Assembly: GCF_003399635.1 (NCBI RefSeq) | Contig: NZ_NBXB01000045.1 | Span: 1-64,000, forward strand | DNA from: Subtercola boreus | GTDB taxonomy: Bacteria > Actinomycetota > Actinomycetes > Actinomycetales > Microbacteriaceae | Reading direction: 5' to 3' | Length of the DNA stretch: 64,000 bases | Program-made: the position numbers and the translations under genes | Part shown: positions 1 through 64,000 of the stretch, one piece after another | How positions within the stretch are numbered: the stretch's first letter is position 1 | Layout of the letters: every line of letters begins with the position of its first letter | Notes under the pieces: generated by a model | Told to the model about the DNA's origin: nothing | Database searches by the model: none | What the model saw: only the letters and a program-made list of their open reading frames with translations

Positions 1-281
1 GATCCCCGCCTGATGCGCCCACTTGTAGCACGTGATCCTCACCAACCCGAGCTCTTTCGCGACCTTCGACACGTTGCCAGCTTCAGCTGGCGGAAGAACT
101 CGGCCTTTTCCTCCGCTGTGTACGACCGGCTCTTCGCCCGCGGAGTGGAGATATTCGCCTCGCGCCGCCACCGATAGCACGCGTCCACGCTCACACCGAG
201 TTCGGCAGCAACAGCACGAATCGTACCCCCACGATCCAACCGCCGAAAAAACTCTTCCCGCGCCTTCGCCTTGTACTGCAC
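1..281 (-). pseudogene. Transposase N-terminal helix-turn-helix fragment
   Basis: Reading leftwards from a GTG at 281, the translation gives two tandem helix-turn-helix repeats. The first contains RAVAAELGVSVDACYRW and the second, after a one-base frame change near 80-85, contains SKVAKELGLVRITCYKW. This double-HTH layout is the DNA-binding front end of an insertion-sequence transposase. The catalytic part lies beyond the window edge or is lost. The frame change says the gene is broken. The exact IS family (IS30-like or IS3 OrfA-like) cannot be settled from this piece. Confidence 0.6.
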
Positions 282-312
282 ATTCTCTAAACCCCTCGGT
301 CGACCGACCCTC

Positions 313-616
313 GCCCAATACACCTCCGCTGACGTCGAGCGGTGGGCAACCCGAAACGGCGCCACGTTGTCGTGTGGTGCCACCGGGGTCTGCTGGGACA
401 ACGCAGCCGCTGAATCGTTTTTCGCAACGTTGAAGAACGAGATGTACTGCCGAACAGTGTTCCCGACCAGAGCCGAAGCGCGAACCCGCTGTCGTGGAGC
501 ACATCGAGGTGTACTACAACCGGAAACGGCTGCACTCAACCCTCGGCTGCCTCACGCCCCTAGAGGCCCACCGGGCAGCCAAACAGAACTACACCGACGA
601 GACCCACGCGGCGTAA
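313..616 (+). pseudogene. IS3-family transposase OrfB, C-terminal fragment
   Basis: The reading frame from about 313 carries the C-terminal end of an IS3-type integrase-core transposase. It contains CGATGVCWDNAAAESFFATL, in which the Glu of AESFF is the last residue of the DDE triad. After a frame change near 495 it continues as the typical YYNRKRLHSTLG tail and ends at TAA 614-616. The first two catalytic Asp residues are missing, so this is a dead remnant. A terminal inverted-repeat-like stretch (TGACACTGCCCA) follows near 645-657 and probably marks the element's end. It abuts the oppositely oriented transposase fragment at 1-281, so two elements appear nested or joined here. Confidence 0.75.
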
Positions 617-755
617 CAACCACAAAACCCAGGTCCAAGAAACTTGACACTGCCCAGTATTGAGAAACTCCACCACTCAGCGGGACGTGACCAAAGCGTT
701 GCTGAAAACGGACTGTTTCGGAGGATGCCGGAAAGCATGGTGGAGGGGAGGGCGT

Positions 756-2021
756 TTAGCTTGTTGCCGTGGCCAGGTGCGATCGAACCTGAACGGCGGT
801 GGCCTTCGGGTTCTGGGGTTGCGGAAGTGCCTGCAACGCGAATGAATTGATGGCGCCCGGCCGGAAGATGAGGCACTCTGTGGATCCGCCGAACTGGAAG
901 TAACCCAGCTCGGCGCCCTTCGCCAGATGGGCCCCCGGCGTTACCGCGCCGTCGAGGATGCAGGAGGACACCTCGATCATTCCGACGGCGACAACGGCCA
1001 CGAGTCCGATGGCGGGGTTGTCCGCCTGGATGAGGATGATCGCGCGCGCTGAGACGTGTGCCAGGTAGCTTTCCGAGTTCTGCGGCTCGACTGCGTCCGC
1101 GCCTTCAGAGTCCGCTTCCGAAAAGTACGTTCCGGGTTCGACGAACGCCCGCACAACAGTGCCAGCGACAGGGCTATGCCACCGGTGGTAGTTCAACGCG
1201 CTAAGGAACGCCTGGTATACGGTGCCGCCGACGAAGTCATCGACGGCGGGATCGTTTGCGAGAATGTCCGCCAATGAGTACGGCTGGCTTTTTATCCAAA
1301 AACGATCTCGCCGTTGCACCCCCGTACTGATCCGGTACGGGGTCGATTCGCACGAGCTGACGATGACAGAGTCGTCGTCAGCTTCGGCGACAGGGCGGGA
1401 GACATCGGTGAGGCGACGGGTGAAGAAGTCGTTCCACGACGCGAACCCCCAATACTCGTCGGCCGGGTCGTGCTGGTAGTCGCCGATCCCGACGGCACGG
1501 ACCGCCGCATCGCTCTTCCAGCCCTGCGGAGAATTGGTGATGACGTACCGGGAGGCCGGACTGCTGAGGAACTCGCCCCAGGCCTGAAGGACCTTCCGGA
1601 ACATGTCGTTGATCCGGGGGTCACGGTACGCCGCAAATCCTGCCGGGGTGCCCATGGTCCAGTCCAGGATCGCGGTCAGCGGGGTCGTGACCATGCCCCC
1701 GTCACTGAACTCCGGAGCCGTCGTCAACACTTCATCGATCAGCAGAAGCAGCTGGTCGACGCTTTTCAGGTGACGTGTCCGGTATTTGCTGTTCCGCGGA
1801 ACTTGGTCGATCATCTCCGTGAGATACAGGCGCACCACCGGATCGGAGTCGATCAGCGCCTGAAACTCGGTGATGACCGGGTGCAGCGGCGCCCCGTCCC
1901 GGCGGGCATCCACTCGCGCCTGATGGCCTTCCAGCCAGGTCTCGAGGTCATCCTGGTTCGAGGGAAGCCACCCGTTCCGGCGCTTGTGATCAGACGGGAA
2001 CGAAGCAGCAGAAGAGGTCAT
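756..2021 (-). CDS. Phosphatidylserine decarboxylase-like pyruvoyl-dependent decarboxylase
   Basis: The 421-residue protein belongs to the phosphatidylserine decarboxylase superfamily. These enzymes cleave themselves at a serine to form a pyruvoyl cofactor and then decarboxylate an amino-acid head group. The self-processing site is seen as ELGYFQFGGSTECLIF, with the pyruvoyl-forming Ser near residue 380, close to the C terminus. A long N-terminal domain (about residues 1-190) with FRKVLQAWGEFLSSP and YWGFASWNDFFTRR is typical of the large soluble PSD-like branch, which includes the fungal tryptophan decarboxylase PsiD, rather than of membrane Psd. No membrane segment is evident. The substrate may therefore be a free aromatic or other amino acid rather than a lipid, but this cannot be decided here. 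It lies 100 bp downstream of, and on the same strand as, the broken rhodopsin gene. Confidence 0.85.
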   Translation of the reverse strand: MTSSAASFPSDHKRRNGWLPSNQDDLETWLEGHQARVDARRDGAPLHPVITEFQALIDSDPVVRLYLTEMIDQVPRNSKYRTRHLKSVDQLLLLIDEVLTTAPEFSDGGMVTTPLTAILDWTMGTPAGFAAYRDPRINDMFRKVLQAWGEFLSSPASRYVITNSPQGWKSDAAVRAVGIGDYQHDPADEYWGFASWNDFFTRRLTDVSRPVAEADDDSVIVSSCESTPYRISTGVQRRDRFWIKSQPYSLADILANDPAVDDFVGGTVYQAFLSALNYHRWHSPVAGTVVRAFVEPGTYFSEADSEGADAVEPQNSESYLAHVSARAIILIQADNPAIGLVAVVAVGMIEVSSCILDGAVTPGAHLAKGAELGYFQFGGSTECLIFRPGAINSFALQALPQPQNPKATAVQVRSHLATATS

Positions 2022-2120
2022 GGTTCGACACTACTCACGTTACGAACACCCAACCCAGCGGCGGCCCAGTCGTCCCAGCCGGATCCAGACTGCCGCAGCC
2101 CAGTTCCTGAAAGGCGTGCC

Positions 2121-2981
2121 TCATCGGGGCCTCAGCTGGCTCCCGGCGGACGAGATCCAGATCGATTCAGGGTGGTCGTTGTAGCCGGCGCGCACATCTT
2201 CAGCGGTCCATGGCTTCGCGACCCGGTGGATCTGGGTCGAGAATCCGAGTTTCACGACGACATCGGCGACCGTGAACGTGAACGTGATCAGGATCATGGC
2301 CGTGATCGTTCCGCTAGCACCGATCAACGGTATGAAATAGGCCACCGGGTAGATGAACCACCCGCCAAGGAGTGTGATCGCCGCTCGTTTCAGCAGAGCG
2401 TGTGATTCCGGGGTGAGCGTCGACAGTGAAAGCCTGACCGCGCGGACCAGCACGACACTTGCGACAACCCAGGAGACAGCGCTGATTTACGCCCAGATGA
2501 TGAACTCGGCGGCGTTGGTTCCATCGTCTATAACCATGGAACCAAGGAATCCGCAGAAGACCATCGCGAACGATGCAAAGACGGCGACTGCTTGATCGCG
2601 TCGGGCCTGCCGCCCACCGACAGCGCAGACGGCGAGGAGCTCGATGCAGAGCAGCGGAACGCTAACGCTCCACTCCATGTATCGTGCGGCGAAGATGTTG
2701 ACGGCGTTGTCGTTCGGTGTCCAGACGACGCCGTCATGGTCGTAACTGGTCAGGAACGTGACAAGGATCAGGAGGTGGGAACCGAACGCGACCGCAAGCA
2801 TCGCGAGCCGCGCGGTGACCGCAGAACGATACCGTGACCCGATTTCGTTGCGGGTGACAGCTGTGCGGATCAGCCCGGCCAGGAACGCGAGAGCTGCGAC
2901 GACCAGGACGTAGAAGACTAGCTGGCGTTCGGCTTGGGTGAGTGTTGCGCCCCAGGCGACACTAACGCAGTTGTTGCGCAA
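2121..2981 (-). pseudogene. Microbial rhodopsin with an in-frame TAA stop (CryoRhodopsin-like)
   Basis: The frame from TTG 2981 (GAAGGA box 5 nt upstream) to the stop at 2121 encodes a 7-helix retinal protein of 286 codons. Codon 165 (2489-2487) is TAA and the frame is identical on both sides. Helix C reads RYMEWSVSVPLLCIELL, placing Glu103, Ser107 and Glu114 at the positions of bacteriorhodopsin Asp85, Thr89 and Asp96. Helix G reads ADVVVKLGF, with Asp240 and the retinal-binding Lys244. Helix B carries Arg58 (TARLAML). From memory, a buried helix-B Arg plus an E-S-E triplet is the signature of CryoRhodopsins (R57, E102, S106, E113 in CryoR1), matching here with an offset of one. The stop falls at the start of helix E, so a terminated product would lack helices E-G and the retinal Lys. 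It could be a nonsense mutation, a sequencing error or read-through. Confidence 0.85.
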
Positions 2982-3252
2982 TGCGATCCTTCGTTCCGGG
3001 CTCAGCGGTGAAGTACATACCGCCGCCGCTGTTGGCTGATTCCATCAGAACATCGATCCATGCCCGGTTCAGTGCGGGCGCACGGCTACCGAAGAACCGG
3101 TAGTAAGCCCGAAGCACGATCGAGCATGGCGGTGTTCGCGTCGGATGTTGTCCGCTGTGAGTAACTCGTCCACTTTTTTGAAAGCGCGTCGATCTTCGAC
3201 CAAGTAGCTCCGAAGTTTTCAAGGTGCGAATTCAACGTCGTAAACTCCCTTC

Positions 3253-4449
3253 ATGTATTCCGAAGGCGCTGAACCGCAAAAACGCCGGATCAAGCCCGGG
3301 TCACAAAGTGCGTTGAAGGCTTTCAATCAGCGGAGCGTCACTCAACGGCTCCTCGGCAGCGCCTCACTTACTCAGGCCGAACTGTCGCGGGCGACCGGCC
3401 TGTCTACGGCCAGCATTTCGAACATCGTGCGGGCATTGGTGCAGGATGGCATCGCTGAAACGTCGCCGACAATCAGCTCCGGCCGTCGAGCTCTTCTCGT
3501 GCGTCTCTCAAACAACGGAGCGGTTTCCGTCGGCATCGACTTCGGCCGAAGTCACGTTCGGATTGTCATCGTCACTCTCGACTATCGGATCGTGGCCGAA
3601 CAGACCCTTTCCCTCGAAATCCGTTATAGCGCCCTGCATGCCCTCTCGTTGGCAGCCGAGCGACTCGATGCCATGCTCTGCGAGTTTCACATCCCACGCA
3701 CGGCGGTGCTCGGCGTGGGTGTCGGGATCCCGGGCCCGATCAACCTGCGGTCGCAGACCGTCATTCACGGTAACGTGCTTCCCGAATGGATCGGTGTGTC
3801 GGTCTCCGATATTGAAAACCATATGAGATTTCCCGTGGTCATCGACAACGATGCGAATCTCGGTGCACTGTGCGAAGTAACGTGGGGACCGCACAGTTCG
3901 ACCGAGAATCTCATTTTTATCAAGGTTGGTACAGGTATTGGCGCCGGCTTGATTATCAATGGCAGGCAGTTCAAGGGTGCTCTGGGCCTCAGCGGTGAGG
4001 TCGGTCATATTCCGACAAGCGAACACGGGCTACTCTGTCGTTGCGGTAATCGTGGATGCCTGGAGACTGTCGCGTCGACCAGAATCATGATCGAGCGCCT
4101 CAGCCTAAGCGAGCACCCGAGCAGCACGACAGCCGACATTGTGAGGCTTGCTCTGGACGGAGACAGCGAGACCCGCCGAGTCGTCGAAGACGCTGGCTTC
4201 GCAATCGGGCGGATGGCCGCGATTCTTTCGGATGTTCTCAATCCACACGCGGTCGTTATCGGTGGACCCCTGAGCGCCATGGGCGAGGTGTTCCTCGAGC
4301 CCATTCGCCGCGGTTTGAACCAGTATGCGATGCCGCTCATCTCCGAAACCACCACGGTGACCGCTTCGAGCTTCGGCGATCGAGCGGAGGCGCTGGGTGC
4401 GGCCGCTCTTGTACTGAGCCAGCAGGACATCCATCCGTTCGTCGTCTGA
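3253..4449 (+). CDS. ROK-family transcriptional regulator
   Basis: The 398-residue protein has an N-terminal winged helix (about 20-80; LTQAELSRATGLSTASISNIV) and a ROK sugar-kinase-like domain. The phosphate-binding start is SVGIDFGRSHVRI, followed by GVGIPGPI and IDNDANLGAL. The ROK zinc motif is CRCGNRGCLE (Cys262, Cys264, Cys269), with a nearby His in GEVGHIP. This is the XylR/NagC type of repressor that senses a sugar or sugar phosphate. It lies just upstream of, and on the same strand as, a sugar ABC transporter operon and probably controls it. The gene is divergent from the rhodopsin gene. Confidence 0.9.
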   Translation: MYSEGAEPQKRRIKPGSQSALKAFNQRSVTQRLLGSASLTQAELSRATGLSTASISNIVRALVQDGIAETSPTISSGRRALLVRLSNNGAVSVGIDFGRSHVRIVIVTLDYRIVAEQTLSLEIRYSALHALSLAAERLDAMLCEFHIPRTAVLGVGVGIPGPINLRSQTVIHGNVLPEWIGVSVSDIENHMRFPVVIDNDANLGALCEVTWGPHSSTENLIFIKVGTGIGAGLIINGRQFKGALGLSGEVGHIPTSEHGLLCRCGNRGCLETVASTRIMIERLSLSEHPSSTTADIVRLALDGDSETRRVVEDAGFAIGRMAAILSDVLNPHAVVIGGPLSAMGEVFLEPIRRGLNQYAMPLISETTTVTASSFGDRAEALGAAALVLSQQDIHPFVV

Positions 4450-4500
4450 ACCGGCAATTCGGTGTCCTGAGGTTCGTTACCGATTCGATGCGTTCATAAC

Positions 4501-4529
4501 TTGACCGCAACATCTTCTACGCGTAATTT
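4501..4529 (+). promoter_or_regulatory. Candidate sigma-70-type promoter of the sugar ABC operon
   Basis: TTGACC (4501-4506) and TAATTT (4524-4529) are separated by exactly 17 nt, a near-consensus housekeeping promoter. It lies about 50 nt upstream of the first ABC gene, in the gap after the ROK regulator. The gap gives room for a ROK operator, but no clear palindrome stands out. Confidence 0.55.
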
Positions 4530-4580
4530 GATCCTGTCGGCCACCAGGTCAACACACTGTTGTGAGGTCAAGGAGTGCAT

Positions 4581-6158
4581 ATGGTGCGGCAAGACGATCC
4601 GCGGCCGGCGTTCTCGTCCGATCCCATCATTCTTGAAATGCGCTCGATCACGAAAGAGTTCCCTGGTGTCAAGGCACTCTCGGATGTGTCTCTGACTGTG
4701 CGGCCGAACGAGATCCATGCGATCTGCGGAGAGAACGGTGCGGGCAAGTCAACTCTCATGAAGGTTCTTTCCGGCGTGTACCCGTACGGCACGTACACCG
4801 GCACGATCACTTTCCAGAACGAGGAGTGTCGGTTCAAGGACATCAAGTCCAGCGAGAATGCCGGCATCGTGATCATTCACCAGGAGCTCGCGCTCATCCC
4901 GGAGCTGTCCATCACCGAGAACATCTTCCTCGGCAATGAGCCGACCAGGTTCGGCTCCATCGACTGGCCGCAGGCGAAGCGACGCGCGATCGAACTGCTC
5001 GCTCGAGTGGGTCTCGAAGACGATCCCGACACTCAGATCAAGAACATCGGGGTGGGCAAGCAGCAGCTCGTCGAGATAGCGAAGGCACTCAACAAGTCGG
5101 TGAAGCTGCTCATCCTCGACGAGCCGACGGCCGCGCTGAACGAAACGGACTCACAGCACCTGCTCGACCTGATCCGTGGACTCAAATCCAAAGGTGTCAG
5201 CTCAATCATGATCTCGCACAAACTGAACGAGATCGAACAGGTGGCTGACTCGATCACAATCATCCGTGACGGCAAGACCATCGAGACCCTCAACGTGAAG
5301 GCCGACGGAGTCAACGAAGACCGGATCATCCGCGGCATGGTGGGGCGCACACTCGAAAACCGCTTCCCAGACCGCCACCCCACGATCGGCGAGGTCTTCT
5401 TCGAGGTCAAGAACTGGGTGGTGCAGCATCCGCAAGTCACCGAGCGACTGGTAGTCAAAGACTCCAGCTTCACCGTCCGACGGGGCGAAGTCGTCGGATT
5501 CGCCGGGCTGATGGGTGCCGGGCGAACGGAGCTCGCAATGAGCCTCTTCGGGCGCTCATACGGCACCTTCATCTCTGGCCAGGTCTTCAAAGACGGCAAA
5601 CAGATCCAATTGCGGAACGTGACCGAGGCCATCGACCACGGTCTCGCTTACGTGAGTGAAGACCGCAAAGCGCTCGGGCTGAACCTGCTCGACGACATCA
5701 AGCGCTCCATTGTTTCAGCGAAGCTGTCAAAGATCTCCCGCGCCGATGTCGTCAACGACGTCGATGAATACCAGGTCTCTGAGAGCTACCGTCGGAGCCT
5801 GCGCATCAAGACACCGACCGTCAACGAAGGAGTCAGCACGTTGTCGGGCGGCAACCAGCAGAAAGTCGTTCTCGCCAAATGGATGTTCACCGACCCCGAC
5901 CTCCTTATTCTCGACGAGCCCACCCGGGGTATCGACGTGGGTGCAAAGGCCGAGATCTATGGCATCATCCGCGACCTCGCCGCGCAGGGAAAGGGGATCA
6001 TCATGATCTCCTCTGAACTGCCGGAACTGCTTGGCGTCTCCGATCGTATCTACACGATCTTCGAAGGCACCATTACGAACGACATCCTGGCCTCGCAGGC
6101 GGACCCTGAAACCCTGATGCGGAGCATGACATCGACCAAAAGGAAGGTACTGAGCTGA
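4581..6158 (+). CDS. Sugar ABC transporter ATP-binding protein (XylG/GguA/MmsA type)
   Basis: The 525-residue protein carries two ABC ATPase domains in tandem, the arrangement of carbohydrate importers such as XylG, RbsA and GguA. The N half has Walker [11 protein letters not shown]-loop region [11 protein letters not shown] and Walker [12 protein letters not shown]. The C half has a degenerate Walker A (GLMGAGRTE), a full [15 protein letters not shown] signature and [19 protein letters not shown] 4581 is preferred to the in-frame GTG 4575 because AAGGAG (4570-4575) lies 5 nt before it. The gene overlaps the permease by one base (TGATG), so they are co-translated. Confidence 0.92.
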
Positions 6159-7543
6159 TGACCGTCGGGCCGCAAACCACCGAAACGTCTCGTTTCAAGA
6201 TCACCGATATCAAGAAGGTCTTCGGATCGGGGCAGTCGAATCTGCGTCAATTCGGAATCCTCTTCAGCCTGATCGCGATCATCGCCCTGTTCCAGGTTCT
6301 GACGAACGGTCTCACCCTGTCGCCCGGTAACCTGATCAACCTCGTGAGCCAGTACGCCTACATCCTGATTCTCGCGATCGGCATGGTGATGGTCATCATC
6401 GCCGGCCACATCGACCTCTCCGTCGGATCGGTCGCCGCGTTCGTGGGCATCGTGGTGGCATCGGCGATGGCGGACTGGGGCCTGCCTTGGCCACTCGGCA
6501 TCGTTCTCGGCCTCGTCGTCGGCGCGGCCATCGGCGCCTGGCAGGGACTGTGGGTTGCCTACGTCGGGGTGCCCGCCTTCATTGTCACCTTGGCTGGCAT
6601 GCTCATCTTCCGCGGCGGCAACCAGCTGATCGGCAACGCCAACACTATTGCCGTTCCGGAGGGCTTCACCTCCATCGGTGCCGGTTACCTGCCAGAGGTC
6701 GGCCCGAACACGGGGTACAACAACCTGACCCTTTTGGTCGGCCTAGCGCTCTCCCTCGCCGTAATCATCTCGGAATGGCGTTCGCGTCGCACCCAACGCA
6801 GCATGGGATCCGTGCCTGCCCCGGTCTGGGTCAGTCTCGTCAAGGTCATCGTCCTCGTTTTCGTCATCGGTTACGCCGCAGTGCTCTTCGCCAGCGGCCG
6901 AGTCGGAACCAGCCTGCCGATCTCGGGCATCATCCTCGGTGTGCTTGTGCTGATCTACGCTTTCATCACCCGAAACACCATCTTCGGTCGCCACATCTAC
7001 GCGGTCGGTGGCAACAAACACGCCGCCGAGCTCTCCGGCGTGAATTCCCGGCGGGTGAACTTCCTGGTGATGATGAACATGTCGATCCTTGCAGCTCTCG
7101 CGGGAATGATCTTCGTCGCCCGCTCGCAGGCCTCCGGCCCGCAAGACGGTCTCGGTTGGGAACTCGATGCCATTGCAGCCGTGTTCATCGGTGGCGCAGC
7201 GGTCTCGGGCGGTATCGGCACGGTCGCTGGATCCATCATCGGTGGACTTGTTATGGCAGTGCTGAACAATGGCCTTCAGTTGCTCGGCGTCGGATCCGAC
7301 CGCGTGCAAATCATCAAGGGCCTCGTTCTTCTTATTGCCGTCGGCCTCGATGTCTGGAACAAGACACAGGGTCGTCCGTCCATTTCGGGCCTCCTGACAA
7401 GGCGGTTCGGTAGTACCAAGCCGGCTGCGCCGGTGCAGTTCGAAGCCCCCCAGATCGAGACCATCTCCGAAGCGCCCGAGAAAGTCTTGCCGAATGGCGG
7501 GACACCTGATTCCGCCCGTCCGGGGGCCGTCACCCGCAACTGA
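6158..7543 (+). CDS. Sugar ABC transporter permease (XylH/GguB/MmsB type)
   Basis: The 461-residue integral membrane protein is the transmembrane subunit of a branched-chain-permease-like sugar importer. Helices begin at about residue 30 (FGILFSLIAIIALFQVL). The family segment AGHIDLSVGSVAAFVG is present, as is the cytoplasmic EAA-like loop region AVGGNKHAAELSGV. It starts on the stop codon of the ATPase gene. A Pro/Ala-rich soluble tail of about 45 residues follows the last helix. Confidence 0.92.
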   Translation: MTVGPQTTETSRFKITDIKKVFGSGQSNLRQFGILFSLIAIIALFQVLTNGLTLSPGNLINLVSQYAYILILAIGMVMVIIAGHIDLSVGSVAAFVGIVVASAMADWGLPWPLGIVLGLVVGAAIGAWQGLWVAYVGVPAFIVTLAGMLIFRGGNQLIGNANTIAVPEGFTSIGAGYLPEVGPNTGYNNLTLLVGLALSLAVIISEWRSRRTQRSMGSVPAPVWVSLVKVIVLVFVIGYAAVLFASGRVGTSLPISGIILGVLVLIYAFITRNTIFGRHIYAVGGNKHAAELSGVNSRRVNFLVMMNMSILAALAGMIFVARSQASGPQDGLGWELDAIAAVFIGGAAVSGGIGTVAGSIIGGLVMAVLNNGLQLLGVGSDRVQIIKGLVLLIAVGLDVWNKTQGRPSISGLLTRRFGSTKPAAPVQFEAPQIETISEAPEKVLPNGGTPDSARPGAVTRN

Positions 7544-7643
7544 CGGGGCCGTGGCCTCGATGCCGCAGCCCGATCCGGCCAAAGCTGTTCTACCCCGCAA
7601 TCACGTATTCGCAATTGCACCTCACAGAGAAAGAAAGAGATCA

Positions 7644-8744
7644 ATGATGAAAAAAGTCCTTCTCGTGACCACAGCACTCGCTGCGGCCACCATGCTCGCC
7701 CTGTCGGGCTGTGCCTCCAGTGCGCGCACCGACGCCGGCTCGAGTTCCTCGGCCGCGGGTTTCCCTGCTGATGCGACCATCGGAGTCGCTCTGCCTTCGA
7801 AGACCAGTGAGAACTGGGTTCTTGCAGGTGGCCTCTTCACCGACGGCCTCAAATCGGCTGGTTTCACCGGAGACGTCCAATATGCTGGTGCCTCCACCAC
7901 GGTGAAAGATCAGCAGGACCAGATCTCATCTATGATCACCAAGGGTGCCAAGGTCGTCATCATCGGTGCTGCCGATGGTGGACAGTTGGCGACCCAGGCG
8001 AAAGCTGCGCACGACGCCGGAGCTGTCGTCATCGCCTACGACCGCCTCATCCTGAACACCCCTGACGTGGACTACTACGTTGCCTATGACAACTTCAAGG
8101 TGGGCGTGCTGCAGGGCCAGGCCCTGCTCGACGGCATGAAGGCGAAGAACCCGACTGGGCCCTACCACATCGAGCTCTTCTCGGGATCGTCCGATGACGC
8201 GAATGCACCTGTGTTCTTCAACGGCGCCATGAGTGTTCTCCAGCCCGAGATCGACAAGGGAACCGTCATTGTGACCTCGGGTCAGACTGACATCAAGCAG
8301 ACCGCGACCGCAGGCTGGAAGGCTGAGAACGCACAGAGCCGCATGGACTCGCTGCTGACCAGCACGTACGGAGCAACCCCCCTCGACGGCGTTCTCTCGC
8401 CCAACGACACTCTTGCCCGGGCGATTATCACCTCAGTGAAGGCAGCCGGCAAGCCGCTTCCGATCGTCACCGGCCAAGACTCCGAAGTCGAGTCCGTCAA
8501 GTCGATCATGGCCGGGGAGCAGTACTCGACCATCAACAAGGACACCCGCGCGCTCGTCGCCCAGGCGATCAAAATGGCCCAAGAACTACAGAAGGGCGGC
8601 ACACCCGAAACGAACGACACCAAGTCGTACAACAACGGAGTGAAGATCGTTCCCGCCTACCTCTTGGCGCCGATCATCGTGACGAAGGCGACCGCGGCGG
8701 AGGCCTACGCCAACGACCCGACACTCGAGCCACTCACCAAGTAA
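7644..8744 (+). CDS. Sugar-binding lipoprotein of the ABC importer (ChvE/XylF type)
   Basis: The 366-residue protein starts MMKKVLL and has a lipoprotein signal peptide ending LALSGC, so Cys is the lipid anchor. The mature part is a periplasmic-binding-protein fold of the ribose/xylose class. ChvE-like segments include IVIIGAADGG, VIAYDRLIL and VTGQDSEVESVKSIMAGEQYSTINKDTR. ATG 7644 is chosen because it opens the signal peptide; the frame is open further upstream but without meaning. It completes a three-gene importer for an aldose or small oligosaccharide (inference from family). The last gene before a strong terminator. Confidence 0.93.
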   Translation: MMKKVLLVTTALAAATMLALSGCASSARTDAGSSSSAAGFPADATIGVALPSKTSENWVLAGGLFTDGLKSAGFTGDVQYAGASTTVKDQQDQISSMITKGAKVVIIGAADGGQLATQAKAAHDAGAVVIAYDRLILNTPDVDYYVAYDNFKVGVLQGQALLDGMKAKNPTGPYHIELFSGSSDDANAPVFFNGAMSVLQPEIDKGTVIVTSGQTDIKQTATAGWKAENAQSRMDSLLTSTYGATPLDGVLSPNDTLARAIITSVKAAGKPLPIVTGQDSEVESVKSIMAGEQYSTINKDTRALVAQAIKMAQELQKGGTPETNDTKSYNNGVKIVPAYLLAPIIVTKATAAEAYANDPTLEPLTK

Positions 8745-8750
8745 CACCGC

Positions 8751-8792
8751 AAAAGGAGATGGCCTGCCCCAGTGGGCAGGCCATCTCCTTTT
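8751..8792 (+). terminator. Rho-independent terminator after the sugar importer
   Basis: A long perfect hairpin, AAAAGGAGATGGCCTGCC pairing with GGCAGGCCATCTCCTTTT around a short CCAGT-type loop, follows the binding-protein stop by 7 nt. The A and T runs at both ends let it work in either direction, so it can also shield the operon from minus-strand transcription. Confidence 0.9.
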
Positions 8793-8799
8793 CGCGTCC

Positions 8800-9145
8800 G
8801 GGCGCCCCATCAATAGTTGACGAACTACCTCTCGGGGGATCGTGTCCGTGTCCTTAGCGCCGGCGGCAGACCCCTCAATCACGCGATGGACATCCCTGAG
8901 CATGTGCTCTCCGTCAGGCTGGTCACCCTCGTTTGAGGGCAGGGTGTCTGTGTCAGCGTTAGTTGGCCCCGGAACGACGGCCGAAGTTGGCCCCACGCGC
9001 AACTCGCCGGGGTTCTTGTGAATGTTCCCTTGCCCAGACCCGCATGCGCCGCGATATGGGCGACTGTGGCATCGAGGTTGTTCTCGGCGAACTCCTCTTC
9101 CGCAGCCGCCAGTAGGACGTGCTGATTTCGATGAGTCGGCGGAGA
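8800..9145 (-). pseudogene. Decayed TetR-type regulator
   Basis: On the minus strand about 9140-9010 encodes an intact-looking TetR helix-turn-helix (LLAAAEEEFAENNLDATVAH then IAAHAGLGKGTF). After a frame change, the downstream part in another frame resembles a TetR C-terminal helix (HMLRDVHRVIEGSAAGAK, then PREVVRQLLM). No single frame spans both, so the gene is broken. The rest of 9145-9385 shows nothing recognisable. Confidence 0.5.
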
Positions 9146-9385
9146 ACTTTCTCTCTTGCCACGATGGCCGTTGGGAGCGTTCCTCCCAGATGAAACCGAA
9201 TCGCCGCTGCGGAACAATCCCTAGGAAACCTGTCGTATCGTTTCGAACTGACATAGGCACTCCGGGTATGGCGCTTGGTGTAAGGGATCATCTCCAAGAC
9301 GACGCGATCAACGGGCATTGACGGGCAGTCCGGGTGAGAGGACCGGCTCACTCTGAACGTCTCGCACCGGCGATGTCTCGTCGAG

Positions 9386-10393
9386 TTAGTTTGATTGGGT
9401 GGTTTGCCTGTGGATGAGCTGGAACTCTGGGATGATTTCATCCTCTTCGGGCCCGTTGCCTGCGATTCGCGCGATGAGGCGTTCGACGGCGGTTCGTGCG
9501 ATGAATGCTTTGTCCGGACAGATCGTGCTGAGTGTTGGGACGGTGAAGCGGGACTCTTCGATGTCATCCCAACCGATCAGTGCGACGCGGGCGGGGATGG
9601 AGATGCCTCGATCGGTGAGCGCTCTGATCGCTCCAATGGCGAGCAGATCGTTGAAGCAAAAGACAGCATCAATTTCCGTGCCACGGTCGAGGGCGTCTCT
9701 GATGGCGGCGTAGCCGGCCCGGCGTCCCCATTCCGCTGTGGGCAGCTGGAGTTGAGAGGTGGTGAGCCCTGCGCCCTGCATAGCTTCGGTGTAACCCTGC
9801 AGCCGGCGGGAGGCGGGGCCGAGACCGTTCGATTCGGGCAGCACTCCGAGAGCGGCAATATTTGTGCGGCCTGATGAGATAAGAAACTCGACTGCTGTTC
9901 GAGCCGCAGCGACGTTGTCGACGGAGAGATGCAGGAAGGGCCCGGGATCGATTCTCTCCCCGAGCAGAAGGGTCGGGATCGTCTGGTCATGGGTTTCGAG
10001 ATCAGCGGCAGTGAGGGCCACTGGGCTCAGGATGAGGCCGTCGATCACGGCCGAACTGTATCCGTGGAGGACGGCCAGTTCACGCTCGCGGGTGCCCCCG
10101 GTCTGATCGATGAGCAGGGTCATCCCGTGCAACTCGGCGTGTTGCTGGATCTGGTCGGCGAGTTCGGCGAAGTACGGGGCCGCGATCTCGGGAACGGCAA
10201 GCGCGATCAGTCCGCTGCGGCCGCTTCTGAGGTTCCGGGCTGCGACATTGGGCCGGTACTTCAGCTGTTTGATGGCTTTCTGCACGCGTGCCCGCGTCTC
10301 GGGTTTGACGTGCACGTACTCGTTCACCACGTTGGATACAGTTCTTTGGGATACGCCGGCGAGTTGAGCGACATCGTGCATGCTGGCGGGCAT
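9386..10393 (-). CDS. LacI-family transcriptional regulator
   Basis: The 335-residue protein starts MPASMHDVAQLAGVSQRTVS, a canonical LacI helix-turn-helix with hinge KYRPNVAARNLRSGRSG, followed by a periplasmic-binding-like sensor domain (about 62-330; SVDNVAAARTAVEFL, IGWDDIEESRFTVPTLSTI). ATG 10393 is preferred because AAGGAA lies just before it; the open frame upstream encodes no family sequence. It is the last gene on the minus strand after the sugar importer 10548-14090 and probably controls that importer and the divergent GH2/dehydrogenase pair. Confidence 0.92.
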   Translation of the reverse strand: MPASMHDVAQLAGVSQRTVSNVVNEYVHVKPETRARVQKAIKQLKYRPNVAARNLRSGRSGLIALAVPEIAAPYFAELADQIQQHAELHGMTLLIDQTGGTRERELAVLHGYSSAVIDGLILSPVALTAADLETHDQTIPTLLLGERIDPGPFLHLSVDNVAAARTAVEFLISSGRTNIAALGVLPESNGLGPASRRLQGYTEAMQGAGLTTSQLQLPTAEWGRRAGYAAIRDALDRGTEIDAVFCFNDLLAIGAIRALTDRGISIPARVALIGWDDIEESRFTVPTLSTICPDKAFIARTAVERLIARIAGNGPEEDEIIPEFQLIHRQTTQSN

Positions 10394-10497
10394 CGTATTC
10401 CTTGTAACTGGTGCGTGATCCGCGATGGTCAGGCAGGCGTGCGCTGGGCTGACACGTGGTTTAGTCAGCGTAGCTGAAGAGCGGTAGTCGACGTGAG

Positions 10498-10530
10498 TGA
10501 TCCCGGCCGTCGTTCCAACGGCCGGGATCA
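10498..10530 (-). terminator. Hairpin between the sugar importer and the lacI-type gene
   Basis: TGATCCCGGCCGT pairs perfectly with ACGGCCGGGATCA around CGTTCCA, 18 nt past the binding-protein stop. There is no T-run, so it may be a partial terminator or a transcript-stabilising stem that lowers lacI-type expression relative to the importer. Confidence 0.65.
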
Positions 10531-10547
10531 CCAGTTCATTCGAGGGA

Positions 10548-11942
10548 TTACTGGTTGAGAGCCGAGGTGATGTTCGCCTGTCCGGATTTCAACGCGTCGG
10601 AAGGAGAAGATCCCTGGAACCAGTTCGACTCGATCGCGTTTACGAGCGCTTTCGAGACGGCGGGCCAGTTCGCGATGTGGGGAATCGGTCGCGCAATTGT
10701 CAGTCCTGTGTCGGCGTAGTTCGCGCGCTGGGGTGCGGCCTTATAGGTGTCGCTATTGAGTACTGATGTGCGGGCTGAGATGTGTCCGGTGCCGAGCGCC
10801 CAGTCTTGGTCGTGAGCGTAGAGGAAGGTGATGAATTCCAGCGCCGCGCGGTACTTCACCGGGTCGGCCTGGGGCTGTACGGGAATAGTCCACGTATGAG
10901 AGTCGGCCCAGACCGCGGGGGTTCCGAAGAGGGTCGGGAAGTTGGCCGCCTTGTACGTGAATGGTGCGGTGGTGCGGTACTGGTCGACGACCCATGTGCC
11001 GTTGACGAGCATCGCGGTGTCGCCGCCGAGGAACGACTGCTGGGCGGCATCGTACGTCTGGTTACCGTCTGCGTACCCCTCGGCGAAGACCTTGTTCATG
11101 AAGTCGAGCGCGGTGGTTCCCTGCGGTGAGTCGATGGCTCCGGCGGTAGCGTCAGCGTTCAGGATGTCGCCGCCGCCCTGCTGGAGGAGACTCTCAAAGA
11201 CGTGCACGCCGAGCTGGTCGCCTGAGCGCGCCACACCCATGAAGTTCTTGCCCGTCTTCTCCTTCATGGTCTTCGCGTCTGCGAGGAATTCGTCAGCGGT
11301 CGTGGGCATGACGGGGTTGCCTGCGGCGTCGATGAGCCCTGCTTGCTTCCACAGGTCGACGTTCAGGTGCGCCAGCGCGGCGTGCACATCGAAGGGCACG
11401 GCATAGTCGGTGCCGTCGTAACCGATGGCGGTCTTCGCGGCGGGTACGGCGTCGCTGAGGTCGATGTCGGTGATCTTGGCAAGGCCGTCGGTTGGCAATA
11501 GCAGCCCGCGGCTTGCGTAATCTACGAGGCTCGAGCCGTGCATGATTGCGACGTCCGGGGGTGTGCCGCCGGCGAATGCCGAATTCAGGGTGTCGTAGTA
11601 GGAGTCCCAGGATGCTCCGCCGAGTCTTGTCACCTTGATGCCCCACTTGTTCTCGGCGTTGAACTTGTTGGTGAGCGCCGTGATCGTGGCGCACTCACCG
11701 ACGGTCGTGCTTACGTTCGTGCTGTCCCCGACCGTGTCGGAGCAGTCGCCGAAGAACCGGGCGAGGCTGATCGAGGCGCCTTGGAGCTGGGCGTCGGTGA
11801 CCGCAGAGATCGCGGCATCTGTCGAATCCGCGCCCGCTGCTGATCCGTCGCTGCTTGCTGATGAGCTGCAGCCACTGAACGCGAGAGCTGTAATGACCGG
11901 TATGGCCGCGGTGAGAGCGATTCTTCGGTGAATCTTTCGCAT
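10548..11942 (-). CDS. Extracellular sugar-binding lipoprotein (family 1)
   Basis: The 464-residue protein has a signal peptide ending ITALAFSGC, a lipobox whose Cys is the lipid anchor, followed by a Ser/Ala-rich linker. The body matches MalE-type family 1 solute-binding proteins (NKFNAENKWGIKVTRLGG, GGTPPDVAIMHGS, DTAMLVNGTWVVDQY). A strong AAAGGAG box lies 7 nt before ATG. It is the cell-surface receptor for the two permeases upstream in the same operon. No ATPase is encoded here; such systems commonly share an MsiK-like ATPase (family knowledge). Confidence 0.92.
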   Translation of the reverse strand: MRKIHRRIALTAAIPVITALAFSGCSSSASSDGSAAGADSTDAAISAVTDAQLQGASISLARFFGDCSDTVGDSTNVSTTVGECATITALTNKFNAENKWGIKVTRLGGASWDSYYDTLNSAFAGGTPPDVAIMHGSSLVDYASRGLLLPTDGLAKITDIDLSDAVPAAKTAIGYDGTDYAVPFDVHAALAHLNVDLWKQAGLIDAAGNPVMPTTADEFLADAKTMKEKTGKNFMGVARSGDQLGVHVFESLLQQGGGDILNADATAGAIDSPQGTTALDFMNKVFAEGYADGNQTYDAAQQSFLGGDTAMLVNGTWVVDQYRTTAPFTYKAANFPTLFGTPAVWADSHTWTIPVQPQADPVKYRAALEFITFLYAHDQDWALGTGHISARTSVLNSDTYKAAPQRANYADTGLTIARPIPHIANWPAVSKALVNAIESNWFQGSSPSDALKSGQANITSALNQ

Positions 11943-12057
11943 GGGATATCTCCTTTGGTGTGGGTGGTGTCTGTGTTACTTGGTGCGGATGAAAAGAGGT
12001 GCGGACGGTGGGGAAGCGCGTGGGCTGCAGCGAGGGATAGGCGAGACGGTCCGGCGC

Positions 12058-12963
12058 CTATTTCTCGCCGCTACCAAGGGTGATTCCGCGGATGAGTTGG
12101 CGTTGGAAGAGCAGGAAGACGACAAGGAGGGGGAGGCTGCCGACGAGCCCTCTGGCCATGAGGTCGCCGAGATTGGTGGTGGCAGCGAAGTTCGACTGAA
12201 GCGAGGCGAGTCCAGTCGTGACGGTGAACCATTCCGTCTTGGTCGAGATGACGAGAGGCCAGAGGTAATCATTCCAGGTCAGCACGAAGGTGAATATGGC
12301 CAGGGACGCCATCGCGGGGCGAGCCAGCGGCAGCATGATCGAAACGAAGATGCGCCACCGGGTGGCTCCGTCGATACGCGCGGCTTCTTCCATCTCGGCC
12401 GGTACCTTGCTAAAGAACTGGGTCATGATAAACACGCCGAGCGGTGCAGCCAATCGCGGAAGGATTAGCGCGTCGTAGGTGTTTTGCTGCCCGGTGCCCG
12501 AGAAGAGAAGGAAGAGTGGGATGAACATCCCTTCGCGAGGCACCATCAGGCCGGCGATCACGACGACGAACAGAGCGCGCCTGCCGGGGAAGTCGATGCG
12601 GGCGAAGGCGTAACCGGCCATGGCGCAGAAGACCACCGTAAGGGCGGTGGTGACAGTGGTCACCACGAAACTGTTCAGGAACCAGCGAAGCAGATCGCCC
12701 GCGTTGAAGACGTTGAAGAGGTTATCGAGGGTGAGCGCGGTCGGGAGCAGACTGGTTGATGACGTCTGCAGGACGTCGTTAGGGGTGAGAGCGAGGGAAA
12801 TCATCCAGAGTAGAGGCAGGAACCAGGTTCCGGCAGCGATGATCAAGAATGCGTGATAACGCACCGATCGCGCTCGCTTCGGCGGCTGGCCGTCTTTAGA
12901 CGGAATCGGGCGCGAAGGAACGGCAGTGTCCGGGGCGACGGCTGACGGGGCGACGGTGACCAT
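12058..12963 (-). CDS. Carbohydrate ABC transporter permease (MalG type)
   Basis: The 301-residue membrane protein has six predicted helices and the binding-protein-dependent EAA loop (PAEMEEAARIDGATRWRIF) that docks the ATPase. The ATG overlaps the stop of the MalF-type gene by one base, so the pair are co-translated. The N-terminal 35 residues are a soluble Pro-rich extension. The C terminus QRQLIRGITLGSGEK is typical of MalG/UgpE-like subunits. Confidence 0.92.
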   Translation of the reverse strand: MVTVAPSAVAPDTAVPSRPIPSKDGQPPKRARSVRYHAFLIIAAGTWFLPLLWMISLALTPNDVLQTSSTSLLPTALTLDNLFNVFNAGDLLRWFLNSFVVTTVTTALTVVFCAMAGYAFARIDFPGRRALFVVVIAGLMVPREGMFIPLFLLFSGTGQQNTYDALILPRLAAPLGVFIMTQFFSKVPAEMEEAARIDGATRWRIFVSIMLPLARPAMASLAIFTFVLTWNDYLWPLVISTKTEWFTVTTGLASLQSNFAATTNLGDLMARGLVGSLPLLVVFLLFQRQLIRGITLGSGEK

Positions 12964-14090
12964 TAGGCGTCCTTTGCGATGAGGCGGAACTGGATTGCCG
13001 AAACGGCAGCCATAACGACGAACAAAAAGACTGACAGAGCCGAGGCGTAACCGAGCTGGTAGTTCTTGAAGCCCGCTTCGTAGATGTGCTGGATCAACAC
13101 TTCCGTCGACGTTCCTGGCCCGCCCTTGGTCATGATGTACACCTGCCCGAAGACTTGGAACGACGCGATGACCTGGGTGATGATGACCAGAACAAAAACG
13201 TGTGACAGCCCCGGAATCGTGACGTGCTGGAATTTTTTCCAGTACCCCGCCCCGTCGAGCGAGGCGGCTTCATACAGGCTCGGTTCGACATCCTGTAGAC
13301 CCGCCAGGAAGAGCACAAGGTTGAACCCGACCGACCACCAGACCGTCGTGACAATGATCGAGGGCATCGCCAAGTTGGGGTCCGAGAGGAACGGGATGCC
13401 GCTCAGGCCGAACCAGTTGAGAAATCCCGCGATCAGTCCTCGATCGGGGTTCAACATGTAACTCCAGATCAGCGTCACTGCCGACACCGGCAGCACGTAC
13501 GGAAGAAAGAAGATCGCGCGGTAGAACCCCCCAGCCTTTCGCTTGTTGTTCAGCAGCAGGGCCAGGCCCAGGCCAAGACCGACGAGTAGGGGTGTGGAGA
13601 CAAGAGTGAAGACGAGGGTGTTCTGAAGTGATGTCCAGAAGTTGGCGTCATTCCAGGCACCGTCGGGTCCCGGGTGGAAACCGAGAACGAATGCGATGCC
13701 GAGACCTACAACCGCGACAGCGACAGCGCCGGCCCGTCGACGTCCGGCACGAAGAAAGAGCGAGCGGGCTATCAGCAAGGTGATGGTGATGATGATCAGT
13801 TGCGCGACCCAGGCGTGGCCCGGGCTCCATTGGATGTCGGTGCCCCAGAGCATGTGGGTGTAATTGTCTAGGCCGATGAACTTCGGCTTCGCACCCAAGA
13901 GGTCCCATTTGAATCCACTGATGATGACCGACTGCACGACCGGGTAAAGCAAGAAGAGCGCATAGACCAGCAAGAATGGTGCGAGAAAAAGCAAGCCGTC
14001 CCGGACATCCGTGCGCCGCGAGAGTGTCTGCTTCCGGCGCGGAGAGGCCGTGACGGGCCTCCGGAGTACAGTGTCACTGCTGGTCATCAT
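12963..14090 (-). CDS. Carbohydrate ABC transporter permease (MalF type)
   Basis: The 375-residue membrane protein begins MMTSSDTVLRR after a short basic tail. The first helix is GLLFLAPFLLVYALFLLYPV. The ATPase-docking loop is LYEAASLDGAGYWKKFQHVT, and QVYIMTKGGPGTSTEVLIQH is a family signature. An inserted stretch of about 60 residues, including an extra helix pair (residues about 100-160), lies between helix 1 and the conserved core. It is therefore longer than the usual 290-310. ATG 14090 is preferred; an in-frame TTG lies at 14111. Confidence 0.9.
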   Translation of the reverse strand: MMTSSDTVLRRPVTASPRRKQTLSRRTDVRDGLLFLAPFLLVYALFLLYPVVQSVIISGFKWDLLGAKPKFIGLDNYTHMLWGTDIQWSPGHAWVAQLIIITITLLIARSLFLRAGRRRAGAVAVAVVGLGIAFVLGFHPGPDGAWNDANFWTSLQNTLVFTLVSTPLLVGLGLGLALLLNNKRKAGGFYRAIFFLPYVLPVSAVTLIWSYMLNPDRGLIAGFLNWFGLSGIPFLSDPNLAMPSIIVTTVWWSVGFNLVLFLAGLQDVEPSLYEAASLDGAGYWKKFQHVTIPGLSHVFVLVIITQVIASFQVFGQVYIMTKGGPGTSTEVLIQHIYEAGFKNYQLGYASALSVFLFVVMAAVSAIQFRLIAKDA

Positions 14091-14245
14091 TGATTCATTT
14101 CTACGTAGCAATTTGGTGAGCTAGTTGTAAGTTATCCATCTGGGCGCATGGTGTCAAGAGCCGTATCTGCTACGACGCAAAGCGTTGTGGCATGGGGTCG
14201 CCTGGTTTTGAGATTGACTTTACTACGCAGCAAATCTCGTGCATC

Positions 14246-16207
14246 ATGACACACATGTCAGCACACACGCACTCACCGTTGAGCCACTCCGCCGGGACAC
14301 ATCCTCGGCCACAGTTGACCAGAAATGATTGGTATTCCCTGTCGGGAGAGTGGGAGTTCGCATATGACGCCGAGCGGTCGGAGAGTCTTGCCGCTGCGGT
14401 GCAGAGCGTGGTGTTCGACCAGGTCATCACCGTGCCATTCGCACCAGAGACCGAGGCATCGGGCATCAACGAAAAAGGTTTCCATCCGGTCGTCTGGTAC
14501 CGCAGGGAGCTCACAGCGGCTGACGTGCAGAAGGCCGGCTATCCCGGGCAGGGCGAAAAGGTGCTCATTCACTTCGGCGCCGTCGACTATCGCGCCGACG
14601 TCTGGCTGAACGGTGCATACCTCGGCCACCACGAGGGCGGATCCACCCCGTTCACGTTCGACATCACTGATGTCCTCCGTCCCGGCACGCCAACGATCCT
14701 CATCGTGCGCGCCGAAGACGACCCCCGCGACGTAGAGCAGCCGCGCGGCAAACAGGACTGGCGCGAGGAGCCGCACGGCATCTGGTACCACCGCACCACC
14801 GGTATTTGGCAACCGGTGTGGCTGGAGGCGGTTCCCGCGACGTACATCACCGACGCGACGTGGAGCACCGACCTGTCCGAATCGACCGTTAGCCTCGCTC
14901 TCGAGTTGGATGCACGGCCCACAGATCCGGTCATAGTCACTGTCGAACTGTCCCACGACGGGAAGGTTCTTGCTCAAAGTCGCTTCCGTCAGGATGCAGC
15001 ACGCGGCAGGACGATCCTGGTGTTGCCGGGCCAAGAGAACGGCCAGGAGTACGGCTCGCTGCTATGGACGCCCGAGACGCCGCGGCTGATCGACGCTCGC
15101 ATCACCGTGGAAACCGCACACTCAATCACAGCTGCATCTACCATCGACGCCGTAGACTCCTACCTCGGCCTTCGGGATGTTGGCTGGCGCGAAGGTCACT
15201 TCCTCCTCAACGACCGTCCGTACTATCTGCGATCGGTGCTCGACCAGGGCTACTGGCCCGAAAGTCACCTCACCGCTCCCGACGATGATGCCTTCCGGCG
15301 TGAAGTGCAACTCATCAAAGATTTGGGGTTCAATGCCGTTCGCGTGCACCAGAAGATCGAGGATCCACGATTTTTCTTCTGGGCCGACCGACTCGGGCTC
15401 CTGGCCTGGGCAGAGAACGGGAGCTCCTACCAGTTCTCGACCACCGCCATTGAACGCATGACCGCCGAGTGGGCGGCGGCTATCCGCAGAGACCGTTCAC
15501 ACCCCAGCATCGTCACCTGGGTGCCACTGAACGAAAGTTGGGGAGTACAGCACATCTCCCGCGACCCGGCCCAGCTCGCCTACGCACGAACCCTTTATTT
15601 CCTCACAAAGGCGCTCGACCCGTCAAGGCTCGTCGTGGGCAATGACGGCTGGGAGCTCGCAGACACCGACATCTGGGCAATCCACGACTACAGCACGACC
15701 CGGGAGGAACTCACCGCGAACTTCTCCGACCGTGCTGTCGTCGAGAAGATGATCGGCGGAATCGGGCCGTTGGGCCGGACAATCGATCTCCTCCGTCAGG
15801 GTGCTCAAGACAAACCCGTCATGGTGACGGAGTTCGGTGGAATCGGATTCGCCCCCGGCCAGAGCACCGAGGCCTGGGGCTACGAGACAGCTACCACTTC
15901 CGCCGAATTCTCGGCCCTACTCAAGGAACTCTTCGAGGGAATCCAGTCGAGTCCCGTACTCGCCGGGTACTGCTACACCCAGCTCACCGACACCCTCCAA
16001 GAAGCCAACGGACTGCTCGACGCGCACCGCCGCCCGAAACTGCCCCTAGCCGAAATCAGGTCGATCGTGCTGGGAGAACATATCTCCACCGCCTCCCATC
16101 GCCGCCCGAAGGGACCGATCGAGAAGCCAATGGCAGTGCCACGGATCGTCCCCGAACCTCACGGTGAAGCGCACACTCCCTCACACTCCGCCCCGCTCAC
16201 CGCCTGA
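14246..16207 (+). CDS. Glycoside hydrolase family 2 (beta-glucuronidase/galactosidase type)
   Basis: The 653-residue enzyme has the GH2 order: N-terminal sugar-binding jelly roll (about 25-190; FHPVVWYRRELT, GAVDYRADVWLNG), an Ig-like domain, and a C-terminal TIM barrel. The acid/base is Glu430 in PLNESWG and the nucleophile Glu529 in MVTEFGG. No signal peptide is seen, so it acts on imported glycosides in the cytoplasm. The length fits the short beta-glucuronidase or related branch rather than 1000-residue LacZ. It is divergent from the sugar importer, which probably feeds it, and lies 26 bp before a mannitol-dehydrogenase-family gene. ATG 14255 is an alternative start. Confidence 0.9.
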   Translation: MTHMSAHTHSPLSHSAGTHPRPQLTRNDWYSLSGEWEFAYDAERSESLAAAVQSVVFDQVITVPFAPETEASGINEKGFHPVVWYRRELTAADVQKAGYPGQGEKVLIHFGAVDYRADVWLNGAYLGHHEGGSTPFTFDITDVLRPGTPTILIVRAEDDPRDVEQPRGKQDWREEPHGIWYHRTTGIWQPVWLEAVPATYITDATWSTDLSESTVSLALELDARPTDPVIVTVELSHDGKVLAQSRFRQDAARGRTILVLPGQENGQEYGSLLWTPETPRLIDARITVETAHSITAASTIDAVDSYLGLRDVGWREGHFLLNDRPYYLRSVLDQGYWPESHLTAPDDDAFRREVQLIKDLGFNAVRVHQKIEDPRFFFWADRLGLLAWAENGSSYQFSTTAIERMTAEWAAAIRRDRSHPSIVTWVPLNESWGVQHISRDPAQLAYARTLYFLTKALDPSRLVVGNDGWELADTDIWAIHDYSTTREELTANFSDRAVVEKMIGGIGPLGRTIDLLRQGAQDKPVMVTEFGGIGFAPGQSTEAWGYETATTSAEFSALLKELFEGIQSSPVLAGYCYTQLTDTLQEANGLLDAHRRPKLPLAEIRSIVLGEHISTASHRRPKGPIEKPMAVPRIVPEPHGEAHTPSHSAPLTA

Positions 16208-16233
16208 TCACCGCCGACAGACAAGAAGACCCC

Positions 16234-17703
16234 ATGACGACTCTCAATTCCGCGACGATCTCCTCGCTGACCAGCATCCCGCATCCCACCTACGACCGGA
16301 CAAAGATCCGAACAGGAATCGTTCATTTCGGTCTCGGCAACTTCCACCGGGCGCACCAGGCGATGTACATCGACCGTCTCATGAATGACGGCCTCGCGCT
16401 CGACTGGGCGATCTGCGGCGTCGGCGTCATGCCGTCCGACGCAGCCATGCGAGACGCCCTAAACTCCCAGTCTGGGCTGTACTCGCTCACCCTGAAGCAC
16501 CCAGACGGCACACTCGAACCGCGCATCATCGGGGCGATCAAGGAGTACCTCTTCGCACCCGACGACCCCCGCGCCGTGATCGCAAAGCTCGCAGATCCGG
16601 CCGTACGGATCGTGTCCCTCACCATCACCGAGGGCGGTTACAACGTCAACCAGGTGACGGGCGACTTCGACCTCGAGAACCCCGCCATCGCCGCCGACCT
16701 GAAGCCGAACACCCTTCCGCGAACGGTGTTCGGACTGATTACGGCCGGGCTACATGAACGCCACATGAACGGTATCCCGCCATTCACCGTCATGTCATGC
16801 GACAACATCCAGGGCAACGGCGAGGTCGCGCGCAAGAGCATCCTGAGCTACTCGCGCGCCAAAGACGAAGACCTCGCAGCCTGGATCGAAAGTGAAGTGC
16901 GCTTCCCGAATTCGATGGTCGACAGGATCACGCCCGTCACCACTGACGGCGATCGCACACTGATCCGGGACACCTTCGAGATCGATGACCTCTGGCCGGT
17001 AGTCAGCGAGCCATTCACCCAATGGGTTCTCGAGGACGACTTCGCACTCGGCAGGCCGCCCTTCGAGGAAGTCGGCGTGCAACTGGTCGACGACGTCGAA
17101 CCCTACGAACTGATGAAGCTCCGCCTGCTGAACGCAAGCCACCAGGCAATGGCCTACTTCGGCTACCTCAGCGGCCACCGCTACGTACACGAAGCCGCCG
17201 CAGACCCGCTCGTGCACGAACTGCTGCGCCGCTACATGGACGACGAAGCGACCCCGACGCTCCAACCTGTTCCGGGAATCAACCTCGACGTCTACAAGCG
17301 CACCCTACTCGAACGATTCGCGAACCCCGCAGTTCGAGACACGCTCGCCAGACTCTGCGCTGAGTCATCAGACCGCATCCCTAAATGGTTGCTACCCGTC
17401 GTACGCGCCAACCTCACAGCGGGCTCTCCCGTCAGACTGTCGGCCGCGATCGTCGCCAGCTGGGCCCGATACGACGAAGGCATAGACGAACAGGGCGAAA
17501 CAATCAGCATCGTCGACCGGCTCGCAAATCAGCTCACCGCTGCCGCGAAAGCCCAGTCCGAACAACCCCTGGCCTTCCTACAGAACCCCGATCTCTTCGG
17601 CGACCTCGCAGCCAACGAGCAATTCACCGACCCATATCTCTCCTTGCTGACCACACTCAAAACGAAAGGAGCGCAACACGCCCTTGCTGACCTCCTGAGC
17701 TGA
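16234..17703 (+). CDS. Mannitol-dehydrogenase-family oxidoreductase (mannitol 2-dehydrogenase/fructuronate reductase)
   Basis: The 489-residue protein is a polyol-specific long-chain dehydrogenase. The NAD-binding front end reads VHFGLGNFHRAHQAMY. The catalytic motif with Lys, Asn and His is KLRLLNASHQ, and SLTITEGGYN is conserved. Known members oxidise mannitol or sorbitol to fructose or reduce fructuronate to mannonate. Sequence alone does not separate the two. Pairing with a GH2 enzyme of beta-glucuronidase size makes a uronate route possible, but the other uronate enzymes (UxaC, UxuA) are not in the window. Confidence 0.88.
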   Translation: MTTLNSATISSLTSIPHPTYDRTKIRTGIVHFGLGNFHRAHQAMYIDRLMNDGLALDWAICGVGVMPSDAAMRDALNSQSGLYSLTLKHPDGTLEPRIIGAIKEYLFAPDDPRAVIAKLADPAVRIVSLTITEGGYNVNQVTGDFDLENPAIAADLKPNTLPRTVFGLITAGLHERHMNGIPPFTVMSCDNIQGNGEVARKSILSYSRAKDEDLAAWIESEVRFPNSMVDRITPVTTDGDRTLIRDTFEIDDLWPVVSEPFTQWVLEDDFALGRPPFEEVGVQLVDDVEPYELMKLRLLNASHQAMAYFGYLSGHRYVHEAAADPLVHELLRRYMDDEATPTLQPVPGINLDVYKRTLLERFANPAVRDTLARLCAESSDRIPKWLLPVVRANLTAGSPVRLSAAIVASWARYDEGIDEQGETISIVDRLANQLTAAAKAQSEQPLAFLQNPDLFGDLAANEQFTDPYLSLLTTLKTKGAQHALADLLS

Positions 17704-18055
17704 ACCGTCCCGAGGCGCGGTCGGTGAGGTTGGCGACGGCTTCGCTTGATTCGACATCGGCCGCTAGCGATGCCTCATGAACGGCACACTTTCCGCCCTT
17801 CGCGCCGTCGATCCATGAGAGCGAGCCTGATGCGGCATCAGCCGTCCCACCCTTCCAGAGAGATCCTGGGCGTCTGGGCCGGTGACGGCGCGGAAGGCGC
17901 TCGGTTCTGGTTGCAGGAGGTCAGCGAGCTGACGAACCGAGGACTCGAGGATGGCGGCTGGGGAACGAAAGCTGGGCACTGTCGTCGCTCCTGTTGTTTC
18001 GCCGGATTCCCTATTCTCTCCGAGCTTCTGCGGGCTGGAATGAGCCGGAGGCTTA
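17704..18055. other. Intergenic region without recognisable content
   Basis: About 350 bp between two convergent gene groups. Short open frames exist on both strands but none has a plausible ribosome-binding site or family sequence. No clear hairpin terminator was seen. Confidence 0.6.
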
Positions 18056-18640
18056 TCAAGCGCTTGGTGCCACCATCACGGTGCACACGGCGACGGCGAC
18101 TTGTTCGATGAATGCTGGGTCGGTAGGTTCGCGGGAGAACCATCGGCGGTAGTAGAGCGGGCCAAGGACCAGTGCTGCGGCGTTCTTTACGTCCGCGCGA
18201 GCGTCGATCTCACCCCGGTCGGTTGCTGCTTCAACGATCTGTGCAACTTGTCCTGCCCAGATCTGCTGCAACGCTTTCTGGACTGCCGCCACATCAGGTT
18301 CTCGCTCTCCCGCATCCAGGATCGAGGGCAACACTTTCGCCCAGCCCGAAGTCGTCAACCGCTCTGAGACGTTCAGGAGGTGTGATCGGATATCGGTTTC
18401 GAACGAGCCTGAACTCGTGAACTCGGCGGCGACACCCAGCTGTGAACAGGCATCGAGCAGGAGTCGGGTTCGGGTTGGCCAATGCCGGTAAATGGTTGTT
18501 TTGGCAACTCCTGACCGGCGTGAGACCTCGTCAACGCTCACCCCGCCGAACCCCTCCTTCACGAGGAGATCGTAGGTGTGCGAAAGCACCACCGTTCGTG
18601 TGCGCTGAATACGAGGATCGATCTGCGGAGAAATCGTCAT
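18056..18640 (-). CDS. TetR-family transcriptional regulator
   Basis: The 194-residue protein begins MTISPQIDPRIQRTRT and has a TetR HTH (DLLVKEGFGGVSVDEVSRRS then VAKTTIYRHW). The C-terminal ligand domain resembles the TetR_C branch with LVLGPLYYRRWFS. ATG 18640 overlaps the stop of the upstream VOC gene (ATGA), so the two are translated together. The open frame continues 40 codons further upstream inside the VOC gene but without family sequence. Confidence 0.88.
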   Translation of the reverse strand: MTISPQIDPRIQRTRTVVLSHTYDLLVKEGFGGVSVDEVSRRSGVAKTTIYRHWPTRTRLLLDACSQLGVAAEFTSSGSFETDIRSHLLNVSERLTTSGWAKVLPSILDAGEREPDVAAVQKALQQIWAGQVAQIVEAATDRGEIDARADVKNAAALVLGPLYYRRWFSREPTDPAFIEQVAVAVCTVMVAPSA

Positions 18641-19050
18641 GCCATTCTTTTCAACGTCCAACCCTGGAACGACCACGCGCGGTCCTCCCCGGGGACGGGG
18701 GTGAAGAAATTCACCAATGTTCCCTCGTCCGTACGAATGATCATGGACCGGTTTCCCCAAGGCTGAACCGTGGGGCGCTGAAGCAGCTGCACAGACCCGT
18801 CGAGCTGCCGTTCGAGGTCGTCAAGATCATCGACCTCGAACTCAAGAATTTGTGTGCCTGGTTCGCACTCTGAAAGTTCAGGAGTCGCTGCGGCCAAAGC
18901 GGCCGGTGTGCAAAACGCCAACACTGTCCCCGGCGCTCGCACTTCCATGTAATCCGGGTACCCGGTCGCTTCCACGTGGAAGAGGCGGGCGAAAAAACCG
19001 GCGGACGCTTCGACATCACCGGCAACGATGCGGACTGAGCAAAATCTCAT
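18637..19050 (-). CDS. VOC/glyoxalase-fold protein
   Basis: The 137-residue protein matches the small single-unit vicinal oxygen chelate proteins (MRFCSVRIVAGDVEASAGFF, IIRTDEGTLVNFFTP). These bind a metal or a small molecule, or confer resistance. Its role is unknown. It is co-translated with a TetR regulator, which suggests autoregulated response to a small compound. A palindrome-like CTACAGTACGGTACTGTAG (19069-19087) sits 18 nt upstream of the start and may be the regulator's operator. Confidence 0.8.
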   Translation of the reverse strand: MRFCSVRIVAGDVEASAGFFARLFHVEATGYPDYMEVRAPGTVLAFCTPAALAAATPELSECEPGTQILEFEVDDLDDLERQLDGSVQLLQRPTVQPWGNRSMIIRTDEGTLVNFFTPVPGEDRAWSFQGWTLKRMA

Positions 19051-19068
19051 AGGTACTTCCCATTAGGC

Positions 19069-19087
19069 TACAGTACGGTACTGTAGC
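19069..19087. promoter_or_regulatory. Palindrome upstream of the VOC-tetR pair
   Basis: CTACAGTACGGTACTGTAG is a perfect 19-base inverted repeat with central G, immediately upstream of the VOC gene. Its symmetry and position make it the probable binding site of the TetR regulator encoded two genes on. This is inferred from position only. Confidence 0.65.
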
Positions 19088-19189
19088 GTTTATCGGGCGG
19101 CCGGACAAGGACCCGTCCATAAGCACTGTTCTGTAGATGAACGTCCAGATCCGGAACGGGCACCTTGCGTATATGCACTGACCCTGGAT

Positions 19190-20323
19190 TCATGCAGGTT
19201 GGACCAGTGTTCCCCCGATCCACACGCCGCGGATGGATCGGGTCGCCGATATATCCTTCGTTGGGTCGCCGTCGATGAGGAGTAGGTCTGCGCGCAGGCC
19301 AGGTCTGATCTGGCCTCGATCGTGAAGACGGAATACGTCAGCAGCGTCACTTGTCGCCGCGGCCAACGCTTGCGCTGGTGTCAGGCCCGCGTCCACGAGG
19401 AGGCGAAGTTCGTCGTGCATCGATTCTCCGTAGGGGACTGCTTTCGGAGCGTTCGGTACGGGGGCACCGGGGTTTGAGTCGGTGCCGGCGACTATCCGGA
19501 TCCCGGCATGGTGGAGATGGGCAACGGTGTCTCTCGCGTGAACGAAGTTTCGTTGAATCCCATCGCCTCGGTCCACGGCCATGCCCTGCATCATGATCAG
19601 TGTTGGCGAGACGACGATCCTGCGTTCTGCAGCTGTGGAGATAGTGTTCGCATCTAAAACCTCATCGATGGGAACGTGGGTGACAACGTCGGCGCCGGCT
19701 TGGATCGCGACCCGTGCCGCGCCGGCGACAGGGGCGTGAACGATGACAAGCAGCCCGGCTTCGTGGGCTTTGTTGACGATCGCGGCGATGGACTCTTGAC
19801 TGAGGGCGGAGGGCGAGTGGTCGGGGTCTTCCGCGATGATTTTGATGTAGTCCGCGCCATCGGCTACCCGACCGGCCAAGAACCTGGCCGCGTCATCAGG
19901 CCCGGTCACGGTGCTATCCGTGTCGAAGCCCGGCAGCCGACTCAAGAAGGCGCCGGGGCCGCTGGCAGCGTATCCGGAGTTACGAAGATCAGGCAGACCC
20001 GCTCTGTTGCGAAGTTCAGCGAATGCGCGCAGCGCTGCCTTGTTCGGGGTTCCCATGTTCAGCATCGTTGTCACCCCCCAACGGGCGGCAGCTTCGAGTT
20101 GACCTACGTCGCTGACGTGAACGTGCGTGTCGATCAGTCCTGGTAACACGGTGCACCCTGCCGCGTCGACGACGTTCCTGTATTCTTCATGTGCTTCAGG
20201 GCCGAAACCGGTTGGGGTGACCGCCGTAATGAGACCGGCGTTTATGACGACTGTCTGCGGGTCGGTCAGGGTGATGCCATCGAAGACTCGCGCATTGGTG
20301 AGGATTGTTGTGGGTTGCATCAT
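19190..20323 (-). CDS. Amidohydrolase (imidazolonepropionase-like)
   Basis: The 377-residue protein has the amidohydrolase TIM barrel with metal ligands in GLIDTHVHVSD, VIVHAPVAG, and an Asp in IVAGTDSNPGAP, and the flanking beta-sandwich ending GQIRPGLRADLLLIDGDPTKD. The Lys in ADYIKIIAEDP is at the carbamylated-Lys position. A CTGGAG box precedes ATG 20323. It lies in the minus-strand arm of the catabolic island, 38 bp after the amidohydrolase-2 gene. It is a likely hydrolase of an amide, ester or cyclic intermediate; substrate unknown. A related enzyme is encoded at 39314-40573. Confidence 0.88.
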   Translation of the reverse strand: MMQPTTILTNARVFDGITLTDPQTVVINAGLITAVTPTGFGPEAHEEYRNVVDAAGCTVLPGLIDTHVHVSDVGQLEAAARWGVTTMLNMGTPNKAALRAFAELRNRAGLPDLRNSGYAASGPGAFLSRLPGFDTDSTVTGPDDAARFLAGRVADGADYIKIIAEDPDHSPSALSQESIAAIVNKAHEAGLLVIVHAPVAGAARVAIQAGADVVTHVPIDEVLDANTISTAAERRIVVSPTLIMMQGMAVDRGDGIQRNFVHARDTVAHLHHAGIRIVAGTDSNPGAPVPNAPKAVPYGESMHDELRLLVDAGLTPAQALAAATSDAADVFRLHDRGQIRPGLRADLLLIDGDPTKDISATRSIRGVWIGGTLVQPA

Positions 20324-20361
20324 GGGCTCCAGAGGTTAGGCTGCTGCGGGTGTGCGTTGAA

Positions 20362-21372
20362 TCAGTGTGCGCGGTACTGTTCGCGTAGGGCGTCGGTGCG
20401 AGACAGTAGCCGACCTGCGTTTCTGGTGGTTAAGGCTCGCCAGCTGTCGCCGGGTGGTTGTTTCGCGGCATCGACGGAAGCCACCTGTGCGGCGGCCCCC
20501 GCGGCGGGGGTCCAGCAGTAGTCGCTGCCGTAGAGGAGTCTTTCAGAGCCGAAAGCTGCGATCAGTGCAGGGACACTGTGCGGGAACGGTGTGCCGGCCA
20601 TGTCGAACCAAAGTCGACCGATTTGCTGCAGAGCATTCTGCGAACTGTTCGACTCGGTCATGAAGAGGGTTTGGAATAGCTCGAGCCGGTCGGCGAGAAG
20701 AGGAAGCGTCCCCCCGGTGTGAGTGAAGATCCACTCAATGTCGGGATACCGGTTCAGAGTGCCAGCGAAGAGGAGATCGCTAGCGGCGCGGGTGGAATCG
20801 AAAATGAATTCGAGCATGGGCCTGGGCCGGCCAAGCGACGTCTTTTCGTAGCCCGGAGGCGAGGTGGGGTGAACGAATACGACACATTTGCGCCGGTTCA
20901 GTTCCTGCCATAACGGGTCGAAACGCTCGTCGCCAAGGTAGAGGCCGCGCGAGTTGGTCTCGACCGCGACCCCGTCGGCACCAAGCTCGTCGAGGGCGTA
21001 GGCCGCCTCGATGAGTGAGCCGGAGACGTCTGGAAGCGGAAGCGCCGCGAACAGCCCGAAACGTTCTGGGCGAACTTGGGTGACTGCCGAACCGAAGTCA
21101 TTGACGGTGCGGGCGAGAGTCCGAGCCGCAATATCATTGCCGAAGTGCACGCCCGGTGAGGAAATCGACAGCATCGATGTGCGGATCCCGCAGCTGTCCA
21201 TCAGTCGAAGATGTTCGTCCACGTTCCATGTCGGCCACGCTGTCATGCCGTCCGGGTGGATGTACCCGGCGGCTTGAGCTGCCGCGCGGTAATCGTCGGT
21301 TACGAAGTGTGCGTGGACATCGACGAGTTTCTCCGCCGGTCCACGGGGACATTCGTTATGCATTGGTGGCAT
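20362..21372 (-). CDS. Amidohydrolase-2 family (ACMSD-like decarboxylase/hydrolase)
   Basis: The 336-residue protein is of the ACMSD branch, whose members decarboxylate aromatic or semialdehyde acids (aminocarboxymuconate semialdehyde, resorcylate, 6-methylsalicylate) or hydrolyse ring products. Metal ligands are seen in VDVHAHFVTDDY, the His of CVVFVHPTSPPG, FTHTGG, and the Asp of LLYGSDYCWTP. Starts at 21372 (after GAAGGA) or 21363 are both possible; the open frame extends upstream without family sequence. Beside an FAH-family hydrolase and opposite a flavin hydroxylase, it fits an aromatic catabolic pathway. Confidence 0.85.
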   Translation of the reverse strand: MPPMHNECPRGPAEKLVDVHAHFVTDDYRAAAQAAGYIHPDGMTAWPTWNVDEHLRLMDSCGIRTSMLSISSPGVHFGNDIAARTLARTVNDFGSAVTQVRPERFGLFAALPLPDVSGSLIEAAYALDELGADGVAVETNSRGLYLGDERFDPLWQELNRRKCVVFVHPTSPPGYEKTSLGRPRPMLEFIFDSTRAASDLLFAGTLNRYPDIEWIFTHTGGTLPLLADRLELFQTLFMTESNSSQNALQQIGRLWFDMAGTPFPHSVPALIAAFGSERLLYGSDYCWTPAAGAAAQVASVDAAKQPPGDSWRALTTRNAGRLLSRTDALREQYRAH

Positions 21373-21406
21373 TTCCTTCTCGCCTTTCAGCCCGATTGTC
21401 GTGAGA

Positions 21407-22249
21407 TCAGTCTGTGGTGAAGGTTTGTCGCATATGGCCGAGGCCTTCGGCCCAACTGGTGAGTTCGTCGCCTGGCGCGATGAAGACCTGTGGCTCCCGG
21501 CCGAGTCCAACGCCGGAGGGGGTTCCGGTAAAGATCACGTCGCCGGGGTACAGGGTGAGGGTCGCCGAAAGTCGGGAGATAATTTCAGGCACCGAGAAAA
21601 TGAGGTCGTTGGTATGGCCGTTTTGCATCGCGATACCGTTCACTTCGCAGCCGAGCTCGACGTTATCGCGATCGGCGAACTCGTCGGGGGTGGCCAGCCA
21701 GGGCCCCATCGGCGTGTAGCCGGGTAAAGACTTCCCGAGACTAAATTGTGGTGCAGGGCCGGAGGATTGGAGTATCCGTTCGGAGAGGTCTTGCCCGAGT
21801 GTCAGCCCGGCGACATAGTCCCACGCCGTTTCAGGGCGGACCTTCCGAGCGGTCTGACCGATGATGACGACCAGTTCAGTTTCCCAGTCCGTGTGACCGG
21901 CGGCCGGAATGCTGACAGTGGTGTTCGGCCCAGTGACGGAACTCTGAAACTTGGTGAAAACGACAAGTGAGTCTGGGAGCGCGAATCCTGACTCCGCAGC
22001 GTGTTCGCGATAGTTCAGGCCAATCGCGAATATCTGCTTCGGCGTCGGAGAAGGCGCATCGATCTCCGTATCCGTTATTTCGGACGAGTCGCCCGAAGCG
22101 GTTTCAGCCCAGGCCGTAAATTCGGTCCACGCGGCGTACAAGTCGGCGATGTTCGACGAAAACAATCCACCGCTGGCCTTCTCGACGTCAAATCCATGGG
22201 AATCGTCGGTAAGAATGGTGGCTCGACTACCGACATTGGCAATACGCAT
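21407..22249 (-). CDS. Fumarylacetoacetate hydrolase-family protein
   Basis: The 280-residue protein has the FAH catalytic fold. IFAIGLNYREHAAESG opens the domain. The metal ligands are in the Glu-x-Glu region DWETELVVIIG and in later Asp/Glu sites. FTGTPSGVGLG is the conserved C-terminal loop. Family members cleave C-C bonds of, or decarboxylate, ring-fission products such as 2-hydroxymuconates, fumarylpyruvate or hydroxyhepta-dienoates. It is the first gene of the minus-strand arm and starts opposite the GntR gene. Confidence 0.9.
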   Translation of the reverse strand: MRIANVGSRATILTDDSHGFDVEKASGGLFSSNIADLYAAWTEFTAWAETASGDSSEITDTEIDAPSPTPKQIFAIGLNYREHAAESGFALPDSLVVFTKFQSSVTGPNTTVSIPAAGHTDWETELVVIIGQTARKVRPETAWDYVAGLTLGQDLSERILQSSGPAPQFSLGKSLPGYTPMGPWLATPDEFADRDNVELGCEVNGIAMQNGHTNDLIFSVPEIISRLSATLTLYPGDVIFTGTPSGVGLGREPQVFIAPGDELTSWAEGLGHMRQTFTTD

Positions 22250-22315
22250 AGTGTTCTCTCATCCTCGAAAGCTGGTCGGCTGAAATATTGGTCATCCGCA
22301 GACAACCTACACAAT

Positions 22316-22339
22316 TTCGAAACTTCTCGCATTATCGAA
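22316..22339. promoter_or_regulatory. Candidate GntR operator 1 (TTCGAA-N13-TCGAA)
   Basis: TTCGAA at 22316-22321 and TCGAA at 22335-22339 are separated by 13 nt in the gap between the FAH gene and the gntR-type gene. The same pair with the same spacing recurs at 23148-23171 before the flavin hydroxylase. Two such copies in the two promoter regions flanking the regulator point to its binding site. Confidence 0.5.
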
Positions 22340-22381
22340 AATGGTCAGCCAGTTGATTCGAGTTGGTGTTAGGGTGCTAGG

Positions 22382-23053
22382 GTGCCTGGCCCCACGAGAA
22401 CACGTAACGAGGAAGCCCTCGTCTTGCTCCGCGGCGATATTCTTTCCGGGCGACTCGTTCCCGGCCAAAAGCTCGCGTTCGCAGAGCTGTGCACCCGGTA
22501 TTCCGTGAGTGTGGGCGTCATCAGAGAAGCGCTTTCTCGCCTGGTGGAACAAGATCTGGTGCGAGCGGCGCCGCAACAAGGTTTCTTCGTCACGGCGATC
22601 TCTCGGACGGACCTCCTCCATCTCACCGAGGCGCGCTGCGAAATCGAGCCGATCGCACTACGGCACGCGATCACCGACGGTGACATCCTCTGGGAATCCG
22701 AGGTCCTTGCAGCCCATCACCGGCTGGCAAACGCACCTTTGGTCACCTCTGACGCGCCCGATCGGCTGAGCGAGGAATGGGCCGAACGGCATTCCGTCTT
22801 CCATGAGACATTGCTGCTGGGCTGCGAGAACCCGCGATTGCGGGCGATCGCGGGCCAACTTCGCGCGTCCGCTGAACTATACCGGCGGTGGTCCTTCCCA
22901 ATGGATCACGAACAGCATCGGGATATTGCGGGCGAACATGCCTCGATCGTCGACGCGATACTCGCCCGCGACGCCGACCTTGCGGTGAAACGCCTCGTAG
23001 AGCACATCTCGACGACCACGGCCCTGCTGCTCGAATCCGGAGCAGTCGAGTAG
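22382..23053 (+). CDS. GntR-family (FCD) transcriptional regulator
   Basis: The 223-residue protein has an N-terminal winged helix (FAELCTRYSVSVGVIREALS then RLVEQDLVRAAPQQGFFV) and an all-helical FCD ligand domain (about 85-215) with metal-binding-type His residues (HSVFHETLLLGCENPRL, HASIVDAI). FCD regulators usually respond to organic acids or aromatic catabolites. It starts at GTG 22382. It lies between the two arms of the catabolic island and probably represses both until the substrate is present. Confidence 0.9.
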   Translation: MPGPTRTRNEEALVLLRGDILSGRLVPGQKLAFAELCTRYSVSVGVIREALSRLVEQDLVRAAPQQGFFVTAISRTDLLHLTEARCEIEPIALRHAITDGDILWESEVLAAHHRLANAPLVTSDAPDRLSEEWAERHSVFHETLLLGCENPRLRAIAGQLRASAELYRRWSFPMDHEQHRDIAGEHASIVDAILARDADLAVKRLVEHISTTTALLLESGAVE

Positions 23054-23072
23054 TCCGATTCCAGTGTCTCCT

Positions 23073-23097
23073 GGACGGTCAACGTCGTTGACCGTCC
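23073..23097 (+). terminator. Terminator after the gntR-type gene
   Basis: GGACGGTCAACG pairs perfectly with CGTTGACCGTCC around a single T (in practice a 3-5 base loop), 20 nt after the stop. A CCTTTTTC run follows at about 23110, so it probably ends transcription before the hydroxylase promoter. Confidence 0.75.
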
Positions 23098-23147
23098 GAC
23101 GTCGGGGCGCCTTTTTCAGGGTCATTTCATCGAAGCGAGCCCAATAT

Positions 23148-23187
23148 TTCGAATATATTGACAATGTCGAAGAACTCTTTCTAGACT
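23148..23187 (+). promoter_or_regulatory. Promoter of the catabolic operon with overlapping GntR operator 2
   Basis: TTGACA (23158-23163) and TAGACT (23182-23187) are 18 nt apart, a good promoter. TTCGAA (23148-23153) and TCGAA (23167-23171), spaced 13 nt, straddle the -35 box, so a bound regulator would block RNA polymerase. The repeat copy is at 22316-22339. Confidence 0.6.
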
Positions 23188-23242
23188 GACGGCACACGAA
23201 CGGTCGCTGAGACGGTTCCGTTATCTCGATGAGGAGACGCAC

Positions 23243-24847
23243 ATGCAGCCGCCGAAGCAGCCGACTGACTCGCACAACAACCGGCTAACTGATTTCGACG
23301 TTGTTATCGTCGGGTACGGCCCGGTCGGGCGTCTGCTGGCATTGAAGTTGGGCGGTCGCGGTCACCGGGTGCTGGTCGTGGAGCGACAGTCCACGAACTA
23401 TTACCTGCCGCGTGCGGTGCATTTCGACGACGAGGCCTCACGCATCTTCCAGTCGGTCGGAGTAAGTCCTTCAGCCTTTCCCGAAGCCGTGGAACCATAT
23501 GACAACTTCTACGAGTGGCGGGCCGCGGATTTGTCCACGTTGACTCGGTTGGATTGGAGCGGTCGGGGACCCTCGGGGTGGAATGTCAGCAACTTCTTCT
23601 ACCAGCCCGCTTTGGAGCGGGTGTTGAGCAGCAAGGTCGAAGAACAGGCGACGGTCACGGTGCTGAACGGGTTCCGCGCCGTTGATCATCGCGAGCTGGC
23701 TGATCGCGTCGAGGTGACGCTACAAGAGTCGACCGGGAGCGAACGTACCGTTACTGCACGGTATGTGGTGGGCGCTGATGGGGCGAACAGCGTGGTGCGG
23801 GAGTGGATCGGCACGGACACAGTGGACCTCGGATATTTCCATGACTGGCTCGTCGTTGACCTGAAAATGAAGCGGACTGTCGTTTTCGATCCGCCCGCGT
23901 GGCAGCTCTGCGACCCGGCACGCCCGACGACGCTGGTTCCGGGGGGGCCTGGGCATCGCCGGTTTGAATTCATGCGGCTGCCAGCGGAAAGCGCCGACGA
24001 GCTGAAGACCGAAGCGATCGCGTGGCAGCTGATCGAGCCGTGGGGCGTGACGCCCGCCGAGGCTGATCTTGTGCGGCACACGGTGTATACCTTCCAGGCC
24101 CGGTACGCCGACACGTGGCGGCGCGGCCGGCTGCTCATCGCAGGAGACTCCGCGCATCTTATGCCCCCGTTCGCCGGGCAGGGTATGTGTTCCGGGCTCC
24201 GCGATGTCGCGAACCTTGAATGGAAACTCGACCTCGTTCTCTCCGGAAAAGCGTCCGAGGAGCTGCTTGACAGTTACGGCCCAGAGCGAAGCGAACACGT
24301 TCAGCACTTCATTCAGGAATCGATCGCCCTGGGCGAAGTCATCTGCATCACCGACCCGCACGAAGCTCGGGAGCGCGATGCGGTGATGCGGCAGCAGCTC
24401 GCTGACGGCATCGAAATGCCGCCTCGACCGTTGCCGCAGCTCGGTACCGGGTTCTACCTCAACCAGCCATTCGGTGGCACGTTGTCAATCCAGGACGTCG
24501 TGGCATCAGAGCAGGGCGAGGGCCTGTTCGACGACGTCACCGCGGGCGGCGGCACGTTACTCCTCGCCAACGCTGACGTTCGAGCCGCACTTGACGAAAA
24601 GACAGAGGAAGCTTTGCTTGCCGTCGGAATTCAAACGGTCACGTTAGCTGAAAAGGTCGCCATCGGTGCCGTCGTTGACGGTACGGGAACCTACGCCACC
24701 TGGCTGGATAGCCTCGGCGCGGTCGCAGTGCTCGTCCGACCGGATTTCTACATCTACGGCGGTGCGACAACAACGGCCGAAGTGCCGGCCCTGGCGGAGG
24801 CGTTCCTACACGGGCTCACAGCGCCCGTCGCTACGCACATCCACTGA
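23243..24847 (+). CDS. FAD-dependent aromatic monooxygenase (MhpA/PheA-like)
   Basis: The 534-residue protein is a class A flavin hydroxylase. The FAD-binding start is DVVIVGYGPVG, the NADPH/FAD DG motif is VVGADGANSVVR, and the second FAD motif is LLIAGDSAHLMPPFAGQGMC. A C-terminal thioredoxin-like domain (about 400-534) is typical of the MhpA, phenol hydroxylase and resorcinol hydroxylase branch. Such enzymes add an ortho hydroxyl to a phenolic ring using NAD(P)H and O2, giving a catechol-type diol for ring cleavage. It is the first gene of the plus-strand operon, and an extradiol dioxygenase lies downstream. GAGGAG precedes the ATG. Confidence 0.9.
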   Translation: MQPPKQPTDSHNNRLTDFDVVIVGYGPVGRLLALKLGGRGHRVLVVERQSTNYYLPRAVHFDDEASRIFQSVGVSPSAFPEAVEPYDNFYEWRAADLSTLTRLDWSGRGPSGWNVSNFFYQPALERVLSSKVEEQATVTVLNGFRAVDHRELADRVEVTLQESTGSERTVTARYVVGADGANSVVREWIGTDTVDLGYFHDWLVVDLKMKRTVVFDPPAWQLCDPARPTTLVPGGPGHRRFEFMRLPAESADELKTEAIAWQLIEPWGVTPAEADLVRHTVYTFQARYADTWRRGRLLIAGDSAHLMPPFAGQGMCSGLRDVANLEWKLDLVLSGKASEELLDSYGPERSEHVQHFIQESIALGEVICITDPHEARERDAVMRQQLADGIEMPPRPLPQLGTGFYLNQPFGGTLSIQDVVASEQGEGLFDDVTAGGGTLLLANADVRAALDEKTEEALLAVGIQTVTLAEKVAIGAVVDGTGTYATWLDSLGAVAVLVRPDFYIYGGATTTAEVPALAEAFLHGLTAPVATHIH

Positions 24848-24860
24848 GGCGGGACATTTC

Positions 24861-26402
24861 ATGCAAGAGATTCTTCGCGTCGACGGACTCACCCGACGTT
24901 TCGGCGGCGTCACCGCCCTGGACAACCTGAGTTTCACGATGACCGATGGTGAAAAACTGGCGATCATCGGTCCGAACGGAGCTGGTAAAAGCACCCTCCT
25001 GAAATTGATCGCCGGTCAAGACCGAGCCTCCGCCGGGTCGATCTGGCTGGACGGTCAAGGTCAGGTAGAGAAAAACTCCGCCCACGAAATGACCCGATCC
25101 GGCATCGCCCTTGCCCGACAGGTACCCCGGCCGCTCGGCAGCCTCACGGTTTCAGAGAACATCCGCATCGGCGTCGCAGCCGGGCGGTCCCGCTCAGAGG
25201 TCTCTGGCGCCCAACGACTCGAACAGGTCCTCGAGCTCTCGGGGCTCGCTCGGGTACGAAACCGGGTCGCGGGCACCTTGCCACTTCTGGACCTGAAACG
25301 CCTCGAGGTAGCAAAAGCACTGTCGTCGAGCCCGAGGATTATCCTGCTCGACGAGGTCAGCGCGGGACTGAACGAAGTCGAACTCGACGCGGCCATCGAC
25401 CTGATCTCGAGCATCCACGCCGCCGGAACCTCGATCATGCTCGTCGAGCACGTGCAACGGGTCATTCACCGGCTCGCAGACCGGGTGCTCGTCCTGAACT
25501 GGGGAGCCCTCTTGGCCGAGGGAACCCCAGCCGAGGTCACCGCCAACGACGAGGTTCGACGCGTGTACCTCGGCGCGGGACGCCCAGCTGAATCTGATCG
25601 GGTCGCCACTGTCACTACGTCGCCCCAGGTTGACCGTCGTGCGACCGATGGTGGTCTGGCCATCAGCGGCCTCAAAGTACGCCGCGGCCGGCTCGTGGTC
25701 CTCGAAGACGTGAGCTTCACCGTCACTCCGGGCGAAGTCGTCGCCGTACTCGGCTCAAACGGTGCCGGGAAAACGACCCTCGCGCAGAGCATCAGCGGGA
25801 TCCTGAGATCCGACACCGGCCTCATCCTGTGGGATGGCACCGATATCGCGGCGCTCTCCTCAGCGCAACGTGCCCGGCTCGGTATCGCGCACTGTCAAGA
25901 GGGCCGCAAACTCTTCCCCGGGATGACTGTCCGCCAGAATCTCGAGCTCGGCGGGTTCGGGCAGTCCGCGCGCGAGCTGAGAACGAGGGCGGCAGACGTC
26001 TTCGACCTGTTCCCAATGCTGGCTGAGCGGTCCAACCAAATAGCAACCACGATGTCCGGCGGCCAGCAACAACTCCTCGCCATCGGGCGGGCGCTGATGG
26101 GGAGACCGAAGCTCATTCTCTGCGATGAGGTCACCCTCGGCCTGTCCCCCAAAGTCGCCGACGAGATCTACATCGCACTCCGTTCCGCGGCGGCCCAAGG
26201 CACCAGCTTGGTGCTCGTTGAGCAAGACGCGGCACGCTGCCTCTCCGTCGCGACACACGCATACGTGCTCGCGCGCGGTCGAGTCGTATACGACGGTCCC
26301 TCCCGCGACCTGACCGACGACATTCTCGTGAAGGCATATCTCAGCGACGACGACGAATCGTCGGCGCCAACCGGCGGACCGTCCGTCACGAAAGTTAGGT
26401 GA
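24861..26402 (+). CDS. Fused LivG-LivF ABC ATPase
   Basis: The 513-residue protein joins two complete Liv-type ATPases. Residues 1-250 are LivG-like: Walker A GPNGAGKST and Walker B IILLDEVSAGLN, with a signature region (LPLLDLKRLEVAKAL) lacking the usual LSGGQ. Residues 275-500 are LivF-like: GSNGAGKTT, a full MSGGQQQLLAIGRALM and LILCDEVTLGLS. In most genomes LivG and LivF are separate subunits. It pairs with the binding protein and permeases that follow directly. ATG 24861 is chosen by domain start; the frame is open upstream inside the hydroxylase gene. The last residues (about 500-513) are a short polar tail. Confidence 0.88.
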   Translation: MQEILRVDGLTRRFGGVTALDNLSFTMTDGEKLAIIGPNGAGKSTLLKLIAGQDRASAGSIWLDGQGQVEKNSAHEMTRSGIALARQVPRPLGSLTVSENIRIGVAAGRSRSEVSGAQRLEQVLELSGLARVRNRVAGTLPLLDLKRLEVAKALSSSPRIILLDEVSAGLNEVELDAAIDLISSIHAAGTSIMLVEHVQRVIHRLADRVLVLNWGALLAEGTPAEVTANDEVRRVYLGAGRPAESDRVATVTTSPQVDRRATDGGLAISGLKVRRGRLVVLEDVSFTVTPGEVVAVLGSNGAGKTTLAQSISGILRSDTGLILWDGTDIAALSSAQRARLGIAHCQEGRKLFPGMTVRQNLELGGFGQSARELRTRAADVFDLFPMLAERSNQIATTMSGGQQQLLAIGRALMGRPKLILCDEVTLGLSPKVADEIYIALRSAAAQGTSLVLVEQDAARCLSVATHAYVLARGRVVYDGPSRDLTDDILVKAYLSDDDESSAPTGGPSVTKVR

Positions 26403-26405
26403 AAC

Positions 26406-27614
26406 ATGAAACGAACGTCCATAGCCGTACTAGTAGTTACTGCCATGTGTCTGACCGGATGCGCGGCAGGGGGATCAAGCGATGGAAGCACCAGCGGAGA
26501 CGTCGTCAAGCTCGGCGCGAGCCTGCCCCTGACAGGCAGCCTCGCGAGCTTCGGACCCGTCTTCCAGGACGGCTATCAAGCCGCCGTCGATGAGGTGAAC
26601 AAGGCAGGCGGTGTGACCGTCGACGGCAAGAAAGAACAAGTCCAGCTGGTCGTGCTCGACAGCACCAGCGACGCCAACACCGTCGCCGATCAAACTCGCA
26701 CCCTTGTCCTACAAGACGGTGTCGCGGGTCTGCTCGGCTCCGTGAGCCCTGCGCTCACCATCCCCGCTTCGAACACCGCGGATCTCGAAAAAGTTCCCTT
26801 GGTGTCCACCCTCACCCCCGTGGGGGCGTGGAAAGCCGGCAACGCGAACGGCTGGCAGTACGCGTGGGACCTCTTCTTCGACGAGGCCGCGCAGATCCAA
26901 GATCTCTTCCCCACGGCCGACCTAACACCAACCAATAAGAAGGTCGCACTATTCACTGACACAGAAGAAGACGGAATCGCTCAGGGTGCCCTCATGGAGA
27001 AGGAAGCTCCCGCCGCCGGCTATGACGTCGTCTATCGCGCCCAGTTCCCGGTTGGCACGACTGATTTCTCTGAGTACGTCAACGCCGCGAAAGCAGCAGG
27101 CGCCGACGTGGTGATCGCTCAGATGATCCCGCCGGACTCGTTCGCGCTGTGGAAGCAGATGAAAGCGCTGGCCTTCGCACCGAAGGTCGCTTTCTGTGAG
27201 AAATGCGCCAGCCAGGCCGCCTTCCAAAAGCAGCTCGGCCCGTTGGCTGAAGGCACCAGCACCAGCCTCATCGCTAGTGACCCGTCTTCTCCAGAGCAAC
27301 AGGCCCTCACGACCCGGTTCTCCCCGAAATACGGCCAGACCACGGACCTCAACTCGGTGATGGCGGCGTACAGTGCTGCGAAGATTCTGCTCGACGCCAT
27401 CAACACAGCCGGCAGTACCGACGGCGCGAAGATCAACGACGCTATTTCCAAAACCGATAGTCAGTACCCGATCGGGACCGTGAAGTTCGACAGCACACAC
27501 GCCTATGCCGTGCCACCGGCCACATTTCAGTGGCAAGGGGACAAACAGATCCAGATCTCACCGAAAAGCCCCACATCGGGAACTCTGCAAGCACCTGTCT
27601 CCGGTCTGCAGTAG
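26406..27614 (+). CDS. Liv-type substrate-binding lipoprotein
   Basis: The 402-residue protein has a lipoprotein signal peptide ending AMCLTGC and a type I periplasmic-binding fold of the LivK/amide-urea class (VKLGASLPLTGSLASFG, GLLGSVSPALTIPASNTADL, TPVGAWKAG). In aromatic operons such proteins bind benzoate-type acids or phenylpropanoids (family knowledge). It starts 3 nt after the fused ATPase gene. The specific ligand is unknown, but the location in the operon implies it is the compound attacked by the flavin hydroxylase. Confidence 0.9.
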   Translation: MKRTSIAVLVVTAMCLTGCAAGGSSDGSTSGDVVKLGASLPLTGSLASFGPVFQDGYQAAVDEVNKAGGVTVDGKKEQVQLVVLDSTSDANTVADQTRTLVLQDGVAGLLGSVSPALTIPASNTADLEKVPLVSTLTPVGAWKAGNANGWQYAWDLFFDEAAQIQDLFPTADLTPTNKKVALFTDTEEDGIAQGALMEKEAPAAGYDVVYRAQFPVGTTDFSEYVNAAKAAGADVVIAQMIPPDSFALWKQMKALAFAPKVAFCEKCASQAAFQKQLGPLAEGTSTSLIASDPSSPEQQALTTRFSPKYGQTTDLNSVMAAYSAAKILLDAINTAGSTDGAKINDAISKTDSQYPIGTVKFDSTHAYAVPPATFQWQGDKQIQISPKSPTSGTLQAPVSGLQ

Positions 27615-27649
27615 CACAGCATGAACGTTGCAGAGAGGAAGGTGTTCGG

Positions 27650-28582
27650 ATGAGCGTCATCATCAGCGGTCTACTCAGCGGTGGACTCTATGCCACCATC
27701 GGGTTAGGGCTCGCCCTGGTCTTCGGGGTAATGCGTCTGGTCAACCTGGCACACGGGGAGTTCATCGTGCTGGGCGCATACGCGGCCTCGTTGTTCATCA
27801 CCTGGTTAGGCGTCGACCCGTTTGTTTCATTGATCATCGTCGTCCCGTTGATGGCGCTCGTGACCTACCCTCTGCAACGTTTCCTCCTCACCGGGCTGCT
27901 GCGCAAAGGCCTCGAATCGCCCCTGGTGGCTACCTTTGGACTGTCCCTGGTCATCACCGCCGTCCTCACCGCCCTCTTCGGTGGGGACGCCCGGTCCCTG
28001 AACGCTCCCTACGCCTCAGCGGGAATTGACCTGCTCGGTACAAGGGTTCGCGTCATCGACGTGGTGGGACTACTCATCGGCGTCGTGCTCGTTGTCGGCA
28101 CCCACCTACTGATGTCCCGATCTCGTTGGGGGGCGGCGCTTCGGGCCGCATCCGCGGACCCGATTACCGCTGGCACCATGGGAATAAACGTGAACGTTGT
28201 CTACGCTCTGACCTTCGCCGCGTCGGCCGCTATCGCCGCCGTAGGAGGGGTCCTCGTCGGCGTCGCCTACTCCTTCAGTCCCACCGCCGGATCCAACTAC
28301 ATGCTGATCGGGTTCACTGTCGTCGTGCTCGGCGGCACCGGCAGCGTCCTTGGCGTGCTCTGGGGCGGTCTCGCCCTCGGCGTCGTGCAAAGCGTCGGCA
28401 GCGCAGTCTTCGGCGGCCAATACCGCGACTTCGTCATCTACGCCGCGTTCATCATCATTCTCGCCCTGAAGCCCGCGATCGACACCGCACGCGACCGCGG
28501 TCTCTTCGCCCGCAAAAGATACACCCCAGGCGCATCAGCGGCAACACCGCAAACGACCTCGACGGCGGTACCCACATCATGA
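27650..28582 (+). CDS. Branched-chain-type ABC permease (LivH type)
   Basis: The 310-residue membrane protein has LivH features: MSVIISGLLSGGLYATIG at the N terminus, the Asn-His segment MRLVNLAHGEFIVLG, and the ATPase-docking loop RAASADPITAGTMGINV. ATG 27650 follows an AGAGGAAGG box; the frame is open further upstream but starts inside livK. It overlaps LivM by ATGA, giving coupled translation and a 1:1 permease pair. Confidence 0.92.
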   Translation: MSVIISGLLSGGLYATIGLGLALVFGVMRLVNLAHGEFIVLGAYAASLFITWLGVDPFVSLIIVVPLMALVTYPLQRFLLTGLLRKGLESPLVATFGLSLVITAVLTALFGGDARSLNAPYASAGIDLLGTRVRVIDVVGLLIGVVLVVGTHLLMSRSRWGAALRAASADPITAGTMGINVNVVYALTFAASAAIAAVGGVLVGVAYSFSPTAGSNYMLIGFTVVVLGGTGSVLGVLWGGLALGVVQSVGSAVFGGQYRDFVIYAAFIIILALKPAIDTARDRGLFARKRYTPGASAATPQTTSTAVPTS

Positions 28583-29616
28583 AAACCGCGCTCCTCAGCA
28601 GCGGCCGACGCGCCTCCGCCGTTCGCTCGCTGATCCTCCTCGCCGTTCTCCTCGTGTTCCTCGCCGCCTTCGGTCCCGCGATCGGCCGATACCAGATGAG
28701 TCTGGTGACAACGCTGCTGGCTTACGTCGCTGCGGCCACCGCGTGGAATATCATCGGCGGTATCGGCGGCCAGTTCTCGCTCGCCAGCTCAGCATTCATC
28801 GGTGTGGGCTCATACGTCACCATCATGATGCTCCGCGGCACCGGCCTACCGCTCTGGTCGTGCCTGGCGACAGCTGCTGTTGGTGGCGCTCTGTTCGCCG
28901 CGCTGACCGGCGTGGTTCTGTTCCGGCTACGCGGCTTCTACTTCACCATCGGTACCCTCGCTGTGGCGCTTGCCGCACTGACGTGGATGACAACCTTTGC
29001 ATTCACTGGGGCAACCACCGGTATCAGCGCCCCTCTGGCGCTTATCCCCAGCGGCGCCGCTCTCTACCAGATGGCTCTTGTCGTCGCCGGCGTCGCCACA
29101 GCCGTTGGGATCGTCGTGTTCTACAGCCCATTCGGCCTACGGCTGATGGCTGTCCGCGACGATGAAGACGTCGCCGACAGCCTAGGCATCTCCCCGTTCC
29201 GATCCAAAATGGTCGCGATGACCCTTTCTGGCGCGTTCATCGGCCTCGCAGGAGGCGTATTTGCATTGCAGAAAGCGAGCATCGAACCGTTCTCCGCGTT
29301 CAGCCTCGACTGGTCAATCACCATCGTCGTGATGGTTGTCGTCGGCGGTATCGGCACCGTCTGGGGGCCAACCATCGGAGCCATCGTCATCTACTACGGA
29401 ATCACCGTGCAACTCCAATCCGTTCCCGCGGTCAGCTCCGTCATCTCCGGCATCCTCATGATCCTCGTCATCAAGTTCCTGCCCCACGGTATCGTCGGCG
29501 GCGCGCACAACGCCTTCGCCAGCCTCACCCGGCGCCGCAACACCCCACCAAAACCCCCGCTAACACCTCGCGAGAACGAACTCGTCCACCCACAAACGTC
29601 TGGGCTGGAAGCATGA
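28579..29616 (+). CDS. Branched-chain-type ABC permease (LivM type)
   Basis: The 345-residue membrane protein is the second channel subunit. It shows AATAWNIIGGIGGQFSLASS, the docking loop VRDDEDVADSLGISPFRSKM and VVGGIGTVWGPTIGA, all LivM signatures. It starts in an ATGA overlap with LivH and ends in an ATGA overlap with the Dabb gene, so four consecutive genes are translationally linked. Confidence 0.92.
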   Translation: MKTALLSSGRRASAVRSLILLAVLLVFLAAFGPAIGRYQMSLVTTLLAYVAAATAWNIIGGIGGQFSLASSAFIGVGSYVTIMMLRGTGLPLWSCLATAAVGGALFAALTGVVLFRLRGFYFTIGTLAVALAALTWMTTFAFTGATTGISAPLALIPSGAALYQMALVVAGVATAVGIVVFYSPFGLRLMAVRDDEDVADSLGISPFRSKMVAMTLSGAFIGLAGGVFALQKASIEPFSAFSLDWSITIVVMVVVGGIGTVWGPTIGAIVIYYGITVQLQSVPAVSSVISGILMILVIKFLPHGIVGGAHNAFASLTRRRNTPPKPPLTPRENELVHPQTSGLEA

Positions 29617-29912
29617 TCGCGCACCTGGTGACCTTCCGCTTTAGAGACGGCGTCACCGACCAGTCCGTCAGCGGGCTCACCAAAGACCTGGAAGCAATGG
29701 CCGCGAACATGCCGTTTCTCAACGAGTACTCCTGCGGGCCCAACCTACGGCTCCGCGCCAATGGCGTCGACTTTGGTGTCCTCGCCATCGTTCAAGACGC
29801 CGCCGCGCTTGACCGGTACCTAGACTCCCCAGACCATCACTCCGTTCTGGACCGATGGGCCGACGAACTCTTCGAGACACGACAATCAGTGCAACTCTTC
29901 GTCGGTGCTTAG
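29613..29912 (+). CDS. Dabb-family (stress-responsive A/B barrel) protein
   Basis: The 99-residue protein matches the dimeric alpha+beta barrel (Dabb) family: MIAHLVTFRFRDGV, then ALDRYLDSPDHHSVLDRW. Members bind or cyclise small aromatic and polyketide-like compounds, but many have no known activity. Being translationally coupled to LivM inside a catabolic operon, it may act as an accessory isomerase, lactonase or ligand-binding protein for a ring intermediate (inference). Confidence 0.8.
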   Translation: MIAHLVTFRFRDGVTDQSVSGLTKDLEAMAANMPFLNEYSCGPNLRLRANGVDFGVLAIVQDAAALDRYLDSPDHHSVLDRWADELFETRQSVQLFVGA

Positions 29913-30085
29913 CCGAACGAGAACGTTCTCTACCAGAAACCGCCACGATGCCAGCTCACCGCCCTCCACTTACGCACCACAGGAAGTGCCGACGGTCAGC
30001 GGACTAACAGCAACAACATCCGTCTCACTCCCCCGCCGATCGACCTCAACAGCGAAAATCACCAGCACGTCACGAAAGGACAATC

Positions 30086-30967
30086 ATGACCGGCACCGGT
30101 TCAATCTCGGAAATCGGCTACGTCTCCCTACAAGCACGCGACCTCGGCGCCGTCGCCCGCAACGCGACCGAACTCCTCGGCCTCACCGAGGTCGAAATCG
30201 GTGGAGGCAAAGCGACCTTCGCCGCCCAGCCCGGGCGGCGGGAGATCGTCTACACGCAAAGCAACGAAGACGCCCTCGACCATGTCGGCCTTGTGGCGTC
30301 AAACCGCGACGAGCTCGCCGCCATCAGAGACAAAGTGCAACGGGCCGGCTACGCCATCATCTCGGAACACCCGCTCGAAAGTCATATCGAAGAAGGTTTC
30401 GCCTTCGTTGGACCGGAGGGATTCAGCTGGCAGGTGTACACCGAACCCGCCTCGTACAGCATGGTAAAAAATGGCGGCTATGGACCCGACCGTTTCGGCC
30501 ACGTCAACATCCAAGCCATCGACACCCTCGCTCAACGCGACTTCCTTGCCGACGTGTTCGGCTTCCGGGTTTCCGATCGCATCGGTCACGACGCCGCCTT
30601 CTTCATGCGCTGCAACAACGACCATCACGGCGTCGCCGTGTTCAAATCCACCAGACCCGCCCTGCATCATCACGCCTGGCAAACCCAGAGCATCGTTGAC
30701 CTCGGCCGTCTCGGCGACCGACTTGCCCGTCGAGGGGCACGCCTGGCATGGGGCCCCGTACGCCACGGGGCCGGAGACAACATTGCCGCCTACTATGTCG
30801 AACCCACGGGAGCAGTCATCGAGCTTTACACCGACCTTGAGATGATTTTCGATCCTGAGCGGCAGATCCGACAGTGGTCAGAAGACGACTCCTACTGGAT
30901 CAACCAATGGGACGGCCAGGTGCCCGCAGGAATCCTTGACCACGGTGTGCCCCCTATTGGCCGCTGA
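30086..30967 (+). CDS. Extradiol (catechol 2,3-dioxygenase-like) VOC dioxygenase
   Basis: The 293-residue protein has the two-module VOC fold of type I extradiol dioxygenases. The iron ligands are seen at the expected spacing: His139 (FGHVNI), a His in the HHHAW cluster (residues 194-196) and Glu246 (AVIELYTD). It would cleave the ring next to the diol made by the flavin hydroxylase, giving a semialdehyde or acid for the FAH-family hydrolase. A GAAAGGAC box lies before the ATG. The 173 bp gap upstream holds no gene that I can recognise. Confidence 0.88.
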   Translation: MTGTGSISEIGYVSLQARDLGAVARNATELLGLTEVEIGGGKATFAAQPGRREIVYTQSNEDALDHVGLVASNRDELAAIRDKVQRAGYAIISEHPLESHIEEGFAFVGPEGFSWQVYTEPASYSMVKNGGYGPDRFGHVNIQAIDTLAQRDFLADVFGFRVSDRIGHDAAFFMRCNNDHHGVAVFKSTRPALHHHAWQTQSIVDLGRLGDRLARRGARLAWGPVRHGAGDNIAAYYVEPTGAVIELYTDLEMIFDPERQIRQWSEDDSYWINQWDGQVPAGILDHGVPPIGR

Positions 30968-31130
30968 ACTACGGGGTGCTGCTTGAGGGCGCCCAGATCG
31001 TGGGTACTAGGCGGGCTGGTCATGGTACTGGGCGGGCCGCTAAAGCTGGGGCGGTGCGGCCACCTGCTCGAACTGCTCGACATTCCAGCCTATCCAACGC
31101 CCCACGATCACCTAACGAAAGGCAACAAGA

Positions 31131-31529
31131 ATGACTGATCAACGCATGACCTGGAAAGAGATGGTGGACTTCTCGGAGTCACACGATCTGCTGGCGAAAA
31201 AGCTGTACGTGGTGTCGTCGAAGCCGACCAACGGACTCGGCCCGATTTCTGCAGTCCTCGACGAACACGTGAAATTCCAGACCAAGCTTGAGGTTGACGG
31301 CATCATGTTCGCCGCCGGACCCCTCGCGAGCGAAGACCTTCAGGAATGGCTCGGCGAGGGGCTCTTCATGTATCGCGCCGGCTCGATGGATGAGGCGGTG
31401 AAAATCGCCGAATCAGACCCGATGCACTCAAGCGGAGCGCGCACCTTCACCGTACGCGAATGGCTGCTCAACGAAGGCACGTACACCGTGCAAGTGTTCT
31501 ACTCGGCTGGTCGGCCCAAGATCACCTGA
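31131..31529 (+). CDS. YciI-like protein
   Basis: The 132-residue protein has the YciI ferredoxin-like fold: KKLYVVSSKPTNGLGPI, LDEHVKFQTKLEVDGIMFAAGPL, then AVKIAESDPMHSSGARTFTV with the conserved Asp-Pro and His pairs. One characterised member dechlorinates chlorohydroxyhydroquinone, but most have unknown activity. An AAAGGCAAC box lies before the ATG. It is probably the last gene of the catabolic operon. Downstream (31530-31809) nothing is recognised. Confidence 0.75.
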   Translation: MTDQRMTWKEMVDFSESHDLLAKKLYVVSSKPTNGLGPISAVLDEHVKFQTKLEVDGIMFAAGPLASEDLQEWLGEGLFMYRAGSMDEAVKIAESDPMHSSGARTFTVREWLLNEGTYTVQVFYSAGRPKIT

Positions 31530-31809
31530 AAGACTGCAACTTCACCTTCTAATCCCCGCTTACGACGCTTGGTCACTTGGGTCGCGACTGCAGAGTAACC
31601 CAGACCGCGTACTTCTTTCCGGATTGGAGTACGCCAGTGGGCCGCTCGGCAGAGGGCTGTCGCCGGGGGCCGGATAGGCAGAAGCCTTGTTGACCTGGAG
31701 TTTCATCTTTTCGACTTCGTCACATGAGCGACCGCGAGCTGGCAACGTCGCAGTGCGGGGCTGTCATAGATGAACTCTTCGAGTGCGGTTCCTAAGCGCC
31801 ATCGTGGGT

Positions 31810-32607
31810 TTAGCTGACGCGGGTGTTGGCGATGCCCCCGTCGATGTCAAGTACGGTACCGTGCGCGTAGCGGGCCTCGTCCGAGACGAGGAACCGCACG
31901 GCGAAGGCGATGTCGACGGGCCGCACCGGTGTACCGGCGACGGTTCCCGCGGCCATAACGGCCAGTTGCTCGGCGTCCGCGGCGTTGCCGGGAGTGGCGG
32001 TCGCGCCGGGTGCCACGGTGTTGACGTTCACCCCACGCGGCCCGAACTCTGCGGCCCAGGTGCGGGTCATCTGCTCGATGGCAGCCTTCGACGCGGTGTA
32101 GGCGGCGCCGGCGGGGATTCCGACCCGCGACATCCACGACCCGATGTTCACGATCGCTCCGGAGCCGCGTTCGGCCATAGCCGGTGCGAGCTCGGCCACG
32201 AGAACGTGAGGTGCGCGGATGTTCGTCGCAAGAACGGCATCGAGGTCTGCGTCGCCGAGCATCGACGTCGGAAGCACGGGATAGATCCCAGCGTTGTTGA
32301 TCAAGATGTCGACTCTGCCCCCGAGTGCCTCGGTCGCGGTGCGGGCGAACTCGCGGAGATCGTCGTACGAGCCGGATAGGTCGGCGGGTACCGCGTGGGC
32401 GGTTCCGCCGGCGGCGGTGATCGTGTCGACGACGCTCTGGGCTCGTGCGGTATTGCGGCCGCTGACCACGACTGCGGCGCCGGAGGCGGCGAGCACGCGG
32501 GCGATCGCTTCGCCGATGCCGCTGGACGATCCGGTGACGATCGCGGTGCGACCGGCCAGGCGGCGGTCTGAGATGAGGGACTGGAGGACTTGTTCGTTGG
32601 ACTTCAT
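31810..32607 (-). CDS. Short-chain dehydrogenase/reductase
   Basis: The 265-residue classical SDR shows the cofactor loop TGSSSGIGEAIA, NNAGIYP, and the Ser/Tyr/Lys triad in NIGSWMSRVG and YTASK. The Arg in VVSGRNTAR favours NADP(H). The substrate is unknown. It is divergent from a TetR gene with two palindromes between them, one of which covers this gene's start codon, so it is probably controlled by that regulator. Confidence 0.9.
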   Translation of the reverse strand: MKSNEQVLQSLISDRRLAGRTAIVTGSSSGIGEAIARVLAASGAAVVVSGRNTARAQSVVDTITAAGGTAHAVPADLSGSYDDLREFARTATEALGGRVDILINNAGIYPVLPTSMLGDADLDAVLATNIRAPHVLVAELAPAMAERGSGAIVNIGSWMSRVGIPAGAAYTASKAAIEQMTRTWAAEFGPRGVNVNTVAPGATATPGNAADAEQLAVMAAGTVAGTPVRPVDIAFAVRFLVSDEARYAHGTVLDIDGGIANTRVS

Positions 32608-32642
32608 GGTCCAGTTGTAGCAGGGGTGGACTCAATAGTCCA
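32598..32642. promoter_or_regulatory. Paired TetR-type operators
   Basis: Two 16-base inverted repeats lie 29 bp apart: TGGACTTCATGGTCCA (32598-32613) and TGGACTCAATAGTCCA (32627-32642). The consensus is TGGACY-N4-RGTCCA. The first covers the SDR ATG (32605-32607). The second lies 20 bp before the TetR start. A TetR regulator would thus block both genes. Confidence 0.8.
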
Positions 32643-32661
32643 GTGACGTATGATCAGTGCC

Positions 32662-33294
32662 ATGGACGAGTCGAAGATCACCGAGCGGGGTCGACGCACC
32701 CGCCAGCGGATCGTCGAGGCCACCGGCGAGCAGATCCTCGCCTCCGGCATCGGCGGGACGACGCTTGACCAGGTACGCGCGGCGACCCTGACCAGCAAGA
32801 GCCAGTTGTTCCACTACTTCCCAGGAGGCAAGGCAGAACTCGTTCGCGAGGTCGCCCAATGGGAGGGCCGACAGCTCTTCGAGGCGCAGGAGCCGTACAT
32901 CCGCGACCTCCGCTCATGGGAATCGTGGGAGCAGTGGCGTGCCGCGCTCATCAATTACTACATCAGCCGGGGCCGCTGGGCGTGCCCCATCGGCTCCCTC
33001 GCCACGCAGGCCGCAATGTCCGACCCCGAACTGGAGCAGATCATCGCTGATGGCCTGCGCACCTGGCGCGAAACGCTCGCTGACGGCGTGCGCAGAATGC
33101 GCGACGCTGGCCTGATAGCCCCGGCTGCCGATCCACTCAAGGTTGCGACGGTCATCCTCGCCGCGATTCAGGGCGGCCTGGTGCTCAGCCAGCCGGAGAG
33201 ATCCGCCTGGCCGCTCGAAGCGGCACTAGACAGCGCTCTCGGCCCCCTGCACGGGGCATCTCTGACGAACGCGGTTGTAAACAGCATGCCGTAA
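32662..33294 (+). CDS. TetR-family transcriptional regulator
   Basis: The 210-residue protein has a TetR HTH (RIVEATGEQILASGIGGTTL, then TLTSKSQLFHYFPGGKAELV) and a C-terminal domain with GRWACPIGSLATQA, typical of the TetR branch next to SDR or NmrA-type oxidoreductases. ATG 32662 is preferred over 32650 because the longer start lies inside the operator region. It should bind the two palindromes at 32598-32642 and control the divergent SDR and itself. Confidence 0.9.
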   Translation: MDESKITERGRRTRQRIVEATGEQILASGIGGTTLDQVRAATLTSKSQLFHYFPGGKAELVREVAQWEGRQLFEAQEPYIRDLRSWESWEQWRAALINYYISRGRWACPIGSLATQAAMSDPELEQIIADGLRTWRETLADGVRRMRDAGLIAPAADPLKVATVILAAIQGGLVLSQPERSAWPLEAALDSALGPLHGASLTNAVVNSMP

Positions 33295-33465
33295 AGCACC
33301 CACCGGCCTGTCTATATATACAAACGCGGTGGTGAGTAATTTTCGTGGAGTTGATCGTTGCATCGCGACGATCATTGATCGATTATGGCGACCCGATTAT
33401 TTCCCCTCCGACAGCCTCGAGGCGCGGTCGGTGTGGGGCACTTCTTTCGCGACTGACATCTCCAT

Positions 33466-33789
33466 GTGGAGCCCGGCGGAGTCAAGACGGAGATGTCCGG
33501 GCACGGCATCGAACGCGCCAAGGAATCCGCAGACCAAATGGCCCCGGCTCAGCGCGACGTCTACGGCGATCTGATGCAGGCCATCATCAACGAGGCCACT
33601 TCTTTCACGAAATCCGGCGTCATCGCTGGAGCGCACGCCGCCGCCCTCGTCTCGGTTATTCAGAGCGTCACCGACGCCACGGGTCGGGCCATCCTCGACG
33701 GCAGCCCCCGCAAGGAAGCAGCCGCGCTAATGAGGGACGACTCGACCGTTTCCCTCGACCACCTGGCACAGATTTTCTGTAGCACCTGA
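33466..33789 (+). pseudogene. SDR C-terminal relic
   Basis: The frame from GTG 33466 starts abruptly at VEPGGVKTEMSGHG, which is the post-active-site strand of SDRs (VEPGGVxTxM). It continues to a normal-looking C terminus. The whole Rossmann half and the Tyr/Lys pair are absent and an in-frame TGA lies just upstream. This is the remaining third of a degraded oxidoreductase gene. Confidence 0.65.
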
Positions 33790-33842
33790 CATCTTGGATC
33801 TCTCTGCCCGGCACACCCCACCTCACTCGATGGAGAACAATC

Positions 33843-33923
33843 ATGATCGATCCCACCCAGCCCGGCTGGGTACTCCGCTTCTCCGCGAAACCGGGCGAGG
33901 GCGGAGAACTCTTTGCCCTCTAG
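33843..33923 (+). pseudogene. Truncated antibiotic-biosynthesis-monooxygenase-like relic
   Basis: An ATG with a fitting start gives 26 residues (MIDPTQPGWVLRFSAKPGEG then GELFAL) ending at TAG 33921. The sequence resembles the first strand and helix of small ABM-fold monooxygenases. No frame continues it convincingly, so it is probably a decayed gene. Confidence 0.4.
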
Positions 33924-34059
33924 TTCGGAGGTTGCCGTCGAACATGACTAGCGACTCGGTAGGGCTAGCCGTTTGGCGTTTCTTACGACCCGGGCGCACA
34001 CGTAATTTATGCCCAGTACGAGAGAGAGCACGCCGGACTCCGTGATTAGCGAATAGCGA

Positions 34060-34195
34060 TTAGCTGCGTTCGTGTTCTGTGCGCCGGGCCAGGGCAGCAA
34101 TGATCGGAGGCTGGCCCGTGATGAATGACGCGGCATCGCTGGTGAGGAAAGCGACGGGCGCTGCGACCTCGCCCGGGCGACTGAGCCGGCTGTAC
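34060..34195 (-). pseudogene. SDR C-terminal relic on the minus strand
   Basis: Reading leftwards from about 34195 the translation is RPGEVAAPVAFLTSDAASFI then TGQPPIIAAL and a TAA at 34060-34062. PGEVAxxVAFLxSDxASFITGQ is the classical end of an SDR. No ORF extends it upstream, so it is a fragment, opposite in direction to the neighbouring relics. Confidence 0.6.
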
Positions 34196-34251
34196 AGTCA
34201 CACACGACGATGGAACACGGGAAACCCTGCAGGACGGGCAATCCTGCGACA

Positions 34252-34444
34252 TGATCTTCACCGTGCCTGCGTTGGACGCTCGACTGTCAAGCGTCGTCGA
34301 GCTCCTTCCAGGAGATGTGATCTTCACCGGGACTCCCGAGGGAGTCAGTCATGGCCGCACCCACGCGTGTACGTGCGGCCTGGAGATACCCTCGTCATCG
34401 AAATCGAGGCTCTAGGAACCATGACCCAACGATTCGTCTCGCGG
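34252..34444 (+). pseudogene. FAH-family C-terminal relic
   Basis: The translation ELLPGDVIFTGTPEGVSHG, followed after a frame change near 34360 by VRPGDTLVIEIEALGTMTQR and a stop, is the C terminus of an FAH-family hydrolase (compare FTGTPSGVG in the intact gene at 21407-22249). The catalytic N-terminal part is missing. Confidence 0.65.
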
Positions 34445-34665
34445 TGAGGGCGATGCGAGACGTCTTCGGGCCTGCCTTAGTCTCTCGCGGGTGCGGGTCG
34501 CTTCGGAGTTCGGCATCGTCAGGACTATTTTTTCGACAACGCAGCTTTCGCCTGGCCGCGTAAGGCACCTGATACGTTGTCAGAACTCGTTCCTCGTGAG
34601 AACTGTTCACACGGCAGCCGTTCATCGAGTCCGACGGGAGCATCAGTGCAATCGGAGGCTCACAA

Positions 34666-36567
34666 GTGCCCGTCAGGATTTCTGCATCGCGCGTCGCGTC
34701 CTCAAAGACGGCTATTGCTGACCATGCCCTGTTATCGGATCGGCATTCCGCTGCTCTTGTCGACGGGCATGGACGAGTTGTATGGATGTGTCTACCTCGC
34801 TTCGACAGCGATTCCGTCTTTGGCGCTCTCCTCGACGACGACGCCGGCCACTGGTCGATCAACCCGGCGGAACCGTGGACGTCGTCGCGGCGCTATCTTG
34901 AAGGCACGATGGTACTGGAGACCACCTTCACTACCACCCGGGGAGCCGTCACCCTGACCGATGCCTTGGACCTCGGAGAACGCACAGGCCCCCACGACTT
35001 GGGGCATCACGCCCCCCACACGCTCTTGCGATCCGTTACCTGTGTTCGCGGCACGGTCACCGTCATCTCAACCTGCAAACCTCGACCGGAATACGGCCTC
35101 GTGGTGCCTGTGTTCCTGGCCGACCGGCACGGCGCCAACGCATCGGGTGGGGCTGGCGGACTCTCTGTGTCCACCCCCGCAGCAGGTTCGCACCACAACG
35201 GAATCATGCAGGTCACAGTCACGCTCAATGAGGGCCAGAGCTGCCAGTTCGCCGCTCAACTGTCCCGCTTCGGCGACAGGCTCAGCCCCACCCTCCGCCA
35301 ACAAGACATCATCGCGCAGCTGCGCCGGACGATGGAAGGCTGGCTGGAATGGTCGGCTGTGCACGGGACCTATACCGGCCCATGGAAAGAGCTAGTACAC
35401 CATTCAGGTCGCGTGCTGCATGCCCTCACTTATCAACCCACCGGGGCGGTCATCGCCGCGCCAACGACGTCACTTCCCGAGGAGGTGGGTGGCCAACGCA
35501 ACTGGGACTACCGCTATTCGTGGGTCCGAGACGCAAGCTTCACTATGCAGGCTCTGTGGATCGCTGCATGCCCGGACGAAGCGCAAGATTTCTTTACCTT
35601 CATGGAAACGGCAGCCGCGTACTCCCGCACCGATACCCCAATGCAAATTATGTTCGGTATTGGCGGTGAACACGACCTCTCAGAACGCACCCTCCCTCAT
35701 CTTTCCGGATGGCGCGATAGCAGCCCCGTCCGAGTTGGCAATGACGCCTGGGGGCAACCACAGCTGGACGTCTATGGGGAGCTCTTGGATGCCGCATTTC
35801 TGCTCCGAGAGCAGATAACGCCCCTCAGACCGGCTACCCGTAACTTCTTGGTCGCCTTAGCAAACGCGGCTTCGGAGCAGTGGCGCAAACCCGACAACGG
35901 CATCTGGGAGATTCGTGGGCAACCGCGACACTTCCTTTATTCAAAACTGATGTGCTGGGTTGCCCTTGACCGTGCACTGCGTATGAGCGACGAGCTTCTC
36001 GCAGAGGACAGAAAACCTGTTTGGGCCCAGAACGCGAAGGACATCCGCGACGCGATTCTGCGTGACGGCTGGAATGCAGAGGTCGGCGCTTTCACCCAAT
36101 CTTTTGGCTCCGCACAGCTCGACGCGGCCGCGTTGATGATTCCTCTGGTCGGATTCCTACCCTCTACCGACTCGCGAGTCCTCTCAACCCTTGAGGTCAT
36201 CAGCCGCGACCTCACCGATGCCAGTGGCTTAGTCCTCCGCTATAGGACCAACGCGGAGATCGAGGGTGTTCCCGGAGACGAAGGAACATTCTTGTTGTGC
36301 AGTTTCTGGCTCGTACAAGCTTTCGCCGAGACCGATCAACTCGACCGCGCGCGCGACCTGTTCGTCACCGCCACCTCTTATGCCAACGATGTTGGTCTAC
36401 TCGCCGAAGAGGTTGATTCGCGCACTGGCGAACAGATCGGCAACTTTCCTCAAGCGTTCAGTCATATCGGCCTCGTCAATGCCGCCTGGGCGATAGACCA
36501 GGCCGAGAAGCGTAGAACGGGTACCCACCCGTCGGCCACTCGCGGCACCACAGGAGGAGCCTCATGA
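34666..36567 (+). CDS. Glycoside hydrolase family 15 protein (glucoamylase/trehalase type)
   Basis: The roughly 630-residue protein has the bacterial GH15 layout: an N-terminal beta-sandwich (about 10-225; DHALLSDRHSAALVDGHGRV) and an (alpha/alpha)6 barrel. The barrel has QRNWDYRYSWVRDASFTMQA, the general acid in NGIWEIRG (Glu415), and the catalytic-base region near GEQIGNFPQAFSH. No signal peptide is present, which suits cytosolic trehalase or maltosyl-oligosaccharide activity. It starts at GTG 34666. The C-terminal 20 residues are Thr/Gly-rich. It overlaps the DUF427 gene by ATGA. Confidence 0.9.
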   Translation: MPVRISASRVASSKTAIADHALLSDRHSAALVDGHGRVVWMCLPRFDSDSVFGALLDDDAGHWSINPAEPWTSSRRYLEGTMVLETTFTTTRGAVTLTDALDLGERTGPHDLGHHAPHTLLRSVTCVRGTVTVISTCKPRPEYGLVVPVFLADRHGANASGGAGGLSVSTPAAGSHHNGIMQVTVTLNEGQSCQFAAQLSRFGDRLSPTLRQQDIIAQLRRTMEGWLEWSAVHGTYTGPWKELVHHSGRVLHALTYQPTGAVIAAPTTSLPEEVGGQRNWDYRYSWVRDASFTMQALWIAACPDEAQDFFTFMETAAAYSRTDTPMQIMFGIGGEHDLSERTLPHLSGWRDSSPVRVGNDAWGQPQLDVYGELLDAAFLLREQITPLRPATRNFLVALANAASEQWRKPDNGIWEIRGQPRHFLYSKLMCWVALDRALRMSDELLAEDRKPVWAQNAKDIRDAILRDGWNAEVGAFTQSFGSAQLDAAALMIPLVGFLPSTDSRVLSTLEVISRDLTDASGLVLRYRTNAEIEGVPGDEGTFLLCSFWLVQAFAETDQLDRARDLFVTATSYANDVGLLAEEVDSRTGEQIGNFPQAFSHIGLVNAAWAIDQAEKRRTGTHPSATRGTTGGAS

Positions 36568-37343
36568 TGACCTCGTCTCCACACGAGCCTTACCCGAGCT
36601 TCAAATGGGTGCGTGGCACCGTTGACAACACCACGGTCGTCAACAGCCACGCCCAGCTCCTCGTGTGGGAGCAAGAAATTCCCATTCCCCGCTATCTCTT
36701 CAACCGCTCCGATGTCGCCCATCACCTCCTCCGGCAAACCCGGCCTCCAAAAACGCTCGGCTACCATCACCCCAACGGTCCAGTAGACGCGTGGTTCGAC
36801 GTCGTGCTGAACGGGCGCACCATTCGGCACGGGGCCTGGCGACGTACCGAATTTCCAGATCACCTTGGGGTCACGTGGGAGGAAGGCGCGTTTGATCTTT
36901 GGCAAGAAGAAGACGAAGTAGTTGTCGAACATCCACACGATCCGTTTGTGCACATCGATGCTTTGCCCTCTTCCCGGGTGGTTACCGTAAGCCACCGCGG
37001 CATCACGGTTGCCTCATCAGACGCGCCCATCCTGCTCTGGGAGACAGGGCTCCCAGTCCGCTATTACATCCCCCGCGAAGACGTCGATTTCACCCACCTC
37101 TATTCCAGCGCCACACGCAGTACATGCCCCTACAAGGGGTTCGCCACCGAGTACTGGTGCGATTCTTCCGGCACAGACATCGCCTGGTCCTATCCGCAGC
37201 CGTTCTTCCCTTATCGAAACATTGCAAATCGCGTCGCGTTCCTGAACGAGTCAGTCGACATCACAGCCGACGGCCTTCGACAGCCGCGCCCCGAAACCAA
37301 GACTTGGCCCGGACGCGCTCGGCTTCTCAACACGAAGCAGTAG
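36564..37343 (+). CDS. DUF427-domain protein
   Basis: The 259-residue protein contains two copies of the DUF427 fold. The second is clear: VTVSHRGITVASSDAPILLW, YYIPREDVDFTHL, TCPYKGFATEYW and AWSYPQPFFPYRNIANRVAF. DUF427 is widespread in actinobacteria with no proven activity. The unit around residues 12-130 resembles it (VRGTVDNTTVVNSHAQLLVW, PRYLFNRSDV). Translational coupling to a GH15 gene suggests a shared process, still undefined. The transposon remnant begins within 25 bp of its stop. Confidence 0.88.
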   Translation: MMTSSPHEPYPSFKWVRGTVDNTTVVNSHAQLLVWEQEIPIPRYLFNRSDVAHHLLRQTRPPKTLGYHHPNGPVDAWFDVVLNGRTIRHGAWRRTEFPDHLGVTWEEGAFDLWQEEDEVVVEHPHDPFVHIDALPSSRVVTVSHRGITVASSDAPILLWETGLPVRYYIPREDVDFTHLYSSATRSTCPYKGFATEYWCDSSGTDIAWSYPQPFFPYRNIANRVAFLNESVDITADGLRQPRPETKTWPGRARLLNTKQ

Positions 37344-37349
37344 ATCGTA

Positions 37350-38472
37350 GCCGGGTGTGATGCTCCTATGGCTTATCAAGCGGCGAGTTGAGTGCGGCTT
37401 TCCAGCGTTGGGTCCAGCGGGCTCTGCCTTGGCCGGTAGGGTCCAAACTCGTGACCGCGAGGTACACGCATTTCAGGGCGGCTTGCTCGTTGGGGAAGTG
37501 ACCGCGCGCCCGGACGGCTTTCCGGATCCTCGCGTTCACGGACTCGATCGGGTTCGTCGTGCAGACGACCCGGCGGATTTCCTCATCGAACTGAAGGAAC
37601 GGCACGAATTCTGCCCAGCTGGATTCCCAGAGTCTGATGATTGCGGGGTATTTCTTGCCCCACGTTTCACCGAACTCTGAGAACCTCTCTTCGGCCTGGC
37701 TTACGGTCGACGCCGTGTACACCGGTTTCAGGGCTTTCGCGATCCTGTCCCAGTCCTGCCGGGCGGCGTACCGGAAACTAGCGCGAAGCAGATGCACCAC
37801 ACAGCCATGCAGACATCGTTCACACCACGGTTCTTCAGCTCGGTGAGCACGTGCGCCCAGTACTTCGCGCCCTCCCCGCCGTCACCAGCCTAGAGGCCGA
37901 GGATGTCGCGGTTCCCATCGACTGTCACGGCCAGGGCGACGTAGATGGGCCGGTTCGCGACCTGCCCGTCACGGATCTTCACGTGGATGCAGTCGATGAA
38001 GATCACCGGGTACACCGGATCCAGGGGCCTGTTTTGCCATTCCTGCATACCATCAATCACCCGATCGGTGACCGCCCCGATCGTGGTCTTCGATACGTCA
38101 GCGCCGTACACCTCGGCCAGGTGCGCACTGATATCACCGTGCGTCAAACCGCGCGCTGACACCGACAACACCATCTCATCCACCCCGGACAGGCTCCGCT
38201 GATGCTTCCGCACGATCTGCGGACTTCGTCCGAGACCCATTCCGCGCGTTCGTGACCTCGCCGGCGCGTTCGTGCTTGTCGTAACCGAGATGATCCGTGA
38301 GCTCGCCCTCCAACGCCGACTCGAGTACCAGCTTCGTCGGCTGACCCAACAGACCGCCCTCACCGGCCAGCGCGACACCCTGCTCGCGGGCCTTACCGAT
38401 CAGCTGCTCCACGAGCCGCGGTCATCATGTACCTCCCTGTCAGGAGTTACACCGAAAATCGTACAGACCCGG
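37350..38472. mobile_element. IS256-type element, left end truncated
   Basis: The right end is recognisable as the IS256-type terminal sequence (38445-38472; on the minus strand it reads GGGTCTGTACGATTTTCGG, then TGTAACTCC). At the left end no matching repeat is found near 37350 and the transposase C terminus is cut short, so the element lost its left end, probably in a deletion that joined it to the DUF427 gene. Confidence 0.6.
37366..38412 (-). pseudogene. IS256-family transposase, broken
   Basis: Three minus-strand pieces add up to one transposase. 38412-38176 gives the N terminus (LESALEGELTDHLGYDKHER). 38378-37890 gives the catalytic middle, including KTTIGAVTDRVIDGMQEW and VIFIDCIHVKIRDGQ, and ends at an in-frame TAG (37890-37892). 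37800-37366 gives the C-terminal part (CTTNPIESVNARIRKAVRAR). Two frame changes plus the stop make it non-functional. The C terminus is truncated relative to intact IS256 proteins. Confidence 0.85.
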
Positions 38473-38514
38473 GCCAGGAGACCGCGCTCTGAGCCATCTC
38501 GAAAAAGTAGAGGC

Positions 38515-38874
38515 GGTTTTAATGCCATGTCGAAGGCCGCTCTCAACATGCTCGCGATCCAGTATGCCCGTGCGCATCCCCTGTGGCGAGTGAATTCTGC
38601 GACACCTGGGCTGACCGCCACCGAATTCACCGGCCCACGGCTCCGGGACGCTCCGACCATCGATGAGCTCCGGGCCACCGGAACGCAGATCGACTCTGTC
38701 GAGCAGGGCGCCGAAATCATCGTGCAACTGGCCAAGGCGGGCCGCAACGGGCCGACCGGCACCTTTGTCGGCAACGATGGCCCGCTCCTCGGGTGGCTGG
38801 TCGTCTCGGACATCGGATACCCGCGTCGCCCCAGGCGTGTAAACAGTTCACGTGAGCTGCTCCGGCCACGGTGA
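38515..38874 (+). pseudogene. SDR relic cut by the IS256-type element
   Basis: The frame starts at the active-site helix (NAMSKAALNMLAIQYAR, the Lys of the YxxxK pair being retained and the Tyr lost) and continues through NSATPGLTATEF to NDGPLLGW, an SDR C terminus. Everything upstream is replaced by the IS end about 40 bp away, so the insertion or a later deletion removed the Rossmann half. Confidence 0.65.
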
Positions 38875-38954
38875 AGCGGTTGAAGCGAGCTGTCCCGTCT
38901 ATGGTGTCTACCTGATACGGGAGAGCCAATCCGAACGCCACATCAAAGTCCTTC

Positions 38955-39130
38955 GGGTCCGCATGCTCGCATGCCCGGTCTTGCCGATTCGATTATCACC
39001 ACCCCAGAGGAAGCTCGCCGGGCGGTCGGCCAGCGTGCCCGGCGAGGGTGTCGATTTCATCAAGCTGGTGCTGGAGGCCGACGGGCGCGGGGGCTCCGGC
39101 AACTGTCCCTCATGGCGTTGGATTGCATGA
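38955..39130 (+). pseudogene. Amidohydrolase relic
   Basis: The translation shows ITTPEEARRAVGQR and, in the neighbouring frame, GEGVDFIKLVLEADGRG, which together match the region before the carbamylated-Lys of TIM-barrel amidohydrolases (compare the intact genes at 19190-20323 and 39314-40573). The remainder (39130-39230) is not recognisable. Weak evidence. Confidence 0.35.
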
Positions 39131-39230
39131 CGAGCTCGGGCTTCTGGTAGGCGGTTACGAGCAACCTGGGTCGGAGGCCGGTCGGCCGAGCGCTGAGGGA
39201 CGGGTTCCCGGCGCTTTTCTGACCGACGAA

Positions 39231-39269
39231 GGCACCCGACCGGTTGAGTGAAACAACTGATCGGGTGCC
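39231..39269 (-). terminator. Hairpin downstream of the amidohydrolase gene
   Basis: GGCACCCGA pairs with TCGGGTGCC; inner bases CGGTTG/CAACTG extend the stem imperfectly. It lies 45 nt past the stop of the minus-strand amidohydrolase and probably ends that transcript. Confidence 0.6.
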
Positions 39270-39313
39270 CGGTCAACCTGATTCACGATCTCGTACGTGG
39301 AGCGTGTGCGTGG

Positions 39314-40573
39314 TCAGGCCGCGGTGTGGGCGCCGCGGCGCCAGATGTGGCGGAGGTCAAGGGTTGTGGTGATATCGGTGGTGGGATCACCTGCGACGAG
39401 GATCAGGTCCGCGCGGGCGCCGACGCGGATCCGGCCACGGTCACCCAGTCCGAAACGGCGGGCCGTTGCGGACGTTGCCGCGTGAAGCGCCTGGATGGGG
39501 GTGAGGCCTGCCTCGACGACTAGCTGCAGTTCGTGGTGGAGGCTGACCCCGTGGGCAAGGCCCCCGAGGGATGGGACGGGCATAGACACGTCCGTGCCGG
39601 CGAGGATGTCGACTCCCGCTGCGTGCAGTGCCGCGACGGTGCCCAGGACGTCCTCGAGGCGTCCCTCGGGGAATGTGTTGAAGCTGCTGCGGAGGGTCTC
39701 ATCCCATTGCGGGGACAATTTTGACGCGATACGGGGGTCATCGGCGAACCTCTGGCCGGTACCGCCCATGATCGACGCGTTCAGAGACAGGCACGGAGTG
39801 ACGAATGCACCCGATTCCGCGATCGCGTTGATGATGTCGGCGGTATGAGGCTGGTCGATGAACAGGTGAGCCAACCCGTCAACACCGGCATCGATGGCCT
39901 GACGGGTGGCTTTGAGGGTCAGGGCATGGGCGACGACCGTTTTGCCGTGCTTGTGACCGGCCTGAACGGCCGCGACCACCGTGTCGTTGGTCATCATCGG
40001 CAAACCCGGGCTGGCAAGAACGCTACCCTCTTCGATCATTACCTTGATGTAGTCGGACCCCGTGGCGACGAGCTGCTCCACGAACTCGACGGCTTCCTCC
40101 GGTGTCGTCGCCGACGGCATCACAAACCCATGTGGACCGTGTTGCGGTCCAGCGGCCGGATCCTCGCCGAGCCGCTCCTGATCGACGGAATGTTGGTCGG
40201 CTTGGGGTCCGCCCAGGAGTTCGCTGGGGTGCCCGTCGGGAGCGGATATCCCGAATCCGGCGGACCGGACGTCGGCGACACTGTCGTCATCGGCGATTCC
40301 CGCCCGGTCTTCGGCGGACCAGTGGCCCATCATTTCCAGTTCTGTGGTGACCCCGAATCGAAGCGCATCACGAAGAGAATCGACTGAGGTGTGCGTGTGG
40401 GCGTCTATCAGCCCTGGCAGAAGCGTCCCCCCGTTCCCGTCGATGATGGTGGCGCCCTCCGGTGCTGGTCCGCCGATGCTGTGAATGGTGGGCCCCTCCA
40501 GGGTGATGGTCCGGGCCGGGAGGACGGTGTCGCCATCGAAGATGCGCACGTTGGTGATGCTGGTGAGAGTCAT
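39314..40573 (-). CDS. Amidohydrolase (imidazolonepropionase-like)
   Basis: The 419-residue protein has the metal-dependent amidohydrolase fold: GLIDAHTHTSVD, the Lys of SDYIKVMIEEG, TVVAHALTL, the Asp in ILAGTDVSMPVP, and the closing GDRGRIRVGARADLILVAGDPTTD. An AAGGA box lies 6 nt before ATG 40573. It resembles the enzyme at 19190-20323 over its full length, so the two are probably paralogues or separately acquired homologues. A hydrophilic insert of about 30 residues (DQHSVDQERLGEDPAAGPQ) lies at 128-155. It is followed on the same strand by nothing else and preceded by an MFS gene. Confidence 0.88.
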   Translation of the reverse strand: MTLTSITNVRIFDGDTVLPARTITLEGPTIHSIGGPAPEGATIIDGNGGTLLPGLIDAHTHTSVDSLRDALRFGVTTELEMMGHWSAEDRAGIADDDSVADVRSAGFGISAPDGHPSELLGGPQADQHSVDQERLGEDPAAGPQHGPHGFVMPSATTPEEAVEFVEQLVATGSDYIKVMIEEGSVLASPGLPMMTNDTVVAAVQAGHKHGKTVVAHALTLKATRQAIDAGVDGLAHLFIDQPHTADIINAIAESGAFVTPCLSLNASIMGGTGQRFADDPRIASKLSPQWDETLRSSFNTFPEGRLEDVLGTVAALHAAGVDILAGTDVSMPVPSLGGLAHGVSLHHELQLVVEAGLTPIQALHAATSATARRFGLGDRGRIRVGARADLILVAGDPTTDITTTLDLRHIWRRGAHTAA

Positions 40574-40659
40574 GAGATTCCTTAGCGATGTAGTAGGAGT
40601 CCGGCGAGACAAATGGTCCCGCAGGGGATGCAATGGCTGATCCGGGTGCTGGTTGTGGT

Positions 40660-42081
40660 CTAGTGGTGGTCGTCCGGGGCAGTTTTGGGCAGCAGCCAGA
40701 CGAGGCCGAGACAGAGACAGATGATCCCGCCGACGACGGCGACGCTGATGGTCAGGGCGTGGATGCCGCCGTGGCTGGCCGCTTGGCTGAAGTACACGGT
40801 GGTGACGATCGCGGATCCGATGGCTGCGGCGAGTTGCTGGACGGCGCTGAGGGAGCCGCTTGCACTGCCGGCCTCGGCGGGGGCGACGTCACCGATGGCG
40901 ACGTCGTAGATGCTGCTGAAGCATGCGCCCATGCCTGCGCCGAGGATCAGGATCGACGGGGCCGTCCAGAGCGCGTTGACGTGGTCGCCCGTCAGGATAA
41001 CCGTCACGAACAGGGCCGCTGCGCCGAGCAGACTGACGGCGAGGCCGCCGATGACTAGTCGTCGCCCCAGGGTGGGTATCAAGGGCCGGGCGATGAGTGA
41101 GGATCCGATGATGCCGACCATGAGAGGGGCAAGACCGAGAGCGGCGCCGGTGGAACTGAGCCCGAGCTGGAGTTGGAAGAACAGAGACACGACGTACGCG
41201 AACCCGTTGACCGCTGCGAAGTAAGCGAGCCCGAGGATCAGCCCGGAGGTGAAGCCGCGGTTGCGGAGAAGGGAAGGCAGGATGAGCGGGTTGGCAGCGG
41301 TTTTCTGGCGGAGGCAGAAGAACACGAATCCGACGACGCCAACGACGAGGCTGAGGATCGGAACGAGGTCCCATCCGTCGGTCGAGCCTTGGATCAACCC
41401 GTAGATGAGGCCGAGCATGGTGAGTCCGAGCAGGCCCGCGCCGAGGCCGTCGATTGACTGCTTCGCGTCCGGGGCCTCGTGAGGAAGGACGCGGTAGGCG
41501 ACGATGAACCCGATGGTGCCGAGCACGATGTTGATCAAGAACATGGGGCGCCAGGTCAGCCCGCCAATGTCAGCACCGATGATGAGTCCAGCAGCGATGG
41601 GTCCGAGGACAGCGGATGCACCCATAACGGGCCCGAAGAGGCTGAACACAAAAGGCAGCTGCTCGCGGCGGAGTGCCCCGATCAGGATGCTGATGCCCTG
41701 CGGGATGAGCAGGGCGCCGAATCCGCCCTGCAGCAGGCGCGCGCCGATGAGCATTGTCGGGTCGATGGATGATCCGCAGATGAGCGATGCAATGGTGAAC
41801 CCGGCGATTCCGATAAGGAAAATACGGCGCTTGCCGTACCGGTCGCCGAGTCGGCCTCCGACCACGAGTAAGACTCCGATTGCCAGGGCGTAGCTGGCGC
41901 CCAACCATTTCACGAGTGTTTCGCCGCCGCCGATTTCTCGGACGATGGTGGGGGCGGCGACGTTGGTGATGGTGGAGTCCATCAGGTCGAGGACGTCGGC
42001 GAGGAGCACGACGACCAGGATCGCGGCTTGGCGCCTGGATAATCCGATCCCGCTGGGGGACGTCGTGGTTGTGGTGGTCAT
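40660..42081 (-). CDS. MFS transporter, DHA2 (EmrB/QacA) family
   Basis: The 473-residue membrane protein has 14 predicted helices. Family motifs include LDLMDSTITNVAAPTI in helix 1, the A-motif GGRLGDRYGKRR and LGPIAAGLIIGADIGGLTWR. DHA2 proteins use the proton gradient to export drugs, dyes and solvents, and fewer import nutrients. It is directly followed (2 nt) upstream in the transcript by its TetR gene, a common efflux arrangement. Its substrate may be an aromatic or a toxic intermediate. Confidence 0.92.
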   Translation of the reverse strand: MTTTTTTSPSGIGLSRRQAAILVVVLLADVLDLMDSTITNVAAPTIVREIGGGETLVKWLGASYALAIGVLLVVGGRLGDRYGKRRIFLIGIAGFTIASLICGSSIDPTMLIGARLLQGGFGALLIPQGISILIGALRREQLPFVFSLFGPVMGASAVLGPIAAGLIIGADIGGLTWRPMFLINIVLGTIGFIVAYRVLPHEAPDAKQSIDGLGAGLLGLTMLGLIYGLIQGSTDGWDLVPILSLVVGVVGFVFFCLRQKTAANPLILPSLLRNRGFTSGLILGLAYFAAVNGFAYVVSLFFQLQLGLSSTGAALGLAPLMVGIIGSSLIARPLIPTLGRRLVIGGLAVSLLGAAALFVTVILTGDHVNALWTAPSILILGAGMGACFSSIYDVAIGDVAPAEAGSASGSLSAVQQLAAAIGSAIVTTVYFSQAASHGGIHALTISVAVVGGIICLCLGLVWLLPKTAPDDHH

Positions 42082-42083
42082 GG

Positions 42084-42782
42084 TCAGATCCCGTCTGAAG
42101 GAGTGCGGTTGGTGTGAAGGATTCCGGTGATGAGGACGTCAAGTCCCCACCGGAAGCGGGTATCCCCGGTGCCGGAGAGGAGTTCTCCTCCGACGCGGGC
42201 GATATGGGGGAACACGGAAGCATCGACGACGGCGATCTGCTCCGCGAGGGCTGAGAAATCATCGCCGTCCTTCCCCGGGTCTTCGTGTCCGTGCTCGACG
42301 GCGGTGCCGGTCGCGAACGACAAGAGAAGATCGACACCCCAGGCCGCATCGGCGTCGGGGATTCCACCTTCGCGAAGCAGCGCCAGCAGCCTGTCGAGCA
42401 GGCCGAGATAGTTCGGCCCGCTCGGGTGTGTGGACATGCTCATCCGGGCCAGGTCTGGGTGCGTGAACAGCACCTCTGTGTAGCTCGCAAGGACTGCGGC
42501 AAGACGCTCACGCCAAGACCCAGACCCGCCCGTGACGTTCACCGCTCCCAGGAGGGAGTCAAGCACCTGTGCATGCAGGTCTTCGGTGTTGCGAACGTAG
42601 ACGTAAAGCGACGCTGCTCCCGTGTCCAACGCTGCCGCGATGCGGCGCATAGTCACCTTCCCCAGCCCCTCTTGGGCGAGGATCGCTAAGGCAGCATCCA
42701 CGATTCCGGAACGAGTCAAAGCCGGCTTCGCCGGACGCTCACGACGACTGATCGGTTCTGCGCGGTGAGGTTCGAATGTCAT
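42084..42782 (-). CDS. TetR-family regulator of the MFS gene
   Basis: The 232-residue protein has the TetR HTH (SGIVDAALAILAQEGLGKVT, then MRRIAAALDTGAASLYVYVR) and a C-terminal TetR_C_1-type ligand domain. ATG 42782 is used; the longer frame upstream carries no family sequence. It is the first gene of a tetR-MFS operon and has a perfect palindrome 15-28 bp before its start, so it is probably autoregulated. Confidence 0.9.
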   Translation of the reverse strand: MTFEPHRAEPISRRERPAKPALTRSGIVDAALAILAQEGLGKVTMRRIAAALDTGAASLYVYVRNTEDLHAQVLDSLLGAVNVTGGSGSWRERLAAVLASYTEVLFTHPDLARMSMSTHPSGPNYLGLLDRLLALLREGGIPDADAAWGVDLLLSFATGTAVEHGHEDPGKDGDDFSALAEQIAVVDASVFPHIARVGGELLSGTGDTRFRWGLDVLITGILHTNRTPSDGI

Positions 42783-42796
42783 GATGGAAGCGTATG

Positions 42797-42810
42797 ACGA
42801 ACATGTTCGT
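42797..42810. promoter_or_regulatory. TetR operator palindrome
   Basis: ACGAACATGTTCGT is a perfect 14-base palindrome 15 bp upstream of the tetR start codon. Flanking GCGTATG (left) and CGTATGCG (right) extend it loosely. Likely site of autoregulation. Confidence 0.7.
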
Positions 42811-42827
42811 TCCGTATGCGTTCGTGA

Positions 42828-43200
42828 ATGACGTTGATGTTGTTCCCGCCCCCTGATCTGAAGAAGTGGCGCCTGCTCACCAGCGGCGAGGGAGACGCTC
42901 AGGACCCCGAACAAATCGCCCGGCAGTTCGGTGCCAAGTTGTCGCAGGCACTGGGGCGCGACACCATCGTCGAGAGCCCCAGCTGGACGTCGAAGTTCGC
43001 CATCCAACAGCGAGCGGTACCCGCGATGCATGTCGGGCGGTGCTTCGTTTCCGGCGATGCCGCCCAGGTGCACTCACCGGCGTCCGGGCAGGGACTGCAC
43101 CCAGATCAGCACCGCCGACGCCCAATCACCTGGCTGGACGATACTGCGCGAGGTGCTCCGAATCCCCGGCTGGCATCTGCTCCCGTCCGCCCCGACGGTT
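42828..43200 (+). pseudogene. Flavin monooxygenase C-terminal relic
   Basis: The frame gives FAIQQRAVPAMHVGRCFVSG then DAAQVHSPASGQGL, the second FAD motif of PheA/TfdB-type hydroxylases. Neither the N-terminal GxGxxG nor the DG motif is present. The reading frame then runs without a stop into an integrase tail, so a deletion or insertion has fused two unrelated gene ends. Confidence 0.6.
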
Positions 43201-43203
43201 ACC

Positions 43204-43337
43204 TCCCTCCAAGGGACGCGCTCGGCCACTCGTCTGTTTCGGTGACGAACGCGCACTACATCAAGCCGTCACACGCGGCTCCTGACCTCACTGCTATTCT
43301 TGAGTCGTTCAACGTCTCCAGCCAAAATCTTGACTAA
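43204..43337 (+). pseudogene. Old integrase tail next to tRNA-Gly
   Basis: The last 45 residues of the frame read LGHSSVSVTNAHYIKPSHAA then PDLTAILESFN, the C-terminal His and Tyr of a tyrosine recombinase (LGHSSxxVTxxHYIK). The Tyr nucleophile is retained, but Arg and the other active-site residues are gone. It lies 72 bp before the tRNA 5' end. An earlier integrated element probably left it. Confidence 0.65.
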
Positions 43338-43409
43338 ACAGTGACTTTCGGCAAAGACTTTGAATGGCTAGACACCTCGATCCCCAGAATCATGCGGATC
43401 GAGGCGCAT

Positions 43410-43483
43410 GCGGATGTAGTTCAGTGGCAGAACTTCAGCTTCCCAAGCTGATAGCGCGGGTTCGATTCCCGTCATCCGCTCCA
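43410..43483 (+). tRNA. tRNA-Gly (anticodon CCC)
   Basis: The acceptor stem GCGGATG pairs with CATCCGC. The D arm is GTTC...AAC-like, the anticodon stem TCAGC/GCTGA holds loop TTCCCAA (anticodon CCC), and the T arm is GCGGG-TTCGATT-CCCGT. The discriminator is T and CCA is encoded (43481-43483). All arms fold. It decodes GGG. It is the likely attachment gene of the prophage. Confidence 0.95.
43458..43483 (+). other. Probable attL core in the tRNA-Gly 3' end
   Basis: The integrase faces the tRNA and begins 64 bp past its CCA. By the usual rule the prophage carries a copy of the tRNA 3' half (T arm through CCA), so the crossover core should be in or near these bases. The second copy (attR) would lie beyond the window and cannot be checked. 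Confidence 0.5.
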
Positions 43484-43495
43484 GTACTGGGATTC

Positions 43496-43531
43496 AGCCC
43501 CTCTTGACCTTCGAGTCGGGAGGGGCTTTTT
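43496..43531 (+). terminator. tRNA-Gly/integrase terminator
   Basis: AGCCCCTC pairs with GAGGGGCT, followed by TTTTT. It ends the tRNA transcript and lies between the tRNA and the converging integrase gene. Confidence 0.85.
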
Positions 43532-43546
43532 CTGCTTTGTCGCTGT

Positions 43547-44695
43547 TTACTCGCTACTTTGAGCGAAGGCGTCGAGCACTGCGGCACGGTTTGGGCGCTC
43601 AAGTACTTGCTCAACGTAGTGGCGAGAGGTGACCCCCACGTCAGAATGTCCAAGCTGCTCCTTGGCGGCATCGAGGCCGTCGGTCGCTTTCAGCAGAGTG
43701 GCCACCGCCTTTCGGCATGACTTCGTCGTGATCCAAGCCACCGTCGATCCCTTGAGAGCAGATGCCCACTGAGTCCGGACATTCTCTGGCCACCTCAACG
43801 TTCCGTTTGCGGACGGAAATACCCATTCGGAGTAGGCGGCGACGCGCCTCCGAACCAACACGTCCCGAGCAAAAGAAGGCAATGCCAGAGTCCGATTCGA
43901 AGACTCGGTCTTGGGGTGCTCTTGCCGCTCAAGACCCCGGCCTGGAATGCGGGTGACTGTTGCGGATATCGTGACCCTTCCGTCGTCTATGGAGACGTCA
44001 TCCCATCGAAGCGCCAATGCCTCTCCGATCCGGCATCCCGTGGCGACGAGTACGTCGGCGAGATCGGCCAGGTCGTGAACGGAATCTCCTCGAATTCCCG
44101 GAATTCGGTCGTAAGCCTGTAACGCGGTGCGCAGGGTCCGAATGTCGTCAATGCTGGGCGCGCGAACTTCGCTTCGCTCGACCGCGGGAGGTCGCAACTC
44201 GGCAGCAGCGTTCGACTCTGCTGCGCCGTGACGAACCGCAAGCTGCAACATCCCCGCGAGCACCACGGCGAGCATGCGCGCTTGCGCGGGTCCGGACGTG
44301 GTGGCGACGCGCGTCACGAGCCGGTCTAGCCGCGGAACGGTAGCTTCCCGAATCCTTAGCGATCCGACACTTTGGTTCACATGTTTGCTGATCGTGCTCT
44401 GGTAACGAGCTACAGTAGCCGGCGCTTTTCCCGCGTCCACCACTTGCTGCATCCACTGACGCGCAAGCTCCGAAAGTGTCGATTCTCGCGTGAGATATTC
44501 AGCGCTCGGCGTCAGCCGATCCCGCAGCGCAACTCGCAATTTCTGCTCGGCGAGAGCTTCCGTCTTGGCTGAGCGCTGCGCCTTCCGAGTTACCCCATCC
44601 GAATCGCGATAGTAAGCAATTGCGGTCGGTACACCATTGAGTCGGACCCGCCTGATCTTCCCCCATGTCTCCAGAGGGAGCGGTGGCCTAGCCAT
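43547..44695 (-). CDS. int: Phage tyrosine recombinase (integrase)
   Basis: The 382-residue protein has an N-terminal arm-binding part, a core-binding SAM-like domain (about 72-155) and a catalytic domain. Active-site residues seen are Arg222 (TGCRIGEAL), Lys262 (HPKTESSNR), Arg328 in TTKSCRKAVATLL, His350 (LGHSD) and Tyr360 (RHYVE). The box-II His that normally precedes Arg by three (HxxR) is Lys325 here (KSCR), an unusual change. It points towards tRNA-Gly and should catalyse integration and excision there. The small HTH protein at 46146-46325 may be its directionality factor. Confidence 0.93.
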   Translation of the reverse strand: MARPPLPLETWGKIRRVRLNGVPTAIAYYRDSDGVTRKAQRSAKTEALAEQKLRVALRDRLTPSAEYLTRESTLSELARQWMQQVVDAGKAPATVARYQSTISKHVNQSVGSLRIREATVPRLDRLVTRVATTSGPAQARMLAVVLAGMLQLAVRHGAAESNAAAELRPPAVERSEVRAPSIDDIRTLRTALQAYDRIPGIRGDSVHDLADLADVLVATGCRIGEALALRWDDVSIDDGRVTISATVTRIPGRGLERQEHPKTESSNRTLALPSFARDVLVRRRVAAYSEWVFPSANGTLRWPENVRTQWASALKGSTVAWITTKSCRKAVATLLKATDGLDAAKEQLGHSDVGVTSRHYVEQVLERPNRAAVLDAFAQSSE

Positions 44696-44701
44696 CGTGC
44701 T

Positions 44702-45076
44702 TCACGCAATTCGTCGGTCGTGGAACCACAATGCGAGCATGTCGTCGGTCACCCCGAGCTCGAGCGCCCACACACCAGGGTCCGGTGACATCTTGACCAC
44801 CTCGGCGAGGTTGCCCGGAGTGATGAGCTTTCGCGCTGCCCAGCGATTCGCCTGCCTCTCGAATCGATGCTCGGTCGTCGTGTGACCCAGCACCACGTGT
44901 CCCAGTTCGTGAGTCAGGACCTGCCGCTCGTGCCACGTCTTCAGCCCTCTCTTGAGAATGATGGTGCGCTCTGCGGCAACCCAGAGTCCGTTCGCCGTTC
45001 GGATCCGCCCGAACAATACGTTGACGCCCAACCGGTCCGCATGCTCGAACGGATCGTAGGTTGGGCCATTGCTCAC
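44702..45076 (-). CDS. ImmA/IrrE-family metalloprotease
   Basis: The 124-residue protein contains the zinc-protease motif HELGH (His56, Glu57, His60) in RQVLTHELGHVVLGH, and NRWAARKLITPGNLAEV typical of ImmA. ImmA-type proteases cleave the phage repressor on induction (known from ICEBs1). Its start overlaps the end of the repressor gene by ATGA, so both form one immunity transcript. Confidence 0.9.
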   Translation of the reverse strand: MSNGPTYDPFEHADRLGVNVLFGRIRTANGLWVAAERTIILKRGLKTWHERQVLTHELGHVVLGHTTTEHRFERQANRWAARKLITPGNLAEVVKMSPDPGVWALELGVTDDMLALWFHDRRIA

Positions 45077-45747
45077 GGTGTTCTGTCCCCCAGATCATCA
45101 CGGTTGTCGACGCTTGTGTCGCTTGCGAGGTCGTAGCGGCTTTGCAATTCCCCCTCCGACATACTTTCGAGGTCACCACCGACATTCCTGTCAATCCGTT
45201 CATTCAATAGCTGTTCTGAGTAGGACTGATCGTCCAGCGTGCCGGCCTTCGCATCAATAAATTCTTCGAGGACCCATCCACTTTCCGCCACTTCTGGCGG
45301 TACGGCGACCCAAGCACCGGGTTGCTGCAAATAGGTTTTCGCTGCGTCAGGGGAGATACCGGGATTGAACAACGCAGCGAACCGGTGTCCGTCGGGCTTG
45401 TCGCTCCCTGGCCAGCTGACTAGACCGGAGTACGACATCGCCTCCAGCAGTCGCGTCTGGACCTCGCTCAATAACTCGTAGGTGCTATAGGAGTCGAGTC
45501 GTGGGGATGTCACTGGGATGTCCAGATCCGTCTCGCTGACGTAGTCCGCAGCGATGAGAGCGCCGATCGGACTCACGTTGTATGCGCGTGCGAATGCAAC
45601 GACCTGTCTGGGCTTGGGATCGACGGCGCCCGTTCTCCACCGGCCGATTGTCGAGCTGTTTACGCCTACCTTGTCAGCAACTTTTGAGTCCGAGTCGCCG
45701 GCCACCACAAATTGGACATAGTGCATCCACGAGTTCGATTGGTTCAC
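45073..45747 (-). CDS. XRE-type phage repressor
   Basis: The 224-residue protein has an N-terminal HTH (VAGDSDSKVADKVGVNSSTI, then GRWRTGAVDPKPRQVVAFAR) typical of cI-like or ImmR-like repressors. The rest is not recognisable and is acidic towards the C terminus. The partner ImmA protease downstream suggests induction by repressor cleavage. It faces a Cro-like gene across the control region 45748-45891. Confidence 0.85.
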   Translation of the reverse strand: MNQSNSWMHYVQFVVAGDSDSKVADKVGVNSSTIGRWRTGAVDPKPRQVVAFARAYNVSPIGALIAADYVSETDLDIPVTSPRLDSYSTYELLSEVQTRLLEAMSYSGLVSWPGSDKPDGHRFAALFNPGISPDAAKTYLQQPGAWVAVPPEVAESGWVLEEFIDAKAGTLDDQSYSEQLLNERIDRNVGGDLESMSEGELQSRYDLASDTSVDNRDDLGDRTP

Positions 45748-45768
45748 CTACGAAGGTTAACAGGTGTA

Positions 45769-45850
45769 TTGCATGCATGCAATGACTTTGCGACGCTGCC
45801 CCGCATAAGTTCTGCATACCTGCGCGACACGCCCTATGCAAGCATGCAGA
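45769..45850. promoter_or_regulatory. Immunity operators (GCATGCA palindromes)
   Basis: TTGCATGCATGCAA (45769-45782) is a perfect 14-base palindrome, and TGCAAGCATGCA (45837-45848) is a near-copy. Both lie in the divergent gap between repressor and Cro-like gene and share TGCA-N4-TGCA. They are likely repressor/Cro binding sites. Confidence 0.65.
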
Positions 45851-45891
45851 AATGTTGCAGGCCGTAGAAATAGTGACCTAGTGTTGCTGCC

Positions 45892-46149
45892 ATGCACAGA
45901 TCAAGCACCCCAGCAAGACCGCGACGCGAGCTGGTCCTCAACCGCCCGAAGCTCGACGAGCTGCGGCGAGCGCACGGGATTCAGAGCGAGGCGGATCTGG
46001 CCCGGCGAATCGGGGTGGATCCGACGACGCTCTACAGGCTCACCACTGGCCGCACGAAGCCGTCCAACGAATTCATGGCTGGCCTTAAAGATGCATTCCC
46101 GTTGGCCGCACTCGATGACCTGCTCATCATCCAGGACGTGGCAGCGTGA
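45892..46149 (+). CDS. Cro-like HTH protein
   Basis: The 85-residue protein is an XRE-type HTH: NRPKLDELRRAHGIQSEADL then ARRIGVDPTTLYRLTTGRTK. It is the first rightward gene opposite the repressor, the Cro position, and should help switch to lytic transcription. It overlaps the next gene by 4 bases. Confidence 0.8.
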   Translation: MHRSSTPARPRRELVLNRPKLDELRRAHGIQSEADLARRIGVDPTTLYRLTTGRTKPSNEFMAGLKDAFPLAALDDLLIIQDVAA

Positions 46150-46325
46150 TCGCCCTCACCCCTGCGGGCGTCGAGAAGAAGACCGGCGTGAAAGTCAAGA
46201 CTCTCGCGAACTGGCGGTGCCTCGGGGTCGGCCCTGTGCACTTCAAAATCGGTCGGCTTGTCCGGTACTCGGACGCGGAAGTGGACAAGTGGCTGTCAGA
46301 ACAAACCGGACGGAGCGCCGCATGA
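46146..46325 (+). CDS. Excisionase-like winged-helix protein
   Basis: A 59-residue frame from GTG 46146 reads LTPAGVEKKTGVKVKTLANW then VGPVHFKIGRLVRYSDAEVD, the MerR-like wHTH of phage Xis/AlpA proteins (tether, turn, IGRLVRYxxxDV). It overlaps the Cro-like gene (GTGA) and the next gene (ATGA). As the directionality factor it would bias the integrase towards excision; this is inferred. Confidence 0.75.
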   Translation: MIALTPAGVEKKTGVKVKTLANWRCLGVGPVHFKIGRLVRYSDAEVDKWLSEQTGRSAA

Positions 46326-47068
46326 ACGCATCGCTCAAGGGGAGTCTCGACACGCTGAGCTTCCGACCTGTCGCGGGATGCATCTACGTCGCGCTCGGGC
46401 GAAGCGAGAAGAAAGTCGCTGACCTCGCCGAGGCCGTTGGTGTCTCTCGGACCACGATGTACGACCGTCTCGCTTCTCCCGGAACGCTCACTCTCAGCGA
46501 GGTCGTTTCGATCTGCGACGCGCTCGAGCTACGCCCCAGAGATTTGGTCGGTTCTCTTACCGATCCACAGACCGGCCGCCGGTTTACACGAAATCCCCTA
46601 TTCGGCAGTGCCGAGATTGATGGTTTTCACGTGTCTGGTCACCCGGCGGCCACCTTCCCCGCCCACAAAAAATGCCCCCCGACTGCCATCGGAGGGCGAA
46701 GCAGAAAGGCACCGAAAATGCCATCAGCAACATCAACGATACCCGACGAGGCGGTCGACGCCCGAGGTCGCGTTCGAACCCGCGACTACGACACCTCATG
46801 GCTTGCCGCGGTGATGATCACGAGCGCGGACCTGTCGGACCTGAAGCAGGCGATTCTCCTGATCCTCAAGTTCCGCGGCCCGTCAACTGACGACGAGATC
46901 TACGCCGCCTACCTAGAGACGGACGCGCCGCGCCGCACGCCGCAGCGGGTTCGAACGGCCCGACACGAGATGACGGTGCAGCACAAGCCCGCGCTCGTGA
47001 AGGAGCATGCCGAGCTTGGCAGCTCCGCGCTCGGTAACCAGGCGGAAAAGTGGGAGGTCGCACTGTGA
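46322..47068 (+). CDS. HTH protein fused in frame to a second phage module
   Basis: The 248-residue frame from ATG 46322 opens with a Cro/XRE-type HTH (KVADLAEAVGVSRTTMYDRL). From about residue 115 the sequence loses domain character across a hairpin (46674-46697). From Met133 (ATG 46718, AAAGG 8 nt upstream) a separate-looking module runs: TSWLAAVMITSADLSDLKQA, then ILLILKFRGPSTDDEIYAAY and RRTPQRVRTARHEM. Two genes with an intergenic stem appear to have lost the stop between them, or the second starts at 46718. Function unknown apart from DNA binding. Confidence 0.6.
   Translation: MNASLKGSLDTLSFRPVAGCIYVALGRSEKKVADLAEAVGVSRTTMYDRLASPGTLTLSEVVSICDALELRPRDLVGSLTDPQTGRRFTRNPLFGSAEIDGFHVSGHPAATFPAHKKCPPTAIGGRSRKAPKMPSATSTIPDEAVDARGRVRTRDYDTSWLAAVMITSADLSDLKQAILLILKFRGPSTDDEIYAAYLETDAPRRTPQRVRTARHEMTVQHKPALVKEHAELGSSALGNQAEKWEVAL
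46667..46697 (-). terminator. Minus-strand terminator-like hairpin inside the 46322 frame
   Basis: On the minus strand GCCCTCCGA, loop TGGCAG, TCGGGGGGC is followed by ATTTTTT, a good intrinsic terminator for antisense transcription towards the immunity region. On the plus strand it is only a stem. It lies inside an open reading frame. Confidence 0.6.
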
Positions 47069-47304
47069 TCCGGATCCTGAAGCAGGAACGCCGCCCGGCG
47101 TGCGACATCTTCACCATCGGCGAGGACGGCGCGCAGTACGTCGTGCAGGTCGTCGACCGCCAGTCCGACATCCTTCAGAAGCACATCACAGAGACGAAGG
47201 TCTGGCCCTTCGTCGCTGTTGGGCCGAAGGCCGGAACCGGCGCGAGTCCGGCATTCTGGGCGGTCGCGACCGCTGTTGCGACTGCCGGTGGCGTCTGTCG
47301 CTGA
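47065..47304 (+). CDS. Small phage protein
   Basis: 79 residues from GTG 47065, overlapping the previous stop by 4 bases. VIRILKQERRPACDIFTIGE resembles no family I can name. It ends in a hydrophobic stretch (PAFWAVATAVATAGGV). Confidence 0.55.
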   Translation: MIRILKQERRPACDIFTIGEDGAQYVVQVVDRQSDILQKHITETKVWPFVAVGPKAGTGASPAFWAVATAVATAGGVCR

Positions 47305-47325
47305 CGCGATCAAGGCGGTGGCAGC

Positions 47326-47547
47326 GTGAGGCGGCGGGTGACATTCGTGCAGCCGGCACGGGTGGAGCAGAGGCGGATCGTCGCCGAGCTTCGAGAGTTC
47401 AACCGTCTTGCGAAGTCGACGGGTATCGACCGGGTGCAGAACTCACCCGTTGCCGGGCTGTTGTTTGGCACCGTTCTCGCGGCTCCGTTCTGGGGGTTCC
47501 TGATCGGCATCGTCGTCGCGGTCGTTGTCGTGGGGGCTGGTCGCTGA
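47326..47547 (+). CDS. Small membrane protein
   Basis: 73 residues with one C-terminal helix (LLFGTVLAAPFWGFLIGIVV) after a basic N-terminal half. It starts at GTG 47326 and shares its last base with the next ATG (TGATG). Unknown role; such proteins are common in actinophage early regions. Confidence 0.6.
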   Translation: MRRRVTFVQPARVEQRRIVAELREFNRLAKSTGIDRVQNSPVAGLLFGTVLAAPFWGFLIGIVVAVVVVGAGR

Positions 47548-47834
47548 TGGGCATCTTCGCAGCCGACCTGAACGAGAACGCTATCGGCGTCGACGTCACA
47601 CTGCACCTCGGAAAGACGCCTGTCGGCGGGACACTGAACGCGCTGGCCTGGCCGATGGGCATGGTCGGTCTCGTGATCGACGGCATGAACCTCGGCCTGC
47701 CGCGCGAGAAGCCCATCGAGCTGACAGCAGAGGGGCTACGGGACTGGATCCTCGTCGAGTCCGATCCCGAGCTTCGTGGTCGCCTCCTCGACGAGCTCGG
47801 TCGGCTCGAAGCGGAGAGGGTGGGCGCCGAGTGA
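47547..47834 (+). CDS. Small phage protein
   Basis: 95 residues from ATG 47547: MGIFAADLNENAIGVDVTLH, LGLPREKPIELTAEGLRDWI. Acidic C-terminal helix. No family recognised. Overlaps its neighbours at both ends. Confidence 0.6.
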   Translation: MGIFAADLNENAIGVDVTLHLGKTPVGGTLNALAWPMGMVGLVIDGMNLGLPREKPIELTAEGLRDWILVESDPELRGRLLDELGRLEAERVGAE

Positions 47835-47974
47835 AGGCCGCCGGAATAGCCCTACTCCTCGCCGGGATCGCTGCCACCGTCATCCCGCATTCCGGCCTCA
47901 ACGTGTCGCTGATCATCGTCGGTGCACTCCTCCTCCTCATCCACAGCATCCCCTCACCTCTCCGGAAGAAGTAG
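47831..47974 (+). CDS. Very small membrane protein
   Basis: 47 residues from GTG 47831, nearly all hydrophobic: two short helices (AAGIALLLAGIAATVI and VSLIIVGALLLLIHSI) joined by PHSGLN, with a basic end (LRKK). It starts in an ATGA-type overlap. Role unknown. Confidence 0.6.
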   Translation: MKAAGIALLLAGIAATVIPHSGLNVSLIIVGALLLLIHSIPSPLRKK

Positions 47975-47976
47975 TC

Positions 47977-49200
47977 ATGGCCAAGCAGACAGTCACCAGC
48001 ATCAGCGTGAGGAACTACAAGGGGGTGAAAGAGATCACCGTCTCGCCGGAGGGTTCGTACCTCGTCGTCATTGCCGGCGGGAACGGGCAGGGCAAGACAT
48101 CGTTCATGGACGCTGTCGGCGAGCTGATCGATCCGAAGGGTGTGAAGCTCACCACGAAGCCGATCCGGGAGGGAGAGTCGGAGGCATTCGTTGAGCTGAC
48201 GACCAACGTAGCGAAGGTCCGTCGTGTGTGGAAGAAGGATGACGCCGGAACGATGAGCGCGTTCGCTCTCGACGGCGCCAAGTACCCGTCGGGTAAGGAC
48301 TTCGTTGTGAAGGCGACAGGAGGCGTGCTGTTCGACCCGTACGAGTTCGTCGGGCTGAAAGAGACTGAGCAGCGCGCGAAGCTGCTGCGCCTGGTCGAGT
48401 TGCCGTTCGACCTCGATGAACTGAACCGCACCTACGCTGGCGCATTCACCCGGCGCACCGACAAGAAGAAGGATCTTGCCCGGGTGACGACCGCGCTCGG
48501 TCTGCTCGCCAAGCCCGACGATGACACACCGCCCGACGAGCTGTCTGCCGCTGACATCATGGCCGAACTCGAAACCGCTCGTCGAGCAAACGACGAGTTC
48601 GACAAGCTCGTGGCGTCGAAGACCGAGATGTCGGATCGGGTGGCCAAGCTCGAGGCTCTTCTCGTCGAGGCCCGGGCTGCGCTCGCATTCACCGAGAAGG
48701 CCATCGCGAAGCACCCGGGGAAGGTCGACACCAGCGCGATCGTGGCCCGCCTCGAATCTCTGCAGCAGATCAACGCATCCGTGCGTGGCGCTCAGCAGTA
48801 TCGTGCAGCGCTGGCGGCCGTGGACGCCGAGACTGCGGCCGTCGCCACTCTCGACGCCGAGATCGATGCTGTCGAGGCGAAGAAGCGCGCTGGCCTCGCC
48901 GCGGCGAAGTTCCCCGTCGACGGGCTCGGCATCGACGACGACGGAGTGACGTTCACGGATCGGCCGTTCAAGAATCTGAATGAGGCGGAAGCCACCGTCG
49001 TCGCGTTCGATCTCGCCACGCTCCCGCAGCCGGACCTCCGTCTCGTGGTCATCAAGAACGGGAACGACCTGGCACCTGACACCGTCGAGCGGATCCGCGA
49101 GAAGTGCGAGGAGCGCGGGTACCTCGCGCTGATGGAGCGCATCGTCTTGCCGACGGATCAGGCCGGCATCGTCATCGTCGAAGGCGAGGTCGCAGCGTGA
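47977..49200 (+). CDS. SMC/RecF-like AAA ATPase
   Basis: The 407-residue protein has an ABC-type ATPase head of the RecF/SbcC class: SISVRNYKGVKEI then Walker A AGGNGQGKTSFMDAV. A long coiled-coil-rich middle (about 190-320, Ala/Glu/Lys-rich) follows, with a short C-terminal head. No complete signature or Walker B is visible, so the head may be reduced. In phages such proteins lie beside YqaJ/RecT recombinases and probably assist exonuclease recombination. It starts 2 nt after the previous stop. Confidence 0.75.
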   Translation: MAKQTVTSISVRNYKGVKEITVSPEGSYLVVIAGGNGQGKTSFMDAVGELIDPKGVKLTTKPIREGESEAFVELTTNVAKVRRVWKKDDAGTMSAFALDGAKYPSGKDFVVKATGGVLFDPYEFVGLKETEQRAKLLRLVELPFDLDELNRTYAGAFTRRTDKKKDLARVTTALGLLAKPDDDTPPDELSAADIMAELETARRANDEFDKLVASKTEMSDRVAKLEALLVEARAALAFTEKAIAKHPGKVDTSAIVARLESLQQINASVRGAQQYRAALAAVDAETAAVATLDAEIDAVEAKKRAGLAAAKFPVDGLGIDDDGVTFTDRPFKNLNEAEATVVAFDLATLPQPDLRLVVIKNGNDLAPDTVERIREKCEERGYLALMERIVLPTDQAGIVIVEGEVAA

Positions 49201-49901
49201 CGACCTATGGCACGGCTCCTCAGCTGCTCGGGCACTTCGACCTGACCGCCACGTTCACCGAGTACATGCACTGGATGTACCTCCCCGTCGCGATCAAGGA
49301 ACCGGGTGAACCGGTTCAGTTTTCCCTTCCAAGCCAACTGAAGTTTGCTACTCCGCTGCTGTCGGCGGCGCTGGATAACGAGATGGAAAGAGGAGACCGC
49401 CATAAGTACCGGTACATCTATTTGACCACTCGCCGCGGCTACGCGACCCCGGGCAACCCGTTGAACCGCCCCGGCTGGCACAGCGACGGCTTCGGCACGG
49501 ACGACGTGAACTACGTGTGGACTGACCGATTCCCAACCCTCTTCGCGGAGGGTGAATTCCTCGACATCAGCAACGACCACCTGTTCAGTGCTCAGCAGTT
49601 CGAGCGACAGATCGAGTTCCGCCGCGCTGGCGTCTTGGACCTGAAGACCTACGGTGACGGCGAGTTCATGCGGCTTGACCCCTGTGTGATCCATGCGGCC
49701 CCTGAGATTCCCGCGCCCGGTGGTGAGCGGAGCTTCGTGAAGGTCAGCTTCAGCAATGACCGGTACGACCTGCTCGGCAACGCGCACAACCATGGGCTGG
49801 ACTACGACTGGCCCATGCACGAGCGGGCGGTCACCCGGAACGATCCAGCGTCGGCGGGCAGAGACTTCGGGCACACGCCGTTGGGGAGCGCTCAGGCATG
49901 A
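49197..49901 (+). CDS. Probable 2-oxoglutarate/Fe(II)-dependent oxygenase
   Basis: The 234-residue protein from GTG 49197 shows the double-stranded beta-helix iron triad: His95 and Asp97 (WHSDGF) and His166 (VIHAAPE), with Arg178 (GGERSFVKV) 12 residues later to bind 2-oxoglutarate. This H-x-D...H...R pattern is that of 2OG-Fe(II) oxygenases. Residues about 120-150 (ISNDHLFSAQQFERQIE) precede the last strands. The substrate is unknown; nucleic acid is plausible because the gene is in a recombination/modification operon. The family call rests on the residue pattern. Confidence 0.6.
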   Translation: MTTYGTAPQLLGHFDLTATFTEYMHWMYLPVAIKEPGEPVQFSLPSQLKFATPLLSAALDNEMERGDRHKYRYIYLTTRRGYATPGNPLNRPGWHSDGFGTDDVNYVWTDRFPTLFAEGEFLDISNDHLFSAQQFERQIEFRRAGVLDLKTYGDGEFMRLDPCVIHAAPEIPAPGGERSFVKVSFSNDRYDLLGNAHNHGLDYDWPMHERAVTRNDPASAGRDFGHTPLGSAQA

Positions 49902-50233
49902 GTACTGCGACTCTCACGGCGAGCTGCGTTTGTGGCGAATCAACTGAAGTGGTCGGCACCGATGAGTCCGCGCGCAACTCGATCACCTGGTGGAAGCGCG
50001 GGCACGCGCAACACGTCGTCGCGACGAAGACTGTCATGCCGCCGAAGACCATGGGCGAACACCACGTCGACGGGATCACCTTCGAGATCGGCGGACTCGG
50101 CACCGTTCGCTGGCGCTCCGATTGCGCTCAGTGCGTTCGGCAGGGGCAGGGCGCATTCGCTCCCTCCCACGCCGCAATGCCAAGATGCCGATCCGGCGGA
50201 CGTAACCACTGCACCTGCGATGGGTGCTTCTGA
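49898..50233 (+). CDS. Cys-rich small phage protein
   Basis: 111 residues with Cys pairs in TASCVCGES, DCAQCVR and a CTCDGC tail, plus several His, so it probably binds zinc. It overlaps its neighbours by ATGA and TGATG. No family recognised. Confidence 0.55.
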   Translation: MSTATLTASCVCGESTEVVGTDESARNSITWWKRGHAQHVVATKTVMPPKTMGEHHVDGITFEIGGLGTVRWRSDCAQCVRQGQGAFAPSHAAMPRCRSGGRNHCTCDGCF

Positions 50234-50832
50234 TGAGCTATCTCGACAGGATCCTCGACAACGGGGCGGACCGTGACGAGTGGCTGACGAGCCGCCGCAC
50301 AGTGATCGGCGCGAGCGACGCCGCGAAACTCGTCAAGCCGGAGTCGCTCGAGAAGTACGTCGCCGCGAAGCTCAAGGAGACGAGCTTCAGCGGAAACAAG
50401 TTCACCGAGTCCGGCGACGTCTGGGAGCCGCGGCTCCTGTCATGGGGCGCCATCCCGCAGAACCGCCACCTCATCCATTCCCCCGACGAGCCCGGCTTCG
50501 CCGCCACACCCGACGGACTCAAGGTGACACCGGAGGGCATCGTCCTCGCCGAGGTCAAGGCGAAGCACAACCGGATCGTGTTCGGCCCGACCCCGGCCGA
50601 GATCCGCCAGGTCGCGTGGCAGCAGTTCTGCGTCGGCCCCGAGGTGCTCTACACCGACTTCATCTGGGGCGAGATCGTCAACGACCAGCTGCGCGACCTC
50701 GAACCGAAGCGCCTCCGCATCTACCCCGGCGAGATGACCGAGATCCTCGCCGGGATCCTCACCATCGCTGTCCCCATGCTCGTTCGGCTCCGCCGGGCGC
50801 GCGCATTCGAAATGGAGCTACTCGCATCATGA
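50233..50832 (+). CDS. YqaJ-like phage exonuclease
   Basis: The 199-residue protein matches YqaJ/lambda-exonuclease-type nucleases. It has WLTSRRTVIGASDAAKLV, the acidic GDVWEPRLLS, FAATPDG (catalytic Asp) and VLAEVKAKH (Glu-x-Lys). It degrades one strand from DNA ends for single-strand annealing by the RecT protein encoded next. The two genes overlap by ATGA. Confidence 0.85.
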   Translation: MSYLDRILDNGADRDEWLTSRRTVIGASDAAKLVKPESLEKYVAAKLKETSFSGNKFTESGDVWEPRLLSWGAIPQNRHLIHSPDEPGFAATPDGLKVTPEGIVLAEVKAKHNRIVFGPTPAEIRQVAWQQFCVGPEVLYTDFIWGEIVNDQLRDLEPKRLRIYPGEMTEILAGILTIAVPMLVRLRRARAFEMELLAS

Positions 50833-51770
50833 CCACAGACATCGTCCCCTACGCGGCCAGCCCGCTTCCCGAGCGCATCGAGTACGCCCGCACACTCGCA
50901 TTCGCCAGTCTGATCCCCAAGTCGCTCTGGGCACCTGTCCGCAACAAAGAGACGGGCGCAATGATGCCACCCGAGCCGAGCGTCGGGAACGTCCTGCTCG
51001 TAATGGAGCACGGGGCCATGCTCGATCTTCACCCAATGGCTGCCATCAACGGCATCTTCATCATCGAGGGGAAGGCATCGATGAGCGCGAACCTCATGAG
51101 CGCGGTGGTGCGCGGGAAGGGCTACAAGCTCCGCGTGTTTACAGAGGGCTCGTGGGGTGTCGACTTCAAGGCAGTCGCGACACTCGTGCGTCCAGACGAC
51201 TTGGACTTCACCTACCGGGTCGAGTGGAACGAAGAGAAGGCAGCGCGCGCGGACCTGCTCGGGAAAGACAACTGGAAGAAGTACCCCGAGAGCATGGCGA
51301 AAGCCCGGGCGATCTCCGAGGTGATTCGTGAAGGGGCGACCGACGCTCTGAACGGCATCGGCTACACGCCGGAGGAGCTCGGGGCATCCGTCACCGAGGG
51401 CGGGGAACTCGTGCAGGTCGTGGACCATCCCGACACTTCCGAGCCGTGGTCGGCGCCCACCCCCACAGCGGCCGAGCCGCCCAAGTGGGAAGTGCGAATC
51501 TCCGAGACCACCTCGAAGGCGGAGTTGCTTGAGCTTCGCGACGAGATGGGCCCGGCGAACGCGGTTCGTCTCGTCGACGCAATCCTTCTGCAGGCCTCGA
51601 AGCTACCGGACGGCGCGCCCGAGCCGACGGCGGAAGCGACGGACCCGAACGAGGAAGAAGCAGTTGAGGTTGACCCTGAATCCCACGCGCTCGCCGACGA
51701 GCCCCGCGAGATGACGCAGGAGGAATTCGAGGCCTACTCCTCGGCTGCCGCCTACTCGGATGAGGTCTGA
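50829..51770 (+). CDS. RecT-family single-strand annealing protein
   Basis: The 313-residue protein has the RecT/Redbeta-like core: RIEYARTLAFASLIPKSLW, GNVLLVMEHGAMLDLHPMAA and YPESMAKARAISEVIREGAT. The C-terminal third is acidic (about 215-313), probably a protein-docking tail. With YqaJ it forms the phage recombination pair. Confidence 0.85.
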   Translation: MTTDIVPYAASPLPERIEYARTLAFASLIPKSLWAPVRNKETGAMMPPEPSVGNVLLVMEHGAMLDLHPMAAINGIFIIEGKASMSANLMSAVVRGKGYKLRVFTEGSWGVDFKAVATLVRPDDLDFTYRVEWNEEKAARADLLGKDNWKKYPESMAKARAISEVIREGATDALNGIGYTPEELGASVTEGGELVQVVDHPDTSEPWSAPTPTAAEPPKWEVRISETTSKAELLELRDEMGPANAVRLVDAILLQASKLPDGAPEPTAEATDPNEEEAVEVDPESHALADEPREMTQEEFEAYSSAAAYSDEV

Positions 51771-51772
51771 CC

Positions 51773-52243
51773 GTGGACGGTGAGGTCGTCCGCCAGGACG
51801 TCGTGGACCCGGCTTCCGGCGAGCTGGTCGAGTCCGCAGCTGAGGACCGTGTTGTCGCCCTGCTCACCCCGGTTGAGCTCATCGAGTACGAGCCCGTCGG
51901 CCCGGGCGACCTCGAGCTGCTCATCCGGATCCTCGCCGATCGGATCGAGCGTGCGCCGTCGGTCATGGTCCGGCTGTACGAGCAGAAGCACCGCGCGGAG
52001 GAGGCCTACCAGAAGGAGTTTTCGAAGATGGTGATCAAGTCGCCGAACCAGCAGATCACGATGGCGCGCGAGTACGCGAAGTTCCACTCGATCGATGAGC
52101 TGACGGCGATGAACCTGGCGAAGGAGCAGCTGCGCTACGCCGAGTGGTTACAGGACGCCCTGAAGTCGAAACTCTACGGCTACCTCAACCTCAACAAGGC
52201 CCTCGCCGCGTCCTACATCGCTGGCCCCATCGGTCAGCGATGA
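51773..52243 (+). CDS. Phage protein, unknown
   Basis: 156 residues from GTG 51773, 2 nt after RecT. Contains EAYQKEFSKMVIKSPNQQITMA and LRYAEWLQDALKSKLYGYLN, mostly helical. It may be a recombination partner by position. Confidence 0.6.
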   Translation: MDGEVVRQDVVDPASGELVESAAEDRVVALLTPVELIEYEPVGPGDLELLIRILADRIERAPSVMVRLYEQKHRAEEAYQKEFSKMVIKSPNQQITMAREYAKFHSIDELTAMNLAKEQLRYAEWLQDALKSKLYGYLNLNKALAASYIAGPIGQR

Positions 52244-52308
52244 CCCCCACATTCTCCGCGGCCACCCCCGGCCGTGGTGCCCAGAAAGATCCGACCGAAA
52301 GGCATCAC

Positions 52309-52692
52309 ATGGCATCCGATAGGGCTGCTCAGAAAGAGCTGGAGCCCGGCAGCTTCGCCGCTTTCCTCGCTCAGCAGCGGCCGAAGACCGACGTCGAACT
52401 GCACGAAGAGCTCCGCAAGCTCGTCGCCGCAGTCCGCGACACAGGCAAGGCGGGAACGATCTCCCTGAAGATCACCGTCAAGCCACTCGACGACAGCGGT
52501 TCGGCCCTGTCGATCAACGACGAGATCACGGTGAAGCGTCCAGAGCGCAACCGCGACAACTCGATCGCGTACGTCGACTCGTTCAACAACCTCCACCGCC
52601 GGGACCCGTCTTCGATGCCTCTCTTCGAGGACGAGTCCGACATCCGAACCGCAGCCGACCCCGCCACTGGCGAGATTAGGGACATCAACTGA
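52309..52692 (+). CDS. Phage protein, unknown
   Basis: 127 residues from ATG 52309, chosen because GAAAGG lies 6 nt before it; an in-frame ATG at 52240 would add 23 residues. LHEELRKLVAAVRDTGKAGT then ISLKITVKPLDD suggests a small alpha/beta protein; the C-terminal part holds SMPLFEDE. Overlaps the DUF2303 gene (TGATG). Confidence 0.55.
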   Translation: MASDRAAQKELEPGSFAAFLAQQRPKTDVELHEELRKLVAAVRDTGKAGTISLKITVKPLDDSGSALSINDEITVKRPERNRDNSIAYVDSFNNLHRRDPSSMPLFEDESDIRTAADPATGEIRDIN

Positions 52693-53594
52693 TGAAGGAC
52701 ATCGAAGTGATCATCGCGAGCGCGAAGACAGAGGCCGGGACCGTCGCGGCCCTCGCTGCTCAGGCTTCAGTACCCGTGCCGCTAGAGCCTGGAACCGTCT
52801 ACGCGAAAGCCGACGGAGCCGGAGACGTACGCGTCGTTGATACCGACGAGTACGCCAACACCCCCCGGCGGGCGATCGCGTCCCGCGTTGTCACCGACGC
52901 CGCATCGTTCGTCAAGTACATCGAGAAGCACGGAACGGAGGCGACCGAGGTCTGGGCGGATACGTCGAACTCCGCGGTTGTCGCCGTCATCGATGCTCAC
53001 GAGGGGGCCGGGAAGCCTGCGGGATGGCAGGGCCACGAGCTGGAACTGAAGCTGGAGAAGACGCAGTCGTGGCTCGCCTGGAACGCGCTCAACGGGAAGC
53101 TCGTCTCCCAGCTCGACTTCGCTGAGTTCATCGAGAACCGCACTCTCGATGTGAAGGAGCCCGACGCGGCGACCCTTCTCGAAGTGGCGCATAAGTTCGT
53201 GGTGAAGAAGGGTGTCGACTTCGAGTCGGGCGAGCGATCGCAGGACGGCCAGACCCGCCTCGAGTACAAGGAGACGATCACCGGGAAGGTCGGGCAGAAG
53301 GGCACGATCGCGGTGCCCAACGAGCTGCTGCTCGTGCTGAAGCCGTACGTCGGCGGCCCGAGCTACCACGTGTACGCGAAGTTCCGGTACCGCCTGAATG
53401 GCGCTGACCTGGTCGTCGGCATCGTGCTCGTGCGCCCGAGGGACATCCTCGACGCCGCATTCGCTGACGTCGTCACCGCGATCCGCGACGGCGCCCCCGA
53501 GGAGTCGGTCGCCGGCGACAAGGGCACGGTCATCGTCACGAAGCCGGCACACGCTGGCATCACGCAGCCGATCTTCAACGGCACCCCCGCGTAA
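52692..53594 (+). CDS. DUF2303-family phage protein
   Basis: The 300-residue protein matches DUF2303, a family found beside RecT/exonuclease genes: QSWLAWNALNGKLVSQLDFA, then EFIENRTLDVKEPDAATLLE and ITGKVGQKGTIAVPNELLLV. It may help recombination or act as a substrate-side factor; role not known. It is followed by a terminator-like hairpin. Confidence 0.8.
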   Translation: MKDIEVIIASAKTEAGTVAALAAQASVPVPLEPGTVYAKADGAGDVRVVDTDEYANTPRRAIASRVVTDAASFVKYIEKHGTEATEVWADTSNSAVVAVIDAHEGAGKPAGWQGHELELKLEKTQSWLAWNALNGKLVSQLDFAEFIENRTLDVKEPDAATLLEVAHKFVVKKGVDFESGERSQDGQTRLEYKETITGKVGQKGTIAVPNELLLVLKPYVGGPSYHVYAKFRYRLNGADLVVGIVLVRPRDILDAAFADVVTAIRDGAPEESVAGDKGTVIVTKPAHAGITQPIFNGTPA

Positions 53595-53610
53595 CCCTTC
53601 ACCCCAAGCC

Positions 53611-53643
53611 GGGGAGCGAGCTGTTTGCACCAGCTCGCTCCCC
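53611..53643 (+). terminator. Hairpin after the DUF2303 gene
   Basis: GGGGAGCGAGCTG pairs with CAGCTCGCTCCCC (13 bp). There is only a weak T-rich tail (TTCATC), so it probably attenuates rather than stops transcription into rusA. Confidence 0.7.
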
Positions 53644-53674
53644 TTCATCATCCGGAAACCCTCAAAGGAAACCA

Positions 53675-54121
53675 GTGACCCTCAACTCTGGCACGCCCCC
53701 GCGCGCCGAATCCACCCCCGCAACGCCTCAGTCGTGGACATTCGACCTGGGCTATGCCAAGCCCCCGCCCGGTCTCTCGATGAACGACCGCACCCACTTT
53801 CGTAAGCGTGCCGCGTCGACCTCGATGATCCGCGACTTCGTCGTGTGGCGCTGCCGCGAGGTGAAGGTCCCGAAGCTGCAGCGGATCCGCGTCGACGTTC
53901 AGTGGGTTGTTCGGACGAACGGACGCCGAGACACCGACAACCTCGCACCGCTTCTCAAGGCCATCTACGACGGTGTCGGCGCTGACAAGGGAACGTCGGC
54001 GCACATCGTGCCCGACGACGCCCCGGCATTCATGGAGAAGCCCGAGGCCAGCATCCGCCTTGCCCGCCTCGAACAGTCCCGGTTCGTCGTCACAATCACA
54101 GATCTGGGGGCCGCCCAGTGA
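53675..54121 (+). CDS. RusA-like Holliday-junction resolvase
   Basis: The 148-residue protein shows the RusA metal-binding sequence RRDTDNLAPLLKAIYDG (Asp pairs) and VDVQWVVRTNG. RusA cuts Holliday junctions as a dimer. It starts at GTG 53675 after an AAGGAA box, and overlaps the helicase-methyltransferase gene by 4 bases. Confidence 0.8.
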   Translation: MTLNSGTPPRAESTPATPQSWTFDLGYAKPPPGLSMNDRTHFRKRAASTSMIRDFVVWRCREVKVPKLQRIRVDVQWVVRTNGRRDTDNLAPLLKAIYDGVGADKGTSAHIVPDDAPAFMEKPEASIRLARLEQSRFVVTITDLGAAQ

Positions 54122-56691
54122 GCCTCCTCACCCTCAACACTGGCGCCGACCCGTCGATGACCTACGACGAGTTCCTACGCGACAAGGTCGCCTTCGACCG
54201 CAAGTTCGGTTTCGACATCACCGACGACGAGATCAACCCGATCCTCCTCCCGCACCAGCGCGCGATCGTGAAATGGGCGGTCCGCGGCGGCCGTCGTGCG
54301 ATCTTCGCGAAGTTCGGTCTGGGCAAGTCGATCATGCAGCTCGAGACGCTGCGGATCATCCTCGACAAGGTCGGCGGCCGTGCACTCATCGTCGCCCCTC
54401 TCGGCGTCCGCGGAGAGTTCATCCGTGACGGCCGCAACCTGCTCGACGTCGATGTGACCTTCGTACGCCGAACCGACCAGGTCGACGGGCCCGGGATCTA
54501 CATCACGAACTACGAGAGCGTCCGTGACGGGAAGCTCGACGTCGGGCTGTTCGGCGCGGTCTCGCTCGACGAGGCATCTGTGCTGCGGTCGTTCGGGTCG
54601 GAGACCTACCAGCGGTTCCTGCAGCTGTTCGAGAACACCCCGTTCCGGTTCGTCGCGACCGCCACGCCCTCACCGAACCGGCACAAGGAGCTGATCCACT
54701 ACGCCGGATACCTCGGCATCATGGATACCGGCGCTGCCCTCACCCGGTTCTTCAAGCGGGACCCGTCGAAGGCCGGGAACCTGCAGCTGCACCCGCACAA
54801 GAAGGATGAGTTCTGGCTGTGGCTGAACACGTGGGCGTGCTTCGTCGCGCGGCCGTCGGATCTCGGCTTCTCTGACGAGGGCTACGACCTCCCCGACCTC
54901 GACGTTCAGTGGCATCGCCTCGACGCGGACATCGCGTCTGATGCCGTCGACCGGGACGGTCAGGGCCTGATGTTCCGCGGCGGAGCGATGTCGGCCGTGG
55001 AGGCGGCGCGCGAGAAGCGCCGCACCATGGACCTGCGCCTGGTCGACATGATGCGCATCGTCCGCGAGCACCGCGAAGCGACCGCCGGCACCCCCGACCA
55101 GATCATCATCTGGTGCCACCTGAATGACGAGCAAGACGCGATCGAGCGAGCGCTCAAGGCGGAGGGTCTGTCGTTCTCCTCAGTGCACGGTTCGCTCTCC
55201 GACGATGAGGCTGAGCGTCGACTCGACCAGTGGCGGGACCGTGAGACCTACGCGCTGATCGGAAAGCCCGTGATGCTGGGGCAGGGCATGAACCTGCAGC
55301 AGTCGAACACTGCCGTCTTCGTGGGAGTCAACCACAAATTCAACGAGACGATTCAGGCAGTGCACCGCATCCAGCGCTTCGGGCAGAAGCGTGCGTGCAC
55401 CGTGCACCTGATCTACGCCGAGACCGAGTCCGACGTGCGCGAGACACTCGAAGCGAAGTGGACCGAGCACAACGTGCTCGCCGACACGATGTCGACCGTC
55501 ATCCGCTGCTTCGGCCTGAACCCCGATGCGATCAGCGCCGAGCTGACCCGCGCCATGGGAGTCGAGCGTGTAGTGCACACCGGCAACGGGTGGACCATCG
55601 CTCTGAACGACTCTGTCGTCGAGGCCCGCGATCACCTCGCCGAAGGCTCCGTCGGCCTGATCGTCACCTCGATCCCGTTCGGCAACCACTACGAGTACTC
55701 GCCGAACTACGCCGACATGGGCCACACCGACGACAATGCGCACTTCTGGTGGGGCAACGACTACATCACCCCGTCGCTGCTGCGCGCCCTGAAGCCCGGC
55801 CGGATCCTCGCCGTGCACGTGAAGGACCGCCAGCTGTTCGGCTCAGTCACCGGGAAGGGCGTCTACACCGTCTCACCGTTCCACGCCGAAGCCATCGCCC
55901 ACTACACCGGGCACGGGTTCGACTACTTCGGGATGATCACCGTCACCACCGACGTCGTGCGCGAGAACAACCAGACGTACCGGCTCGGGTTCTCGAAGAT
56001 GCTGAAGGACCACTCGAGCATGGGTGTCGGTTCGCCCGAGTATGTCCTGCTGTTCCACAAGCCGCAGACGGACCGGTCCGTGGGCTGGGCGGACGAACGC
56101 ATCGTGAAGCAGATGGCCGACTACTCGCTCGGCCGCTGGCAGATCGACGCGGAGGGGGCATGGCGCACCGGCGGGAACCGGCTCCTCTCTGGCGACGAGC
56201 TCGCTGCGCTCTCTCCCGAGGCCAGGTCGCGACTCTTCACCGTGCAGTCGACCGCGAACCGGTACGACTACGACGAGCACGTGCGCCTCGCTGAAGCTCT
56301 GCTGGAGACACACTCGCTGCCGTCGACCTTCGCATCGCTGGTGCCCGGGTCGTGGCGGCCGGACGTGTGGCACGACATCAACCGCCTCGACACCCTCAAC
56401 TCCGAGCAACGCCGTCGCGACGTCGAGAACCACATCTGCCCGTTCCCGCTCGATATCCCTCGCCGCCTGATCGAGGAGTGGTCGAACCCGGGCGAGCTCG
56501 TCTACGACCCGTTCGGCGGGATCGGCTCGACGGTCCTCTGCGCGGTCGAGGCCGGCCGCCAGGCGTACTCGTCTGAGCTGAACCCGGCGTCCGTCGCTGA
56601 CTCGCTCGTGTATCTGCGGCGCCACGACAACCGGCAGTCCATCCCATCCCTGTTCGACCTGATCGACGAAGTAGAGGCCATCGCATCATGA
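54118..56691 (+). CDS. Fused SF2 helicase and beta-class DNA methyltransferase
   Basis: The 857-residue protein joins a DEAD/SNF2-like helicase (residues 1-450) to a DNA amino-methyltransferase (about 465-857). Helicase motifs: I FGLGKS (67-71), II DEAS (151-154), III TATPSPN, VI QRFGQKR (about 419-425). Methyltransferase motifs: IV as TSIPFGNH (near 518, in place of (D/S)PP(Y/F)) and I as DPFGGIGST (797-805), so IV precedes I, the beta-class order. The product would be N6-adenine or N4-cytosine methylation; the SIPF form favours neither clearly. The helicase is probably a DNA translocase, the pair acting on phage DNA. Modified residues in motifs I, II and IV are noted. No restriction nuclease domain is seen. 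Confidence 0.8.
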   Translation: MSLLTLNTGADPSMTYDEFLRDKVAFDRKFGFDITDDEINPILLPHQRAIVKWAVRGGRRAIFAKFGLGKSIMQLETLRIILDKVGGRALIVAPLGVRGEFIRDGRNLLDVDVTFVRRTDQVDGPGIYITNYESVRDGKLDVGLFGAVSLDEASVLRSFGSETYQRFLQLFENTPFRFVATATPSPNRHKELIHYAGYLGIMDTGAALTRFFKRDPSKAGNLQLHPHKKDEFWLWLNTWACFVARPSDLGFSDEGYDLPDLDVQWHRLDADIASDAVDRDGQGLMFRGGAMSAVEAAREKRRTMDLRLVDMMRIVREHREATAGTPDQIIIWCHLNDEQDAIERALKAEGLSFSSVHGSLSDDEAERRLDQWRDRETYALIGKPVMLGQGMNLQQSNTAVFVGVNHKFNETIQAVHRIQRFGQKRACTVHLIYAETESDVRETLEAKWTEHNVLADTMSTVIRCFGLNPDAISAELTRAMGVERVVHTGNGWTIALNDSVVEARDHLAEGSVGLIVTSIPFGNHYEYSPNYADMGHTDDNAHFWWGNDYITPSLLRALKPGRILAVHVKDRQLFGSVTGKGVYTVSPFHAEAIAHYTGHGFDYFGMITVTTDVVRENNQTYRLGFSKMLKDHSSMGVGSPEYVLLFHKPQTDRSVGWADERIVKQMADYSLGRWQIDAEGAWRTGGNRLLSGDELAALSPEARSRLFTVQSTANRYDYDEHVRLAEALLETHSLPSTFASLVPGSWRPDVWHDINRLDTLNSEQRRRDVENHICPFPLDIPRRLIEEWSNPGELVYDPFGGIGSTVLCAVEAGRQAYSSELNPASVADSLVYLRRHDNRQSIPSLFDLIDEVEAIAS

Positions 56692-58547
56692 CCACCGCAA
56701 CCACCCTCGAGCGGCCCCAAGTCACACCGACCCGTGCTGGCTACACCCAACCGACCGTGCCGTGGAACGGTCTCACGGCGACCGACCTCTTCTGTGGGGC
56801 AGGCGGATCCTCTTCAGGGCTCGTCGCCGCCGGGTACAAGGTCGTCATCGCGGCGAACCACTGGAAGCTCGCGATCGACTCCCACCAGATCAACCACCCC
56901 GACACCGACCACTCGTCGGCCGACATCTCGCAGGTCGACCCCCGGTTCTTCCCTCGGACTGATCTGCTGTGGGGCTCGCCCGAATGCACGAACCACTCCG
57001 GCGCGAAGGGCATCAAGCGGCAGCGGACCGAGAACGAGGCACTGTTCAACCTCGACGGAACAGCACCGCTCCCAGACGCCGCCGCCGAGCGATCGCGCGC
57101 CACGATGTGGGACATCCCTCGCTTCGCCGAGTTCCACCAGTACCGGGCGATCATCATCGAGAACGTCGTCGAGGCGTATCGCTGGGTGCAGTTCCCCGCC
57201 TGGCTGATGGCCATGGAGTCGCTCGGTTACGAGCACGAGATCGCTTGGGTGAACTCGATGCACGCGCAGATGCTCGGAGATCCTGCACCGCAGTCTCGCG
57301 ACCGCATCTACATCGTGTTCTGGCGGAAGGGTGAGCGCAAGCCGAACATCCAGAAGTGGACGAGCCCTCGCGCGCTGTGCGCGACGCACGGTGTCATCCG
57401 CGCGGTGCAGACGTTCAAGAAGGCGGAGAGGTGGGGCCGCTACCGCGCGCAGTACGTCTTCAGGTGCCCGCAGTGCGCCGCCATCGTGGAGCCAGCCTGG
57501 CTGCCGGCGTCTTCCGCAATCGACTTCAGCATCCGTGGAACTCGCATCGGTGACCGGAAGACCCCGCTCTCCCCGAAGACCATGACACGAATCGGGAAGG
57601 GCATCGACAAGTACTGGCGACCCATCGTCGTGGAGGCAGCCGGGAACACCTACGACTCTGCAGATCCGAAGCACCAGCAGTTCGGAAGCCCGACCGGGTA
57701 TCTCCGAGCCTGGCCCACCGAAGAAGCGTTTCGCACGCTGCACACGACCTCATCGAAAGGGTTCGCTCTCCCACCGCTGATCACGGACGGCATTCGCGGC
57801 GAAGGCACCGTGCAGTCGGCGAGCGCCGCCATGAACACGCAGACCACTGCGCAGACGAAGGGGGTTTTCTACGACCCGCTGATGATCCCCGTCGAGGGTC
57901 GGGACGGGAAGACTGCGCAGAGCTCGTCCGAGCCGATGCGCACCCAGTCGACCCGGAACGAGACCGGCATCGTCATCCCGCTCCGGAACCACGGTGTCGC
58001 GAAGTCAGTGAGTGAGCCGATCGACACGGTGTCCGCCGGCGGGAACCACCACGCCCTCCTGATGAGGAACAACACGGGCGGCGCGGAAATGACGACTCCC
58101 GCCAGCGAGGTGATGCGCACTCTCACGACGGGCGGGCATCAGTCGCTCCTGGTCAACAACGTCAGCGGCGCGGATGCCAGCCGGTCAAAGCCGGTGAGTG
58201 ATCCTCTGCCGTCGATGGTCGCGGGCGGGCTTCACGCTTCGCTGCTCGTGCCCTACTACGGCAACAGCACGCCCTCGCCCGTCACCGAGCCCGTCGGCAC
58301 CCTCACGACGCACGACCGGTACTCGCTTCTCAGCGGATCCGTCGACGTCGAGGACTGCGAGTTCCGGATGCTCGAACCTGACGAGGTGAAGGTCGGCATG
58401 GGCTTCGCCCGCGACTACCTGCTCATGGGCACGAAGCGCGAGCAAGTGAAGCAGTCCGGCAATGCCGTTACGCCTCCGAACGCGCGCGACATCGGCGCGT
58501 GCGTAGCAGAAGCGCTCACCGGCGAGATTGTCGAGATGGCGGCGTGA
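56688..58547 (+). CDS. C5-cytosine DNA methyltransferase
   Basis: The 619-residue protein has the C5-MTase motifs in order: I DLFCGAGGSSSGL (33-45), IV GSPECTN with nucleophile Cys100, VI IIENV, VIII APQSRDRIYIVF and X QSGNAVTPPNARDIG. A CPQC zinc-like site lies near residue 265. The target-recognition region (about 345-545) consists of repeated units with a Pro-x-x-Thr then hydrophobic Leu-Leu pattern (VSEPIDTVSAGGNHHALL, SEVMRTLTTGGHQSLL, VTEPVGTLTTHDRYSLL). It starts in an ATGA overlap with the helicase-MTase gene. It probably protects phage DNA from restriction. Confidence 0.9.
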   Translation: MTTATTLERPQVTPTRAGYTQPTVPWNGLTATDLFCGAGGSSSGLVAAGYKVVIAANHWKLAIDSHQINHPDTDHSSADISQVDPRFFPRTDLLWGSPECTNHSGAKGIKRQRTENEALFNLDGTAPLPDAAAERSRATMWDIPRFAEFHQYRAIIIENVVEAYRWVQFPAWLMAMESLGYEHEIAWVNSMHAQMLGDPAPQSRDRIYIVFWRKGERKPNIQKWTSPRALCATHGVIRAVQTFKKAERWGRYRAQYVFRCPQCAAIVEPAWLPASSAIDFSIRGTRIGDRKTPLSPKTMTRIGKGIDKYWRPIVVEAAGNTYDSADPKHQQFGSPTGYLRAWPTEEAFRTLHTTSSKGFALPPLITDGIRGEGTVQSASAAMNTQTTAQTKGVFYDPLMIPVEGRDGKTAQSSSEPMRTQSTRNETGIVIPLRNHGVAKSVSEPIDTVSAGGNHHALLMRNNTGGAEMTTPASEVMRTLTTGGHQSLLVNNVSGADASRSKPVSDPLPSMVAGGLHASLLVPYYGNSTPSPVTEPVGTLTTHDRYSLLSGSVDVEDCEFRMLEPDEVKVGMGFARDYLLMGTKREQVKQSGNAVTPPNARDIGACVAEALTGEIVEMAA

Positions 58548-58552
58548 ACCAG

Positions 58553-58759
58553 CTACTGAATGGGCGCGACCCTCAGGATCAGCGGGATGCCTGCGCCGAT
58601 CGTGATTTGCACGTGCTCGCCCTCTCCAGCAGGTACGAAGCGCCAGAAAAAGACCTTGTTCTCAGCCCTGCTGATTGCCGTTTTGAGGGTCTCACCGTCG
58701 CTACTCGTCAGCAGGAAATCGTGGCCGGCGTAGGTCAGAACATAGTTCGAATTGGGCAT
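58553..58759 (-). CDS. Small protein on the opposite strand
   Basis: A 68-residue frame on the minus strand (MPNSNYVLTYAGHDFLLTSS, then ENKVFFWRFVPAGEGEHVQI) fills a gap of about 240 bp in an otherwise plus-strand operon. The sequence is soluble and looks coding, but no strong ribosome-binding site precedes it. It could be a moron-like gene; function unknown. Confidence 0.55.
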   Translation of the reverse strand: MPNSNYVLTYAGHDFLLTSSDGETLKTAISRAENKVFFWRFVPAGEGEHVQITIGAGIPLILRVAPIQ

Positions 58760-58785
58760 GAGCGAACTCTATCGGGGGCTTTCGC

Positions 58786-59172
58786 ATGAAGCCGCATCCG
58801 AAGGTGCCGTACCAGCATCGCAAGAAGGAACCGAAAGAGATCCCCGAGCACACGAAGGCAAACGTCCGCGCGCGCTCGGGAGGCACGTGCGAAGGCTGCG
58901 GCCTGCGACTTGCGACCCAGATGCATCACCGTCTGTACCGTGGCCGCCAGGGCAGTTCCCACCGAATCGAGAACATCCTGCACCTCTGCGGGTCAGGCAA
59001 CCACTCCGGCTGCCACGGCATCGCGCACTCCGGTGACGAGGGCGAGCTGCTTGGCTGGGCTATCCGGTCCGGGGGCGAGCCCGCGGCTGTCGAGGTCACG
59101 TACCGCGGCAAGCAGGTCACGCTCACGAACGACGGTGACGTGAAGTCGATCTATCCATCGGCGGTGCGCTGA
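58786..59172 (+). CDS. HNH endonuclease
   Basis: The 128-residue protein has the HNH/zinc-finger core: CEGCGLRLATQMHHRLY, then HLCGSGNHSGCHGIAH. The Cys pairs hold zinc and the His residues form the nuclease site. It may be a homing-type or phage recombination nuclease. Overlaps the replication gene by one base. Confidence 0.8.
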   Translation: MKPHPKVPYQHRKKEPKEIPEHTKANVRARSGGTCEGCGLRLATQMHHRLYRGRQGSSHRIENILHLCGSGNHSGCHGIAHSGDEGELLGWAIRSGGEPAAVEVTYRGKQVTLTNDGDVKSIYPSAVR

Positions 59173-60038
59173 TGGCCTGGTTCAAGGTCGACGACGGATT
59201 CAGCACCAGCCCAAAGGTGCTGAGCATTCCGAGGTCGTCGCGAATGGCTGCCGTGGGCCTGTGGACGATTGCTGGCACATGGTGCGCGAAGCACCTCACA
59301 GATGGTCACGTGCCCAACTTCATGATTGACGAGTGGGGCGCGGACGAGTCGCTCGCGGTGGCGCTCGTGAAGGCTGGCCTCTGGGTCGAGGATGCAGAGG
59401 GCTACGTGTTCCATGACTGGTCCGACTACCAGCCTTCTCGTTTGGAGGTGAACGCGAATCGCGAGAAGGAGCGACAGCGTAAGGAGTCGTACCGGGCTAA
59501 GAAGGGCGCAAATCAGAGCGACAGTCCCAGCGGGACGACCGTGGGACAGGAGGAATCGTCCCATGGGGTGTCCGGCCCTCCCGACCCGACCCATCCCGAC
59601 CCATCCCGACCTTCTACTTCTGACGAAGTAGAAGGATCTTCGTCCGAACCTGACGGTTCCGACGCGAAGAGGTTTTCGGCTGACGTGATCCGACTTTGCG
59701 ACACGCTCGCTGAGCTCGTTCGACTGAACGGCAACAAGGTCGGCGTCGTGGGGACTACCTGGTGGCTCTCGTGCGACCGCCTCATTCGGCTCGACGGCTA
59801 CACCGCCAAGCAGATCGAGTGGGTCATGCAGTGGTCGCAGCAGAACGAGTTCTGGCAGTCGAATGTCATGTCGATGCCGAAGCTGCGCGAGAAATTCGAC
59901 CAGCTGAAGACCAAGGCGATGCAGGAAGCCGCCGCCCGGAAGCAACCGCAGGATGCCCGGAAGCAAACGCCGACAGAACGGGCGTTGTCCACGCTCTCTC
60001 TCCCAACTGACTTCGGCCCGAAAGGAATCACATCATGA
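59172..60038 (+). CDS. Phage replication (replisome organiser-like) protein
   Basis: The 288-residue protein has an N-terminal winged-helix type region (MAWFKVDDGFSTSPKVLSIP, VGLWTIAGTWCAKHLTDGHV, FHDWSDYQPSRLEVNANREK) typical of phage replication-initiation and DnaD-like organiser proteins. A Pro/Ser-rich linker (about 120-175, with PDPTHPDPSRP from a short DNA repeat) separates it from a helical C-terminal part (TTWWLSCDRLIRLDGYTAKQ). An origin may lie in the linker region, but this is not seen directly. Confidence 0.7.
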   Translation: MAWFKVDDGFSTSPKVLSIPRSSRMAAVGLWTIAGTWCAKHLTDGHVPNFMIDEWGADESLAVALVKAGLWVEDAEGYVFHDWSDYQPSRLEVNANREKERQRKESYRAKKGANQSDSPSGTTVGQEESSHGVSGPPDPTHPDPSRPSTSDEVEGSSSEPDGSDAKRFSADVIRLCDTLAELVRLNGNKVGVVGTTWWLSCDRLIRLDGYTAKQIEWVMQWSQQNEFWQSNVMSMPKLREKFDQLKTKAMQEAAARKQPQDARKQTPTERALSTLSLPTDFGPKGITS

Positions 60039-60454
60039 GCCCAGATGAACTCAAGAAGGTCGTCACCAAGATCCAGCTCGGCGACAGCAGGCAGGTTGAC
60101 GCAAACTCCCTGAAGGAGTGGTGGGACAACATCGGCGGTCTCGACTTCGCGGACGCGATCGCCGCGGTGACGATGCACCGGCAGGAGTCAACGGTCTACC
60201 TGCTCGCCGCTCACGTCGTCGGCAACGTGCGCAGGATCCGGCAGGACCGCGCGGAACGAGCCTCGGCACCGTCGGTCACAGACGACTCGAAGCGTTCGTG
60301 GCGCGGCGGCCAGACCGCGCCGAAGCCAGACAACTTCGAGGCGATGGTGGCGGCGGCGAATGACCCGGCCAAGTTCGAGGAGCAGTGCGCGATCTACAAT
60401 CGGCAGCTCGCCGACGCCGGCTTCGAGATCGACCGCAGCTACGGGGTGGCCTGA
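60035..60454 (+). CDS. Phage protein, possible replication partner
   Basis: 139 residues overlapping the replication gene (ATGA). Contains SLKEWWDNIGGLDFADAIAA and YLLAAHVVGNVRRIRQDRAE. By position it may be a helicase loader or similar, but no ATPase motif is seen. Confidence 0.6.
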   Translation: MSPDELKKVVTKIQLGDSRQVDANSLKEWWDNIGGLDFADAIAAVTMHRQESTVYLLAAHVVGNVRRIRQDRAERASAPSVTDDSKRSWRGGQTAPKPDNFEAMVAAANDPAKFEEQCAIYNRQLADAGFEIDRSYGVA

Positions 60455-60834
60455 TGAAGCGGGCGGAGGCTGCACAGTGGTGCGCTGATCTTGATCAGAT
60501 CCGCCAGCTCCTCGCAGAGCGCGAAGAGTGGAACGCGATCAAGTTCGAGGCCTACATGGCGCGCTGCAGGGCCGACATGTTCTCGACGGTGGCCGAGGGC
60601 CTCGACTGGTTGCGAGCCCTCCCGACGGACGTTCCGTCTCGCGGCAATCAGGCGGCCTGGGCTATCAAAGAAGCCCGCCGGACTGGCGTGGTGCTTGAGC
60701 GGTCACCGGTCCGGGAGAAGCCCGCGAGGGCGCGGAAGCCAGCCATGTTCTTCACTGCCCGTCAACTGGAGATCGCGATACACGCGCTCAGCGTGACCAA
60801 GGCTCGGAGCGAAAGCTTCGAAGCTGCCTCATGA
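60454..60834 (+). CDS. Phage protein, unknown
   Basis: 126 residues from ATG 60454, sharing a base with the previous stop. Helical N-terminal part (KRAEAAQWCADLDQIRQLLA), basic middle with Pro/Arg. No family recognised. Confidence 0.6.
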   Translation: MKRAEAAQWCADLDQIRQLLAEREEWNAIKFEAYMARCRADMFSTVAEGLDWLRALPTDVPSRGNQAAWAIKEARRTGVVLERSPVREKPARARKPAMFFTARQLEIAIHALSVTKARSESFEAAS

Positions 60835-60921
60835 ACATCTGTCCGGGATTCCGGACTGACCATCGACTGACGCTTGCCGCGCGAATCCTCCACCGCTTGT
60901 ACTCAAAGAGTCGGTTTGTTG

Positions 60922-60953
60922 AGGGCCGGGAGACGCCAGAATCTCCCGGCCCT
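60922..60953 (+). terminator. Hairpin upstream of ssb
   Basis: AGGGCCGGGAGA pairs perfectly with TCTCCCGGCCCT (12 bp) around CGCCAGAA, 46 bp before the ssb start. There is no T-run, so it may set mRNA stability rather than terminate. Confidence 0.6.
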
Positions 60954-60998
60954 TCGGGCAATTGTTCAGCCGCACCGCAGCATCTGAGAGGCGTCATC

Positions 60999-61511
60999 AT
61001 GGCAGGCGAGACCCACATCACGGTCGTCGGGAACATCACCGGAGACCCGGAACTGCGGTACACGCAGAACGGTCTCGCGGTCGTGAACTTCACCGTCGCA
61101 TCCACCCCGAAGGTGTTCGACAGGGCCTCGGGCGCGTTCAAGGACGGTGAGGGCCTCTTCCTCCGATGCTCGGCCTGGCGGGAGTTCGCGGAGCACATCG
61201 CGGGGTCTCTCACGAAGGGCACCCGCGTCATCGCTGTCGGCAATCTGAAGCAGCGCACCTTCGAGACGAAGGAGGGCGAGAAGCGAACGAGCATCGAACT
61301 GGAGATCGAGTCCATCGGACCTGACCTGCGGTGGGCGACCGCGCAGGTCACACGTGCGGTCAACGGTGGCACGGCGCGCGGTGCCGGTTCGGCCCCCTCA
61401 TCGAACGGTGCCGAACCGTGGGCCGCGAGCGCTCCGGGGAACACGCCTGCGGGCGGTTCTTCCGATGTGTGGAACACCCCGGGCAGCTTCTCCGACGAGA
61501 CCCCCTTCTAA
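60999..61511 (+). CDS. ssb: Single-stranded DNA-binding protein
   Basis: The 170-residue protein has the OB-fold SSB start (ITVVGNITGDPELRYTQNGL, AVVNFTVASTPKVFD) and a flexible Gly/Ser tail ending in the acidic tip SDETPF (DDxPF-type) that docks partner proteins. It covers single strands in replication and in YqaJ/RecT recombination. ATG 60999 is chosen over the upstream open frame. Confidence 0.92.
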   Translation: MAGETHITVVGNITGDPELRYTQNGLAVVNFTVASTPKVFDRASGAFKDGEGLFLRCSAWREFAEHIAGSLTKGTRVIAVGNLKQRTFETKEGEKRTSIELEIESIGPDLRWATAQVTRAVNGGTARGAGSAPSSNGAEPWAASAPGNTPAGGSSDVWNTPGSFSDETPF

Positions 61512-61513
61512 CT

Positions 61514-61663
61514 ATGGGTCGCTCAGTCCTCATGGCGCCGGCGAAGCCCGAGCACCGCGAGCCCCCTCAGGGCCGATGCTCGCCGGCGTGCTGCAAGACC
61601 CCGCTCGGTCACTCGGCCGCGGCCCCCGCAACCTGCACCTGCCACCCCGCGCGAAGGGACTGA
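61514..61663 (+). CDS. Small Cys-rich phage protein
   Basis: 49 residues from ATG 61514: GRCSPACCKTPLGHS and TCTCHPARRD. The Cys spacing suggests metal binding. It starts 2 nt after ssb and ends 2 nt before the next gene. Role unknown. Confidence 0.5.
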   Translation: MGRSVLMAPAKPEHREPPQGRCSPACCKTPLGHSAAAPATCTCHPARRD

Positions 61664-61665
61664 CC

Positions 61666-62586
61666 ATGATCGTCTGCATCACAAACGACATTCCTGAGCT
61701 TCGGTCGTGCACGATCCGTGGTGAGCACCTCGACAACTGCAGCGGCTTCGTCGTCCGGTTCGACTACCGCACCAATCAGGTCACTCACACGAACGTCGAG
61801 TGCCGCGGCTGCTTGCCCTATCCGGCCGAGCATGGCTTCCTCTGCGGATCCTGCGCGGAGAAGCTCGATGCCGCTCTCGCGGGATCCGTCGATCTGATCT
61901 CGCACCTGCGTTCGATCGAGTCTGGGCCCCGGGACCAGACACCCACGCGCGCCGCGCCGGGCTCCCGCGTCATCGTGCCCGCGTCGTGGATGGAAGCCGA
62001 CGAGCTCTACATCGCATTGTCCGCGGCGGCCGTCGCCTACTCCGTTGACTGGCAGGTCGAGGAACCAGAGCGCGACGTGACCGCTTCGTCCCTGAACGGA
62101 TTCAACCCGGAGGCGAACATCGAAGCGGTCTGGTTCGTGACGGAGATGCTGACGAAGTACGTCCAGGCGTCGCTCCCGAACCTCATCGCGAAGGTCGAGG
62201 GCGCGATCCGCTCCGTCGAGTACATCGCGAAGGTGCAGACCGCAATGGCGCGGTTCCCGTTCGATGAGGCACCGCAGAGAGTGCACTACGTGCGCTGCCG
62301 GACGTGCCAGCACATGACCCTGAACCGTCGACCCCCGCTCGAGTACAACGGCCCCGTCGTCGTCGAGTGCTCGAACGAGGACTGCAAGGCGCTGTGGGAT
62401 CCGCGTCTCATCGACTTCGACCTGCAGCTGCTTCGAGTCGAGGTTCAGGAGGCCGCGCTGGCCAACGCCCGCCGGCAGCGCATCGCCGACCGGGACGCAG
62501 CCCGTGAGGCGAACAAGCTGCGCCGCCAAGCGGTCAGGGACGCGGAAAAGGCCGCTGAGCTCGAAGCCGCCTCAGTTCCCATCTGA
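61666..62586 (+). CDS. Zinc-finger-containing phage protein
   Basis: 306 residues with a Cys-rich front (SCTIRGEHLDNCSGF, VECRGCLPY and FLCGSCAEKL), a helical middle (WFVTEMLTKYVQASLPNLIA) and a second finger (VRCRTCQHMTL, ECSNEDCKALWDP). The C terminus is a long charged helix (about 265-303). No enzyme motif. It may bind nucleic acid. Confidence 0.7.
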   Translation: MIVCITNDIPELRSCTIRGEHLDNCSGFVVRFDYRTNQVTHTNVECRGCLPYPAEHGFLCGSCAEKLDAALAGSVDLISHLRSIESGPRDQTPTRAAPGSRVIVPASWMEADELYIALSAAAVAYSVDWQVEEPERDVTASSLNGFNPEANIEAVWFVTEMLTKYVQASLPNLIAKVEGAIRSVEYIAKVQTAMARFPFDEAPQRVHYVRCRTCQHMTLNRRPPLEYNGPVVVECSNEDCKALWDPRLIDFDLQLLRVEVQEAALANARRQRIADRDAAREANKLRRQAVRDAEKAAELEAASVPI

Positions 62587-62632
62587 CCTGAACGATCTAC
62601 CTCATTCATCCTCAAGTATCGGAGACACACGC

Positions 62633-63799
62633 ATGGAAATGATCACGAAGCGACTGTTCAACTGGGCGTCGATCCTCGACCAGAAGACACTCGAGCAGGC
62701 CGAGCGCACCTCGCAGATGCCCTTCATCCACCCGCACCTGGCGCTCATGCCCGACGCGCACTTCGGAATGGGTGCGACAGTCGGGTCCGTCATTCCGACG
62801 CGCGGCGCCATCATGCCGGCCGCCGTCGGAGTAGACATCGGGTGCGGGATGATCGCGGTCCGCACGCAGCTGACCCTCGACGATCTGCCGCACGATCGGG
62901 CAGCGCTCCGCGAGGCGATCGAGCGGGCCATCCCCCTCTCGGCCGGGAGGTACAACGCCCGCGTCTTCGAAACGGCCGCCCCGAAGATAGACGAACTCTC
63001 CAGCATGGCCGATGCGATGGGGTTCGACCCAGCCAGCTACGCCGCCAACTGGAAGCTGCAGCTCGGCACCCTCGGATCCGGCAACCACTTCATCGAGGTA
63101 TCACTCGACGAGGGAGACAACGTCTGGTTGTTCCTGCACTCGGGGTCGCGCGGGATCGGCAACAAGATCGCGCAGAGCCACATCAAGGTCGCTCAGGAGT
63201 ACTGCGCCCGAAACTGGATCAGCCTCCCCGACCGTGACCTCGCGTATCTCGTGGAAGGTACACCCGAGTTCGAGGCGTACATGCTGCAGCTGAACTGGGC
63301 GCAGCGGTTCGCTTTTCTGAACCGTGAGGAGATGATGGACCGCGTCATCCGCCAGTTCTCGGAATGGGTCGGTGTCGACATGCGTGAGCAGGAGCGCATC
63401 AACTGCCACCACAACTACACCGTGCCTGAGGTCTGGGGCGACGACCAGGTGTGGCTGTCGCGGAAGGGCGCGATCGACGCATCGGCCGGTGTGCCCGGGT
63501 TGATCCCCGGCTCGATGGGAACCGCCTCTTACATCGTCACGGGCAAGGGAAACAGGCTCGCCCTGAACTCATCCCCGCACGGTGCCGGCCGGGAGTACTC
63601 GCGCACGGCCGCCCGGAAGACCTTCACCCGCGAGCAGCTCGACGTCGCGATGGAGGGCATCGAGTGGCGCCACACTGACGCGTTCCTCGACGAGATCCCG
63701 CAGGCGTACAAGCCCATCGACGTCGTCATGGCAGATGCAGCTGACCTGGTTGAGATCCGGCACACGCTGCGCCAGATTATCAATGTGAAGGGCGACTGA
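62633..63799 (+). CDS. rtcB: RtcB-family RNA ligase
   Basis: The 388-residue protein matches RtcB, which joins 2',3'-cyclic-phosphate or 3'-phosphate RNA ends to 5'-OH ends using GTP and Mn2+. Metal and catalytic residues seen are PDAHFG (Asp41, His43), GVDIGCGM (Cys71), GSGNHF, HSGSRGIG and SSPHGAGR with His316, the guanylylated residue. The length is close to the short bacterial RtcB2-type. A phage copy could repair tRNAs or other RNAs cut by host toxins. No archease or RtcA is seen in the window. Confidence 0.9.
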   Translation: MEMITKRLFNWASILDQKTLEQAERTSQMPFIHPHLALMPDAHFGMGATVGSVIPTRGAIMPAAVGVDIGCGMIAVRTQLTLDDLPHDRAALREAIERAIPLSAGRYNARVFETAAPKIDELSSMADAMGFDPASYAANWKLQLGTLGSGNHFIEVSLDEGDNVWLFLHSGSRGIGNKIAQSHIKVAQEYCARNWISLPDRDLAYLVEGTPEFEAYMLQLNWAQRFAFLNREEMMDRVIRQFSEWVGVDMREQERINCHHNYTVPEVWGDDQVWLSRKGAIDASAGVPGLIPGSMGTASYIVTGKGNRLALNSSPHGAGREYSRTAARKTFTREQLDVAMEGIEWRHTDAFLDEIPQAYKPIDVVMADAADLVEIRHTLRQIINVKGD

Positions 63800-63801
63800 T
63801 C

Positions 63802-64000
63802 ATGTGGCCCGACAACATGGCGGTCGGCCCGATCCGGGAGTGGCCGGGGCAGCTGACCGATTCCGTCAACCGGCGGCCGTCGCCGTTCACCCGCAACGTG
63901 CGCGAGGAGGGAGAGTCGTGGACGCAGAAGCGCGCCGTTCCGTTCTCCGACACGCTCGCCCTACTGGACCGCGAGCTTGAGTTCCTGGGCGCGGCCGACA
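63802..64000 (+). CDS. Phage protein, partial (runs off the window)
   Basis: The frame from ATG 63802, 2 nt after rtcB, is open to the window edge: VGPIREWPGQLTDSVNRRPS, then RAVPFSDTLALLDRELEFLG. It resembles a common actinophage early protein of unknown function. The 3' end is not seen. Confidence 0.6.
   Translation, partial: MWPDNMAVGPIREWPGQLTDSVNRRPSPFTRNVREEGESWTQKRAVPFSDTLALLDRELEFLGAAD

Follow-up and report, generated by a model that had tools for sequence, protein, structure and literature searches.

Near one end of the window, as we call the whole 64,000-nucleotide stretch of Subtercola boreus DNA analysed here, lies a rhodopsin gene, very probably a CryoR2-type paralogue that was inactivated recently, and the genome retains two intact CryoRhodopsins (CryoRs). 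It is an ordinary dying gene and not a new kind of rhodopsin.

Identification of an interrupted CryoRhodopsin gene

The minus-strand frame 2981-2121, which sits in contig C45 of a draft assembly (G000; 3.85 Mb, 97 contigs), encodes a microbial rhodopsin with a single internal stop codon, TAA at 2487-2489 (codon 165), and a terminal TGA at 2121-2123. Its parts are listed below, where L005 is the CryoR2 gene, L006 an intact relative and L021 a CryoR2-group fragment from genome G010.

2490..2981, minus strand: 5' part of the CryoRhodopsin gene, of 164 codons from a TTG start, covering helices A-D and the opening turns of helix E, with R58, R100, E103, S107 and E114 (from the alignment; helix limits from the predicted model)
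2487..2489, minus strand: in-frame TAA (codon 165), which falls within predicted helix E (residues 157-186 of the model)
2148..2486, minus strand: rest of the frame, which runs from the remainder of helix E through helices F and G and includes D240 and K244; homology to CryoR2 extends up to HPESIWISS
2987..2991, minus strand: AAGGA, a ribosome-binding-like site ahead of the TTG start, also found in L005, L006 and L021 (alignment read by eye)

The Pfam profile Bac_rhodopsin matched the whole frame, with X at the stop, at E=2.2e-20, the part before the stop at E=8.7e-11 and the piece from GTG 2453 onwards at E=4.3e-05 (23.5 bits, below the 24.6 cut-off). Among solved structures, CryoR2 (8r0p) was closest to the frame with X at the stop (E=8.3e-116), followed by CryoR1 (E=1.5e-80). 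The initial annotation had proposed a CryoRhodopsin-like protein and had assigned R58, E103, S107, E114, D240 and K244 to their codons correctly; R100 completes the seven-letter motif, RRESEDK, which is the same as that of CryoR2. Lamm et al. 2025 (PMC12227055) give RRXXXDK, with XXX being for example ESE, as the CryoR motif and RRESEDK as its form in CryoR2, and take a helix-B Arg at the position of BR T46 as a criterion for a CryoR. Microbacteriaceae hosts from cold habitats and a slow photocycle with a UV-absorbing state also belong to their description of the family. R58 of the window gene aligns with this Arg in both CryoR1 and CryoR2. A predicted fold with Gln at the stop (mean pLDDT 76.5, 8 sequences) compared with CryoR2 8r97 at a TM of 0.89 and an rmsd of 3.9; judging from this model, the whole frame would still be rhodopsin-like if read through, and the model is silent on tolerance of the helix-G insertion described below.

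The window gene shares 67% identity with CryoR2 (Subtercola sp. AK-R2A1-2; PDB 8r0p and 8r96-8r98) over the aligned frame, along with the motif, a TTG at the same start position, which also occurs in L006, and a DUF7882 gene directly upstream that overlaps the rhodopsin start. In contrast to CryoR2, it is interrupted by TAA at codon 165, its helix G is longer by two residues and position 41 is Ala instead of Tyr; it is without the C-terminal tail (286 versus 327 residues), and its partner gene is cut to roughly the last third. The helix-B Arg, the Glu counter-ion and the Glu donor are common to CryoR1 (Cryobacterium levicorallinum, PDB 8r0k), which is intact, carries the motif RREAEDK and is 49-50% identical to the window gene in the fold alignment. 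Microbacteriaceae rhodopsins without the helix-B Arg, such as L046, L052 and L055, also have seven helices, with Asp, Ser/Thr and Glu at three motif columns, but have Ser or Gly at the R58 position and occupy neighbouring tree branches outside the R58 clade.

CryoRhodopsins in the genus and phylogeny

Rhodopsin matches at E<=0.001 were found in 11 of 12 Subtercola genomes, and CryoR-type genes, defined as those with at least 44% identity in the genus search, all of which have the helix-B Arg, in nine of the 12. These nine genomes hold 17 CryoR-type loci, of which 15 are intact, with frames of 319-339 codons counted from the nominal start, and two are broken: the window gene and L021. The genome of the window itself keeps two of the intact genes (L002 and L003, with no internal stop and with near-complete partners) and a distant rhodopsin, L004. 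Across the Microbacteriaceae, 25 of 299 sampled genomes gave matches at E<=1e-20, and the helix-B Arg is absent in some of these rows. A profile search of further contigs with alignment A1 returned seven loci, six from Subtercola and one from Microbacteriaceae; an earlier scan of the same contigs with a single protein as query had found no relative. The six named loci, together with the agreement of L005 with CryoR2, point to Subtercola as the host genus.

A tree built from 44 rows placed the 26 rows with the helix-B Arg in one clade (support 99/99), within which the window gene grouped with L021, L006 and the CryoR2 gene at 100/100. The last of these, from genome G004, is identical by eye to the CryoR2 sequence over residues 1-277, bar the start residue. 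Support for pairing the window gene with L021 is low (92/70), and only 20% of the columns contain L021 residues. The end branch of the window gene is long (0.45, compared with 0.15 for L021 and a path of 0.19-0.22 to L006 and L005). Sequence, motif, tree and predicted fold all bear out the CryoRhodopsin-like identity, and on its sequence the gene is a CryoRhodopsin by descent, of the CryoR2 group. It has the helix-B Arg, the RRXXXDK motif and a place in the CryoR clade, and is without three features of a working CryoR: a complete seven-helix frame, an elongated conserved C terminus and a whole adjacent DUF7882 gene. Its closest full-length relatives, L005 and L006, are intact and have the Arg, so the nearest homologues are neither rhodopsins without a helix-B Arg nor genes with many stops or frameshifts, although the related L021 is itself broken.

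L021 (G010:C51:79722-80229) is 73% identical to the window gene over 66 residues, after which it stops at TAG and continues as unrelated sequence. It was inactivated in another way from the window gene and has a near-complete DUF7882 partner; it may represent a different kind of decay in a sister species, or a metagenome-assembly artefact. Three further observations concern other rhodopsins. L004, L020 and L023, in three Subtercola genomes, are distant rhodopsins (about 28% identical), and the frame adjoining them resembles what we take to be a lycopene-cyclase-type flavoprotein. In L058 (G106:C3:241044-241529), a rhodopsin of the Microbacteriaceae that lacks the helix-B Arg, homology breaks off directly behind the helix-G Asp, leaving the lysine out of frame; this may be another broken gene, or an error in the draft. 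Frondihabitans sp. PAMC 28766 has a 213 kb plasmid that encodes a rhodopsin sharing 42.6% identity with the pre-stop part of the window gene (NZ_CP014514.1, 95545-96009; hit H12).

Lesions within the rhodopsin gene

The gene had been described as intact except for the TAA, with 121 fully conserved codons downstream of it. The single in-frame stop was confirmed, but the frame carries further damage, including two lesions near its 3' end.

2271..2286, minus strand: tandem TTCACG-TTCACG, which lengthens helix G by two residues (alignment columns 233-234) just before D240
2121..2147, minus strand: eight non-homologous codons and TGA, where homology stops at IWISS and the C-terminal tail of CryoR2 and other Subtercola CryoRs is absent (from the alignment)

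Columns 233-234 are filled in the window row alone among 45; 43 other rows reach this point without residues there, and L021 ends earlier. The missing tail comprises about 50 residues in CryoR2. According to PMC12227055, the CryoR tail caps the pentamer and is proposed to contact the transducer, and CryoR1 cut at residue 263 retained its spectral properties and oligomeric state, so tail loss alone need not stop photochemistry. Neither the helix-G insertion nor the early end shifts the reading frame.

Substitutions have also accumulated. Seven of 66 invariant sites are altered in the window gene, compared with 0-4 in each of 16 other representatives in the same test, and the changes downstream of the stop at sites invariant among those representatives are F170S, L257P, R258W and D268N. 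When all sites with 85% conservation or more are scored instead, the window gene shows only a slight excess (18 of 102, compared with 15 of 110 in the CryoR2 gene and 3-14 in the others). With the majority residue among 20 outgroup CryoRs taken as consensus, off-consensus residues over the whole frame number 32 in the window gene and 11 in the CryoR2 gene (p=0.0019). This excess lies mostly after the stop (18 versus 3, p=0.0015) and is not significant before it (14 versus 8, p=0.29). The excess after the stop was seen with 19 of the 20 outgroups taken singly, the exception being L044 (9 versus 10). The downstream codons are therefore not fully conserved, given these changes, the two extra helix-G codons and the lost tail. 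Low third-position G+C was rejected as a sign of decay: the frame has 0.755 and 12 neighbouring frames are alike (0.68-0.83), with 0.86-0.87 in L002 and L003.

A truncated DUF7882 partner in variable surroundings

Upstream of the rhodopsin start, the partner gene and its own upstream region are also disrupted.

3001..3108, minus strand: what remains of the DUF7882 partner gene (the 'putative transducer'), matching profile positions 62-97 of 97 (29.7 bits, cut-off 27)
3109..3252, minus strand: unrelated sequence occupying the place of the DUF7882 first half and of the region ahead of it, reaching a divergent ROK repressor gene (from the alignment)

The remnant frame ends at 2962 and so overlaps the rhodopsin start at 2981. 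DUF7882 has been published as the 'putative transducer' of CryoRs and proposed to work together with them (PMC12227055), and a near-complete copy (at least 95 of 97 positions) lies directly upstream of the rhodopsin in all 16 other CryoR-type loci of the genus, the 15 intact ones and L021 (positions compared by eye). Among 103 DUF7882 matches in the 12 genomes, the window remnant is the sole one without the first half. The replacing sequence, 3109..3252, gave only short, weak matches in the 12 genomes, the best being 29 bases at E=0.004. A misassembly that split the unit was considered and rejected, as neither an orphan first half of a DUF7882 gene nor an orphan rhodopsin tail was found elsewhere in the draft assembly. 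No sigma-70-like site was found in 2000-3400, which is little informative given a chance expectation of 0.3.

DUF7882 occurs in 6-11 copies per genome in the 12 Subtercola genomes, including three (G005, G007 and G008) that yielded no CryoR-type gene, which makes further roles of the family besides that of CryoR partner probable.

On the left side of the unit lies a phosphatidylserine-decarboxylase gene that is matched in four of 12 genus genomes at E<=1e-30, and the left contig end (window 1-650) carries transposase-like helix-turn-helix remnants. On the right side are the ROK repressor, whose best genus match outside the window is 39% identical, and a sugar-type ABC operon. As these neighbours are only patchily matched in the genus, the rhodopsin-DUF7882 unit sits in variable surroundings. 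A plasmid origin for window 1-12000 was rejected: matches cover at most 3%, and those that could be placed fall in the sugar ABC operon. The search for repeats flanking the unit gave nothing clear; a 14-base inverted pair (1992-2005 and 2989-3002, 86% complementary) is of a size expected by chance. Elsewhere in the window, a phage-type integrase (43410-44695) adjoins a tRNA-Gly gene, and by eye the frames between it and the end of the window resemble those of a mobile element; this is perhaps an integrated element.

The gene and its operon therefore carry more than one independent lesion, as expected of a pseudogene: the stop, the helix-G duplication, the lost tail and the truncated partner. 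The last three in particular indicate a decaying gene rather than an interrupted but otherwise whole one.

Selection and the age of a probable loss

A branch codon model run on 16 of the 45 alignment rows gave an omega of 0.06 for the window branch (0.077 before the stop and 0.04 after it) against a background of 0.075, and an omega of 1 was rejected. A model with a final neutral phase fitted best with a phase of zero, with an upper bound of ~0.02 synonymous changes per codon out of about 1.1 on the branch. NG86 dS between the window gene and four relatives is 1.1-1.6, near saturation, so both the branch-model and the neutral-phase estimates are rough. The neutral evolution looked for in a pseudogene was thus not detected, which means a very recent loss or none. 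Since purifying selection acted for nearly all of the branch, any loss must be recent and, by a rough reckoning, a neutral phase within the bound leaves room for about one stop. The suggestion in the initial annotation that the stop is recent is supported by the codon model and this bound. Counting against inactivation are the low omega, the absence of a fitted neutral phase, the in-frame nature of both the insertion and the early end, and the CryoR2-like predicted fold.

A rival reading is a sequencing or assembly error at the stop, in which case the gene would yield a 286-residue CryoR2-like rhodopsin working without tail and transducer. Such an error would fit the purifying selection on both halves, the failure to detect a neutral phase, the in-frame character of the other changes within the rhodopsin, the retained AAGGA and TTG start, and the spectral properties kept by truncated CryoR1 (PMC12227055). 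The codons of relatives argue otherwise: of the 43 relatives with a codon at position 165, 39 differ from TAA at three bases, four at two and none at one. A single miscall would require TTA or TCA for a residue seen in this column (Leu or Ser), but no relative uses either codon there, and they make up only 9 (0.11%) and 64 (0.76%), respectively, of 8,422 window codons counted. In another alignment, made by eye, TAA could result from a one-base deletion and a one-base insertion near 2485-2493 together with a substitution, which also amounts to several changes. An error would moreover leave the partner truncation and the helix-G insertion, as further independent lesions, unexplained. We therefore regard an error, which had been offered as one explanation of the stop, as unlikely, and favour a genuine, recent inactivation.

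Read-through of the stop by a suppressor tRNA or by recoding, with production of the full rhodopsin, had also been suggested. The frame does carry on in phase as far as residue 286, and selection acted on it, but none of the 47 tRNA genes found has a stop-codon anticodon, and TAA ends four of 17 complete frames counted in the window and is thus an ordinary stop here. A suppressor tRNA or a reassigned TAA was rejected on these grounds. In addition, both intact CryoRs of the genome are without an internal stop, and the other lesions in gene and partner speak against a full product. Of all explanations considered, read-through appears the least credible, with a very slight chance of being correct.

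The concentration of off-consensus residues after the stop raises a further alternative, that the 164-residue upstream fragment or a two-part rhodopsin is functional, for example as a four-helix partner that joins the pentamers of intact paralogues. The separate counts suggest a contrast between the two halves, but the codon model shows none, with a low omega in both. The fragment is without K244 and most of helix E. Past the stop, the next open reading frame begins at GTG 2453, a position within predicted helix E, and the DUF7882 partner is truncated. A functional fragment or two-part protein is accordingly highly improbable, and the same small probability applies to the specific proposal that the upstream half survives as a four-helix CryoR fragment, joining and tuning the pentamers of the two intact CryoRs while the rest decays.

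The gene descends from a CryoR that evolved under purifying selection, and for the preferred reading, recent inactivation, a course of events can be proposed. The two-gene unit, placed in variable surroundings, would first have been cut at both ends, with loss of the partner start and upstream region at one end and of the rhodopsin tail at the other. Once the unit was out of use, the stop and the helix-G duplication would have followed. As it stands, the gene would encode at most a 164-residue fragment with helices A-D and no retinal lysine, so no pigment is expected.

Implications for the CryoRhodopsin family

No mention of a broken CryoR was found in the covered portions of the literature on cryorhodopsin, DUF7882, Subtercola rhodopsin or broken microbial rhodopsins, and the terms 'pseudogene' and 'stop codon' are absent from the main text of the CryoR paper (PMC12227055). 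The occurrence of a broken rhodopsin beside a broken DUF7882 gene, where all 15 intact rhodopsins have a near-complete one, provides modest genetic support for a joint function of the two proteins. L021 counts against this, as its rhodopsin is broken and its partner near-complete, so joint loss is not obligatory. The window gene also serves as a warning that surveys of CryoRs can count dead copies. Beyond the partner link and this warning, it is an ordinary decaying paralogue.
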